A DNA stretch of 45,527 nt from the NCBI GenBank assembly GCA_028684815.1, contig JAQUFE010000016.1:1-45527 (forward strand), read 5' to 3'. Under the pieces are notes generated by a model. That model ran no database searches, was not told the origin of the DNA, and saw nothing but the letters and a program-made list of their open reading frames with translations. The position numbers and the translations under genes are program-made. Positions 1 to 45,527 of the stretch are shown here, one piece after another. The stretch comes from Sulfurimonas sp. (GTDB lineage: Bacteria > Campylobacterota > Campylobacteria > Campylobacterales > Sulfurimonadaceae). Every line of letters starts with the position of its first letter. Within the stretch, counting starts at the first letter, position 1.

Positions 1-111
1 AACTCTTGATGAGCTATAAATTTGTCAACTTTGGGAATTGATTTTAGTAAAAACATTTTTACCCTTTTATCTTGGTTTTATACTTTATGATGTAAACTTC
101 TATCTCACTTT

Positions 112-209
112 GGGGGGCATGCGATCCTGGTGGACGCCACAGGCTTCAACCCTGATGGAGGTTTTGCTGACAAAGCCTCGGGAGGTTCGATTCCTTCGCC
201 TTCTCACCA
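112..209 (+). tRNA. selC: tRNA-Sec (anticodon UCA)
   Basis: Selenocysteine tRNA that reads UGA with SelB. The anticodon stem CAGG/CCTG encloses loop CTTCAAC with UCA at 146-148. A long variable arm (about 155-179) precedes the T arm GGAGG-TTCGATT-CCTTC (181-197), and CCA is encoded at 207-209. The length of about 98 nt and the long extra arm fit selC. The weak point is the acceptor stem: the six G at 112-117 pair with the 3' strand including G-T wobbles, but the inner two positions mismatch, so the exact 5' end may be off by a base or two. It is convergent with selD, whose stop codon lies 3 bp away, and selD needs this tRNA. Confidence 0.9.
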
Positions 210-212
210 AAG

Positions 213-1247
213 TTAAAAAACTTCAATAGCAACCAGCCCTCTTGGCTCTACACTTCCAATGATTCTCGCATATCCAAAACTATACTCTTCTATCATCTTT
301 ATATACTCTTTTGCATCTCGCTCATCCATCGAGACTAAAAGACCGCCAGAAGTTTGCGCATCACAGAGCATCAAACGAAGATGCTCTGCACTCTTAGTGA
401 ATGCAACTTTGTCTTGTAAGTAAGCCATGTTTTTCTTAGTTCCACCAGGCACTACACCATCAAGTGACAAGGCAATCGCATCCGTCATTATAGGAACCTC
501 TGCTGCATCTATTTTTATGCTAACTCCATCATTTGTAGATTCTAACGCGTGACCTAAAAGCCCAAAACCTGTCACATCAGTACAAGCACTAACTTTAAAT
601 CCACGAAGAAGCTTTGATGGCATATAGTTTAACTCTTGCATCACTTTTATAGCTTCAAGCATAGTTGGCTCGCCTAGCAAATCTCTCTTTATAGCAGTAG
701 TTAAAATTCCCATACCGATGGGCTTTGTAAGAACTAAAACATGCCCTATTTTTGGAGTGTTATTTCTATAAATCATATCTGGATGAATCAACCCAGTTAC
801 ACTAAGTCCGTAGTACATCTCTGGTGACTCTATGGTGTGACCGCCCATAAGAACGCCACCACACTCTTTTATCTTCTCGTTTCCACCACGCAGTATCTCT
901 ACTAAGACCTCTTTTTGATGATTTGTACTATCAAAACCTACAATATTTAGAGCCGTTTTAACCTCAGCACCCATTGCAAAGATATCTGAGAGCGAGTTTG
1001 CAGCTGCTATCTTGCCATAGATAAATGGGTCATCTACCACAGGCGTTATAAAGTCGAGAGTCTGTACAAGAGCCTCGTCGTCGTGCAGTTTATATACACA
1101 AGCATCTTCTGAGTTTTCAAAACCTACAAGAACATTTTCATCATCTGGAATGAGTGAGCAAACACTATGTTTTAGATCCCCCGGACCCATCTTTGCTGCT
1201 CAACCAGCTGCTTGAACGAACTTGGTCAATCTATGTTGATTGTTCAT
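213..1247 (-). CDS. selD: Selenide, water dikinase, selenoprotein form (in-frame UGA)
   Basis: Makes selenophosphate from selenide and ATP, the selenium donor for tRNA-Sec and selenouridine. An ordinary call would start at ATG 1190, inside the glycine-rich segment MGPGDL. Reading upstream in the same frame gives ATG at 1245-1247 and one TGA at 1200-1202, inside AAG-U-AAKMGPGDL. That is the conserved SelD active-site loop where Cys or Sec sits, followed by the essential Lys. Full length is 344 aa with Sec16 and Lys19, normal for SelD. The segment GGVLMGGHT and the C-terminal SelD domain are intact. A hairpin follows the UGA. It is divergent from the yedE-like gene and convergent with selC. Function is very secure; Sec decoding is strongly supported by the adjacent selC. 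Confidence 0.95.
1173..1189 (-). promoter_or_regulatory. Candidate bacterial SECIS hairpin in selD mRNA
   Basis: Ten bases after the UGA the minus strand folds TGGGTCC / GGATCTA around a GGG loop, seven pairs including two G-T wobbles. Position (about 10-30 nt after UGA) and an apical loop of G residues match the general form of bacterial SelB-binding elements. The fold was drawn by eye; no energy was calculated. Confidence 0.55.
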
Positions 1248-1531
1248 TTAGTAACCTTAAAATTATTTATGAAATGGGGAGTTCAAAGAGTGCGAAAGAG
1301 TCTGGCATCTATGTACACCTATTCCATAGGTCAATGTCTAGGAAGTATTTTACTTACAATAATGTTAAAATAATATTAATATAGTAAAAAATATTTTACC
1401 TTTTTATAAAAAATAAAGATTTCTTTGACTACAATTTGCTTAGATTTGTGGAACAAATGGACATTTGATTTTTAGCGACTTGTGTAAAAACTTCATTTTT
1501 GTCATCTTAAACCTAATTTTTGGAGAGAAGA

Positions 1532-2737
1532 ATGAGTATAACTCATGAGTTAAAAAAGATGTTAATATCTTTTTGGAAACCCACACCCGCAGTCATCGCA
1601 CTTGGCGTTTTATCTGTCTACTACTTTGGAATCACTGGAACTTACTGGGCTGTTACAGGCGAGTTTACAAGATGGGGTGGACATATTTTAGAATCCCTCG
1701 GAGTAGATATAAGTGATTGGGGATATTTCAACATTATGGGCATGAAAGGAAATTCCTTAACTAGAGTCGATGGTGTTATGATTATTGGTATGTTTGGGGG
1801 CATTATAGCTGCAACTCTTTGGGGAAATAAGCTAAAATTTCGCCTTCCTGCTAGTCGGATAAGAATCTATCAAGCCCTAATTGGAGGCATCATTGCTGGC
1901 TTTGGTGCTAGACTTGGCATGGGATGCAACCTTGCAAGCCTCTTTACTGGTATCCCGCAGTTTTCAGCCCACGCTTGGTTTTTTACTATAGCTATGATAG
2001 TTGGAGTCTATTTTGGGGTGAAATTTACTCAGTTAAAACTATTTCGCTCTAAAATACAGATGCAAAAGATATCGTGTGATGTTCCGCAGGTTATGCAAAA
2101 AGATAGTGCTAAGGGATTTTTCACATTTGGTACTATTGTTTTCTCACTTATAATAGTTTGGGCTTTGTACCTTATCTTCTTTGTTGGCTCTACAAAACTT
2201 GGCATCGCTATGCTCTTTGGCTCTGCATTTGGACTTATCATCGCAAAAGCACAAATCTGCTTTACCTCTGCATTTAGAGACCTTTTTATCACTGGAAGAA
2301 GTCAAATGTCAAGAGCTATCGTTATCGCAATGGCAGTCTCTACCATTGGCATCTTTAGCTATATAATGATTGGAGTTGCTCCTAAAATAATGTGGGCAGG
2401 ACCAAACACCATCATAGGTGGAGCTCTGTTTGGCTTTGGTATCGTTGTAGCTGGGGGATGTGAGTGTGGTTGGATGTATAGAGCCGTCGAGGGTCAAACT
2501 CACTTTTGGATAGTAGGCATCGGTAATGTCATAGGTGCCACGCTTCTAGCTTTTGTTTGGGATGATATAGCACCAATTGTTGCTACTTCATGGCCAAAGA
2601 TAAACTTGCTTGAATCATTTGGAGCTTATGGCGGATTACTCTTTAACTACTTATTACTATTTTTGCTATTTTTACTTATACTAAAGATAGAAAAAAATTA
2701 CTCAAACAAACTAAAGGCAGAAAATTATGCAAAATAA
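1532..2737 (+). CDS. yedE: YedE-like selenium-associated membrane transporter
   Basis: Polytopic inner-membrane protein of 401 aa with about ten hydrophobic segments and the DUF395/YeeE-type motifs GFGARLGMGCN (about residue 130) and VAGGCECGWMYR (about 310), each with a conserved Cys. Family members sit beside selenium genes and are thought to import sulfur or selenium compounds. I chose ATG 1532 rather than TTG 1520 because GGAG at 1522-1525 lies at the right distance from the ATG. The next gene overlaps by 11 nt, so the two are probably co-translated. Divergence from selD supports a selenium role, but the substrate is inferred from context. Confidence 0.8.
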   Translation: MSITHELKKMLISFWKPTPAVIALGVLSVYYFGITGTYWAVTGEFTRWGGHILESLGVDISDWGYFNIMGMKGNSLTRVDGVMIIGMFGGIIAATLWGNKLKFRLPASRIRIYQALIGGIIAGFGARLGMGCNLASLFTGIPQFSAHAWFFTIAMIVGVYFGVKFTQLKLFRSKIQMQKISCDVPQVMQKDSAKGFFTFGTIVFSLIIVWALYLIFFVGSTKLGIAMLFGSAFGLIIAKAQICFTSAFRDLFITGRSQMSRAIVIAMAVSTIGIFSYIMIGVAPKIMWAGPNTIIGGALFGFGIVVAGGCECGWMYRAVEGQTHFWIVGIGNVIGATLLAFVWDDIAPIVATSWPKINLLESFGAYGGLLFNYLLLFLLFLLILKIEKNYSNKLKAENYAK

Positions 2738-2966
2738 CATACCAACACCTACACACCGTTTAGATATGCAAACAGAACCATGTCCATATCCAGCTATAAA
2801 GACTATAGAGGCTCTTAGAGAGTTAGGAGATGATGATATACTAGAGGTCATTAGTGATTGCCCTCAGAGCATAAACAACATCCCCATAGATGTTAAAAAA
2901 CATGGCTATAAACTTCTTCATATAGATTCAAGTTCGCCTAGTGTTAGATACTTTGTAAAGAGATAA
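2727..2966 (+). CDS. yedF: YedF/TusA-family sulfur (selenium) carrier protein
   Basis: A 79-aa protein of the TusA/SirA fold. The family motif CPYPAIKT (residues 18-25) carries the single conserved Cys that holds persulfide or perselenide, followed by the usual pattern IEALRELGDDDILEVISD. It is shorter than full YedF (about 200 aa), which has an extra DsrE-like domain, so this is the minimal TusA form. It overlaps yedE by 11 nt. It probably hands imported chalcogen to downstream steps such as SelD; that partner is inferred from neighbourhood. Confidence 0.8.
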   Translation: MQNNIPTPTHRLDMQTEPCPYPAIKTIEALRELGDDDILEVISDCPQSINNIPIDVKKHGYKLLHIDSSSPSVRYFVKR

Positions 2967-2976
2967 AATCAAGTCT

Positions 2977-2995
2977 CACACCTTTTTAAGGTGTG
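2977..2995. repeat. Perfect 8-bp stem-loop after yedF
   Basis: CACACCTT-TTT-AAGGTGTG is a perfect inverted repeat 11 bp after the yedF stop. No T-run follows on the plus strand, so it is a poor intrinsic terminator. It may protect the yedEF message or bind a protein. It lies just ahead of the S24 gene's ribosome-binding site. Confidence 0.6.
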
Positions 2996-3020
2996 GTGCA
3001 TCGGATTAAAAGGATAAATC

Positions 3021-3386
3021 ATAGATACAATAAACTTACAATATATTGATGTTTTTGATGAACATAAGACAAAGGACTTAGTTTTTTCAAGAAATCTACT
3101 TACAAGTGACTTTAAAGAGGCTTCTCTCTTTACCCTCTTAGTAGATGGAGAATCTATGCAGCCTGTTATCAAGCACAGAGCTATTATAGTAGCTGATTTA
3201 TCACAAAAACTGCTCATCGATGAGGCTATTTATGTTTTATTTCATGGAGCTAAAATGTGGGTTAAAAGCTATGATTTAAAGAGTAGAAGCCTTCTATCTA
3301 TCAACCCCAAATATTCTCATCTGATTTACCCTCAAGAAGATGTTCATATTGTAGGGAGAGTTTTACTTACCTTTACAAACCTTTAA
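3021..3386 (+). CDS. Small S24 (LexA-type) peptidase-domain protein, apparent ATA start
   Basis: The reading frame encodes a peptidase S24/LexA C-terminal domain: LVDGESMQPV holds the nucleophile Ser (around residue 46) and VLFHGAKMWVKSY holds the general-base Lys region. There is no helix-turn-helix, so it is a domain-only protein of about 121 aa. The only in-frame ATG (3156) lies after the catalytic Ser motif begins, and no in-frame GTG or TTG precedes it. AAAAGGA at 3008-3014 is spaced 6 nt from ATA at 3021, the best available start. It is either a rare AUA start or a start-codon mutant. It sits 54 nt after yedF, likely the same transcript. Function unknown; such domains often act as self-cleaving regulators. 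Confidence 0.65.
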   Translation: MDTINLQYIDVFDEHKTKDLVFSRNLLTSDFKEASLFTLLVDGESMQPVIKHRAIIVADLSQKLLIDEAIYVLFHGAKMWVKSYDLKSRSLLSINPKYSHLIYPQEDVHIVGRVLLTFTNL

Positions 3387-3600
3387 TCCAATGTTCTGAA
3401 CAATTATTAAGTTGGATCCTGAATCAAGTTCAGGATGACAGTTTGCTTGTTTAGGATAATAGTTTGTTTGTTCAAGATGGCGCGTATTCCGTCATTCCGT
3501 GCTTGACACGGAATCTAGTTCAGAATGACAGTTTGTTTGTTCAAGATGACGCGCATTCCGTCATTCCGTGCTTGACACGGAATCTAGTTCAGGATGTTTG
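3387..3600. repeat. Dispersed palindromic repeat element, copy 1 (inverted relative to copies 2 and 3)
   Basis: The non-coding spacer is filled by a repeat. It opens with TTCTGAACAATTATTAAGTT, then the palindrome ATCCTGAA-TCAAG-TTCAGGAT, then two tandem ~68-bp units (about 3463-3598) that each contain the palindrome ATTCCGTG-CTTGA-CACGGAAT. The same modules occur in the opposite orientation at 35.67-35.94 kb and, decayed, at 37.15-37.27 kb. No ORF is supported here. Confidence 0.8.
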
Positions 3601-3742
3601 CTTCGTACTGTTTGACTTTTATGTTAGTATTTGATTGACAAGCCTTATATACGAGGTTCATCGTGGAGGACGCCATTGGTTAGCGTTCCTAGAAACCTCG
3701 CTTGCGTAAAACTTAACAAGACTCTTGATGTTAATTATCGAA
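3601..3742. other. Spacer between repeat element and glgB
   Basis: No gene is seen. It contains a GAGG/CCTC-type foldback (about 3651-3706, ACGAGGTTCATCG ... AACCTCGCTTGC). The fragments GTTAGCGTTCC and GAGGTT-like stems recur near 35.96 and 36.5 kb, so this is another, more degenerate repeat type. Since glgB ends at 3743, part of it may act as the terminator of the glycogen operon, but no T-run stem is clear. Confidence 0.4.
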
Positions 3743-5662
3743 TCAGCACTTTTTAAAATAACTAACGCTCAGAGATGCAAGGTTGATTTTTATCATATTT
3801 TCCCTTCCATGACAGCTCTCTTTTGTTGACTTTATAGGAGTTGTATTTGCCGCACCGTAACCACCAAACTCTTCTTCATTTGAGTTAAAAATCTCTTCGT
3901 ATGTGCCTTTAGTTGGTACACCTAAATTGTAACCTACATGCTCTTTATCTGAGAAATTACACACTATTATTATGGGTTTTGTTTTTTTCGCGCCGCATCT
4001 GATAAATGAGATAACATTGGCTTGATGGTCATTCTCTTCTATCCACTCAAAGCCCTCTTTCTCAACATCATTAAGATGCAAGGATGGCTCTGATATATAT
4101 AGTCTGTTTAACTCTTTTACAGTCTTTTGCATACCTTTATGCTCTTTGTACTCTAATAGATGCCAGTCCAAGCTTTGCTCATAATTCCACTCTGCAAACT
4201 GTGCAAACTCTCCACCCATAAAGAGTAGTTTTTTTCCAGGATGAGACATCATCAACGAAAAAAGTGAACGCAAGTTTGCGAACTTTTTATAGTTATCTCC
4301 TGGCATCTTGTTTATCAAAGAACCCTTCATATGAACAACTTCATCGTGACTAAGTGGAAGTACATAGTTTTCATTGAACATATAGACAAAACTAAAGGTC
4401 AAATCTTTATGATGATGTTCTCTATAAATGGGGTCAAATTTCATATATTTTAAAATATCATGCATCCAACCCATATTCCATTTGTAACCAAAGCCAAGTC
4501 CACCATCACTGACCGTTCCACATACTTTTGAGTAGTTTGTTGACTCTTCTGCAATCATCATGATATCGCTAAACTCTCCATAAGCAGTAACATTTAACTG
4601 CTCTAAAAACTTAACTGCTCCACGGTTTACATTACTACCATCCTCATTTGGCTCCCACTCTCCATCTTCTCTTGCGTAGTTAAGATAGAGCATAGATGCA
4701 ACCGCATCTACTCTTATGCCATCTATGTGGTAATACTCAAGCCAAAACATTGCCGAGCTGATTAAAAAGGCACGAACTTCATTTCTATCGTAGTTAAAGA
4801 TAGCACTCTTCCACTCAGGATGATATCCCTTTCTTGGATCTTTATGCTCATAAAGACAAGTTCCATCGAAGTTCATAAGACCATGTCCATCTGTCACAAA
4901 GTGCGATGGCACCCAGTCTAGGATAACTCCAATATCGTGCTCATGCATAATATCTACAAACTGCATAAACTCATGAGGTGTGCCAAATCTAGCCGTTGGT
5001 GCGAAGTAACCTGTAACTTGATAACCCCAAGAACCTTTAAATGGAAACTCTGTAATTGGTAGAAGTTCTATATGTGTAAAGTTCATCTCCCTTAAGTAAA
5101 CGGCTAACTCTTTTGCGGATTCTATATATGTTAAGTAGCGATGGGACTCTTCAACTTTTCTTCTCCAAGAACCCAAATGAACCTCGTAGATAGAGATAGG
5201 TGCTTTATGAGAGTTATTTTTAGCTCTTTTTTTCATCCATTTCTTATCTTCCCACTCATAACCAGCAAGCTCATAAACCTTTGAAGCTGAGGCAGGTGCA
5301 ACTTCAGAGCAAAAAGCAAAAGGATCAGCTTTATCTGGATTTGCATTTTCAGAACCTGAATTTATATGGTACTTATATGTCATGTTTTGTTCAACATTAG
5401 AGATAAAACCCTCCCAAATCCCAGACTCATCATCTCTTTTCTTTAATGAATGGGAGTTTGTATCGTAAGAGTTAAAATCTCCTCTAACTGTTACACTATT
5501 TGCATTTGGAGCCCAAACAGAGAAGTATGTGCCGTTAATTCCATCTCTTGTGTATAGATGCGCACCTAAATGTTCATAGAGTTTTGAGTGAGTACCCTCT
5601 TTAAATAGATAGATATCCAAATCATTAAAGAGAGTCACATCGTAAAACATATCATAGTTCAT
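3743..5662 (-). CDS. glgB: 1,4-alpha-glucan branching enzyme
   Basis: Introduces alpha-1,6 branches into glycogen. The 639-aa protein has an N-terminal CBM48 (about 30-130, YFSVWAPNANSVTVRGDFN) and a GH13 barrel. Visible catalytic-site motifs are DWVPSHF, GIRVDAVASML (nucleophile Asp, about 320), MMIAEEST (acid Glu, about 375) and LPLSHDEVVH (about 440). Length matches short GlgBs without a second N-terminal domain. It is the last gene of the glycogen array, one base from glgA1. The first residues MNYDMFYDVTLFND are an acceptable start. Confidence 0.96.
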   Translation of the reverse strand: MNYDMFYDVTLFNDLDIYLFKEGTHSKLYEHLGAHLYTRDGINGTYFSVWAPNANSVTVRGDFNSYDTNSHSLKKRDDESGIWEGFISNVEQNMTYKYHINSGSENANPDKADPFAFCSEVAPASASKVYELAGYEWEDKKWMKKRAKNNSHKAPISIYEVHLGSWRRKVEESHRYLTYIESAKELAVYLREMNFTHIELLPITEFPFKGSWGYQVTGYFAPTARFGTPHEFMQFVDIMHEHDIGVILDWVPSHFVTDGHGLMNFDGTCLYEHKDPRKGYHPEWKSAIFNYDRNEVRAFLISSAMFWLEYYHIDGIRVDAVASMLYLNYAREDGEWEPNEDGSNVNRGAVKFLEQLNVTAYGEFSDIMMIAEESTNYSKVCGTVSDGGLGFGYKWNMGWMHDILKYMKFDPIYREHHHKDLTFSFVYMFNENYVLPLSHDEVVHMKGSLINKMPGDNYKKFANLRSLFSLMMSHPGKKLLFMGGEFAQFAEWNYEQSLDWHLLEYKEHKGMQKTVKELNRLYISEPSLHLNDVEKEGFEWIEENDHQANVISFIRCGAKKTKPIIIVCNFSDKEHVGYNLGVPTKGTYEEIFNSNEEEFGGYGAANTTPIKSTKESCHGRENMIKINLASLSVSYFKKC

Positions 5663-5663
5663 A

Positions 5664-7124
5664 TTATTTTCCTAAAATATTTTTATAAATATCTACATAT
5701 TCTAAAGCTGCACTATCCCAACCAAAATACTCACTCATTGCTCTTTTTTGCATAGCAAGAAATGAGTCCGGAGCGTTATAGTAAACATCTAGTGCCCACT
5801 TTATAGTGTGGTAAAGTGCATCATTTGAAGCCTCATAAAACTTAAATCCGTTTCCGCTCTCATGAAACTCATCGTAGTTATGGATAGTGTCATCCAAACC
5901 GCCTGTTGCTCTTACTATTGGCAAAGTTCCATATCTCAAACTATAGATTTGGTTTAGTCCACATGGCTCAAAGAGTGATGGCATCAAAAACATATCACTT
6001 GCCGCTTCTATCTTATGAGCTAGTGCATCTGAATAGCCTACATGCACAGCAAAGTTTGGACGATAGTAAGAAGTCGTGCTAAAGAAGTCTTCTGCCCACT
6101 TCTCACCCGTTCCAAGCACAACTATTTGAACATCAAAATCTAGTATAGAGTTAAGGATGGAAGCAATCATAGCTATACCTTTTTGCTCTACAAATCTTCC
6201 GACAAAACCTATCATAGCTACATCATCTCTAAGTTCAAGTCCAAAGTGTTTTTGAATATCTCGCTTGCATTCTACTTTTCCACTCATATCATCAATGTCA
6301 TATTTTTTGGCAATAAGCTTATCAACTGAAGGATTCCACTCATCATAATCCACACCATTTAAGATGCCATATATCTTATGCGCATGGGCTTGCATATGAT
6401 GTTCTAAACCAAAACCAAATTCTTGTGTTTGAATCTCATGTGCATATTTTTTAGAAACTGTTGTAACTGCATCTGCTCTTGATATTCCGCCTTTTAAAAA
6501 GTTTACTCCATCATTACTCTCTAAATCATGTGCATTAAAATAGTTCCAGCCAACTTCCATAACATCTATAGCACCTTTGAAAAAGTGACCTTGATGTTGT
6601 AGGTTGTGTATAGTTAAAACTGATTTAGTATATGCAAAATCATGATAAAATCTAGTTCTCATAAGAAGTGGCATCGTAGCCGTATGCCAATCGTTTGCAT
6701 GGATAATATCTGGTGCAAAGTTTAGCATCTTAGATAGTTGAAGAGCCGCTTTAGAGAAAAATATAAAACGGTTATCATTATCTTTAAAACTCTCCCCGCC
6801 ATCATCTTCATAGAGTTTGCTTCTACCAAAATACTCTTCATAATCTATAAAGTATATTGGCACTTTGCTATTTGGCATCATAGTTGTATAAACACCTGCC
6901 CAGAATTCTCCCATAACTCCCATAGGAACGCCTAGTGGTGCTTGAAGTTTTGTTAGATTTGCTGTATCTATCTGGTAGTATCTTGGCATCACAACTATAA
7001 TGTTATGCCCTAACTCTTTTATAGCTTTTGGAAGTGCGCCTGCAACATCTGCCAAGCCTCCAGTTTTAGCATAGGGAACAACCTCAGATGCCGCAAATAG
7101 TATGTTTAATTTTTTCTTACTCAT
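5664..7124 (-). CDS. glgA: Glycogen synthase, first paralogue
   Basis: GT5 enzyme that elongates alpha-1,4-glucan from a nucleoside-diphosphate glucose. At 486 aa it is full length: the N-terminal Rossmann half carries KTGGLADVAGALP (about 20), which binds the donor in GlgA, and the C-terminal half carries SLFEPCGLNQIYSLRYG (about 385) and ATGGLDDT. Overlaps the ROK kinase by four bases (ATGA). A second GT5 lies two genes upstream, so the two may differ in donor, primer or regulation. Confidence 0.95.
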   Translation of the reverse strand: MSKKKLNILFAASEVVPYAKTGGLADVAGALPKAIKELGHNIIVVMPRYYQIDTANLTKLQAPLGVPMGVMGEFWAGVYTTMMPNSKVPIYFIDYEEYFGRSKLYEDDGGESFKDNDNRFIFFSKAALQLSKMLNFAPDIIHANDWHTATMPLLMRTRFYHDFAYTKSVLTIHNLQHQGHFFKGAIDVMEVGWNYFNAHDLESNDGVNFLKGGISRADAVTTVSKKYAHEIQTQEFGFGLEHHMQAHAHKIYGILNGVDYDEWNPSVDKLIAKKYDIDDMSGKVECKRDIQKHFGLELRDDVAMIGFVGRFVEQKGIAMIASILNSILDFDVQIVVLGTGEKWAEDFFSTTSYYRPNFAVHVGYSDALAHKIEAASDMFLMPSLFEPCGLNQIYSLRYGTLPIVRATGGLDDTIHNYDEFHESGNGFKFYEASNDALYHTIKWALDVYYNAPDSFLAMQKRAMSEYFGWDSAALEYVDIYKNILGK

Positions 7125-7954
7125 CTTAAACCCTTTAGCATTAAAGCACCAACTATTGGCGCATTTTTTAGTTTCGTTTTAATTATCTTCACACCATTTA
7201 GTGCAACAGGCATCGCATACTCTTTTATCTTTGAAGCTATTATACTCTCAAGTTGTGGATTTGACTCTATTACACCACCACCTAAAACAACAACTTTTGG
7301 ATTAAAAAGTGTGATGGCAGTTGAGATTGCGTATAGCAGTGCGACTTCAAACTCTTCATATATCTCGCTAAACTCTGAAGTCTCTTTTAGCTCTTCTAGA
7401 GTTAATTTGCTATCTATATTTTTATGTTTTTTCCACTTATCTAGTGCTGAGCCTGAAGCAAAGAGTTCGATGCAGTTGTTTTTGCCGCACCCACAAATAA
7501 AAGGTGCTTTTTTGTAAGGAATATGACCTAACTCTGTCGCCACTCCACTAAAACCAGTTATAAGCCTTCCTGAGCTAACAACTCCAAGACCAAGTCCAGT
7601 TCCCACGTAGATAGCACAAACATCATCTTCTTCAAGATAAACACTCTCAGCCAAAACTGCACAATTTAAATCATTTTCTATAAAAAGTGTAATGTCATAC
7701 TTCTCTTTAAAATAGTTTTTTATCTCGTGGATATCTACTTTGATATTTGGAGCGGAGATTATTACTCCATTTTTTACCTGACCAGCATAAGAGATGCAGA
7801 TAGTTTTTATATCTTTATGCTCTTTTATTATTGTCTCAATCCAAGATGCCAATCCAAAAGCTGAGCTTTTTTCTTTTAATGTTTTTACAACTCTATCGTG
7901 TCTATGAATCTCAGCACGAAGATATGTCCCACCAGCATCTATAACTAAAGTCAT
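7121..7954 (-). CDS. ROK-family sugar kinase, probable glucokinase
   Basis: The 277-aa protein has the ROK features in order: N-terminal phosphate-binding loop DAGGTYLRAE (6-15), ENDLNCAVLAE with the catalytic Asp (about 93), GTGLGLGVV, ELGHIPY (His zinc ligand) and the zinc motif CGCGKNNCIELFASG (about 155). It probably phosphorylates glucose released by glycogen breakdown, returning glucose-6-phosphate to the Pgi/Pgm pathway encoded in the same array. It overlaps both neighbouring glycogen synthase genes by four bases. ROK substrate choice cannot be read from sequence alone; the operon argues for glucose. Confidence 0.85.
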   Translation of the reverse strand: MTLVIDAGGTYLRAEIHRHDRVVKTLKEKSSAFGLASWIETIIKEHKDIKTICISYAGQVKNGVIISAPNIKVDIHEIKNYFKEKYDITLFIENDLNCAVLAESVYLEEDDVCAIYVGTGLGLGVVSSGRLITGFSGVATELGHIPYKKAPFICGCGKNNCIELFASGSALDKWKKHKNIDSKLTLEELKETSEFSEIYEEFEVALLYAISTAITLFNPKVVVLGGGVIESNPQLESIIASKIKEYAMPVALNGVKIIKTKLKNAPIVGALMLKGLR

Positions 7955-9327
7955 GCTATAACCTTTTTATAAATCTCTATATATTTAAGCGCACTCTTAG
8001 TAAATGAGAGATTTTTTTTCATAGCAGTTATCCTCATAGAGTTAAATTTTTCACTATTTTTTTTGAGTTTTATAGCTCTTTTGACTGCTCTTAGCAAATC
8101 TTTTTTACTCTCGTCTTTAAAGACAATCCCATCGACATCATCAACAACACTATCTTTGAGTCCACCTACTTCATGAACAATAGGCAGAGTTCCATAACTC
8201 ATTGCAATCATCTGGTTAAGCCCACAAGGCTCAAACCTTGATGGCATTAGTAAAAAGTCTGCAGCTGCATAAATTTTATGAGATAACTCTTCATTATATG
8301 TGTTTATAAACTCAAAGTTTTCATACTTGTTTGAAAGCCTTTCAAGCTTAGTTGCAAATTCTGAACTCCCCTCTCCTACAATAAGCAGATTTAATTTTTT
8401 TGACACTAATTTTTTCAGTGACTCTATAATCAAATCTATACCTTTTTGCTCAACGATGCGAGTTATCATAACAAAAAGAGGAAGTTTAGATTTTTTTAAA
8501 GAGAAAGTTTTTAAAAAAGCTTTTTTATTTTCTTGCTTTATCTCCAAACTATTATAATCATAATTTTTGTACAGATACTTATCCGTTTTTGGATTAAACA
8601 GAGTCTTGTCTATACCATTTAAGACTCCATAGAGCTTATCTTTATGGTAGTTTAAAAAACCATCAAGTCCACAGCCAAACTCCTGTGTTAAAATCTCTTT
8701 TGCATAAGTTGGACTAACTGTAGTGATGGCATCACTATATGCGATGCCAGCTTTTAAGAAGTTGACCTTGTCATAAAACTCTAATCCATCAGTGTTAAAA
8801 TATTTTTTGTCTATAGAGAGTCTCTCTAGCGAATCCTTAGAAAAGAGTCCTTGATAGGCGAGATTATGAATAGTAAGAATAGTTTTGATTTTTGATTTTT
8901 CTTCTTTAAGATATAAAGAGCTAAGAGCTGTATGCCAATCATTTAGATGCAGTAGTTCTACCTCTAATTTTTTTGCTAAAACAATTATAGCTTTTGAAAA
9001 AATCCCAAAGCGTAAATCATTGTTTGCATAGTCTCCAAACTCATCTGCGTAAAGATTTTGTGTATCACTAAGAAGCGCGGCTTCTACAAAATATGTAGTA
9101 GTGTTGGCTTTTTTATAAAACTTTAACCCATAAGAGACTTCGCCTAACTCAATCTCATCACTATGTTCCATGATTAAACCATCTTTTTTCATAAAGCTAT
9201 AAAATGGCATAAGAGTTGATATATCTACAAACTCTGCTAGTGATTTTGGAAGTGAGGCAGCAACATCTGCTAAGCCGCCACTTTTAGCGTATGGATACAT
9301 CTCACTTGAAGCAAAAAGTACCTTCAT
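7951..9327 (-). CDS. glgA: Glycogen/starch synthase, second paralogue
   Basis: Second GT5 synthase, 458 aa, clearly diverged from the first. It has KSGGLADVAASLP (about 16), QEFGCGLDG, SRFEPCGLNQMIAMSYG (about 360) and EVGGLKDSV. All major GlgA motifs are intact, so it should be active. Its stop codon shares one base with the start region of the next gene downstream of pgm in the array, implying strict co-translation. Having two GlgAs in one operon is unusual and may reflect initiation versus elongation, or ADP- versus UDP-glucose use; that division is inference. Confidence 0.93.
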   Translation of the reverse strand: MKVLFASSEMYPYAKSGGLADVAASLPKSLAEFVDISTLMPFYSFMKKDGLIMEHSDEIELGEVSYGLKFYKKANTTTYFVEAALLSDTQNLYADEFGDYANNDLRFGIFSKAIIVLAKKLEVELLHLNDWHTALSSLYLKEEKSKIKTILTIHNLAYQGLFSKDSLERLSIDKKYFNTDGLEFYDKVNFLKAGIAYSDAITTVSPTYAKEILTQEFGCGLDGFLNYHKDKLYGVLNGIDKTLFNPKTDKYLYKNYDYNSLEIKQENKKAFLKTFSLKKSKLPLFVMITRIVEQKGIDLIIESLKKLVSKKLNLLIVGEGSSEFATKLERLSNKYENFEFINTYNEELSHKIYAAADFLLMPSRFEPCGLNQMIAMSYGTLPIVHEVGGLKDSVVDDVDGIVFKDESKKDLLRAVKRAIKLKKNSEKFNSMRITAMKKNLSFTKSALKYIEIYKKVIA

Positions 9328-10967
9328 TATATACTCTTAAACAACTCTTGCATGATTGTTTGAGCCTCTTTTTGTAACTGAGTTAAATGCTCCCTAGAGA
9401 TAAAACTCTCTGCATATATTTTATATATATCCTCAGTTCCAGATGGACGCATTGCCACCCAGCCATTTTTTGTCACAATTTTGAGTCCGCCTATCTCTGC
9501 ACCATTTCCAGGAGCGTTGCTTAAAATTTTCTCAATTTTCTCACCAGCTAATGTTTCAATATTTATAAACTCAGCCTTAAGTGTTTTTAATATCTTTTTT
9601 TGCTCCAAACTAGCGGGTGCATCTATACGGTCGTAGTAAGATTTACCAAATTCATCTTCAAACTCTTTGTAGATATCTGCTATATCTTTACCAGTGACTG
9701 CCATGATTTCTGCTGCTAAGAGAGTCATAATGATTCCATCTTTATCAGTACTCCAAACACTCGCATCAAAACGAAGAAATGAAGCCCCTGCACTCTCTTC
9801 TCCACCAAAGCCTAAAGAGCCATCATATAAGCCATCAACAAACCACTTAAAGCCAACTGGAACTTCACAAACCTCTCTGTCAAGACTTCTGCAGACATGC
9901 TCTATCATAGAACTTGAAACCAAGGTTTTTCCAACCTTTAAATCTTTTGTAAAGTTTTTCCTATATTTAAACAAGTACCATATAGCTACGCTTAGATAGT
10001 GGTTTGGATTTATCAGTCCAGCTTTTGGCGTAACTATTCCGTGTCTATCAGCATCTGTATCGTTTGCTACGCTCAAATCATAGCTGTCTTTTAAACTAAG
10101 CACTGAAGCCATTGAGTAAGGGGAAGAACAATCCATACGAATCTTGCCATCATGGTCAAGCGTCATAAATGAAAAAGTATAGTCCACATACGGATTTATA
10201 ACATCCATATCAAGCTTATAGTGTGATTTTATCTTCTCATACACAGCTATAGCCGAGCCGCCTAATGCATCTGCCGCAATTTTTAGATTTGATTTTTGAA
10301 TAGAGTTCATATCTACAATTTCACCAAGTGCTTCAACATATGGCGTTATAAAGTCAAACTCACTCAAAAACTTAGATGAAAGAGCCTCATCATAACTGAC
10401 TATTTTTACGTCTTTTAGACTGTTTTTTAGTATCTCATTTGCACGCTTTTCTATAAGCGAAGTCACATCTGTATCAGCTGGTCCGCCATTTGGTGGATTA
10501 TATTTAAAGCCTCCATCTGCTGGGGGATTATGAGATGGTGTTATAACAATTCCATCAGCTTTTTTTTCGCTTTTTTTGTTATGCTCTAAGATAGCAAAAG
10601 AGACAAGTGGCGTAGGTGTATAGTTATCATCTTTTGATATAGCTGCATAGACTCCATTTGCAACACAAACTCTCATAACTGTCATTTGTGCAACGGTGGA
10701 GAGAGCATGTGTATCTTTTGCTACAAAAATTACGCCATCATAGCCCATCTTCTTTTTAAACTCACAAACCGCCTGAGTAATTGCCATAACATGAGCCTCA
10801 TTAAAACTCTTAACTAAAGCATTTCCACGATGACCAGAAGTTCCAAAAGCAACACGCTCTGCCTCTATATCGGCATCTATACTCAGTTCATAGTAAGAAC
10901 CAATAAGCTGTGCGACATCTATAAGTTCACTTTTTGGAGCTACTCTGCCCGCCAAAGAATTTGTCAT
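9327..10967 (-). CDS. pgm: Phosphoglucomutase (alpha-D-glucose type)
   Basis: Interconverts glucose-6-phosphate and glucose-1-phosphate. The 546-aa protein has FGTSGHRG (about 42), the phosphoserine loop VITPSHNPPADGGFK (about 142), the metal loop NDTDADRHG (about 305), the sugar loop GGEESAGASFLR (about 390) and the phosphate site RPSGTEDIYKIYAES (about 510). All four catalytic loops are intact, unlike the mutase-like half of the fusion encoded at 16.0-18.5 kb. Lies one base from galT and overlaps glgA by one base. Confidence 0.96.
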   Translation of the reverse strand: MTNSLAGRVAPKSELIDVAQLIGSYYELSIDADIEAERVAFGTSGHRGNALVKSFNEAHVMAITQAVCEFKKKMGYDGVIFVAKDTHALSTVAQMTVMRVCVANGVYAAISKDDNYTPTPLVSFAILEHNKKSEKKADGIVITPSHNPPADGGFKYNPPNGGPADTDVTSLIEKRANEILKNSLKDVKIVSYDEALSSKFLSEFDFITPYVEALGEIVDMNSIQKSNLKIAADALGGSAIAVYEKIKSHYKLDMDVINPYVDYTFSFMTLDHDGKIRMDCSSPYSMASVLSLKDSYDLSVANDTDADRHGIVTPKAGLINPNHYLSVAIWYLFKYRKNFTKDLKVGKTLVSSSMIEHVCRSLDREVCEVPVGFKWFVDGLYDGSLGFGGEESAGASFLRFDASVWSTDKDGIIMTLLAAEIMAVTGKDIADIYKEFEDEFGKSYYDRIDAPASLEQKKILKTLKAEFINIETLAGEKIEKILSNAPGNGAEIGGLKIVTKNGWVAMRPSGTEDIYKIYAESFISREHLTQLQKEAQTIMQELFKSI

Positions 10968-10968
10968 T

Positions 10969-11982
10969 TTAGTCTCCTCTTAATAATCTTGCACAGTATT
11001 CTGGCTCAACACTGTTTATAAACATTCCAGTAGAAATCTCAAAACCACCTGACCTGTAGATTCTAGGTGTTATTTTTATGGTAAAACGGTAGTTTTTATC
11101 AATATATGGCATGTATTTTTCAGTCTCAAAGTTTAAATTTAATGGCGCTAAATCAAAGAATAAATTATAGTCAAAAACTCCAAGTTGCTTATTTAATTTT
11201 TTAAATGTCATTTTTATGATATTTGCTAAGTCTATAAGATCCTCTCTAGAGCATCTGTTTAGGCTAGATATATTTTTAGTTGGAGCTATCATAACCTCAA
11301 ATGGATACTCACTTGCATAGGGGCAAAAAGAGACAAAGTTTCCAACTATATATAAAACTCTTTTCTTTGCCTTAATCTCATTATGAACTATATCTTCTAT
11401 CTTTCCTCGACCATGGCGGAAGTAATATTCTATATTTCTATTTAAAAAAGCTAATTGCTTTTTAGGCATAATTGGAAGTGCCAACAACTGAGTATGAGGG
11501 TGATCTTGCGTAGCTCCAGCATTTTGTCCAAAATTTTTAAAGATGCTTAGATGTATAAGTCTTTTGTCATCTTTTAGATCTTCTATTCTTAAAATCATAG
11601 TTCGTAGCCAATTTTCAACATCAAAAACACTCAAATCGTTAATATCACAATCATGGCAAGGTGAGTCTATTAAGATTTCATGAGCACCTACGCCTGACTT
11701 AAACTCAAACACTCCATCCCTTTGAGATTTATCTTCAAGTTCAACCTGAACCGCTTTATAAAGATTTGGAACCACTCTTGTTTTCCACATACCTTTGTTA
11801 GGTTCATTGTACCTTAGAGCATAGACCTCATTTGGAGTCATATGTTCATTGCCCTCACAAAATGGACAATTTACTTTAGAACTCTTCTCTCTAGAGTAAC
11901 TTTGTAAATTGGGTCTATGTAACCTCTCTGGTGCGATAATTACATATTTATTGTTAATCGTATCTAATCTTATATCAGACAT
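10969..11982 (-). CDS. galT: Galactose-1-phosphate uridylyltransferase family (GalT-like)
   Basis: HIT-superfamily nucleotidyltransferase, 337 aa. The active-site triad is QDHPHTQ (about 158), where the second His carries the nucleotidyl group, and CPFCEGNEHMTP holds zinc ligands. I chose ATG 11982 over the adjacent GTG 11985. It overlaps the upstream GH57 gene by 8 nt. No other Leloir gene (galK, galE) is nearby, so the true reaction may be exchange between UDP- or ADP-sugars and glucose-1-phosphate in glycogen metabolism. The substrate is therefore uncertain although the family is secure. Confidence 0.85.
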   Translation of the reverse strand: MSDIRLDTINNKYVIIAPERLHRPNLQSYSREKSSKVNCPFCEGNEHMTPNEVYALRYNEPNKGMWKTRVVPNLYKAVQVELEDKSQRDGVFEFKSGVGAHEILIDSPCHDCDINDLSVFDVENWLRTMILRIEDLKDDKRLIHLSIFKNFGQNAGATQDHPHTQLLALPIMPKKQLAFLNRNIEYYFRHGRGKIEDIVHNEIKAKKRVLYIVGNFVSFCPYASEYPFEVMIAPTKNISSLNRCSREDLIDLANIIKMTFKKLNKQLGVFDYNLFFDLAPLNLNFETEKYMPYIDKNYRFTIKITPRIYRSGGFEISTGMFINSVEPEYCARLLRGD

Positions 11983-14008
11983 CACTCACCTCTACTGCAA
12001 CTTTTAAACTTAAGTTTGATTCATATGGAGTTGTAAATATAAAAGATATTCCTTGTGCTACTCTATCAAAACCACTCTCACTTTGAGATATTGTATTTAA
12101 TACATATCCATACATATCACACTTCTTATTTGTTGTGATTTTTATAATTCTCTCTGTATAATCATCTGCAATAAGGAGCTCATCACAATCATCCTCACTA
12201 AATCCATCGCCAATAGTTTTAGAATTAAAGGTCACTTTATATGGATGTGCAAAGTGAAAATTAAACTCCATAGCATAGAAGAGTTTTTGCGTGTATTCAC
12301 TTTGGATTTCTAAATCTAGCTCCACTCTATTTTTATCAAAAGCATACTCTTTTGTTAATCTTGTTGGATATGATTTATCTAGATACAATCCACCATTTCT
12401 AATAAAAGTATTTTCATTTTTTGCTTTTGTAAAGGTTTGATTTGCAAAGTCTCCGACCTCTCTAAAGGAGAGATTTTTAAAATTATCTAAACAAAAACCT
12501 TCAAAACTAAAATGGTCTATAAATGAATATTTTGGATGCCAGTCATATATAAGTTCATCTTTTAAACTCTCATCTATAACTGTTGCGTCACTATGTATAG
12601 TCTCTATCTCATCTTCACTATTTTGTTCTCTTGTATCTACTTTTTTTGGATTTAAAATTTTCTCATGATAAGCCTCTTCCCTTCTCATAAGTGTGTTTTG
12701 CCAATTAAAAAGAGTATCAAAAGAGCCAAATTCAATCATTTGAGCGCCATGTTTTGTTGAAAGCACGACACTTAGATTTTGGGTCAATACTTTAAGTTCA
12801 TCATATCCATCTTTATCTATATCTAAAACTTCATATGTTGTGTGATTTTTAGCTCTTGTTTTTTCTATCTCAAGGAGATATCTGTAAGCATTATCTCTTA
12901 GGTTTGGAAGATAAAGACCTCCAAAAACACCATGCCAAAAGACATCATTTGTTTGTAGTTTATATAGCGACTTTAAAGTGTCTTTATCAAAATTATCTTG
13001 ATTTAAACTAAGATTTAACATTCTTTTATGAAGATAATTACTCTCCAAATATTTTATAAAAAAATTCTTCCATGTACCACCTTTTACAAAGGCAACTGCC
13101 ATATCATTAAAATATTTATCTCCAAGGGATTGTTTTAAACGCTCTAGTGCCATAGTTTGCTTTGGCATTAGACTCCACTCTCCCATCTCAAAATACGAAG
13201 TATTGTTCAAATAAGCTAAACCTATAGAACGATTTTCTCTCATATAAGCACTATAATGCTCTGTTTTAATCTGTTCATGACCTATCACAGCTTCCACAAA
13301 CTTCTCTAGCCATTTTTTCTTATATACCCATTCATGAGTTTTTGGCCATAAACCAAACTTTTCTGCATCGTCGAATATTATGGCTGCAGAGTTTTTGTTT
13401 TGTGAACAATTTAGTATTGTCTCGATGGAGCGCTCAACGCTGAAAAATGGCAAGGCATATCTCAAAGATTGCGCTATTGGAAACAACCCAATCTCGACTC
13501 CACTCTCTTCAGTTTTATAATATCCGTCCATTTTATTGGCACAAAAACCACTACTTAAAAAGTGATAATCATCTACCATTACAAACTCATTCCCACAAGC
13601 CGCTATATCTGGAACTATTGAAGATTCCCAAACTCTTTCAGTGAGCCATAGCCCTTTTGGACTTACGCCTAGATGCTTTTTTATATATTTATTTAGTTTT
13701 TTTATCTGCGCTTGGCGATCGTTTGAGGGGATCGAACTAAGAACTGGCTCATAGTAGCCTGCGCTTACCCACTCTATAGAACCACTATCAGTTAATGTTT
13801 TCATATTTTTAAATATATCAGGGCTGTTTTTTCTTATTCTATCAAGCAGCCAACCGCTGCAGTGAACACTGAATTTAAAATCAGGGTAGTTAATCATTGT
13901 CTCAAAAAAAGGTTTATAACAAAGCTCTATAGCTTCATCGACAGCCTCCCTAAAATTATCAACTGGTTGATGCATATGCACACCAAATAACAAAGACACT
14001 TTACGCAT
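11975..14008 (-). CDS. GH57 family 4-alpha-glucanotransferase/amylase-like
   Basis: The 677-aa protein begins with the GH57 signature VHMHQPVDN. GLWLTERVWESS (about 122) carries the presumed nucleophile Glu, and AAIIFDDAEKFGLWP (about 215) carries the acid Asp. The C-terminal region beginning around 400 (EVLDIDKDGYDELKVLTQNLSV...) matches the beta-sandwich that follows the barrel in GH57 4-alpha-glucanotransferases. Such enzymes disproportionate maltodextrins, here probably for glycogen remodelling in the cytoplasm, as no signal peptide is seen. Its leader AAGGAAAAATA-ATG is nearly identical to that of the second tolC (29.5 kb), which has ATA in place of ATG. Confidence 0.85.
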   Translation of the reverse strand: MRKVSLLFGVHMHQPVDNFREAVDEAIELCYKPFFETMINYPDFKFSVHCSGWLLDRIRKNSPDIFKNMKTLTDSGSIEWVSAGYYEPVLSSIPSNDRQAQIKKLNKYIKKHLGVSPKGLWLTERVWESSIVPDIAACGNEFVMVDDYHFLSSGFCANKMDGYYKTEESGVEIGLFPIAQSLRYALPFFSVERSIETILNCSQNKNSAAIIFDDAEKFGLWPKTHEWVYKKKWLEKFVEAVIGHEQIKTEHYSAYMRENRSIGLAYLNNTSYFEMGEWSLMPKQTMALERLKQSLGDKYFNDMAVAFVKGGTWKNFFIKYLESNYLHKRMLNLSLNQDNFDKDTLKSLYKLQTNDVFWHGVFGGLYLPNLRDNAYRYLLEIEKTRAKNHTTYEVLDIDKDGYDELKVLTQNLSVVLSTKHGAQMIEFGSFDTLFNWQNTLMRREEAYHEKILNPKKVDTREQNSEDEIETIHSDATVIDESLKDELIYDWHPKYSFIDHFSFEGFCLDNFKNLSFREVGDFANQTFTKAKNENTFIRNGGLYLDKSYPTRLTKEYAFDKNRVELDLEIQSEYTQKLFYAMEFNFHFAHPYKVTFNSKTIGDGFSEDDCDELLIADDYTERIIKITTNKKCDMYGYVLNTISQSESGFDRVAQGISFIFTTPYESNLSLKVAVEVSDV

Positions 14009-14017
14009 TATTTTTCC

Positions 14018-16039
14018 TTATACATACCAGTTTTTACTATAATCGTCATCTAAATCAATTTTAAGTTCGCCAAAACCAGGAAGAGATTGGATAATCTTTC
14101 CATTTTGTTCAACCTCAAAGATTATAGATATTGAATCAGTATCTATTAACTTTTTATCTATACTTATCTCAAACACATCTTCAAATGCCACTTCAACTTC
14201 GATTGGCCCTATAAATGTTTTTTGCGATATTAAAGGTAGTTTTGACTTGATATTTAAAGGTTCAATAGTTATATGAACAAAGTCATCGCTGCTTAATATC
14301 TTCCTTTTAGCTAGAAATGAAACATATACATTTTTACTATCTTGACCATATAATATTTTTCTTATTGGTCCTCTTTGTCTATCCATAGTTGAAAATAACT
14401 TACTCTCATCAATAACACCACAGCCAATCCATTCAAAAAATGAGTCATGTTTTCCGTTCATATGTGGGGATATATTAGACTGTGGTTTTAACCAAAAGTC
14501 CACAACACTCTTCTCTTCTAAAATTGGTATAAAGATATCTGTCGGAGCCTTAAGATTCATTAACTCATAAATTTCAATCAGGTGATTTCTAAATAACTCA
14601 TCAAACTCTACACCAAAGTCTGTATAGTGGTCATCTCCATACCACCAAAACCAATCTGAACACTCTGCAGCTAAAAAATGTTCACTTATCTTAGCTTTAA
14701 TCTCATCACTCAAACCATCTTTATGTCTTTGATAATCTCTTTTTGTAATGTAAATAAGTTCCCAAGCTCTAGTTTTTTCATTGTGACCAACCCAAGTATT
14801 AAACTCACCATTAATCCAACTCCCAGGAGCTAGGTTTTGTAATTTTACTTTGTCTAACTCATAGACTTCATCCATAGTTAAAGTCTTGCACCAAGAGAGA
14901 TGACCTAGTTTACTATAGAGCGCATCAAAAAAATCAAAGCCATTATTTTTATAAAATTCCCATGCATTTTCACCATCTAAAATAACAAAAACTGTACCTT
15001 TATTGTTATTGTGTTCTATTTTTTGAAGCTCACTTACAAAATTGTTTGCGGCAGATTCGGCATCTTGATGTCTATATGAAAAACCAATCAAATCACTTAA
15101 ATAGTGGTCTCTAAATCCGATACACATATCATTATATTCATATGCTTTATAGAGATTATCTCTGTTGCGAGAATTTATGGATTTAAACAGTATCTCTTCA
15201 TCCGTCGCTATCCATTTGATATTGTGCTCACTTAGAAGTGCCACAGTTTTTTCATCTACTGAACCCTCTGCAGGCCAAAATCCATTTGGTACGAACCCAA
15301 AAGTTTCCTCAAATAGCTCTTTTGATTTTACTACCTGCAACGATGCATCATCTGCTAGCGTCATATAATCTTTTGGAATATTTGTACTAGGATTTGCATA
15401 GATTGCATTTTTCATATCTAAGAGTAGTGGCAATATAGGATGATTCAAAGGCGTTGTAGATATGCTAATAACACCCTCACTGTGTAGTTTAGAGTAGTAA
15501 TCAAAGATGCTAGATACAAATCCTGAGAGCTCTGTTAAAAGCAAAGCCTTATCTTCATAATCATAGTCTCTACTCTTTTGAATCAGATGCTTTACAACTT
15601 GAGAATTTTGTCTTAAGTAGATACCACACCAAGAGAGCATAAAAAGTACTTCAATATCTAAAAGTTCATTATTATTAAAATGCTCTCTATAATACAACTC
15701 TTTATATCTTGGAAACTCTTTAACCATAGTATCGTATTGCGTACTTTTACAGATTTTTAAAATCCAAGCTCTTGATTTTTCATCTAAAAGAGTTGGATCG
15801 CTAAGCCAAAGAGCTAAAAACTTATCATGCTCATCTGCCCTGCGATAGTAGAGCTTAAGCTGTGATATAAGTGGAGAAGTTATATTAAAAGTAGCTTTTA
15901 AACCCTTATGTCTATAAAGCATCCAAGGCATATCATAATAATCTTTTATTGCATGCAGAAAAACCCATGGCATCTGCATAATACCGTTAGCATCCCGATA
16001 GTCAGGTTGATGCATGTGCCATATAAAACTAAGATTCAA
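14018..16039 (-). CDS. GH57 family alpha-amylase/amylopullulanase-like
   Basis: The 673-aa protein starts IWHMHQPDYRD (GH57 region 1). NGFWPAEGSVDEKTV (about 260) carries the nucleophile Glu and VFVILDGENAWEFY (about 350) the acid Asp. GSWINGEFNTWVGH and DWFWWYGDDHYTDF follow, typical of the amylopullulanase/alpha-amylase branch. The C-terminal part (after about 530) is a beta-rich DUF3536-like tail. There is no secretion signal, so it should act on internal glucan. It is not close to the neighbouring GH57 in sequence; the pair likely splits hydrolysis or debranching and transglycosylation. Confidence 0.85.
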   Translation of the reverse strand: MNLSFIWHMHQPDYRDANGIMQMPWVFLHAIKDYYDMPWMLYRHKGLKATFNITSPLISQLKLYYRRADEHDKFLALWLSDPTLLDEKSRAWILKICKSTQYDTMVKEFPRYKELYYREHFNNNELLDIEVLFMLSWCGIYLRQNSQVVKHLIQKSRDYDYEDKALLLTELSGFVSSIFDYYSKLHSEGVISISTTPLNHPILPLLLDMKNAIYANPSTNIPKDYMTLADDASLQVVKSKELFEETFGFVPNGFWPAEGSVDEKTVALLSEHNIKWIATDEEILFKSINSRNRDNLYKAYEYNDMCIGFRDHYLSDLIGFSYRHQDAESAANNFVSELQKIEHNNNKGTVFVILDGENAWEFYKNNGFDFFDALYSKLGHLSWCKTLTMDEVYELDKVKLQNLAPGSWINGEFNTWVGHNEKTRAWELIYITKRDYQRHKDGLSDEIKAKISEHFLAAECSDWFWWYGDDHYTDFGVEFDELFRNHLIEIYELMNLKAPTDIFIPILEEKSVVDFWLKPQSNISPHMNGKHDSFFEWIGCGVIDESKLFSTMDRQRGPIRKILYGQDSKNVYVSFLAKRKILSSDDFVHITIEPLNIKSKLPLISQKTFIGPIEVEVAFEDVFEISIDKKLIDTDSISIIFEVEQNGKIIQSLPGFGELKIDLDDDYSKNWYV

Positions 16040-16049
16040 ATTTCATCCT

Positions 16050-18551
16050 TTATTCTTTTGACCATTTTGAAATTTTATCACTATATTTTTCATAAATTGC
16101 GTTACCAGAGTCATCATCTTTTGCTTGGATATAGATATTTAGATGATTATTATATTGATCTGGAATCATTAAAATCCAGTCTGTTTCGTTTTCCCAAATT
16201 TTAACACCATCATCAGTGGATGATTTTTTATCTTTTGCATCTTCGAGGAACTTTCTCATCATCTTACCTTTAAGTGATTGGTCACAATCAATCTTAAAAG
16301 TTTTATAATAGAACTCCTCTATAGATTCAGCAAGCTTAGAGAGTTTAACTTTATGGCAACTTATAAGCTCCATTATCTTTAGGGTTGAGTATATCGCATC
16401 TCGGGTATAACTAAACTCAGTAAAAGCAAAGTTCCCATCAACGGTAGCAATGAGGTCATATTTCATAAGCTCTTTTGGTTTAAAATCTGAGTATTTACCA
16501 CGCTCTATCTCAAGGTTTGCAAAGTACTTTATATCTGGTGCCCAAGTCGGCAAAAAGACTCTTTTTTTCTCACCAACAACAGATAGGTTTAGAAGTTCTA
16601 GCACGCTATAGAGTAGCTCTACCTTACTTAAGAGTTTTCCCTCTTCTGTTATCAAACTTAGTGTTTTAGCATTTTGATGAATGAGCACTCCCATATCGTA
16701 ACCCAAGCTTTTTACAATTGCAGATGTATTTGCTATACTATTTTTTTCTAAAAGTGCAATGTTAGCTAGTTTATGCTCATCATAATATGTGTTTAAAACT
16801 ATATTTTCTACACCTAAGGAGTTTAAGATTGATGGCATTATATCAGATATGATACCGTGCATCAAATCCACTACTACCTTAAAAGTACCACATTTTATGA
16901 TGCCGTTGTTGATTTTACTCTCTATAGCATTTTTATATTTGTGACACTCTTCATGGTGAGTTGTTTCAAAGATAGTACCAATTTGAGAATAATCTACTCT
17001 ACGAAATTTTTCTGTAAAAAATGCTTTTTCTATAGCGTTTGATGAACTTGTACTTATCTTCATTCCATTTTCATTAAAGAGAGTGATTTCAGAACCGAGT
17101 GTGTCTATAGTACATCTTTTAAAGTTAGCTCCACCAACTATAGAGTCATTGTTGACAATTTCATGTCTTATTACAGGTTGTGGAGAACCTTTTATATCAA
17201 TAACATTTACACCAGAAGCCAACAATCCTCCTAAAAACGCTCGTTTGAGCATACGAGAGCTTTTATCGTGGTCTCTACCTACTATGATATTAGAACCTAT
17301 TGGATACTGCGAAGCAAAGGCTTCAGCTAATTTGGTAACCATCTCACAAGAGAGCTCTACATTACTCTTACCAGAGACACTTCCATCTTCAAATATCGAA
17401 TTTTTGTATTTGTTACCTAGGACAAGATTATTACTAACTATTGAAGCTGGTTCAATCTTTTTATCAGGCCAAATCACAACATCTTGCTGAAATGTTGTTA
17501 GCTCTCCAACTTCACAACCCTCAGACAAAATCAAGCCAGCTTTTGCCGTTACATTTATACCTATCTCATTATTATTACAAATAATACAATTATCTAGTTT
17601 TGCGCCTCTTCCAACAGTGATATTTTCCCAAAATACACTATTTCTGATTTTACAAGCTGACTTAATAACTACACTATCGCCGATAATTACATTATTTAAT
17701 TTTACATTTTTACCTATTTTTACATTTTTACCTAAAAGCACTGTACCTGTAATCTCAACAGATTTATCAAGCTCATATCCCTCATCGCTATATAAGACTC
17801 CATCGTAATACTCTTGTCGCTTACCATGGATGTTAAAATTGACCTTATGGTTTAATATATCATCATAAACTTCTCTATAGCTCTCAGGATTTCCAACATC
17901 TCTCCAATAGCCTTCTAAATTACACGCCATCAAATCTATATTTTTTTTCATAAGTAGAGGAAACAGATCTTTAGCAAAGTCAAAGTTTTCATTTTGTGGA
18001 ATATGTTCTAATATTTCAGGCTCTATAATATAGATGCCTGTATTTATCGTATCGCTAAAGACTTCTCCCCAGCTTGGTTTTTCCAAAAATTTCTCAATTA
18101 CACTATCTTTATTTGCGATAACTACACCAAACTGTAGAGGGTTCTCAACTGATGTTAAACCTATAGAGAGCTTAGAATTTTTCTTTTTATGAAAATCAAA
18201 TAGTTTTTTAAAATCAAAATCTGTAACTAAATCACCACTAATAATTATAAAATTATCATCACCTATATGCTCTTGCGCTAATTTTACAGCTCCAGCAGTA
18301 CCATAATCTCCATCGGGAACTACATATGTTATTTTAATCCCAAAATCGCTGCCATCTTTAAAATAATCTTGAATAATTTCTGGCTTAAAATAGAGAAGAA
18401 CTATAAACTCTTTAATGCCTAAATCTTTGAGCATCATCATCGTATGCTCCATCATAGGTCTATTCATTATTGGTAACATCGGTTTTGGTCTTGAGTGTGT
18501 TAATGGTTGGATTCTAGTGCCAAATCCACCTGCCATTACTACTGCTTTCAT
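16050..18551 (-). CDS. Nucleotidyltransferase/left-handed beta-helix/phosphomannomutase-like fusion
   Basis: An 833-aa three-part protein. Residues 1-230 are a sugar-1-phosphate nucleotidyltransferase (GGFGTRIQPLTHSRPKPMLP, ISGDLVTDFD, PSWGEVF). Residues 250-370 are hexapeptide repeats (GKNVKIGKNVKL). Residues 380-833 resemble phosphomannomutase. The phosphoserine loop expected near 470 (SHN) reads GGANFKRCTID, and the metal loop near 702 reads VDGNFAFTE instead of DGDGDR, so mutase chemistry is probably lost. The transferase half looks intact. Such proteins are usually labelled mannose-1-phosphate guanylyltransferase. With no glgC nearby, glucose-1-phosphate may be its substrate and the mutase-like half may be a sensor; both are inference. 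Confidence 0.85.
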   Translation of the reverse strand: MKAVVMAGGFGTRIQPLTHSRPKPMLPIMNRPMMEHTMMMLKDLGIKEFIVLLYFKPEIIQDYFKDGSDFGIKITYVVPDGDYGTAGAVKLAQEHIGDDNFIIISGDLVTDFDFKKLFDFHKKKNSKLSIGLTSVENPLQFGVVIANKDSVIEKFLEKPSWGEVFSDTINTGIYIIEPEILEHIPQNENFDFAKDLFPLLMKKNIDLMACNLEGYWRDVGNPESYREVYDDILNHKVNFNIHGKRQEYYDGVLYSDEGYELDKSVEITGTVLLGKNVKIGKNVKLNNVIIGDSVVIKSACKIRNSVFWENITVGRGAKLDNCIICNNNEIGINVTAKAGLILSEGCEVGELTTFQQDVVIWPDKKIEPASIVSNNLVLGNKYKNSIFEDGSVSGKSNVELSCEMVTKLAEAFASQYPIGSNIIVGRDHDKSSRMLKRAFLGGLLASGVNVIDIKGSPQPVIRHEIVNNDSIVGGANFKRCTIDTLGSEITLFNENGMKISTSSSNAIEKAFFTEKFRRVDYSQIGTIFETTHHEECHKYKNAIESKINNGIIKCGTFKVVVDLMHGIISDIMPSILNSLGVENIVLNTYYDEHKLANIALLEKNSIANTSAIVKSLGYDMGVLIHQNAKTLSLITEEGKLLSKVELLYSVLELLNLSVVGEKKRVFLPTWAPDIKYFANLEIERGKYSDFKPKELMKYDLIATVDGNFAFTEFSYTRDAIYSTLKIMELISCHKVKLSKLAESIEEFYYKTFKIDCDQSLKGKMMRKFLEDAKDKKSSTDDGVKIWENETDWILMIPDQYNNHLNIYIQAKDDDSGNAIYEKYSDKISKWSKE

Positions 18552-18577
18552 ATTTAAGCTCCTAAAGTTTATTTATT

Positions 18578-18853
18578 TTATAGTTTTAAAAGTGAGTTTT
18601 TTGATCCAAAGGGTGACTCTACAGTTTCCACTTCAGATTCAAAAATCCAGATATTGTTAACCTTATAACCAAACTCATAAGATGCATCACACTTTAGGAT
18701 CTTAGTTAAATAATGCTCGCCATTTTTTTTTACTTTCATCTTTTCATCTTGCCACTCATTCCATTCTCCACACAAAAAAATTTCGCATTCTGACTCTGGT
18801 ACAAATGAAAATGTAACCCATGCCTTATCGCCTTTTTTAGTAATCTTTAGCAT
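18578..18853 (-). CDS. Stand-alone CBM48-like glycogen-binding protein
   Basis: The 91-aa protein is essentially one CBM48/AMPK-type glycogen-binding domain: VTFSFVPESECEIFLCGEWNEWQDEKMKVKKNGEHY...YEFGYKVNNIWIFE. The pattern F-x-P...V-x-G-x-F/W-N-x-W followed by a beta-strand core YEFGY-V is that of isoamylase N-domains. It is not fused to an enzyme and has a strong ribosome-binding site (AGGAGGAAGCT). It may tether a partner to glycogen or sense it. It follows the only 100-bp gap inside the array. Confidence 0.8.
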   Translation of the reverse strand: MLKITKKGDKAWVTFSFVPESECEIFLCGEWNEWQDEKMKVKKNGEHYLTKILKCDASYEFGYKVNNIWIFESEVETVESPFGSKNSLLKL

Positions 18854-18893
18854 AGCTTCCTCCTACATAAATTTAATCTTATAAAAATATATA

Positions 18894-18923
18894 ATATTAT
18901 TTTATCATATATACTTTAAGCAA
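18894..18923 (-). promoter_or_regulatory. Candidate internal promoter ahead of the CBM48 gene
   Basis: In the 101-bp AT-rich gap between pgk and the CBM48 gene the minus strand has TTGCTT (18918-18923) and TAATAT (18894-18899) separated by 18 bp. It could let the polyglucan half of the array be expressed apart from gap-pgi-glgP-pgk. AT-richness makes chance matches likely. Confidence 0.3.
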
Positions 18924-18954
18924 TACTTTTTAGATATAGTAAAATTACTATTTC

Positions 18955-20169
18955 TTATTGAACTACTCTATCAAGATTTTTAAATCCTGGTAATATTTTT
19001 CCCTCTAAAAGCTCCAAAGAAGCTCCACCACCAGTAGAAATAAAACTAAAATTATCAGCTTCTTTGCACTTATCTACTGCATCTGCTGTATCACCACCGC
19101 CTACAATAGTATAAGCATAACAATCAGCAATAGCACTAGCTAGTTTAAATGTTCCTTTGGAAAATTTATCTATCTCGTAAATTCCCATCGGTCCATTCCA
19201 GATGATGGTATTTGAAAGCTCAACTGCTTGGCTAAAGAGTTTTAGAGTAGCAGGTCCTATATCTACAGCCATATAGCCCTCTAAAATATCTTGTGCTGGC
19301 ACGATTTTTACATCTATTGGTTTTTCAATCGAGTCTGTTGTTACAAGATCTACTGGAAGATAGACTTTTACACCAGCTTTTTTTGCCTCTTCTAAAACAT
19401 CTGCTGCAGTTTTTACAAAATCTTCTTCATAGAGAGAATTTTTCATATCGTAGCCCAAAGCTTTTAAAAATGTGTTGCTCATCGCTCCACCTATTATAAG
19501 CTTGTCAACTTTTTGTAAAACTGTCTCAAGTAAAGTTATCTTAGATGATATCTTTGCACCGCCTATTACTAGTGCGATGGGGCGAACTGGTTCTTCAAGC
19601 GCTTTTGAAAAAGCTTCTATCTCTCTCATCATTAAAAAACCAGCTACTTTTGTATCCATAAACTCTGTAATGCCATAAGTTGAAGCGTGTTCACGGTGAG
19701 ATGTTCCAAATGCATCATTTACATATACATCACAAAGTGAGGCTAGTTTTTTTGAGAGTTCTTTATCATTTTGCTTCTCACCCTCATGAAATCTTATATT
19801 TTCTAGTAAAAAAACCTCTTGCGAAGAAGATGCCAAGACTATATCTTGAGATCTATCTAAATCCCCAATAAACTCCACTCTTCGCTCTAGAAGCCTCTCT
19901 AACCTTTTTCTAATATTGATAAGACTATATTTTTCATAAAATGTGCCTTTAGGGCGGCCAAAATGCGTCACCAATACGATTGATTTAGCATTATGATCTA
20001 TGCAGTAATTTATAGTAGGTAGTGCTAAACGGATTCTTCTATCATCCGAGATATTATTGTGTGAATCAACAGGGACATTAAAATCTACTCTTATTAAAAC
20101 CCGTTTACCTTCGACATCTATATCTTTTAAGCCTTTAACTCCACTCATATATCTAATATTAGAAGTCAT
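18955..20169 (-). CDS. pgk: Phosphoglycerate kinase
   Basis: Catalyses 1,3-bisphosphoglycerate + ADP to 3-phosphoglycerate + ATP, reversible in gluconeogenesis. 404 aa, full length. It shows VLIRVDFNVPVD (about 23), THFGRPKG, the ENIRFHEGE loop, GGAKISSKI, the nucleotide site WNGPMGIYE (about 335) and VGGGDTADAV (about 368). Start ATG directly follows the phosphorylase-like stop TAG with no spacer; the internal ATG at codon 8 lacks a ribosome-binding site. Confidence 0.97.
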   Translation of the reverse strand: MTSNIRYMSGVKGLKDIDVEGKRVLIRVDFNVPVDSHNNISDDRRIRLALPTINYCIDHNAKSIVLVTHFGRPKGTFYEKYSLINIRKRLERLLERRVEFIGDLDRSQDIVLASSSQEVFLLENIRFHEGEKQNDKELSKKLASLCDVYVNDAFGTSHREHASTYGITEFMDTKVAGFLMMREIEAFSKALEEPVRPIALVIGGAKISSKITLLETVLQKVDKLIIGGAMSNTFLKALGYDMKNSLYEEDFVKTAADVLEEAKKAGVKVYLPVDLVTTDSIEKPIDVKIVPAQDILEGYMAVDIGPATLKLFSQAVELSNTIIWNGPMGIYEIDKFSKGTFKLASAIADCYAYTIVGGGDTADAVDKCKEADNFSFISTGGGASLELLEGKILPGFKNLDRVVQ

Positions 20170-21828
20170 CTATTCTTCTTCTTGTTCATAGTCAAACATC
20201 TCTACATAGTACTCATCTGCCATTCTTCCTGAATGAAACTCTTGTTCTATCTCGCCCATAGCATTTTTCATAATCTCTATCCATCTCTTAGGATTATCAT
20301 AATATGTTGGAATAATAGTATTTTCTAAAATATCCATCATACTTTTATTGTCTAACCTATCTTGCTCTTCTATACTTAATCTATAATCCACTTCAGGTAT
20401 TGTAAATGCATTTCTACCATCTCTTGCAAACTCAGGATGCCATCCATCGTTTACAGAAAAATGTATGGAACCATTCATACTAGCTGACATACCACTAGTA
20501 CCACTCGCTTCTCTTGTTATTCTAGGAGTATTTAGCCAAACATCACTTCCGCGCTTTAATAGTCTCGATAGTGAGAGCTCATAACCAACAAGTACAGCAA
20601 TGTTTTTATACTTATGGCTAATTTTAATTAACTCATTAAAGATATTTACAGCACCAAAGTCTGTTGGGTATGGTTTTCCAGCCCATATTATCTGAATAGG
20701 TCTTCTCTCATTTGTTATGAGTTTTACAAATCTTTCATAATCATATTTTAGTAGCCCAGGTCGCTTATACTCTGCAAATCTTCTAGCCCAAACAATAGTT
20801 AAAACTTCTGGGTCAAACATTTTTCCAGTCTGATCTGCTACCTCCTCAAAAAGGATCTTTTTAAGGTGTTTCTTTCTTGCATCAACCTGATAATCTTCAT
20901 GCTCATCCATTGCACGAATAAGTGTCTTATCTGTCCAGTATTTTTTGTCTTGAGAGTTTGTGATAGAGATAATCTCACACTTTCCATCAACATTTTTCCA
21001 CATCTCATTTGAAACAGCACCATGTATTTTAGAGACGCCATTTGATCTCTTAACACTTCTTAGAGCTGCGACTGTGAGACTAAAGTTATCATCATACTCA
21101 TATCCAGATATCTTTCTCACAGTCCCAAGGTCAAGACCAGCAAAAAATCCCATCTCATGTAGTAAGTGTATATTGTGAATCTCATTTCCTGCAGCCTCTG
21201 GAGTATGGGTAGTAAAAACAACATGCTTTTTAAGCTCACTCATATCGTTAAAACGATGATAAAGCTCATAGACTAAAGGTAGAGAGTGCCCCTCATTCAT
21301 ATGATAAATATCTATATTTTGCTTCATTGCTTCTAAGATTTTAACACCACCAATTCCCAAAACAATCTCTTGAGCGATTCTTGTTCTCTCATTTCCCTCA
21401 TAGAGTTTATGCGTAATCGTTCTTGATAAAAAGTCATTCTCATCTGTATCAGTTGTTAAAAAGATCATAGGAGCTGTTCCAAAAACCTCAGGATGCAAGA
21501 AGAAAGCTTTTATCACTACATCTTTATTGTTGATTTTTACAGTAGCCTTTGCTGGAAGCTCTTCTAAAAAGTAGTAAAATTTTCTAGTGTATTTTGGATT
21601 TAGTGTACGATCTTCATTTCGTTCTTGATCATAATAACCAAAGCTCCACAATATCCCAACACCAATCATATTTTGCTTTAAATCATAAGCAGAACGCATA
21701 TGCGAACCTGCCAAAAAGCCTAAACCACCTGAGTATATTTTAAGTGCTTGGTCTATAGCGAACTCCATAGAGAAGTATGCAACTGAGGTCGAATATTTTT
21801 CTTTTATGTGATAGTTTTGTAATTTCAT
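20170..21828 (-). CDS. glgP: GT35 alpha-glucan phosphorylase-like protein with Lys to Ser at the PLP site
   Basis: GT35 fold, related to the distant type of alpha-glucan phosphorylase: AYFSMEFAIDQ (N-terminus), YSGGLGFLAGSH, IYHMNEGHSLPL, FTTHTPEAAGNEI, and WARRFAEYKRPGL (about 345), keeping the Arg and Lys that contact phosphate in phosphorylases. The cofactor motif, normally GTSGMK, here reads GTSGMSASMNG with Ser448 (codon TCA, 20485-20487). I translated this directly from the bases. Without that Lys PLP cannot form its Schiff base. At 552 aa it is shorter than family members of 700-850 aa. It may be a PLP-independent transferase or a non-catalytic relative. Sits between pgi and pgk. Confidence 0.85.
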   Translation of the reverse strand: MKLQNYHIKEKYSTSVAYFSMEFAIDQALKIYSGGLGFLAGSHMRSAYDLKQNMIGVGILWSFGYYDQERNEDRTLNPKYTRKFYYFLEELPAKATVKINNKDVVIKAFFLHPEVFGTAPMIFLTTDTDENDFLSRTITHKLYEGNERTRIAQEIVLGIGGVKILEAMKQNIDIYHMNEGHSLPLVYELYHRFNDMSELKKHVVFTTHTPEAAGNEIHNIHLLHEMGFFAGLDLGTVRKISGYEYDDNFSLTVAALRSVKRSNGVSKIHGAVSNEMWKNVDGKCEIISITNSQDKKYWTDKTLIRAMDEHEDYQVDARKKHLKKILFEEVADQTGKMFDPEVLTIVWARRFAEYKRPGLLKYDYERFVKLITNERRPIQIIWAGKPYPTDFGAVNIFNELIKISHKYKNIAVLVGYELSLSRLLKRGSDVWLNTPRITREASGTSGMSASMNGSIHFSVNDGWHPEFARDGRNAFTIPEVDYRLSIEEQDRLDNKSMMDILENTIIPTYYDNPKRWIEIMKNAMGEIEQEFHSGRMADEYYVEMFDYEQEEE

Positions 21829-21829
21829 A

Positions 21830-23068
21830 TTAATTACTCCCTAGATTTTTATATAGTATTTCTTTACCAAGTTCTACACCTGGCTGATTGTAAGTATTTA
21901 TATTGAGTGCATGACCAACTAATGAAGTTAGTAGCTCATAGTACATTATCATAGCACCTATATTTTCCCCGCTAATCTCATCTAGTGTAATTAGGTCAGT
22001 AGTGATGCCTGATTCCATTACACTCTGCATTGTAGCTTTGCATTGCTCATTTATTAATCTATTGAAGCGCTGCTTATTGATAAAGTCAGTCTGCTCTATC
22101 GCGTGAAGTGAAATATCTGGTATCTCTAAAGGATTTTTAAAATCACTTATATTGATAAAGGTTACACTTTTATCTTTAGGCCCTTGAATTATAAGTTGTA
22201 AAAAAGAGTGCTGATCAACTGCACCAGTAAGGGATATTGGAGTCAGTCCAACACTATTACCATCTCTATCTAGCTTACCCAAAGACTCGCCCCAAAGCTG
22301 AACATACCACTTTGTAAAATGCTCTAACCTATCTGCATATGAAAAAATCACATTTATATTCTCTTTTTTTGAATTTAGATATATATAGTTTGCTTTTTCT
22401 AGCAAATGTTTCTCATTCCCACTAAAAAAACTATCCACAAACAGTGCTGCTCCATCTAAGATAGATGCAACATCATATCCTGCCGCGTAGAGCGGAACCA
22501 CACCAACAGCACTTAAAACCGAGAAGCGTCCACCAACATTGTGTGGAATATGAAACTCTTTTATATTGTGAAATGTGGCAAATTTTGAGAGGTAAGAGCC
22601 ATCATCTGTTATTGCAAATATATTTGTGGCATTATCAAGCTCAAGACTGAAATGTTTTATTAATGTTTTAAAGATTGAAGTTGTCTCAATTGTAGAGCCT
22701 GACTTTGATATTACAAAAAAACAAGCTTTATGTTTATCTATTTTTGAGATATTTTCCGAGATTGCTATTGGATCAGAATTTTCAAAAAAAATCATCTCCT
22801 TGGCATCTGGGGTTATTGGTTTTAGGATGGAATTTATCGCTTTTATACCAAGTGAAGAACCCCCTATTCCCATAATCACAATTTGGGAGAATCTATCAAA
22901 ATCCATAGAGCTTAACTCTTGTAGGATTTTTTTGGAGCTTTGAGGTAGGTTGTAATAACCTACTTCATCTCCATCTCTCTCTTTCTTCAAAGATGCGAGC
23001 ATCTCATTGAGAGAAGCACTATCTTTAGGAGGTAGTTTTCGCGAAAAATGACTAGAGAATGAAAGCAT
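21830..23068 (-). CDS. pgi: Glucose-6-phosphate isomerase
   Basis: Interconverts glucose-6-phosphate and fructose-6-phosphate. Motifs seen are IMGIGGSSLGIKAI, VISKSGSTIETTS (phosphate-binding loop, about 120), NVGGRFSVLSAVG (about 180) and the C-terminal helix Lys region GVELGKEIL. An upstream ATG (23092) is possible, but I chose ATG 23068 because it overlaps the gap stop as TAATG and removes the atypical leader MCICWKQI. This gives 412 aa, which is short like other Campylobacterota Pgi proteins. Confidence 0.93.
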   Translation of the reverse strand: MLSFSSHFSRKLPPKDSASLNEMLASLKKERDGDEVGYYNLPQSSKKILQELSSMDFDRFSQIVIMGIGGSSLGIKAINSILKPITPDAKEMIFFENSDPIAISENISKIDKHKACFFVISKSGSTIETTSIFKTLIKHFSLELDNATNIFAITDDGSYLSKFATFHNIKEFHIPHNVGGRFSVLSAVGVVPLYAAGYDVASILDGAALFVDSFFSGNEKHLLEKANYIYLNSKKENINVIFSYADRLEHFTKWYVQLWGESLGKLDRDGNSVGLTPISLTGAVDQHSFLQLIIQGPKDKSVTFINISDFKNPLEIPDISLHAIEQTDFINKQRFNRLINEQCKATMQSVMESGITTDLITLDEISGENIGAMIMYYELLTSLVGHALNINTYNQPGVELGKEILYKNLGSN

Positions 23069-24063
23069 TATTTGTTTCCAACAAATACACACATATCTAC
23101 TAATCTTGAACTATACCCCCACTCATTATCGTACCATGCTAAAACTTTAACACTGTTCCCATCTACAACACTTGTCATATCAGGAATATATGTTGAACTA
23201 TATGTTGAACCGATGAAATCAGAAGATACTCTTTTATCATTATCTATCTCTAAAAGACCTGCAAAGTTTGTCTTAGAAGCTTTTTCAAACGCTGCATTAA
23301 TCTCTTCAACCGTAACATCTTTTTTAAGATTAACCGTTAAGTCAACTACTGAGACATTAGGAGTTGGAACGCGCATAGCATAACCATTAAGTTTACCTTT
23401 TAGATTTGGCATAACAAGTGCAATAGCTTTTGCAGCCCCTGTAGTTGTTGGTATCATATTGATAGCAGCAGCACGTGCGCGGCGCATATCTTTAGGGTGC
23501 TTTACATCAAGAATATTTTGGTCATTTGTATATGAGTGAATAGTTGTCATAAGACCATTTTTTATGCCAAACTCATCATCTAAAACTTTACAAATAGGCG
23601 CTAAACAGTTTGTAGTACAACTCGCATTTGAGATAATTGCCTCACCCTTGTAATCATCAGTGTTTATATTTAAAACATAAGTCGGAGTATCATCTTTTGC
23701 TGGAGCACTCATAACAACTTTTTTAACACCATCTTTTAAGTAACCTTTAGCCTTTTCTGTAGTTAAAAAGACACCAGTACACTCGATAACAATTTCGGCA
23801 CCATGCTTACCAAATTCTAACTCTTCTATGTTCCGAGTAGAACTCATTGCAACTCTTTTGCCATTTATCTCTATAGTATTTTCATCTATGATTTTTGCAT
23901 CTACGCCTTCATGGACGCTATCATACTTGAAAAGATACTCAAGCATATCAGCTTTTGCTGTAGTATTAATAGCTACTAATTCTATGTCATCTCTGCTTGT
24001 GACTATTTTAGCCACGATTATACCTATACGACCTGTTCCATTTATTGCTACTTTTATTGCCAT
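23068..24063 (-). CDS. gap: Glyceraldehyde-3-phosphate dehydrogenase
   Basis: 331 aa. INGTGRIG (NAD-binding, residue 8) and SNASCTTNCLAP (about 150) with the catalytic Cys, then HSYTNDQNILD with the catalytic His, and WYDNEWGYSSRL near the C-terminus are all present. The start has AGGAAAAGGA ahead of it. First gene of the gluconeogenesis-glycogen array; its upstream 239 bp must hold the main promoter. Confidence 0.97.
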   Translation of the reverse strand: MAIKVAINGTGRIGIIVAKIVTSRDDIELVAINTTAKADMLEYLFKYDSVHEGVDAKIIDENTIEINGKRVAMSSTRNIEELEFGKHGAEIVIECTGVFLTTEKAKGYLKDGVKKVVMSAPAKDDTPTYVLNINTDDYKGEAIISNASCTTNCLAPICKVLDDEFGIKNGLMTTIHSYTNDQNILDVKHPKDMRRARAAAINMIPTTTGAAKAIALVMPNLKGKLNGYAMRVPTPNVSVVDLTVNLKKDVTVEEINAAFEKASKTNFAGLLEIDNDKRVSSDFIGSTYSSTYIPDMTSVVDGNSVKVLAWYDNEWGYSSRLVDMCVFVGNK

Positions 24064-24302
24064 TTTAAAATCCTTTTCCTATTTTGTAGTAACTTGACCC
24101 AAATTGGTAGTTAAACAAAAATGTTAATAGTTGCTATTATCAAAAGAAGACTCTACTAGAGATAATCTTATGTAATGTAATATAATAACACTTTTTGTTT
24201 TGATTAATACTTTAATTGATGGCTTTTGAGGTGTAAAATGATATCTGTACTAGATAAGTGACATAGGACTATTTTTATCCTAAAAAAAGATGTAAGTTCA
24301 CG
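24064..24302. promoter_or_regulatory. Leader region expected to hold the main glycogen-array promoter
   Basis: This non-coding gap separates the efflux operon from gap. It is AT-rich with several weak TATAAT-like hexamers on the minus strand (for example around 24175-24190) but no convincing -35/-10 pair. A weak foldback TAGGA...TCCTA lies at about 24266-24284. I place a promoter here by position, not by motif. Confidence 0.35.
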
Positions 24303-24476
24303 TTATTTCACCAAAATTCCTACTAGCTTTCTAACCTGAGGGACTATGATAAATATAGTTGGAAAAGCTATAATAAAAGCTCTCCAGTAAGCATTTAACC
24401 AGATGTAAAAAAAGCCATCTACTATGCCCATATTGATATAAGTTACTAGCACTCTCTCATACTTTTTATCTATCAT
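24303..24476 (-). CDS. Short DUF2798-like membrane protein
   Basis: A 57-aa ORF: MIDKKYERVL ... GIVDGFFYIWLNAYWRAFIIAFP ... VPQVRKLV. The segments KKYERVL, G-(I/L)-VDGFF-IWL and AFP...VP-VRKLV match DUF2798. Normal members have a first membrane helix between KKYE and GLVDGF, and here that helix is missing, leaving one helix (about 30-48). Its ATG lies inside the end of the RND gene with an 11-nt overlap, so it is probably translationally coupled. It may be a decayed or minimal accessory subunit of the pump. Confidence 0.6.
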   Translation of the reverse strand: MIDKKYERVLVTYINMGIVDGFFYIWLNAYWRAFIIAFPTIFIIVPQVRKLVGILVK

Positions 24477-27400
24477 TTTTTATCTGCCTCACTTCATAAT
24501 ATTTTCTAAGCCACATATCAGCTGGACTTATCATTCTATACATTACGGGTACGATAAGAAGTGTTAGAACCATTGAGCTAAGAAGTCCACCAATAATGGC
24601 TATAGACATCGGTGCTTTTGTCTCACTTCCTAGCCCATCTCCCATCGCAAGTGGGAGCATTGCAAAAATCATAGCTAGAGTTGTCATAAGGATGGGTCTT
24701 AATCTCTTCTCTCCTGCTTCAATAAGTGCAGCATCTACATCTTTTCCATCTTCTACAGCATGGTTTGCAAAGTCAACTAAAAGTACAGCATTTTTTCCAA
24801 CCATTCCCATAAGTAACATAAAGCCAATCATAACAAACAGACTAAACTGTAAACCTGAGATATAGAGAGCCAAAATAACTCCAATGATACTAAGTGGGAG
24901 TGCCATCATGATGATAATAGGCTGAATAAGCGACTCATATAAAACTGCTAAGATGATAAACATAAGTATCACACTAAGCCCAACAGCCATGGCAAAAGCT
25001 TCCCCAGTTTTTTGCATCTCTTCAGCAAAACCAGTAAATCTATATGTAACATCTTCTGGCATCAACTCCTCTATACTTTCCTTTGTATAACTCACTGCTC
25101 CACCTAAGTCTAACCCAAACAAATCAGCGAAAACTGTTACCTGTCTCTGTCTATCGAAGTGGTTTATAGATGCAAGCGCCTTTGACTCAGTAAAAGTCAC
25201 AAGCCCATCAAGATATACAAACGCTCCCTCTTTTGTGCGAAGTTGAATCTTTTTTACATCATCTAAACTAACTCTATTTTTATCATCAAATCTTAGTGTG
25301 ATGTTATACTGTTTTCCATCCTCTTCAAAGTAGGAAATCTCCAAATCACTTGAAAATGCAGTAGAAATCGCTTCTGCAATTTGTGATGCGCTGATACCAA
25401 GCCTTGAGGCATTTTGTCTAATGATGTTTACATCTATCTGAGGTTTGGCATCATCTAAATTTGTATCTATATCAACAAAACCTTTTTTCTTTCTCAAATG
25501 CTCTATAAGGTTATTTTTTGCAATATCTAGACTTTGGAATGAGTCTGACTTTAAAACTATCTGATATGGAACTGAGGCGCCTGCTCCTTTTATACTTGGA
25601 ATTGCCGCTGCAGTTATAAACATATCTTTAGAAAATGGTTTCATCTGCTCTCTAAAGTTTTGAGTTATCTCCTCTTGATTTAGCTCTCTCTTATCTTTTT
25701 CAAGAAGCTTCACATAGATAAGAGCCTTGTGTTTTTCTTGTGCAGTGTTATAGCCAATGTTAAGCGTCGTATAGGCAACATGTTTATCCTCTTTTATGAG
25801 CTTCTCTACCTCTTTTGACTTTCTTATCATCTCTTCTAGTGAGATGCCAGCATCTGCTTTTATATTTATCTCTAACTCTGCTTTATCCTCTTTTGGAATA
25901 AAGTCTATCCCTATAGTAGAAAAAAGGCTTAAAGAGCCAAAAAAAAGTGCAAAAATCACTATTAAAGTTATGGTTTTAAACCTTAAAACTAATCTTAAAA
26001 TCTTCTCATAAAACCTCTCTATAGCTTGAAATATAGGCTCAGTTTTAGAGTAAAAGAGACTCTCTTTCTTCTGCAAAGTTCTAGCGCTAAGACTTGGGAT
26101 AAAACTAAGTGCTATTGTGTATGAGATAACAACCGCAAAACCAACTGTCATAGCAAAAGACTCAAAAAATCGCCCTACTATTCCACTCATAAAAGAGACT
26201 GGGATAAAAACTGCCAAAAGCATAGCAGAGATGGCTAAGATGGTAAAAGCTATCTCTTTTGTTCCATACAAAGCTGCATCAAACTTGCCCATACCAGCTT
26301 CCATCTTTTTATAAATGTTCTCGATAACCACAATAGCATCATCGATAATGATTCCTATAGCTAAGGTAAGCCCAATAAGGGTCATCCTATTTAACTCAAA
26401 TCCCATATAGTCCATAAGTGCAAATGTTCCCATTATGGATGTAGGAATAGAGATAGCTGATACTAAAGTAATAGTCATATTTCTTAAAAAGATAAAAACA
26501 ATAATAGCAGCAAGGATAGAGCCATAGATAAGGTCAAACTCAACGCTCTTTAGTGAGTCTATGATAAAAGGAGTGGTATCATTTATAACAGTTACTTCAA
26601 AATCATCTTTTGCCATCGCTTGGAGTTCTGGAATGATTTTTTTGACATTTTTAACTATATCTATAGTGTTAGTTCCTGAGATTTTTTGTATCTCAAGCAT
26701 TACACCCTCTGCGCTATTATAAGATGCATAACTCTTTGCATCACTCATCTCATCTGAGACTTGTGCTATATCTTTTAGTTTTATATCTCCCTTTATCTTT
26801 ATCTCTTTTAAGTCTTCAACTCTTAGAGCATCTGCTTGAGTCTTTAGTATGAACTCCTCTGTAGCAGTTATAAGTTTACCACCGCCAATTTTGACATTTT
26901 CACGAGCTACTATCTCATTTAGCTCACTAATAGTGATGCCAAACTTATTAAGCAGTTGTGGGTCTGGAAATATTTTTATCTCTCTATCTTGATATCCAAT
27001 GATATTTACACCACCAACATCATTTATCTTTTGAAGTTTTGGTTTTACCTTCTCATCTGCAAAAATCATCAGTTTTTGCATAGATTCACCCTTTGTACTT
27101 AAAAAAACATTTATGATAGATGCCCCGCCAATATCTAGTTTGCTTACAAGCGGCATCTTGGCATCACGAGGTAGAGTTACAGCTGCTACCTTATCTCTAA
27201 CATCATTTGCCGCCTCATCAATATCTCTTTCTAAAAAAAACTTTACAGTTACAACACTAATGCCCTCACTGCTCGTTGAGATGATATTATCAACCCCTCC
27301 AATACTAGAGACTGCTTCTTCTATCTCCTCTGTTATTTGAGACTCAATAGTACTAGCTTCAGCCCCTGGATAGAGTGTTTTTATGGTAACTATGGGAAAG

Positions 27401-27516
27401 TCAACATTTGGAAATAATGCTGTTGGCATCGACTTATAGCTCATAAGCCCAAAAATCACCATAGAGACAACATACATGAGTGTTGTGATGGGTTTGTTTA
27501 TGGCATATTTATACAT
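24466..27516 (-). CDS. RND efflux transporter, inner-membrane pump, second set
   Basis: 1016-aa resistance-nodulation-division permease driven by protons. The helix-4 motif AIGIIIDDAIVVIEN (about 390) carries the paired Asp of the proton relay and GMVGKNAVLLVDFA (about 905) the partner Lys. There are two large periplasmic loops and twelve expected membrane helices. More distant from AcrB than the pump at 29.5-32.6 kb. Follows the adaptor gene by 10 bp and overlaps the DUF2798-like gene. Substrates unknown. Confidence 0.93.
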   Translation of the reverse strand: MYKYAINKPITTLMYVVSMVIFGLMSYKSMPTALFPNVDFPIVTIKTLYPGAEASTIESQITEEIEEAVSSIGGVDNIISTSSEGISVVTVKFFLERDIDEAANDVRDKVAAVTLPRDAKMPLVSKLDIGGASIINVFLSTKGESMQKLMIFADEKVKPKLQKINDVGGVNIIGYQDREIKIFPDPQLLNKFGITISELNEIVARENVKIGGGKLITATEEFILKTQADALRVEDLKEIKIKGDIKLKDIAQVSDEMSDAKSYASYNSAEGVMLEIQKISGTNTIDIVKNVKKIIPELQAMAKDDFEVTVINDTTPFIIDSLKSVEFDLIYGSILAAIIVFIFLRNMTITLVSAISIPTSIMGTFALMDYMGFELNRMTLIGLTLAIGIIIDDAIVVIENIYKKMEAGMGKFDAALYGTKEIAFTILAISAMLLAVFIPVSFMSGIVGRFFESFAMTVGFAVVISYTIALSFIPSLSARTLQKKESLFYSKTEPIFQAIERFYEKILRLVLRFKTITLIVIFALFFGSLSLFSTIGIDFIPKEDKAELEINIKADAGISLEEMIRKSKEVEKLIKEDKHVAYTTLNIGYNTAQEKHKALIYVKLLEKDKRELNQEEITQNFREQMKPFSKDMFITAAAIPSIKGAGASVPYQIVLKSDSFQSLDIAKNNLIEHLRKKKGFVDIDTNLDDAKPQIDVNIIRQNASRLGISASQIAEAISTAFSSDLEISYFEEDGKQYNITLRFDDKNRVSLDDVKKIQLRTKEGAFVYLDGLVTFTESKALASINHFDRQRQVTVFADLFGLDLGGAVSYTKESIEELMPEDVTYRFTGFAEEMQKTGEAFAMAVGLSVILMFIILAVLYESLIQPIIIMMALPLSIIGVILALYISGLQFSLFVMIGFMLLMGMVGKNAVLLVDFANHAVEDGKDVDAALIEAGEKRLRPILMTTLAMIFAMLPLAMGDGLGSETKAPMSIAIIGGLLSSMVLTLLIVPVMYRMISPADMWLRKYYEVRQIKNDR

Positions 27517-27526
27517 AAACTTCTAC

Positions 27527-28273
27527 CTACTTAGCTACACTAATGTAGCCCTCGCCAAAGAGTCCAACTACAAAACCATTAGCTTCTACTTCTGCTTTTA
27601 TCTTTCTATTGTCGCTATTAGCTATAGGATAGACTTTAGAAATTTTTCCTGTGTAGTTGTTATCATCACCATTGACACTATACTTAACGCTATCTCCAAC
27701 TTTTACACTCTTCCAATATTTTTGGTCAAACTCAAAGATAAGTTTTCTTTTGCTTTTACTTTGAACTTTAAAAATAGTGCGAAGCATCATGCCACTTACA
27801 ACATCTCCAACCTCAACACTTTTCTCTACTATAACGCCATCAAAAGGAGCAAAAACTTCGCTTCTATCAAGTAGTGCTTTTTGATAATGAAGGTTTGCTT
27901 TTGCAGAACTTAGAGCTACTTTTGCTCTCTCATAAGCCAAAGTGTATTGATCAAATTTTGCTTCATCTATAAGATTTTTGATAAAAAGTTGCCTCTCATA
28001 ATCCCTTTTTGAAAACTTCAAAGTAACCTCAGCTTCTTGGAGTTTTGCTTTTGCGATATCAAGAGATGCCACTAAGTCATCATTTTGGAGTTTTGCTAAA
28101 CTTTGACCTTTTTTAACCTCACTTGAGACATCTACAAAAACTTTATCCACTATACCGCTAGAGTAAAATGCTAGGTTTGCACTCTTGTCAGCCTCAATGT
28201 TAAAAGTTGCATAAATCTCTTGTGCATCTAGACTAATTATAATCGCTAATACTATCAATACTATTTTTCTCAT
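27527..28273 (-). CDS. RND periplasmic adaptor (membrane fusion protein), short
   Basis: 248 aa with signal peptide MRKIVLIVLAIIISLDAQ. It shows a lipoyl half-motif VDKVFVDVSSEVKKGQSLAKL, an alpha-helical hairpin (about 75-140) rich in Ala/Lys, then the second half-motif APFDGVIVEKSVEVGDVV, and a beta-barrel domain. At 248 aa it lacks most of the membrane-proximal domain present in the 380-aa paralogue at 32.6 kb. Four-base overlap with tolC2. Confidence 0.9.
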   Translation of the reverse strand: MRKIVLIVLAIIISLDAQEIYATFNIEADKSANLAFYSSGIVDKVFVDVSSEVKKGQSLAKLQNDDLVASLDIAKAKLQEAEVTLKFSKRDYERQLFIKNLIDEAKFDQYTLAYERAKVALSSAKANLHYQKALLDRSEVFAPFDGVIVEKSVEVGDVVSGMMLRTIFKVQSKSKRKLIFEFDQKYWKSVKVGDSVKYSVNGDDNNYTGKISKVYPIANSDNRKIKAEVEANGFVVGLFGEGYISVAK

Positions 28274-29499
28274 CTTAAAAATTCCTCAATATTTTTTCCA
28301 GCATAGTAGTAGTAAGATGCATAAGCTATCTCTAAATCATTTAGCGCTCTCTCGTAGAGGGCTTTAGCTTCAGTTTGAGATGTGAGTGCATCTAGATATA
28401 CTATATTATCAACAATACCAGCATCGTATTTTTTAGATATTGTCACAAATGCACTCTGTGCTGAGACTAAGGCACTCTTTGCACTCTTTATCTTAACTCT
28501 TCCTATCTCTATAGCTTCAAGAGCCAATTCATAAAACATAGTTTGCTCTTTTTTAGAGTAGGAGAGCTGAGTACTTAGTGCTTGAGAGTTTATCAAAATC
28601 GACTCTTTGCTTTTTAAAACACTACCCATATCAAAGAGTCTCATATTTAGAGAGAGGAGAAGTTGGTTTTGATTATCTAGCCCTTTTGGATGCGTGGCAT
28701 CGTATCTGTCATATCCATAGATGCTATACGTGTCTTCTATTTTTATCTGAGGAGAGTAGATGCTACTAAGTGAATCCGCACTGCTGATGAGTGCATCTCT
28801 GTTTGCTATGAGTGCTTTTATATTGTCTGTTAGCTCTAGCTCCCCTCTCACAAACTCTTTAAACTTAGAGTCATCAAGCGTTGCTATATCTTTTCCAACC
28901 TTTAACTCTAAGGCTTTTTTCAAAGAGATAATTTTAAATCGTAAAGACTCCATCTCATAGATATTGGTATCGTATGCAGCTTGGAGTCTATCTACATCAT
29001 CACTTGTTGCTACTTTTGCTATAACAAACTGCATCACTCTTTGAAGTTGTTCATAGAGAGATTTTTTCGCTTCTTCTCTTGAAGCAAAGGCTGCTTCAAA
29101 GCTCTTTATATTGAAAAAATCTTCTACTATTTCAAGGCTCAAACTCTTTTTAGTTGACTCTGTCTCAAAACCACTAGCCTTAAACTCATGCTCACTCTTT
29201 TTTAAGAGGGCTGACTTTTTTCCACCATCGTAGATATCAAAAGAGATTTTTGCAAAACCGCTATAGATATCTCCAGGCTGTGTCGGAGTTCTATCTTCAT
29301 TTGTGTTATACATCGCACCTACATCTATAGTAGGAAAATAAGCACTCTCTTTTGAGTCAACTTCTAACTTTTTTGCTTTTTTGTTTAACTCTTTTGAGAC
29401 AACAATCTCACTATTTTGAGTAGCATACTCAAGAAGAGACTTAAGAGAGTCCGCGTATATAAAAGCAGGGATAATTAAAAAAAGTAATTTTGTTTTTAT
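28270..29499 (-). CDS. TolC-family outer-membrane efflux protein, second set, apparent ATA start
   Basis: Outer-membrane channel of the second pump. An ATG-based call gives only 347 aa (from 29313) and removes the signal peptide and first repeat. Reading upstream the frame stays open to ATA at 29497-29499, giving 409 aa, against 408 aa for the TolC paralogue at 33.75 kb. The N-terminus would be (M)KTKLLFLIIPAFIYADSL, matching the paralogue's MTKLLLLVIPVFIYAESL. The ATA overlaps the stop of the RND gene as TAATA, where TAATG is used elsewhere in this window. AAGGA lies 6 nt beyond. Likely a G to A change in the start codon, with translation reduced or AUA-initiated. Confidence 0.85.
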   Translation of the reverse strand: MKTKLLFLIIPAFIYADSLKSLLEYATQNSEIVVSKELNKKAKKLEVDSKESAYFPTIDVGAMYNTNEDRTPTQPGDIYSGFAKISFDIYDGGKKSALLKKSEHEFKASGFETESTKKSLSLEIVEDFFNIKSFEAAFASREEAKKSLYEQLQRVMQFVIAKVATSDDVDRLQAAYDTNIYEMESLRFKIISLKKALELKVGKDIATLDDSKFKEFVRGELELTDNIKALIANRDALISSADSLSSIYSPQIKIEDTYSIYGYDRYDATHPKGLDNQNQLLLSLNMRLFDMGSVLKSKESILINSQALSTQLSYSKKEQTMFYELALEAIEIGRVKIKSAKSALVSAQSAFVTISKKYDAGIVDNIVYLDALTSQTEAKALYERALNDLEIAYASYYYYAGKNIEEFLR

Positions 29500-32400
29500 T
29501 ATTTTTCCTTAGTTAGTTTGCCTTTTATTTTCATTACAATATAGAAAAATAGAGGAATAAAAAGTACCCCAATTATTGTAGCAGCTATCATACCACCAAC
29601 AACCGTTGTACCAATTATATGCCGACTTGACGAGCCTGCACCTGAGCTTAGTGCAAGTGGAAGTGTTCCTGCAATAAACGCCAAAGATGTCATAACAATA
29701 GGCCTAAATCTAAGTCTTGCAGCTTCAATGGTAGCATCATAGAGTGTCTTACCAGCTCTTAACTCTTCCATCGCAAACTCTACAATCAAGATAGCGTTTT
29801 TGGCGGATAAGCCGACCAAGGTGACTAAACCAACCTGAAAATAAATATCTGCTTCTAAACTTCTCAAAAGTACAGCAACAGCTGCACCAAAAATTGCAAA
29901 GGGAATAGAGATAATTACAGCTAGTGGAATACTCCAACTCTCATAAAGTGCTGCAAGAATTAAAAACACAAATATAATAGCATATATAGAGGTGTAGTTA
30001 CCCTCAGATTCTAGTTTTTTCTCTTGATATGTAGTTCCACCCCATGCTATAAAATAACCATCTGGAAGCACACTCTTTGATATCTCTTCTATTGCCTCAG
30101 TAGCATCACTTGAAGCGAACCCAAGAGCTGGAGAACCTGTTATTTGTGCAGATGTAAACATGTTAAATCTTTGGATAACACTTGCATCTACTTTTCTTGT
30201 AAGTTTTACAAGCTCACTAATAGGAGTAAGTGAGCCATTTTCTGCTCTTACAAAGGTATTTTTAAACTCCAACACTGAAGATCTATACTTTGACTCAGAC
30301 TGTATATTTACATGAAAAGTTCTACCAAAGAAGTTTAGATCATTTATATAGCCTTTTCCAAATGTACTTTGAATCGTTGTAAATATATCCTCAATTTTTA
30401 TGCCCATAGATTTAGCTTTTAGTCTATCTATCTCTAAAAGATATTGAGGTACATTCGTGCTTAGTGTCGTTCTCACCGCTGTTAGTCTCTTATCTTTTGA
30501 TGCTTTTTCAACTATCTCTTTTACATAGAGATCTAGCGTTTGTATATCTTGACCTGTTCTATCTTGAACCCACATCTCAAAACCGCCAGTTGTACTCATA
30601 CCCATAATCGGAGGTGGAGCTACTGGGATAACAAAAGCATCTTTATTTTGCATAAGTTGCATCATAAATTTATCAGCTAAGGCTTGAGCACTTTGATCTG
30701 GATTTGGTCTCTCATCCCAAGGTTTTAACTTTGTAAATATAACAGCAGAGTCAGATTTATATGCAGATGTAATAAAATCAAGTCCTGTAATAACAGCTGT
30801 TGCATCTACATTTGGATTTTCTCTTAACTCATCTGCAACACCGTTTGCAATGATTGCAGTCTCGCCCATTGATGTAGATGGCATAGTAAATGTTAGTCCA
30901 AATAACATACCTTTATCTTCATTTGGAACTAGACCTGTTGGTATCTTATCCATCAAAGAGAGTGTTGAGTATAAAAGGATTGCAAAGAGTGCTAAAGAGA
31001 AAAACCATAGTCTTATAGTCTGCTTTGTCACCTTTACAAAAACTGTAGTTAACCAATCAAAAAATTGGTTAAACTTTCTTATGGGCCAAATAGGCTCTGC
31101 TTCATGATCTTTTAGAAAGATTGGGCAAAGAGCAGGAGTTAGTGTAAGAGCTACTATACCAGAGATAGATACTGCAATTACAATCGTAATAGCAAACTGC
31201 TGATACATAACACCACTAAAGCCACCAGTAAATGCCGCTGGAATAAAAACAGCTGAGAGAACTAAAATAATCGCAACCAAAGGAGCGGTAAGCTCTCTCA
31301 TAGCTTCTATAGTCGCCTCTTTTACACTTACGGCTTTTGTTTTTAAAATCCTCTCAACATTCTCTACAACAATAATAGCATCATCAACAACAAGTCCGAT
31401 CGCTAAAATAAGACCAAAAAGTGTAAGTAAGTTTATGGAAAATCCAGCAATATAAAGACCAGCAAATGTACCAAGTATTGAGACTGGAATAGCAAGAATT
31501 GGAATAAGAGTAGCTCTAAGATTACCTAAAAACAGAAATACAAGAATAGTAACAAAAACAACAGCTTCAAGAAGAGTTTTTATAACTTCATTGATAGATT
31601 CATCCACAAAGAGAGTTGCATCGTATGGAAAGTGATACTCTAAATCCTCTGGAAAGTTTTTTGCTAACTCTTCGAGTTTTTTATCAACACTGTTTGCAAC
31701 CTCTAAAGCATTTGCACCAGGAGCTAGAAAGATGCCAACTGGCATCATAGCCTCACCATTATATGTACTCATAGTATCTATACTATCCGCACCAATAGTT
31801 ATCTTTGCAATATCCTTTAGCTTAAGAGTTGAACCATCAGAATTTGAGCGAATTATAATCTCTTCAAACTCTGCAACTGTCTTTAATCTACCTTTTGTAG
31901 TAAGAGAGTAGGTAAAAGGTTTTATCTCCTGCATTGGTTCAGCAGCGATTGAACCAGTTGAGTATTGTGCATTTTGGCTTCTGATGAGTTGTGTGATATC
32001 AGTTGGAATCATTCCATAGTGCGCTATCTTATCGGGGTCTATCCAAATTTGCATAGCATAATTTTTTTGTCCAAAAATTATCGCTTCACCAATACCTGCA
32101 ATCCTTTTTAGATCATCCATTACATTTATGTTTAAGTAGTTTGAGATAAAAGTACTATCATTAACACTATTTTTTGATGTAAATGCTATAACTTTTACTA
32201 TATCTGGCGAGCGCTCTTTTACACTTATACCTTGTCTGGTTACCTCAGGAGGCAATTTTCCATTGGCAAGTTGAACCCTGTTGTTTACATCTACTTTTGC
32301 TTGATCTACATCTGAACCAACCTCAAAATATACACTTAGAGTAAGTATCCCATTTGGAGATGCAGTCGAAGTCATATATATCATATTATCAACACCATTG

Positions 32401-32609
32401 ATAGCTTCTTCAAGTGTTGTAGATACGGTAGATGCTAATGTTTTTGCATCTGCACCAGGATATATAGCTTGTACTGTTATTTGTGGAGGAGCAACAGATG
32501 GATACTCTTGAATAGGTAGCTTAAACATAGCCAATATCCCAACAATAACCATTATCAGAGATAAAACAGTTGCAAAAATAGGTCTATGTATAAAAAATCT
32601 AGAAAACAT
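29499..32609 (-). CDS. RND efflux transporter, AcrB-like, first set
   Basis: 1036 aa, close to the AcrB/HAE-1 type: RFFIHRPIFATVLSLIM at the N-terminus, IQEYPSVAPP, GLVVDDAIIVVEN (proton-relay Asp pair, about 407-408), LTPALCPIFL, and LVGLSAKNAILIVEFA with the relay Lys (about 937). One base after the MFP gene. Probably exports drugs, solvents or bile-like compounds under control of the adjacent TetR regulator. Confidence 0.95.
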   Translation of the reverse strand: MFSRFFIHRPIFATVLSLIMVIVGILAMFKLPIQEYPSVAPPQITVQAIYPGADAKTLASTVSTTLEEAINGVDNMIYMTSTASPNGILTLSVYFEVGSDVDQAKVDVNNRVQLANGKLPPEVTRQGISVKERSPDIVKVIAFTSKNSVNDSTFISNYLNINVMDDLKRIAGIGEAIIFGQKNYAMQIWIDPDKIAHYGMIPTDITQLIRSQNAQYSTGSIAAEPMQEIKPFTYSLTTKGRLKTVAEFEEIIIRSNSDGSTLKLKDIAKITIGADSIDTMSTYNGEAMMPVGIFLAPGANALEVANSVDKKLEELAKNFPEDLEYHFPYDATLFVDESINEVIKTLLEAVVFVTILVFLFLGNLRATLIPILAIPVSILGTFAGLYIAGFSINLLTLFGLILAIGLVVDDAIIVVENVERILKTKAVSVKEATIEAMRELTAPLVAIILVLSAVFIPAAFTGGFSGVMYQQFAITIVIAVSISGIVALTLTPALCPIFLKDHEAEPIWPIRKFNQFFDWLTTVFVKVTKQTIRLWFFSLALFAILLYSTLSLMDKIPTGLVPNEDKGMLFGLTFTMPSTSMGETAIIANGVADELRENPNVDATAVITGLDFITSAYKSDSAVIFTKLKPWDERPNPDQSAQALADKFMMQLMQNKDAFVIPVAPPPIMGMSTTGGFEMWVQDRTGQDIQTLDLYVKEIVEKASKDKRLTAVRTTLSTNVPQYLLEIDRLKAKSMGIKIEDIFTTIQSTFGKGYINDLNFFGRTFHVNIQSESKYRSSVLEFKNTFVRAENGSLTPISELVKLTRKVDASVIQRFNMFTSAQITGSPALGFASSDATEAIEEISKSVLPDGYFIAWGGTTYQEKKLESEGNYTSIYAIIFVFLILAALYESWSIPLAVIISIPFAIFGAAVAVLLRSLEADIYFQVGLVTLVGLSAKNAILIVEFAMEELRAGKTLYDATIEAARLRFRPIVMTSLAFIAGTLPLALSSGAGSSSRHIIGTTVVGGMIAATIIGVLFIPLFFYIVMKIKGKLTKEK

Positions 32610-32610
32610 T

Positions 32611-33753
32611 TTAGTTCCCTTCTTGGTTAATAATCTTATCTACTTCTACATTTGCACCTGGCTTTAATCTAAAGAAGTTGTTTACAATAACTCTATCACC
32701 ACTCTGTAGCAAACCATCTCTGATGATAAAATAATCACCACTCTCTTTTGCAAGCGTAACTGGTTTTACACCTACCACCCCATCTTTTTCTATCATAACA
32801 ATTGTTCCAAGAGGATTTTGTAAAACTGCTTTTTGAGGAATCGTAATAACATTTTTCTCAGTTATACCATGCAGAGCTACACGCACAAAACTACCAGGCA
32901 TTAAGAAGCCTTCACTATTGTCAATCTTTGCTCTTATCTTTACAGTAGCTGTATTTTTATCTACATTTACATCTATAAAATCAATCTCTCCACTTATATC
33001 AGTTAGCTTATTATCTACTTCTACAGATAGTTTTACTTTGTTATTCTCAGGCATCAACCAGATCTTATGTTTAAAATTTGCAAAGTCAGTTAGAGGCATA
33101 GAAAACGATGCAAAAACTACATCGTTATGTGTTATTTGTATAAGTTCTGTTGCAGGAGATGCAGAGACTAAACTACCAATATCAACTTTTTTAAGCCCAG
33201 TTGTCCCACTTATAGGTGCTCTTACTTTTGTATGGTCTAAATTTATTTGTGCTTGGTTTAGTTGCGCTTTTGCAAGTAAAAGAGCAGCAGCGGCTTCTTC
33301 ATAAGATGATAGTGCCTCATCTTTAGTTTGAGTACTTACTGCTTTTTTTAAGTAAAGTTCTTTGATTCTGTTCCAGTTTCTTGTTACTTTTTGTAAAGTA
33401 GCTTCGTTCATTTTTACAGACGCTTTTGCAGCATCTACCATAGCTGCATAGATATCATCTTCTATCTCATAAAGTAAGTCGCCTTTTTTTACTTTTTGAC
33501 CCTCAGTGAAGTGTTTTTTTTGCAAAATACCAAGAACTCGTGATACTACGTTAATATTTTGAAAAGACTCTATTTGAGCTGGATATTTTAAATCAACAGC
33601 TATGTTTTGAGCTTTTGGTATCACATAAATATCTGCTTTTGGTGCAGGCATCTGCTTTTGTTGCGCATCTGGGGCATCTTTGGCAAGTGATATAGATGGT
33701 AGCAAAATCATAGCTAGAGTTGAAGCTATAATTGTATGTTTTATTTTTCTCAT
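32611..33753 (-). CDS. RND periplasmic adaptor (membrane fusion protein), AcrA-like, first set
   Basis: 380 aa with signal peptide (MRKIKHTIIASTLAMILLPSISLA). Shows RVLGILQKKHFTEGQKVKKGDLLYEI (lipoyl half), a coiled-coil hairpin (about 95-170), VRAPISGTTGLKKVDIGSLV, and the beta-barrel plus membrane-proximal domains to GDRVIVNNFFRLKPGANVEV. All four canonical domains are present. The Ala signal end has no Cys, so it is not a lipoprotein. Overlaps tolC1 by four bases. Confidence 0.93.
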   Translation of the reverse strand: MRKIKHTIIASTLAMILLPSISLAKDAPDAQQKQMPAPKADIYVIPKAQNIAVDLKYPAQIESFQNINVVSRVLGILQKKHFTEGQKVKKGDLLYEIEDDIYAAMVDAAKASVKMNEATLQKVTRNWNRIKELYLKKAVSTQTKDEALSSYEEAAAALLLAKAQLNQAQINLDHTKVRAPISGTTGLKKVDIGSLVSASPATELIQITHNDVVFASFSMPLTDFANFKHKIWLMPENNKVKLSVEVDNKLTDISGEIDFIDVNVDKNTATVKIRAKIDNSEGFLMPGSFVRVALHGITEKNVITIPQKAVLQNPLGTIVMIEKDGVVGVKPVTLAKESGDYFIIRDGLLQSGDRVIVNNFFRLKPGANVEVDKIINQEGN

Positions 33754-34976
33754 TTTATATATTCCTTGATATTTTTATTTGTATGGTAGTAGTAAGATGC
33801 GTAAGAGATTTGAAGGTTATTTAGTGCTCTTTCATACTGGGATTTTGCATTAGTTCTCACACTTAGTGCATCTAGATATGTTACGTTATCTACTGAGCCA
33901 ACTTCGTATTTTTCTGATATTGTCTTATATGCACTCTCGGCAGATTCTAAAGAACTCTTTGCACTTTTTATCTGCGCTTTTGTTGTTCCTATCTTTAACA
34001 TTGCAAGTTCTACATTTACATCTTGTTCATGTATCGCATACTCTACTTCACTTTGTAGTGCTTTTTCTTCAAGTAAAAGTGCCTCTTTTTGTTTAGTAAT
34101 TACACCCATATCAAAAAGTCTCATATTTAGAGTTAGCATTAGCTTATTTTGATTCTCAGGTCCCTCTGGATGAGTTTTATCATATCTTTCATATCCATAA
34201 AGACTGTAAGTATCTTCTACCTTTACTTGAGGCATATTTGCTGAAGATATAACATTTGCACCATATTTAAGCGCTGAGGCACTAGATTTTAGTGCTAAAA
34301 TTGTGTCACTTATATCTTTTGTTATATCTTTTGGCTCTTCTATAAAAGCTTCCGCAATAGAATCAACTCTCTTACCTATTTTGATGCTTAGCAGCTTTTT
34401 TAAAGAGATTATTTGGTACTTAACTTGGTCTATTTGATATAGATTATCGCTATATTCAGCCTTTAGTCTATCTATCTCATCAATTGTTGCACTTCCTACA
34501 TCAAAAAACTTTTTGACTCTATCTAGTTCTGCTAAGAGCTGGAGTTCTTTGTCTTTTAGAGCGTTTAGAGTAGCTTCATCACTTTTTATATTGTAGTAAT
34601 CCTCAGTAATGCTTAGTTGCAAACTCTTTTTATATGAAAGAGAGTTATATTTCGCAGATAAAGATAGTTCTTGGTTTTGTTTTATAGTGTTTTGTGTCTC
34701 TCCACCACTATATAAATCAAGTGATATTTTTGCATAACCGCTATAGGTATCACCAGGAATACTCTTAGATCTATCATCATCTCTACTATAAAAAGCACCA
34801 GCATCTATCGTTGGATAGTACTCACTCTTAGAAGACTCAACTTCTTTTTCTCTAGCCATCTCTTTAAAATCTTTTGAAATTACCAACTTGTTGTTAGTGG
34901 TTGCAAAATCAAGTAGCGATTTTAAACTCTCTGCATATATAAATACTGGAATAACCAGCAGTAGTAATTTAGTCAT
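33750..34976 (-). CDS. TolC-family outer-membrane efflux protein, first set
   Basis: 408 aa from ATG 34976, which overlaps the tetR stop (AATGACTAA); an upstream ATG at 35006 would add MPYLIFWRKK from within tetR and is less likely. Signal peptide MTKLLLLVIPVFIYA, then two OEP repeats with long coiled coils and the motif YEVGSVDNVTYLDAL. Strongly similar to the second tolC in the same operon, so the pair arose by duplication. Confidence 0.92.
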   Translation of the reverse strand: MTKLLLLVIPVFIYAESLKSLLDFATTNNKLVISKDFKEMAREKEVESSKSEYYPTIDAGAFYSRDDDRSKSIPGDTYSGYAKISLDLYSGGETQNTIKQNQELSLSAKYNSLSYKKSLQLSITEDYYNIKSDEATLNALKDKELQLLAELDRVKKFFDVGSATIDEIDRLKAEYSDNLYQIDQVKYQIISLKKLLSIKIGKRVDSIAEAFIEEPKDITKDISDTILALKSSASALKYGANVISSANMPQVKVEDTYSLYGYERYDKTHPEGPENQNKLMLTLNMRLFDMGVITKQKEALLLEEKALQSEVEYAIHEQDVNVELAMLKIGTTKAQIKSAKSSLESAESAYKTISEKYEVGSVDNVTYLDALSVRTNAKSQYERALNNLQISYASYYYHTNKNIKEYIK

Positions 34977-35568
34977 TTTTTTCCTCCAAAATATCAAATA
35001 AGGCATCTGTGAATTTATGTATCTCTGATTTTACATCTTCTATAGTATTTGTTGACGAGCTTGAGATAAACATACCTTTTGCCAGCACAAAAAGCCCTCT
35101 TGCAAAATCCTCAGAACCCTCTCTTATCTCGCCACTTTTCACACCATCTCTTAAAACATCTACAAACCACTCATAATAATCTTTTGCATAAGAACTTTGA
35201 AACTCCATCATCTCTTTGTTTGGGCTACTCAAAGAGATAGAGATAAACTCCTTATATATAGCCCTTAAGTCAGAAACATCTTCATCATAAAAGATAGATG
35301 AAAATTGCTTTATCTTCTCTCTTGTAGAAGTAGCGCTCTCTATCTTTTTTGTTAAAGACTCTTTATATTTTTTCATTAAGATATTTACTATCTCAAAGAC
35401 TATATCTTCCTTGTTACAAAAGTAGTCATATATAGTACCCTTGCCTATCTTAGCAGCCTTTGCTATTTGAGATACGCTTAAATCTTTTATGCCCTTTTGT
35501 ACAAATATATCTTTGCACGCCAGTGCTATATCTTTTCTTTTTTGTACCTTATCTACTATAATTGCCAT
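34969..35568 (-). CDS. TetR-family transcriptional regulator of the efflux operon
   Basis: 199 aa. The N-terminal helix-turn-helix is DLSVSQIAKAAKIGKGTIYDYFCNKEDIVFEIV (about 29-61), the classic TetR HTH with the Y-F-x-N/S-K-E signature. The rest is all-helical ligand domain. It is the first gene of the operon, and a 13-bp perfect palindrome lies 20 bp upstream of its start, so autoregulation and control of both pumps is likely. Confidence 0.94.
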   Translation of the reverse strand: MAIIVDKVQKRKDIALACKDIFVQKGIKDLSVSQIAKAAKIGKGTIYDYFCNKEDIVFEIVNILMKKYKESLTKKIESATSTREKIKQFSSIFYDEDVSDLRAIYKEFISISLSSPNKEMMEFQSSYAKDYYEWFVDVLRDGVKSGEIREGSEDFARGLFVLAKGMFISSSSTNTIEDVKSEIHKFTDALFDILEEKND

Positions 35569-35587
35569 GTCTTTCCTTCAAAATGAC

Positions 35588-35600
35588 TGACCGTCGGTCA
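35588..35600. promoter_or_regulatory. TetR-type operator
   Basis: TGACCG-T-CGGTCA is a perfect inverted repeat centred on T, in an AAATGAC...TCATTT context, between the tetR ribosome-binding site and the promoter region. Its position downstream of the likely -10 (TATACA, 35614-35619 on the minus strand) would let TetR block transcription of the eight-gene operon. Confidence 0.75.
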
Positions 35601-35669
35601 TTTAAAAAAGGATTGTATAGTTTTTTTCCTTAACTGGTTATTAATATAGTGAAAATTACATGAAATAAA

Positions 35670-35940
35670 GAAGTTGAACCCTCTGATTAATTTGTAAACT
35701 AGATTCCGTGTCAAGCACGGAATGACGGGATATTTGTCAAGCACGGAATGACGGACATGCGTCAAGTACGCAATGGTGGGATATTAATCAAGCACAAAAT
35801 GAAGAAGCACGCATCATCCTGAATAAATAAACCGTCATCCTGAATAAATAATCCGTCATCCTGAATAAATAATCCGTCATCCTGAACTTGATTCAGGATC
35901 CAATTTGATAATTTTGTTCAGAACACTCAGTTATTTAAGC
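35670..35940. repeat. Dispersed palindromic repeat element, copy 2, with 21-bp tandem array
   Basis: Same modules as the 3.4-kb copy but reversed: TCTGATTAATTTGTAAACTAG, palindrome ATTCCGTG-TCAAG-CACGGAAT, degraded units with AAGCACGGAATGACGG, then the palindrome ATCCTGAA-CTTGA-TTCAGGAT and TTGTTCAGAACAC. Inside it a 21-bp unit (TCCGTCATCCTGAATAAATAA type) is repeated in tandem (about 35814-35885). Non-coding. Confidence 0.8.
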
Positions 35941-36067
35941 GAAGATCAGAGTAAAAATGCCGCCAGTTAGCGTTCCAAAAAACATCACTTTTGAAAAGTC
36001 ATTGAAACAGCAAAGACTTACAAATCATAGGAAGCGAGGTTTTAAGCTCGCCTAAAAAGTCACATAT
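35941..36067. other. Spacer after repeat copy 2, with GCGAG foldback
   Basis: No gene. Contains GCGAG-GTTTTAAG-CTCGC (about 36034-36051) close to the ridA stop, usable as a minus-strand terminator stem but without a T-run. Similar GAGG stems occur near 36.5 and 38.36 kb. Confidence 0.4.
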
Positions 36068-36442
36068 TTACTTTACAAGCGCGACAGCATCTATCTCAAC
36101 CAAAGCATTTTTAGGAAGAGTTTTAACTGCTACAGTTGAGCGAGCAGGTTTATGAGAGCCAAAAGCCTCTTCATATATCTCATTTATTGTAACAAAATCA
36201 TCCATAGATGCGATAAAAATAGTAGTCTTTATTACATCTGACATTGAGCTTCCTGCTTCTTCTAAAACTGCTTTTAGATTTGCCAAAACTTGTTTTGTCT
36301 GAATCACAACATCATTTTCCAACATAATTCCATCAGGAGTAAGTGCAATCTGCCCTGAAGTAAAAACCATCCCATTTGCCACAACTGCTTGTGAGTAAGG
36401 GCCTATTGCCGAAGGTGCTCTATTTGTTTGTACGAATTTCAT
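36068..36442 (-). CDS. ridA: RidA-family reactive imine deaminase
   Basis: 124 aa, the YjgF/YER057c/UK114 fold. RAPSAIGPYSQAVVANGMVFTSGQIALTP (8-36), NLKAVLEEAGSSMSDV, and HKPARSTVAVKTLPKNALVEIDAVA carrying the Arg that binds the substrate carboxylate and the terminal Glu. Hydrolyses reactive 2-aminoacrylate-type imines made by PLP enzymes. Its ribosome-binding site AAGGAAATAAAA precedes ATG 36442. Transcribed alone. Confidence 0.95.
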   Translation of the reverse strand: MKFVQTNRAPSAIGPYSQAVVANGMVFTSGQIALTPDGIMLENDVVIQTKQVLANLKAVLEEAGSSMSDVIKTTIFIASMDDFVTINEIYEEAFGSHKPARSTVAVKTLPKNALVEIDAVALVK

Positions 36443-36625
36443 TTTTATTTCCTTATAATTTATTTATCAATATAACCACGCTCTAGAAAACGAAGTTTTT
36501 ACACCACCTCGGAAGCGAGGTTTTAACCTAGTAAATAAGGTTTTTAAGTTGTACTTTTACTTAAACACAAAGCTCATAGCAAAAACGCTACAGCTTGGCA
36601 TCCCTAAAAACATCGCGTTCTAAAC

Positions 36626-37045
36626 TCACTCTATCTCGCCTTTTTTTACCTTTTGAGCTCTCTCTTTATCCACATCTCTTAGATATGACCTAAAGTCAAG
36701 TTCGTCCCAGTAACCTGCAAAAGTAAAGATTATCTTCTCTTCAGGAGTTACAAAATAGTGTTTTGGAACGCTCCTAGCATTGAAGCTTTCTGGAAGAAAA
36801 TCCCTATCTCTATCTATATGAACTAAGATATATTTTGACTTTAAAAGCTCTTTTACTCTCTCATCTTTAAGCGTTGTATCCTCAAGTTTTCTGCACCAGC
36901 GACAACTTTTTGTTGTAACTAAAACATAGATATCTTTTTTCTCTTTTTTTGCAATCTCTACAGCTTTTTTATAGTCACTCGACCAGTTAAGCTCAGATGC
37001 AAAAAGTGACGATAAAAATATGATGCTTATTATTATATATTTCAT
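36626..37045 (-). CDS. Secreted thioredoxin-fold protein (CxxC)
   Basis: 139 aa with signal peptide MKYIIISIIFLSSLFA. The mature part has DIYVLVTTKSCRWCRKLEDTTL (CRWC redox pair, about 48-51), HIDRDRDFLPESFNARSVPKHYFVTP with the cis-Pro, and a DUF255/SoxW-like C-terminal end. Probably a periplasmic disulfide reductant or isomerase partner. No obvious partner gene adjoins it, and it is separated from ridA by 183 bp of repeat-like spacer. Confidence 0.85.
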   Translation of the reverse strand: MKYIIISIIFLSSLFASELNWSSDYKKAVEIAKKEKKDIYVLVTTKSCRWCRKLEDTTLKDERVKELLKSKYILVHIDRDRDFLPESFNARSVPKHYFVTPEEKIIFTFAGYWDELDFRSYLRDVDKERAQKVKKGEIE

Positions 37046-37360
37046 GTCCTTCTCCCCATTATTGAGTAAATTTTATACTTTATTTCTAGTCTAAAAAGCG
37101 CAATTATACACTTTTAAAATAATATAGGTCTTTTGATTTATTTTAATTAAACCTTCTGATTAATCTATAAACTAGATTCCGTGTCAAACACTAAATGATG
37201 AAAATGTGCGTTATACTGAATCAAGTTCAGGTTCCAACCTATAATTGTTCAGAGCATTCAATTTTAAAAGTAGAGATTCATTTGTAATAGTACGTAGATG
37301 TTAAGATGTTTCATATATTAATATAGTAAAATCTTATTTATGAAAATTTAAAGGATAGCG
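37046..37360. repeat. Gap holding decayed dispersed repeat element, copy 3
   Basis: No gene in 315 bp. About 37149-37270 matches copy 2 in the same orientation: TCTGATTAATCTATAAACTAG, ATTCCGTGTCAAACACTAAAT (palindrome broken by substitutions), GAATCAAGTTCAGGTTCCAA and TTGTTCAGAGCATTCA. The rest is AT-rich leader of the DUF302 gene, with AAAGGATAGCG as its ribosome-binding site. Confidence 0.65.
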
Positions 37361-38266
37361 ATGAAAAAGATATATTTGGTCTTTATAGGTTTAGTATTAG
37401 GTGCGAGTGTTAGTTTGGCAAGTGAGCAAAATCTTCAAATCTTTAGTGTTGATAACAAAAATGGCGCAATCAGTGCAAAAACGATTCAAAAAGCCTTTAT
37501 AGATGCTGGATTAAAAGTTGATGTAAATAACGATATGAACTCAATTTTTTCTAAAAGATATGGCAAAGTACATCATAAAGAGTACAACTTAGCAATATTT
37601 ACAAATGATAAATTGCTAAAGAAACTTATGGACAAATACCCAAGCATTGGCGTGATAACACCACTTACTATGTCAATCTATATAGATGCAAAAGACAATA
37701 TCAATGTCTCTACTCTCTCTTTACACGGAATGTCAAGAATCACAAAGATTCCTCTTACAAATCCAGACTTAGTAGCATACTCAAAGCTAGTAGATGCAGC
37801 ACTTCACAAAGCACTGCCAAATGGAAAATACTTAAGTGTAAATCATGGAACAAGCAAAGCTTTAGTAACTGAGTTTACAACAGAGTTTGAAGTCGCAGAT
37901 GACGGTAGTTATAAAGATGCAAAGAAGAGTTTTAAAGAAGAGTTTGAAGCTGAAATAAGCCCAGTCGGATTTTTAATCCCAAACTCTTATATATTTGAGC
38001 ATGACGCTTATGACTTTTTCGACACTTACTCTATCATCAGATTTAATGCCATCTACCCAGTATCAAAAAACCATCCAGATGCCGGTGCTTACGCTCCTTT
38101 TTCAGTAGTTATTTATAAGAAAAAAGATGATGACACTGTACATATTGCTTACCCATCCATAGAGAACTGGATCGGCGACTTAGATATCAAAGAAGAAGCG
38201 ACAATCAAAGCAGTCCAGCAAACTCAAGATCTAATGAAAAAGATTCTTAACGAACTTACAGAGTAG
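37361..38266 (+). CDS. Secreted DUF302-family protein
   Basis: 301 aa with signal peptide MKKIYLVFIGLVLGASVSLAS. Two DUF302-like segments: around 30-160 (TIQKAFIDAGLKVDVNNDMNS...YNLAIFTNDKLLKKLMDKYPSIGVITPLTMSIY) and 200-290 (YSIIRFNAIYPVSK...GAYAPFSVVIYKKKDDDTVHIAYPSIENWI). No enzymatic function is known to me for DUF302; periplasmic members are common in sulfur-oxidising Campylobacterota. Single-gene unit. Confidence 0.85.
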   Translation: MKKIYLVFIGLVLGASVSLASEQNLQIFSVDNKNGAISAKTIQKAFIDAGLKVDVNNDMNSIFSKRYGKVHHKEYNLAIFTNDKLLKKLMDKYPSIGVITPLTMSIYIDAKDNINVSTLSLHGMSRITKIPLTNPDLVAYSKLVDAALHKALPNGKYLSVNHGTSKALVTEFTTEFEVADDGSYKDAKKSFKEEFEAEISPVGFLIPNSYIFEHDAYDFFDTYSIIRFNAIYPVSKNHPDAGAYAPFSVVIYKKKDDDTVHIAYPSIENWIGDLDIKEEATIKAVQQTQDLMKKILNELTE

Positions 38267-38488
38267 CTAGCCAAAAGCGCTATCTCGTCTTCCTATCATC
38301 TGAGAGTGTAAAATAACTCACAAATGAGACTCCAAAGTTTGTCACGACTCCCAGAAGTGAGGCTTCAGCCTCGCCCTGTATGTAAAAGTAAAGATGTTAC
38401 CTTTGGGGTGTAATTAAAGTCTTTTGATTTGTTTTCATAACTTAAATAACATCTTGTGTGTTATGTAAAAAATTTGCCTATTAAGCCA
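38267..38488. other. Non-coding gap after the DUF302 gene
   Basis: No ORF supported. Contains GAGGC-TTCA-GCCTC-type foldback (38359-38372), a possible terminator or REP-like stem without T-run, and AT-rich sequence (ATAACTTAAATAACATCTTGTG) before the toxin-antitoxin module. Confidence 0.4.
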
Positions 38489-38560
38489 GATATAACAAGT
38501 ACGAGGAGACCAATAATTTACCCTAGTGGGAAAATTATTTCTCAAGTTAACCGTTATATC
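38489..38560. repeat. 72-bp foldback upstream of the toxin-antitoxin module
   Basis: Terminal inverted repeat GATATAAC / GTTATATC (8 bp, perfect) encloses a second stem GAGA/TCTC, a 2-base CC bulge, and AATAATTTACCC / GGGAAAATTATT with loop TAGT. The layered stem with unpaired bulges recalls integron attC sites, but the end boxes do not match RYYYAAC/GTTRRRY exactly. It may instead be a MITE. Confidence 0.6.
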
Positions 38561-38588
38561 GTAAAGTAAAAATTATTAGCAATTTTCA

Positions 38589-38606
38589 TTGTGCTATAAT
38601 ACACAA
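38589..38606. promoter_or_regulatory. Likely antitoxin-controlled promoter/operator
   Basis: TTGTG-CTATAATA-CACAA is an 18-bp inverted repeat whose centre is a consensus -10 hexamer TATAAT (38595-38600), preceded by TG (extended -10 form). It lies 27 bp from the antitoxin start, where autoregulatory operators of type II modules occur. Confidence 0.55.
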
Positions 38607-38632
38607 TAAAGAAAAAAAGCTAGGAGATATTT

Positions 38633-38875
38633 ATGATACAGTTATCAATACAAGAACCAAAAATTGAAAAATTTTTTAATGGCTCAAAAGATGAGATAAT
38701 GAAAGCATTGAAGTTTATTGTTGATAATAACATACATGATTTTTCTCAAATAAATAGCACTTCTGAGCTTAGTGAAGAACAAAAAAAAGAACTTGCCTCT
38801 AGAATAAACTCATTTCACGAAAATCGTTCTATTGGTAGAGACTGGAATGATATAAAAAGTGATTTAGAAAGATAA
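38633..38875 (+). CDS. Type II antitoxin-like protein
   Basis: 80 aa, intact, with AGGAG 6 nt ahead of ATG 38633. Acidic, helical: MIQLSIQEPKIEKFFNG...SEEQKKELASRINSFHENRS...DWNDIKSDLER. The EPxIExFF-type N-terminus and the linear C-terminal part resemble antitoxins paired with RelE/ParE toxins, but I assign the role mainly from the adjacent toxin remnant. Its stop TAA lies where a one-base deletion seems to have changed an original TGA-ATG overlap. Confidence 0.65.
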   Translation: MIQLSIQEPKIEKFFNGSKDEIMKALKFIVDNNIHDFSQINSTSELSEEQKKELASRINSFHENRSIGRDWNDIKSDLER

Positions 38876-39175
38876 TTTTGACTCTAAACTACATCCTCTT
38901 GCAGAAAATGATTTAAGAATTGCACTCGACCATTACTTTGAGATAAGCCAAAAACTAGGAAAAGATTTTTATCTCATATTGACAAACAATTTAATAACAT
39001 CCTAAATTCTCCAAATTTATATCAATATGAGACCAAAACATCTCAAAAAGTTGTAATTAATAAGTTTTCATACATCATAATATATGAACAATTTGAAGAT
39101 ATGATAATAATACTAGCTATATTTCATACTAAACAAAATCCCCAAAAATTGACACAAAGACACAACAAAACATAG
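38871..39175 (+). pseudogene. Broken RelE/ParE-family toxin (two single-base lesions)
   Basis: Reading 38871 on gives DNFDSKLHPLAENDLRIALDHYFEISQKLGKDF; after a frame change near 38965 it continues LSHIDKQFNNILNSPNLYQYE, KTSQKVVINKFSYIIIYEQ, FEDMIIILAIFHTKQNPQKL to TAG 39175. The joined product is a complete RelE/ParE toxin of about 100 aa, with the family ending IIILAIFHTKxNPxK. Restoring one T in the T5 run at 38965 heals the middle. The frame also has no start codon: inserting one G (GAT-G-AATTTT) would create ATG AAT TTT overlapping the antitoxin end. Both look like deletions, so the toxin is inactive unless these are sequencing errors. Confidence 0.75.
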
Positions 39176-39177
39176 TA

Positions 39178-39208
39178 GCCAATAAATTACCTAGCGGCAA
39201 TTTATTAG
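39178..39208. repeat. Foldback downstream of the toxin-antitoxin module
   Basis: AATAAATT-ACC-TAGC-GGC-AATTTATT is closely similar to the inner stem of the 38.5-kb foldback (AATAATTT-ACCC-TAGT-GGG-AAAATTATT). It lies between the convergent toxin remnant and MutS gene and may serve as their bidirectional terminator. Confidence 0.6.
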
Positions 39209-39221
39209 CTCTATTTAAACG

Positions 39222-42200
39222 TCAATCCCAATCATCCAAAACAAACTCATCAGATGCATTTTTAGCTTTTGGCTTATTTATCTCTGGCTCTTCTATTTCA
39301 GTAGATTTTGGTTTACTTATCTGCTCCTCAAACTTCAACTCTAGCCCTTTTGAAGTCATGACAAAGCCATCTACTTTGAGTTTACCGTTGTGGATTTCAT
39401 TGTGATGCTCTTTACAAAGAGGGATGAGATTATGTTTGTTGTCTTGATGAAAATGTCCTATAAAACCAGCTTTATCAGCTAGGGAACGCTCTGAGATATG
39501 GTGAACATCTTCTGCCATTGCTCCACAGATAACGCACTTTGTCACATATAACTCTTTGTTGTATTTGCTTGTTTTTTTCTTTACAAGCAACTCTAATTCA
39601 TCAAAGTCATTTGCAAGTCTCTTTCTTATCTTGTTTGCGATACTCAAAAAATCCTCATCCATGTGCAGAGACTTTGCAAACTCCAAACCATAGATGCTAC
39701 TTCCACTTCCAGCTTGAAGCACTCTGTTAAAGATAAGGGCATCTTTTAGCTCATCGTACTCAACACTTAGATGCAAGTTTACTACATTAGCAAGGGTGCT
39801 TATCTCTTTCATACTTGAGAGTTGATGCAGGTGAGTTGCAAAGAGAAAGAGTGAACGAAGTTGTGAGAGTTTTATGATGGCAGATGAGACTATGGCTACA
39901 CCTGAGAGAGTTTCAGTTCCGTGGCTTATCTCATCTCCGAGTATAAGTGAGCGAACTGTTGCACGGTTAAAAATATTTTTAAGTTCTAGCATCTCCACTG
40001 CAAAAGTTGAAAGCCCTTTTGCAAGATTATCTTTTGAGACTATACGTGTAAAAAGAGAGTCAAAGAGAGAGAATTTCATAACAGATGCACTCACATAGAA
40101 GCCTGATTGTGCCATCAAGACTGCTATTGCGATACTCTTCATTAGTGATGATTTTCCACTAGAGTTGATGCCATAGAGAAGTACGCCATTTATGTCATGC
40201 CCATCATGCACGCCAACATCAAGCATCACAGAGCTAGGATGTGGTAAGTCCATATATGCGCGGTTTCCCATAACGATGTCGTTTGGAACATAGATGCCAA
40301 CTCTTTGTTGAGTCTCTATAAGAGGATGTCTGAGTTGCATAACTTGCATAAAGTTTTCATCCTCTTTAACATCTATGATCATAGGTCTTGAGTGGTTATA
40401 CTCTTGTGCCACTTTTGATGAGCTAACAGCTACATCAAGGTCAGAGATATAGGAGATAACTCTATCAAAAAGTAGAGAGTATTTTCTCTCATAAAGAGCT
40501 TGAAGTTTTAAAAATCTATCTTTTACTAAGACTACAATTTTTCTACGGTTTTTCATAATGTTGTCAGAGATAGTATCTGTAAAAGCAGAGGTTATCTTGA
40601 CACTATTTGTGAGTTTTTTAACACTAAAGTCACAAAATTCTTCATGATTTCTAAACTCACTCTCTATCATAGAAAAACGGGTTTTACTAAGAGAGATATA
40701 GTAACCCTCTTTTTCTAAAAGTCCTAAAGTAAGATGTCGGCTAGATGTGCTGGCGTTTGTAAGCTGAAGCATCTGCTCAATCTTAGCCATAATATCCCCA
40801 AATGCTATAAGCATAGTTTCGTTTTGCTCAACTAAAATATCTACAGCCTCATCAACCCCTCTCATCAAGAAGTTTTCGTCAACAGTATTGTTTGTAAAAC
40901 GGCGAGAGACATCTAAATCTATACTTTTTGTTATATCTCTTAAAAACTCATCTAACTCGCTCTCATGAAAGGGAGTGCGCTGGATTTTATGCTTTTTTGC
41001 GTAAAGAGTTAAATCTTTTATATTTAGCATCGAATCATATATATGATTCATCTCAAAAGGATGAAGTCGCCCAAGATTTAGCCTTCGAGATAGTCTCTCA
41101 AGGTCATAAACCCCTCGCATAGTCTCATCTAAAAACCGAGTATGAGATGAGACTCTTTCTATTAAGTTATAGCGACGTTCAAGTTCATCTTTTTCTATGA
41201 TGGGATTTAATAGTCTCTCTTTTAAAAGCCTCCGCCCAATAGCTGTAGAACTTTTATCCATCATCTTTAAAAGTGTAAACTCATTTCTATCTTTTGAGAT
41301 AACACCAACCTGCTCTAGCGCGTTGTTTCCAAGATAAACAAATCGGCGGTTATCTATGAGTTTTGGAGTGTTTAGTTTTTGAACTATATGGATATCGTGT
41401 TCTATTACGAAGTGAATCAAAATTGCTAAAGACTCCGTTATCATAGGACTTCTCTCAAGGTCAAGATGTTCTATGGGAGAGAGAAGTGACTGAATTTGGT
41501 AGGCTTCTTTAAAGAGTTCATTTTGAAACTCTATGCGTGGTCGCTCGTTGTTTATACAGTAGTGATAGTGCTCGGCTACTTCAAGATATTGCAAAACATG
41601 CCTTTGATCACTCACTCCATCTAAAAAAGTAAGTACAACTTCTGAAGTTCTATATATATTTAAGAGGTTAAACACTTCATCGAGTGCGTAAGATGGGTCT
41701 TCACTTGTTCCATGTGTCTCATAAAGCCAAGTCTTTCCAGTGGTTACATCTATGGCAGAGTATCCAACATTGTAGATGCCTCTGTAACAATCAACCAAGA
41801 TAGAGACGATGAAGTTATCATCATTATCTACAATATGCTCAAAATTAGTCCCAGGCGAGACAATTTGTGAGATATATCTACTTATTTTTGGAGGATTTCC
41901 TTTTTGCTTTACGATGATGATGGTGTATTTTTGCTCTTGAATAAGGCGATTTAAATATCTCTCAAAAGAGACTGCTGGAACACCAGCTAAGAGTGGATTT
42001 CTATCTGAGTTTTCAACTATGCTTTTGTTTTTTTTGGTAAGCTGAATATTTAAAAGCTCAGCCATCTCTTTTGCTTTACCAACTTGTAACTCATCATTAT
42101 TAACTTCATAAACCTCAAAAAATGTACCGATTTCCATAAAAACAACGGTATTTTTACCATACTTTTTTTCAAAATATGTTTGGAGTTCAAAATATGTTTG

Positions 42201-42269
42201 AGTTAATAAATTTTCTTTGTTGTTAAGTATAAAACTTACATCTGATGAGAGCATATAGTACTTTTCCAC
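39222..42269 (-). CDS. MutS-family protein with C-terminal HNH endonuclease domain (MutS7-type)
   Basis: 1015 aa. The N-terminal mismatch-recognition domain has [14 protein letters not shown] (about 43-56), keeping the Phe-x-Glu motif of mismatch-binding MutS. Then connector, core and clamp domains, ATPase with Walker [11 protein letters not shown] (about 705), and [14 protein letters not shown] (Walker B region). A C-terminal HNH nuclease follows (about 913-965: CVICGA...DVHHISE...[16 protein letters not shown]). MutS7, known in Campylobacterota, giant viruses and octocoral mitochondria, has this architecture. The first codon is GTG 42269; ATG 42254 (1010 aa) is an equally good start. A short in-frame duplication ([11 protein letters not shown]) sits near residue 25. 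Confidence 0.9.
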
Positions 42270-42417
42270 TGTTAAATATGCGGCAATTATATCATATAAA
42301 AGCGCGTAAAACTAAGAGGAGCGAGATTTGTTTACTAAGTTGATTTGTCTTGTTAAAATTTGAGTGATAAGGTGTTAATTGTGAGTTAAAAAATTGAACT
42401 TGAAGATGTAAAACTTA
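42255..42417. other. Spacer between the MutS gene and the tRNA-linked foldbacks
   Basis: AT-rich leader of the MutS gene. No feature beyond a possible promoter; no clear consensus pair seen. The open frame on the minus strand across 42375-42665 is repeat translation, not a gene. Confidence 0.4.
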
Positions 42418-42499
42418 TTTTTGAAGTTAATTGTGCCTAAAGTTTTGGCGAAGCTTCTGTAGTATATTAATTGAAGGTTAAGATGCAAAGATGAAAAAA
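42418..42499 (-). repeat. tRNA-linked foldback, copy C (diverged)
   Basis: Last and most decayed of three tandem copies beyond the final tRNA-Val. Keeps the left arm (TTGTGCCTAAAGTTTTGGCGAAG) but the central hairpin and right arm have drifted (AGATGCAAAGATGAAAAAA). Confidence 0.6.
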
Positions 42500-42502
42500 T
42501 TG

Positions 42503-42583
42503 TTTTTGAATTAGTTGTGCCTAAAGTTTTGGCGAAGCATACTATAGTATGTGAGCAGAAAGTTTCGGTGCGAATAATCAAAA
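42503..42583 (-). repeat. tRNA-linked foldback, copy B
   Basis: Left arm GTGCCTAAAGTTTTGGC pairs with right arm GCAGAAAGTTTCGGTGC at 14 of 17 positions. The apical hairpin is CATAC-TATA-GTATG, where other copies have TGTAC/GTACA, so two base pairs have changed on both sides. Confidence 0.75.
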
Positions 42584-42586
42584 TTG

Positions 42587-42669
42587 TTTTTGAATTAGTT
42601 GTGCTTAAAGCTTTGGCGAAGTGTACTTTCGTACATGAGTCAAAGTTTTGAGTGCAAATAATCAAAAAA
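42587..42669 (-). repeat. tRNA-linked foldback, copy A, abutting tRNA-Val
   Basis: Arms GTGCTTAAAGCTTTGGC and GTCAAAGTTTTGAGTGC pair at all 17 positions (with wobbles). Apical hairpin TGTAC-TTTC-GTACA. Outer T6/A6 and GAATTAGTT/AATAATC segments extend the stem. Begins right after the encoded CCA of the tRNA. Confidence 0.8.
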
Positions 42670-42745
42670 TGGTGGGCATTACTGGACTCGAACCAGTGAC
42701 ATCTACCTTGTAAGGGTAGCGCTCTACCAACTGAGCTAAACGCCC
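42670..42745 (-). tRNA. tRNA-Val (UAC), second copy
   Basis: Complete cloverleaf: acceptor starting GGGCG, D arm TTAGCTCAGTTGGTAGAGCG, anticodon loop CTTACAA (UAC), T arm CTGGTTCGAGTCCAG, CCA encoded. Identical to the other tRNA-Val in this operon. Last tRNA of the operon. Confidence 0.97.
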
Positions 42746-42775
42746 ATCTTTAAACTATTTACGACACCAGAATAA

Positions 42776-42852
42776 TGGCGACCCCTAAAGGATTTGAACC
42801 TCTGTCTCTACCATGAAGTGATAGCGTCCTTGGCCAACTAGACGAAAGGGTC
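42776..42852 (-). tRNA. tRNA-Glu (UUC)
   Basis: Acceptor starting GACCCTT, anticodon stem CTATC/GGTAG around ACTTCAT (UUC), T arm AGAGGTTCAAATCCTTT, discriminator G and encoded CCA. Only tRNA of the operon without a foldback directly at its 3' end. Confidence 0.96.
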
Positions 42853-42908
42853 ACTTTCATAAACATAAGGCTTATAGGTTTTTGTTTTGAAAAAGATTTC
42901 AAAACTTG

Positions 42909-42972
42909 TTTTTTAAATTAGTTGTGCTGAAGTTTTGACATAATATCAAATTTTTAGTACAAATAATAAAAA
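42909..42972 (-). repeat. tRNA-linked foldback, copy D (short remnant)
   Basis: Keeps the ends TTTTTTAAATTAGTTGTGCTG and GTACAAATAATAAAAA, but the apical hairpin is lost. 64 bp. Lies between tRNA-Asp and tRNA-Glu. Confidence 0.6.
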
Positions 42973-42987
42973 TATATCTTGTAGTTA

Positions 42988-43040
42988 ATACTAAAATCGA
43001 ACTAGTTCGATGAGCCTTACGCTGAGTAAAACCTAGTGTT
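42988..43040. repeat. Second spacer repeat, copy 1 (three-stem foldback)
   Basis: Contains the perfect palindrome TCGAACTAGTTCGA and a second hairpin TTAC-GCTGA-GTAA, closed by an outer ACTA/TAGT pairing. A near-identical copy lies at 43438-43490. Function unknown. Confidence 0.65.
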
Positions 43041-43087
43041 AACGTAGTGAAACGGACTTTGTTCGTTTCGCGTACATATAATGTACA

Positions 43088-43164
43088 TGGCGCGGTGGAC
43101 GAGACTCGAACTCGCGACCCCCTGCGTGACAGGCAGGTATTCTAACCAACTGAACTACCACCGC
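43088..43164 (-). tRNA. tRNA-Asp (GUC), second copy
   Basis: Acceptor starting GCGGTGG, anticodon stem CCTGC/GCAGG around CTGTCAC (GUC), T arm GCGAGTTCGAGTCTCGT, discriminator G, CCA encoded. Identical to the tRNA-Asp at 43.6 kb. Confidence 0.97.
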
Positions 43165-43171
43165 TTTTTTT

Positions 43172-43208
43172 CCTTGATTAAAACAAAAATCAAGAATTTA
43201 TCAATAAT
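43172..43208. repeat. CTTGATT hairpin, copy 1
   Basis: CTTGATT-AAAACAAA-AATCAAG followed by AATTTATCAAT. Repeated at 43831-43866, each just on the 3'-coordinate side of a tRNA spacer (upstream of a tRNA in the transcript). Confidence 0.6.
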
Positions 43209-43212
43209 ATTG

Positions 43213-43296
43213 TTTTTTGAATTAGTTGTGCTGAAGTTTTTGGCGAAGTGTACGAAAGTACATGAGCTAAAAGCTGAAGTGCAAATAATCAAAAAA
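43213..43296 (-). repeat. tRNA-linked foldback, copy E, abutting tRNA-Val
   Basis: Arms GTGCTGAAGTTTTTGGC and GCTAAAAGCTGAAGTGC pair at 15 of 17 positions; apical hairpin TGTAC-GAAA-GTACA. Compared with copy A several pairs differ on both arms (A-T to G-C, C-G to T-A). Abuts the tRNA-Val CCA. Confidence 0.8.
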
Positions 43297-43372
43297 TGGT
43301 GGGCATTACTGGACTCGAACCAGTGACATCTACCTTGTAAGGGTAGCGCTCTACCAACTGAGCTAAACGCCC
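43297..43372 (-). tRNA. tRNA-Val (UAC), first copy
   Basis: Same sequence as the tRNA-Val at 42.7 kb, complete with encoded CCA and anticodon loop CTTACAA. The Asp-Val pair appears twice in the operon, suggesting segmental duplication. Confidence 0.97.
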
Positions 43373-43437
43373 ATTTTTTAAACAATATTTTAAGATATCA
43401 AAGAACTAAATTGTCACATTTTTTAAACAAGTTGTTA

Positions 43438-43490
43438 CTACTAAAATCGAACAAGTTCGATAAGCCTTACGCTGAGTAAAACTTAGTATT
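43438..43490. repeat. Second spacer repeat, copy 2
   Basis: Near copy of the element at 42988: CTAAAATCGAACAAGTTCGA then TAAGCCTTACGCTGAGTAAA, ending ACTTAGTATT. The palindrome centre changes CTAG to CAAG. Confidence 0.65.
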
Positions 43491-43494
43491 GTTG

Positions 43495-43579
43495 TTTTTT
43501 TGAATTAGTTGTGCTTAAAGCTTTGGCGAAGTGTACTGTAGTACATGAGTCAAAGTTTTGAGTGCAAATAATCAAAAAA
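43495..43579 (-). repeat. tRNA-linked foldback, copy F, abutting tRNA-Asp
   Basis: Arms identical to copy A (17 of 17 paired), loop changed: TGTAC-TGTA-GTACA. Abuts the tRNA-Asp CCA. Confidence 0.8.
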
Positions 43580-43656
43580 TGGCGCGGTGGACGAGACTCG
43601 AACTCGCGACCCCCTGCGTGACAGGCAGGTATTCTAACCAACTGAACTACCACCGC
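43580..43656 (-). tRNA. tRNA-Asp (GUC), first copy
   Basis: Identical to the tRNA-Asp at 43.1 kb: acceptor GCGGTGG, anticodon loop CTGTCAC, CCA encoded. Confidence 0.97.
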
Positions 43657-43830
43657 TAATTTATTCCTTACTCGGCGTCAAAAATCCACTCACATACTAG
43701 AGTATGCTTCGTAAATTTTTTCCTTGATTAAGAAAAAATTTAAATTATGCTTTTTGCTTTACTCGGCTCTGTAACCTTTCACTCATTCGTCACATAGTAA
43801 AACTATGCTCCTCACTCACTCAAGAACCTG

Positions 43831-43866
43831 CCTTGATTAAAACAAAAATCAAGAATTTATCAATAT
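43831..43866. repeat. CTTGATT hairpin, copy 2
   Basis: Second copy of CTTGATT-AAAACAAA-AATCAAG plus AATTTATCAAT. The preceding 170 bp (43657-43830) hold no gene, only small foldbacks such as CATACTAGAGTATG and CATAGTAAAACTATG. Confidence 0.6.
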
Positions 43867-43869
43867 TTG

Positions 43870-43954
43870 TTTTTTGAATTAGTTGTGCTGAAGTTTTTAG
43901 TGAAGTGTACAAATAGTACATGAACTAAAACCTGAAGTGCAAATAATCAAAAAA
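43870..43954 (-). repeat. tRNA-linked foldback, copy G, abutting tRNA-Lys
   Basis: Arms GTGCTGAAGTTTTTAGT and ACTAAAACCTGAAGTGC pair at 14 of 17 positions; apical hairpin TGTAC-AAATA-GTACA. The innermost pair is T-A where copy E has C-G. Abuts the tRNA-Lys CCA. Confidence 0.8.
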
Positions 43955-44030
43955 TGGTGTCCTGTGATGGATTCGAACCATCGGCCACATCATTAAAAGT
44001 GACGTGCTCTACCAGCTGAGCTAACAAGAC
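43955..44030 (-). tRNA. tRNA-Lys (UUU)
   Basis: Acceptor GTCTTGT, D arm TTAGCTCAGCTGGTAGAGCA, anticodon loop CTTTTAA (UUU), T arm GATGGTTCGAATCCATC, discriminator A, CCA encoded. First tRNA after the operon promoter. Confidence 0.97.
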
Positions 44031-44035
44031 TTTAC

Positions 44036-44053
44036 CCTCTTATGGTTAAGAGG
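44036..44053 (-). promoter_or_regulatory. Leader hairpin at the 5' end of the tRNA transcript
   Basis: CCTCTTA-ACCA-TAAGAGG, a perfect 7-bp stem, starts about where transcription should begin (6-7 nt after the -10) and ends five bases before the tRNA. It could protect the 5' end or guide RNase P. Confidence 0.6.
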
Positions 44054-44058
44054 TCGAA

Positions 44059-44087
44059 ATTATAGACAAATAGATTTTAGAAGTCAA
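44059..44087 (-). promoter_or_regulatory. Sigma70-type promoter of the tRNA operon
   Basis: TTGACT (44082-44087), 17-bp spacer, TATAAT (44059-44064) on the minus strand: one mismatch to consensus at optimal spacing. The best promoter in the window, as expected for stable RNA. Confidence 0.85.
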
Positions 44088-44104
44088 GATATTTTTGATA
44101 AAAT

Positions 44105-45193
44105 TTAGAAAAACATCTCTTTATCTATTAAAATCAGCATTTTTATCGCAAAAAGCGCACTTTGTCTCTGTACATAATTCCTATCTCCGTCCAATTTTAG
44201 ATGCATATGAGCGTGATGAGTCTTAGAACTTACTCCCACATAAACAGTTCCAACTGGTTTATACTCAGTTCCTCCAGTATCTCCAGCTATGCCGCTAACC
44301 GCTAATGCATAGTCTGCACTACTAACATTTAGAGCGCCTTCGCACATCTCTTTTACTACCTCCGCACTTACAGCTCCATTTTTCTCTAAAATGTCAGAAT
44401 CTACTGCAAGCCAATTTTCTTTGATAGAGTTTGAGTAAGTAATCAATGCACCATCTAAGATTTTTGAAGCTCCATTTTCTCTTGTAAAGTAGTAAGATAG
44501 GAGTCCACCTGTGCAACTCTCTGCAAAAGTAACTGTTTTTTGAGCTCTTGAGAGTGTCTCTATGATATAGTGAGTCATATTTGAAGCGGCTATAAGATTC
44601 TCTGGTAATAGCTGTTTTGCTGAGTTTATAAACTTTGATATCTCTCCATATTTTTTGCTCACAATATCCACTCTAAGCCATCCATCTATAAGAGTTATCA
44701 CATCGATACTAACATCAAATGTTTTAGCTATTGGAGCGAGTATGGTGTTTGCTTCGTCCCTACTCTTCTCAAAGATATGAACAACTGCACTATTTTCTTG
44801 AGCGGTTAGTAAGACCTCTGGCATCTTTTGCATCTCATCTATATGAAGCACATTAATGATGGCATCTTTATACTCTAAGAGATAACTATAATCTTCGTAG
44901 GCTGATGTGTTTGATGGGATGAGCATATTGTCTTTTAGGATTTGGTTATCGCTTGTAACTGTGCAGATAAGCTTTCCTATGGTTGAGAAATTTTGCTTTG
45001 TTGTAACAATAAGAAGCTTATTGTTTGTGTTTATCTCTTGTTCTAGATACAAAAAAAGTGAATTGTCAGTATCTTTGAAGTAAGTTATAGAGTCTATAAA
45101 GTCACACTTTTGTCTAACTTTTCTTATGATGTAATCTTGGAGTGAGGTGTTGTAAAAAAACTTATTGCCAATAAATATAAGATGCAGCTTCAT
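44105..45193 (-). CDS. CinA-family protein (C-terminal nicotinamide-nucleotide amidase domain)
   Basis: 362 aa. The C-terminal 160 residues are a PncC/CinA domain: TFAESCTGGLLSYYFT with the catalytic Ser (about 220), ILDGALITYSNSIK, GAVSAEVVKEM, and ALAVSGIAGDTGGTEYKPVGTVYVG. It recycles nicotinamide mononucleotide by deamidation. The N-terminal half has the size and outline of the CinA molybdopterin-binding-like domain (LHLIFIGNKFFYNTSL), but motifs are degenerate: the usual GDEL after the first strand reads GNKF. A normal ATG with weak AAAGG upstream. Divergent from ileS. Confidence 0.88.
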   Translation of the reverse strand: MKLHLIFIGNKFFYNTSLQDYIIRKVRQKCDFIDSITYFKDTDNSLFLYLEQEINTNNKLLIVTTKQNFSTIGKLICTVTSDNQILKDNMLIPSNTSAYEDYSYLLEYKDAIINVLHIDEMQKMPEVLLTAQENSAVVHIFEKSRDEANTILAPIAKTFDVSIDVITLIDGWLRVDIVSKKYGEISKFINSAKQLLPENLIAASNMTHYIIETLSRAQKTVTFAESCTGGLLSYYFTRENGASKILDGALITYSNSIKENWLAVDSDILEKNGAVSAEVVKEMCEGALNVSSADYALAVSGIAGDTGGTEYKPVGTVYVGVSSKTHHAHMHLKLDGDRNYVQRQSALFAIKMLILIDKEMFF

Positions 45194-45339
45194 TAAATAT
45201 AGCCTTTTTATCAGATTTAATTCGGCTTATTATAGCACCATAATCTGCTTTAAAGAAGCTTTTAAAGACACAGAAGATATAATCCAAAAAAATTTAATCT
45301 ACAGGGTATTTTTAGAGATGCCCTATATATGGGGTACAG

Positions 45340-45527
45340 ATGGACTACAAAGAGACACTACTTTTACCTACTACAAACTTTGCCATGAGAGGCAATCTAG
45401 TAAACAACGAGCCTTTAAGATATGCCGCTTGGGATAAAAACAAAGTCTATGAAAAGATGAAAGCTAACCGCAAAGATGCACCTAGCTTTACTCTGCACGA
45501 TGGCCCTCCATATGCAAACGGAAACAC
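45340..45527 (+). CDS. ileS: Isoleucyl-tRNA synthetase, N-terminal fragment (runs off the window)
   Basis: The first 62 codons: [20 protein letters not shown], then [11 protein letters not shown] at the window end. The last motif is the class I HxGH-type signature region ([10 protein letters not shown]-x-H) with typical IleS wording, and TNFAMRGNL is the IleS start. ATG 45340 has GGGG eight bases upstream. A longer open frame that begins at 45165 on the same strand is out of frame with it and not supported. Confidence 0.93.

Follow-up and report, generated by a model that had tools for sequence, protein, structure and literature searches.

REP/BIME sequences, the repeats of the REP-RAYT system, are short imperfect extragenic palindromes that often lie behind genes, form strand-specific hairpins and are patchily distributed. 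They reach hundreds of copies, and the cognate RAYT gene is flanked by the repeat. In Escherichia coli, rtT repeats directly follow tyrT; each unit contains part of the tRNA 3′ end and no long hairpin. Casposon MITEs are tRNA-targeting elements. The TRE retrotransposons of Dictyostelium insert beside tRNA genes in a fixed relation (PMC5006619). The attC sites of integrons lie at the 3′ end of a gene and fold on their bottom strand, and their structure is kept while the sequence drifts (PMC2727003).

We analyzed a window of 45,527 nt from Sulfurimonas sp. (contig JAQUFE010000016.1, positions 1 to 45,527). Its tRNA cluster carries an 83-nt structured repeat with a 35-bp hairpin, hereafter the element or type I (Table 1). 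It is a short imperfect palindrome like REP/BIME, likewise extragenic, patchy, often behind genes and strand-specific in its hairpin. However, it has only 1-9 copies per genome, sits exactly at the tRNA CCA with its 35-bp stem and does not flank the Y1/RAYT genes of the genus. It shares with rtT the place directly behind a tRNA gene, but it is a long hairpin and has no Rfam match: an Rfam scan of the window returned only tRNAs, and the element matched no known family above the gathering threshold. As with the tRNA-targeting MITEs and the Dictyostelium TRE elements, it lies beside tRNA genes in a fixed relation; it differs from these in having no established target duplication or linked reverse transcriptase and in occurring also behind 5S rRNA and protein genes. 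We found no description of it in the open-access literature, where absence is weak evidence.

Table 1. Type I copies and neighboring features in the window
Feature	Positions	Strand	Remarks
Copy A (decayed; farthest from tRNA)	42418-42498	+	27 bits with R1, E 0.08; fold z -0.16
Copy B (tandem, between A and C)	42503-42584	+	88.8 bits; -24.4 kcal/mol, z -3.9
Copy C (intact; abuts CCA of tRNA-Val 42670-42745)	42587-42668	+	101.4 bits; -36.3 kcal/mol, + strand
Copy D (short; apex lost; separated from tRNA-Asp by type IV)	42910-42972	+	38.5 bits
Copy E (intact; abuts CCA of tRNA-Val 43297-43372)	43214-43295	+	98.7 bits
Copy F (intact; abuts CCA of tRNA-Asp 43580-43656)	43497-43578	+	102.6 bits; z -8.9
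Copy G (intact; abuts CCA of tRNA-Lys 43955-44030)	43871-43953	+	94.6 bits
tRNA cluster Lys-Asp-Val-Asp-Glu-Val	42670-44030	-	ARAGORN; Rfam RF00005
Type III element just 5′ of tRNA-Asp; orientation opposite to type I	43657-43737	-	fold -21.4 vs -8.8 kcal/mol on the other strand; R3 match 46 bits
Second, longer type III-like unit (weak)	43738-43862	-	fold -26.6 kcal/mol, z -1.8; repeats
Type IV structured element directly after CCA of tRNA-Asp (43088-43164), before copy D	42976-43087	+	fold -32.7, z -3.5
Type IV remnant displaced by copy F	43431-43490	+	90% identity to 42981-43040; fuller at same place in G323

An earlier note on this DNA had described seven foldback copies, and all of them were present. 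Four (C, E, F and G) start 0-1 nt past an encoded CCA in the ARAGORN annotation, and three (C, B and A) are in tandem after the last tRNA, both as the note had said. The fold was real, although the paired region was 35 bp rather than arms of 17 nt. Among the copies listed there as pairing (A, B, E, F and G), A proved to be largely decayed (27 bits, fold z = -0.2). Five copies in the window were good, namely B, C, E, F and G, which are 82-83-nt hairpins with 35 pairs. The orthologue of copy D in the sister genome G323 was intact and adjoined the CCA. A tRNA-Sec gene was also seen at the start of the window (112-205).

Two-sided pair changes had been reported as well, and they were recovered in 8 of 35 pairs among the five copies, compared with 3.6 ± 1.3 in shuffles (0/500) and 0-2 in slid registers. 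A covariance model was built first from the five window copies and then from 60 matches. The larger alignment, which was fitted to the structure and in which one of the 60 rows was the complementary strand, held 258 both-sided changes; shuffles gave 69.5 ± 6.6 and slid registers no more than 56. The covariation stood far above shuffles in this larger set too, and it is decisive for the fold. Selection on a folded nucleic acid, as first proposed, is strongly supported.

What the earlier note missed was the strand. The stable fold was on the + strand, antisense to the tRNAs. Copy F reached -36.8 kcal/mol (z = -8.9) on this strand and -15.0 kcal/mol (z = -3.3) on the tRNA-sense strand; for copies C and F alike the values were about -36 kcal/mol antisense versus -15 sense. 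The antisense strand was the more stable one in 125 of 126 distinct tRNA-adjacent elements, with a mean difference of 13.6 kcal/mol. Of 49 sequences, 48 had U.G and G.U in two adjacent columns, and 44 had G.U in a third. In the remaining columns, wobbles at variable pairs were divided 73:12 between the antisense and the sense strand (p 8e-12; 57:15 in a second alignment), counts that come from related sequences, so that p-values overstate the evidence. The GC skew was 0.28 in the element and 0.00 in the flanking 25 nt. Because the spacer beside the element has no skew, regional mutation bias is not the cause of the wobble bias, and a mutational origin of the asymmetry was rejected. DNA folding parameters ranked the strands as RNA parameters did, which makes an RNA form and a single-stranded DNA form indistinguishable. 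Inside the hairpin, the tandem UG/GU and the GAA/GA bases were strictly conserved, and the outer stems were variable (TTTTTTG, GTTTAGTTG, CGTTTGGCC). The conserved fold is formed on the gene-antisense strand only.

These results bear on the suggestion that the repeat is a hairpin for pre-tRNA 3′ processing, acting in the tRNA transcript. The base of the hairpin does lie at the mature CCA end, and the sense strand also folds better than shuffles, with z about -3. However, the wobble pairs are kept on the wrong strand, opposite to the pre-tRNA; the same junction is hairpin-free in many species; some species have most of their cluster tRNAs without the element; and the related type III lies 5′ of tRNAs in the opposite orientation. 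These bacteria are not known to have RNase E. The processing reading is weakened by these observations and seems very improbable.

By covariance-model search, the element was found in 48 of 397 Campylobacterota genomes (15 genera) and in 41 of 99 genomes of relatives. When 84,980 species were scanned for an exact pattern, 46 stretches matched, and every one came from a record under the name Sulfurimonas, Helicobacteraceae, Campylobacterales or Campylobacterota. Presence was patchy, even between sister species, and families f4, f6, f8 and f18 had the element in rRNA spacers.

Among 184 distinct matches, 135 lay 0-4 nt past a tRNA end (nine at -1), on the opposite strand and in one orientation. 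The preceding tRNAs were Val (62), Asp (37), Ile (16), Lys (15) and Ala (5), rRNA spacers included. The few same-strand matches were either these palindromes in their weaker complementary reading or type III elements, and several of the non-tRNA matches were cut by contig ends. The gene order of Lys, Asp, Val and Glu in Sulfurimonas tRNA clusters differed among species. Sulfurimonas rRNA spacers had either tRNA-Ile or tRNA-Ala and then a type I element; in G012 the elements behind the two tRNAs were almost identical.

In its own genome, type I was confined to the tRNA cluster, but relatives carry it after 5S rRNA and protein genes. Some copies followed 5S rRNA at a distance of about 8-12 nt, and one was between 16S and tRNA-Ile. 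In 17 of 19 further loci, the side of the element that faces a tRNA elsewhere faced the 3′ end of a protein gene. Reading of the translations identified, among these genes, porB, guaA, guaB and a carboxynorspermidine-synthase-like gene. A wider and weaker set, with mechanical ORF calls, followed the same orientation in 27 of 35 cases, 20 of these within 40 nt. The orientation rule at protein genes is not absolute. As for terminator features, the tRNA copies were followed by an A-run and not a U tract, and some guaA copies were inside an A-run/T-run stem.

Sites with and without the element could be compared directly. The same tRNA junction measured 8-30 nt, with no hairpin, in many species and was filled by the element in others. 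At the Asp>Val junction, the native trailer (TTTTAGTTT..) was kept whole behind the inserted element. Element and trailer both begin with T runs, which is compatible with a target duplication of 1-5 nt; with T runs on both sides, no target-site duplication was established at the junctions examined. Between G323 and the window, orthologous copies had wholly different inner stems between identical flanks. Within this genome, copies F and C were 98% identical and copies E and G 92%, though they lie behind different tRNAs. The nearest relative of a copy was behind the same tRNA in 43 of 55 cases, and behind the same tRNA in another genome in 27 of 55.

Stacking was also observed. In two independent places (tRNA-Asp in the window and tRNA-Lys in G323), type IV lay between the CCA and type I, and the displaced type I copies had lost their apex. 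In a third place, type I was in front of type IV, and the type IV in the window was without its first hairpin. At the guaA 3′ ends of Arcobacter-like genomes (family f9), three alternative hairpins replaced each other and most ends bore one of them; at the guaA locus of G485, two hairpins were stacked. In G457, a 27-nt segment from the 3′ end of guaA, stop codon included, occurred again behind a truncated element, with a second element after it. Position, orientation, presence or absence, stacking and exchange at the gene end are thus direct observations. Of the earlier proposals, a palindromic mobile element of tRNA spacers came closest: the CCA boundary is filled in some cases and empty in others, and stacking and exchange occur there. 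The link to tRNAs is real without being exclusive.

Two other readings are serious alternatives. The main rival is a one-way barrier, in which the hairpin would fold in antisense transcripts that run into the 3′ side of a highly expressed gene and lead to an RNase III cut or a polymerase stall, whereas the sense transcript, with A.C mismatches, would pass. A barrier would explain the antisense-only fold, the fixed place at the 3′ ends of tRNA, 5S rRNA and housekeeping genes, the decay of displaced copies and the hairpins borne by most guaA ends in Arcobacter-like genomes. But the conserved tandem UG/GU and GAA/GA exceed the needs of a duplex substrate, and the presence is patchy even among sister species. 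Moreover, the sequence 5′ to the hairpin, read on the folding strand, had no conserved promoter-like signal, only A+T-richness with no positioned motif, and a promoter in front of an antisense RNA was rejected for this reason. We regard the barrier as rather unlikely but worth keeping in view.

The second alternative does without mobility of the element. Homologous recombination and gene conversion among tRNA units, of the same or of different genomes, would have distributed and exchanged an old element that is present behind Ile/Ala tRNAs in rRNA spacers. It would fit the identity of tRNA-Val and tRNA-Asp copies, the replacement of inner stems as blocks in orthologous copies, the frequent nearest relatives behind the same tRNA, the rRNA-spacer copies in the four families named above and the guaA end of G457 that was duplicated together with a second element. 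It leaves unexplained why the right-hand boundary falls exactly at the native trailer at several independent sites, why the unrelated types I and IV share a boundary and why copies lie behind 5S rRNA and protein genes. Recombination without mobility also seems unlikely, slightly more so than the barrier.

Type III shares with type I the core GCGRAGC-apex-YGUGAGC and a three-stem architecture. The type III of the window has the GAA/GA loop of type I, a stem of about 10 bp and a 6-bp apex. In Sulfurimonas tRNA clusters its orientation is opposite to that of type I, just 5′ of the tRNA, and the folded strand of either type has its 3′ end toward the tRNA gene. The type III model gave dispersed matches in other families. 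Many units related to type III were seen outside the window, both in tRNA spacers of Sulfurimonas and in further families of Campylobacterota. Type IV has the form GCGAAACGAAC...GTCCGTTTCACTACGTTAACACTAGG...ATCGAACTAGTTCGAT; it lies directly behind the CCA, and after other tRNAs in G323 and G012. A broader idea is that these hairpins belong to a selfish RNA or single-stranded DNA class of Campylobacterota, in which unrelated families would compete, by way of a recombination or copying enzyme, for the site behind a mature RNA 3′ end (tRNA CCA, 5S, mRNA), the folded strand always being antisense. This is speculative and we consider it improbable.

Searches for an enzyme gave no linked candidate. 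A reverse transcriptase (RVT_1) was present in 11 of 60 genomes of the genus and absent from the genome studied here; being in a minority of genomes and uncorrelated with the element, it was rejected as mobilizer. Y1_Tnp was found in 24 of 60 genomes, but 18 Y1 loci had no flanking element match at E<=1 and an inverted-repeat search around RAYT genes gave nothing useful; the genes are present but unlinked, and a Y1/RAYT transposase was rejected. An integron integrase gene, intI, lies at 47687-48631 of the same contig, 3.7 kb away and just outside the window (TIGR02249, 414 bits), convergent with ileS, and in G359 intI is 67 nt from the guaA element. A second intI was seen at the start of contig C19.

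An integrase was an attractive candidate: attC, too, folds on its bottom strand at the end of a gene (PMC2727003), and intI is nearby. Like attC, the element folds on the strand antisense to the upstream gene at its 3′ end, as in the 125 of 126 cases above, and it could be an attC-like site served by the Sulfurimonas integrase. However, it has no RYYYAAC/GTTRRRY ends, no conserved GTT/AAC core and no cassette array, and its outer stem varies freely. The cassette arrays of G012 and G046 have classical attC sites with TAAC...GTTA ends, a different repeat, and the element models do not find the true attC sites of these integrons. The intI beside ileS has no adjoining element, and intI was above the cut-off in only 21 of 60 genomes. 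The integrase/attC system was rejected as mobilizer, and the attC-like reading is the least probable of those weighed here.

The explanation we prefer, tentatively and at somewhat less than even confidence, is that the element is a small non-autonomous, strand-specific unit inserted or copied exactly at gene 3′ ends by a factor acting in trans. The tandem U.G/G.U pairs, the GAA/GA loop and the capped apex would form a recognition hairpin, on the antisense strand only and near the gene 3′ end. The putative factor would recognize the folded strand, as RNA or single-stranded DNA, and join it behind the mature gene end, which in tRNA genes would mean right after the CCA and ahead of the first trailer base. 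Older copies might be pushed away from the gene end by new ones, and gene conversion might reshuffle the inner stems. We infer that the copies are made by transposition-like insertion, not recombination, and that a dedicated protein exists. In favor of this reading are the antisense fold with its wobble bias, the covariation, the uniform place and orientation behind tRNAs, the native trailer kept whole at a filled site, the layering of types I and IV, and near-identical copies behind different tRNAs. Against insertion are the low copy number (1-9) and the lack of a linked transposase, reverse transcriptase or integrase, and likewise the exceptions to the orientation rule at protein genes and the fact that a target-site duplication was not established. 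The 27 of 55 nearest relatives behind the same tRNA in other genomes also count against it, as this is what vertical descent predicts.

This is a rare case in which sequence alone reveals a fold as well as the strand that folds, and here it is not the strand that would have been expected. Should the element be mobile, these bacteria would have insertion machinery accurate to the base at gene ends, and we know of no other such system. Should it be functional, it would protect stable RNA genes from antisense transcription in one direction only.
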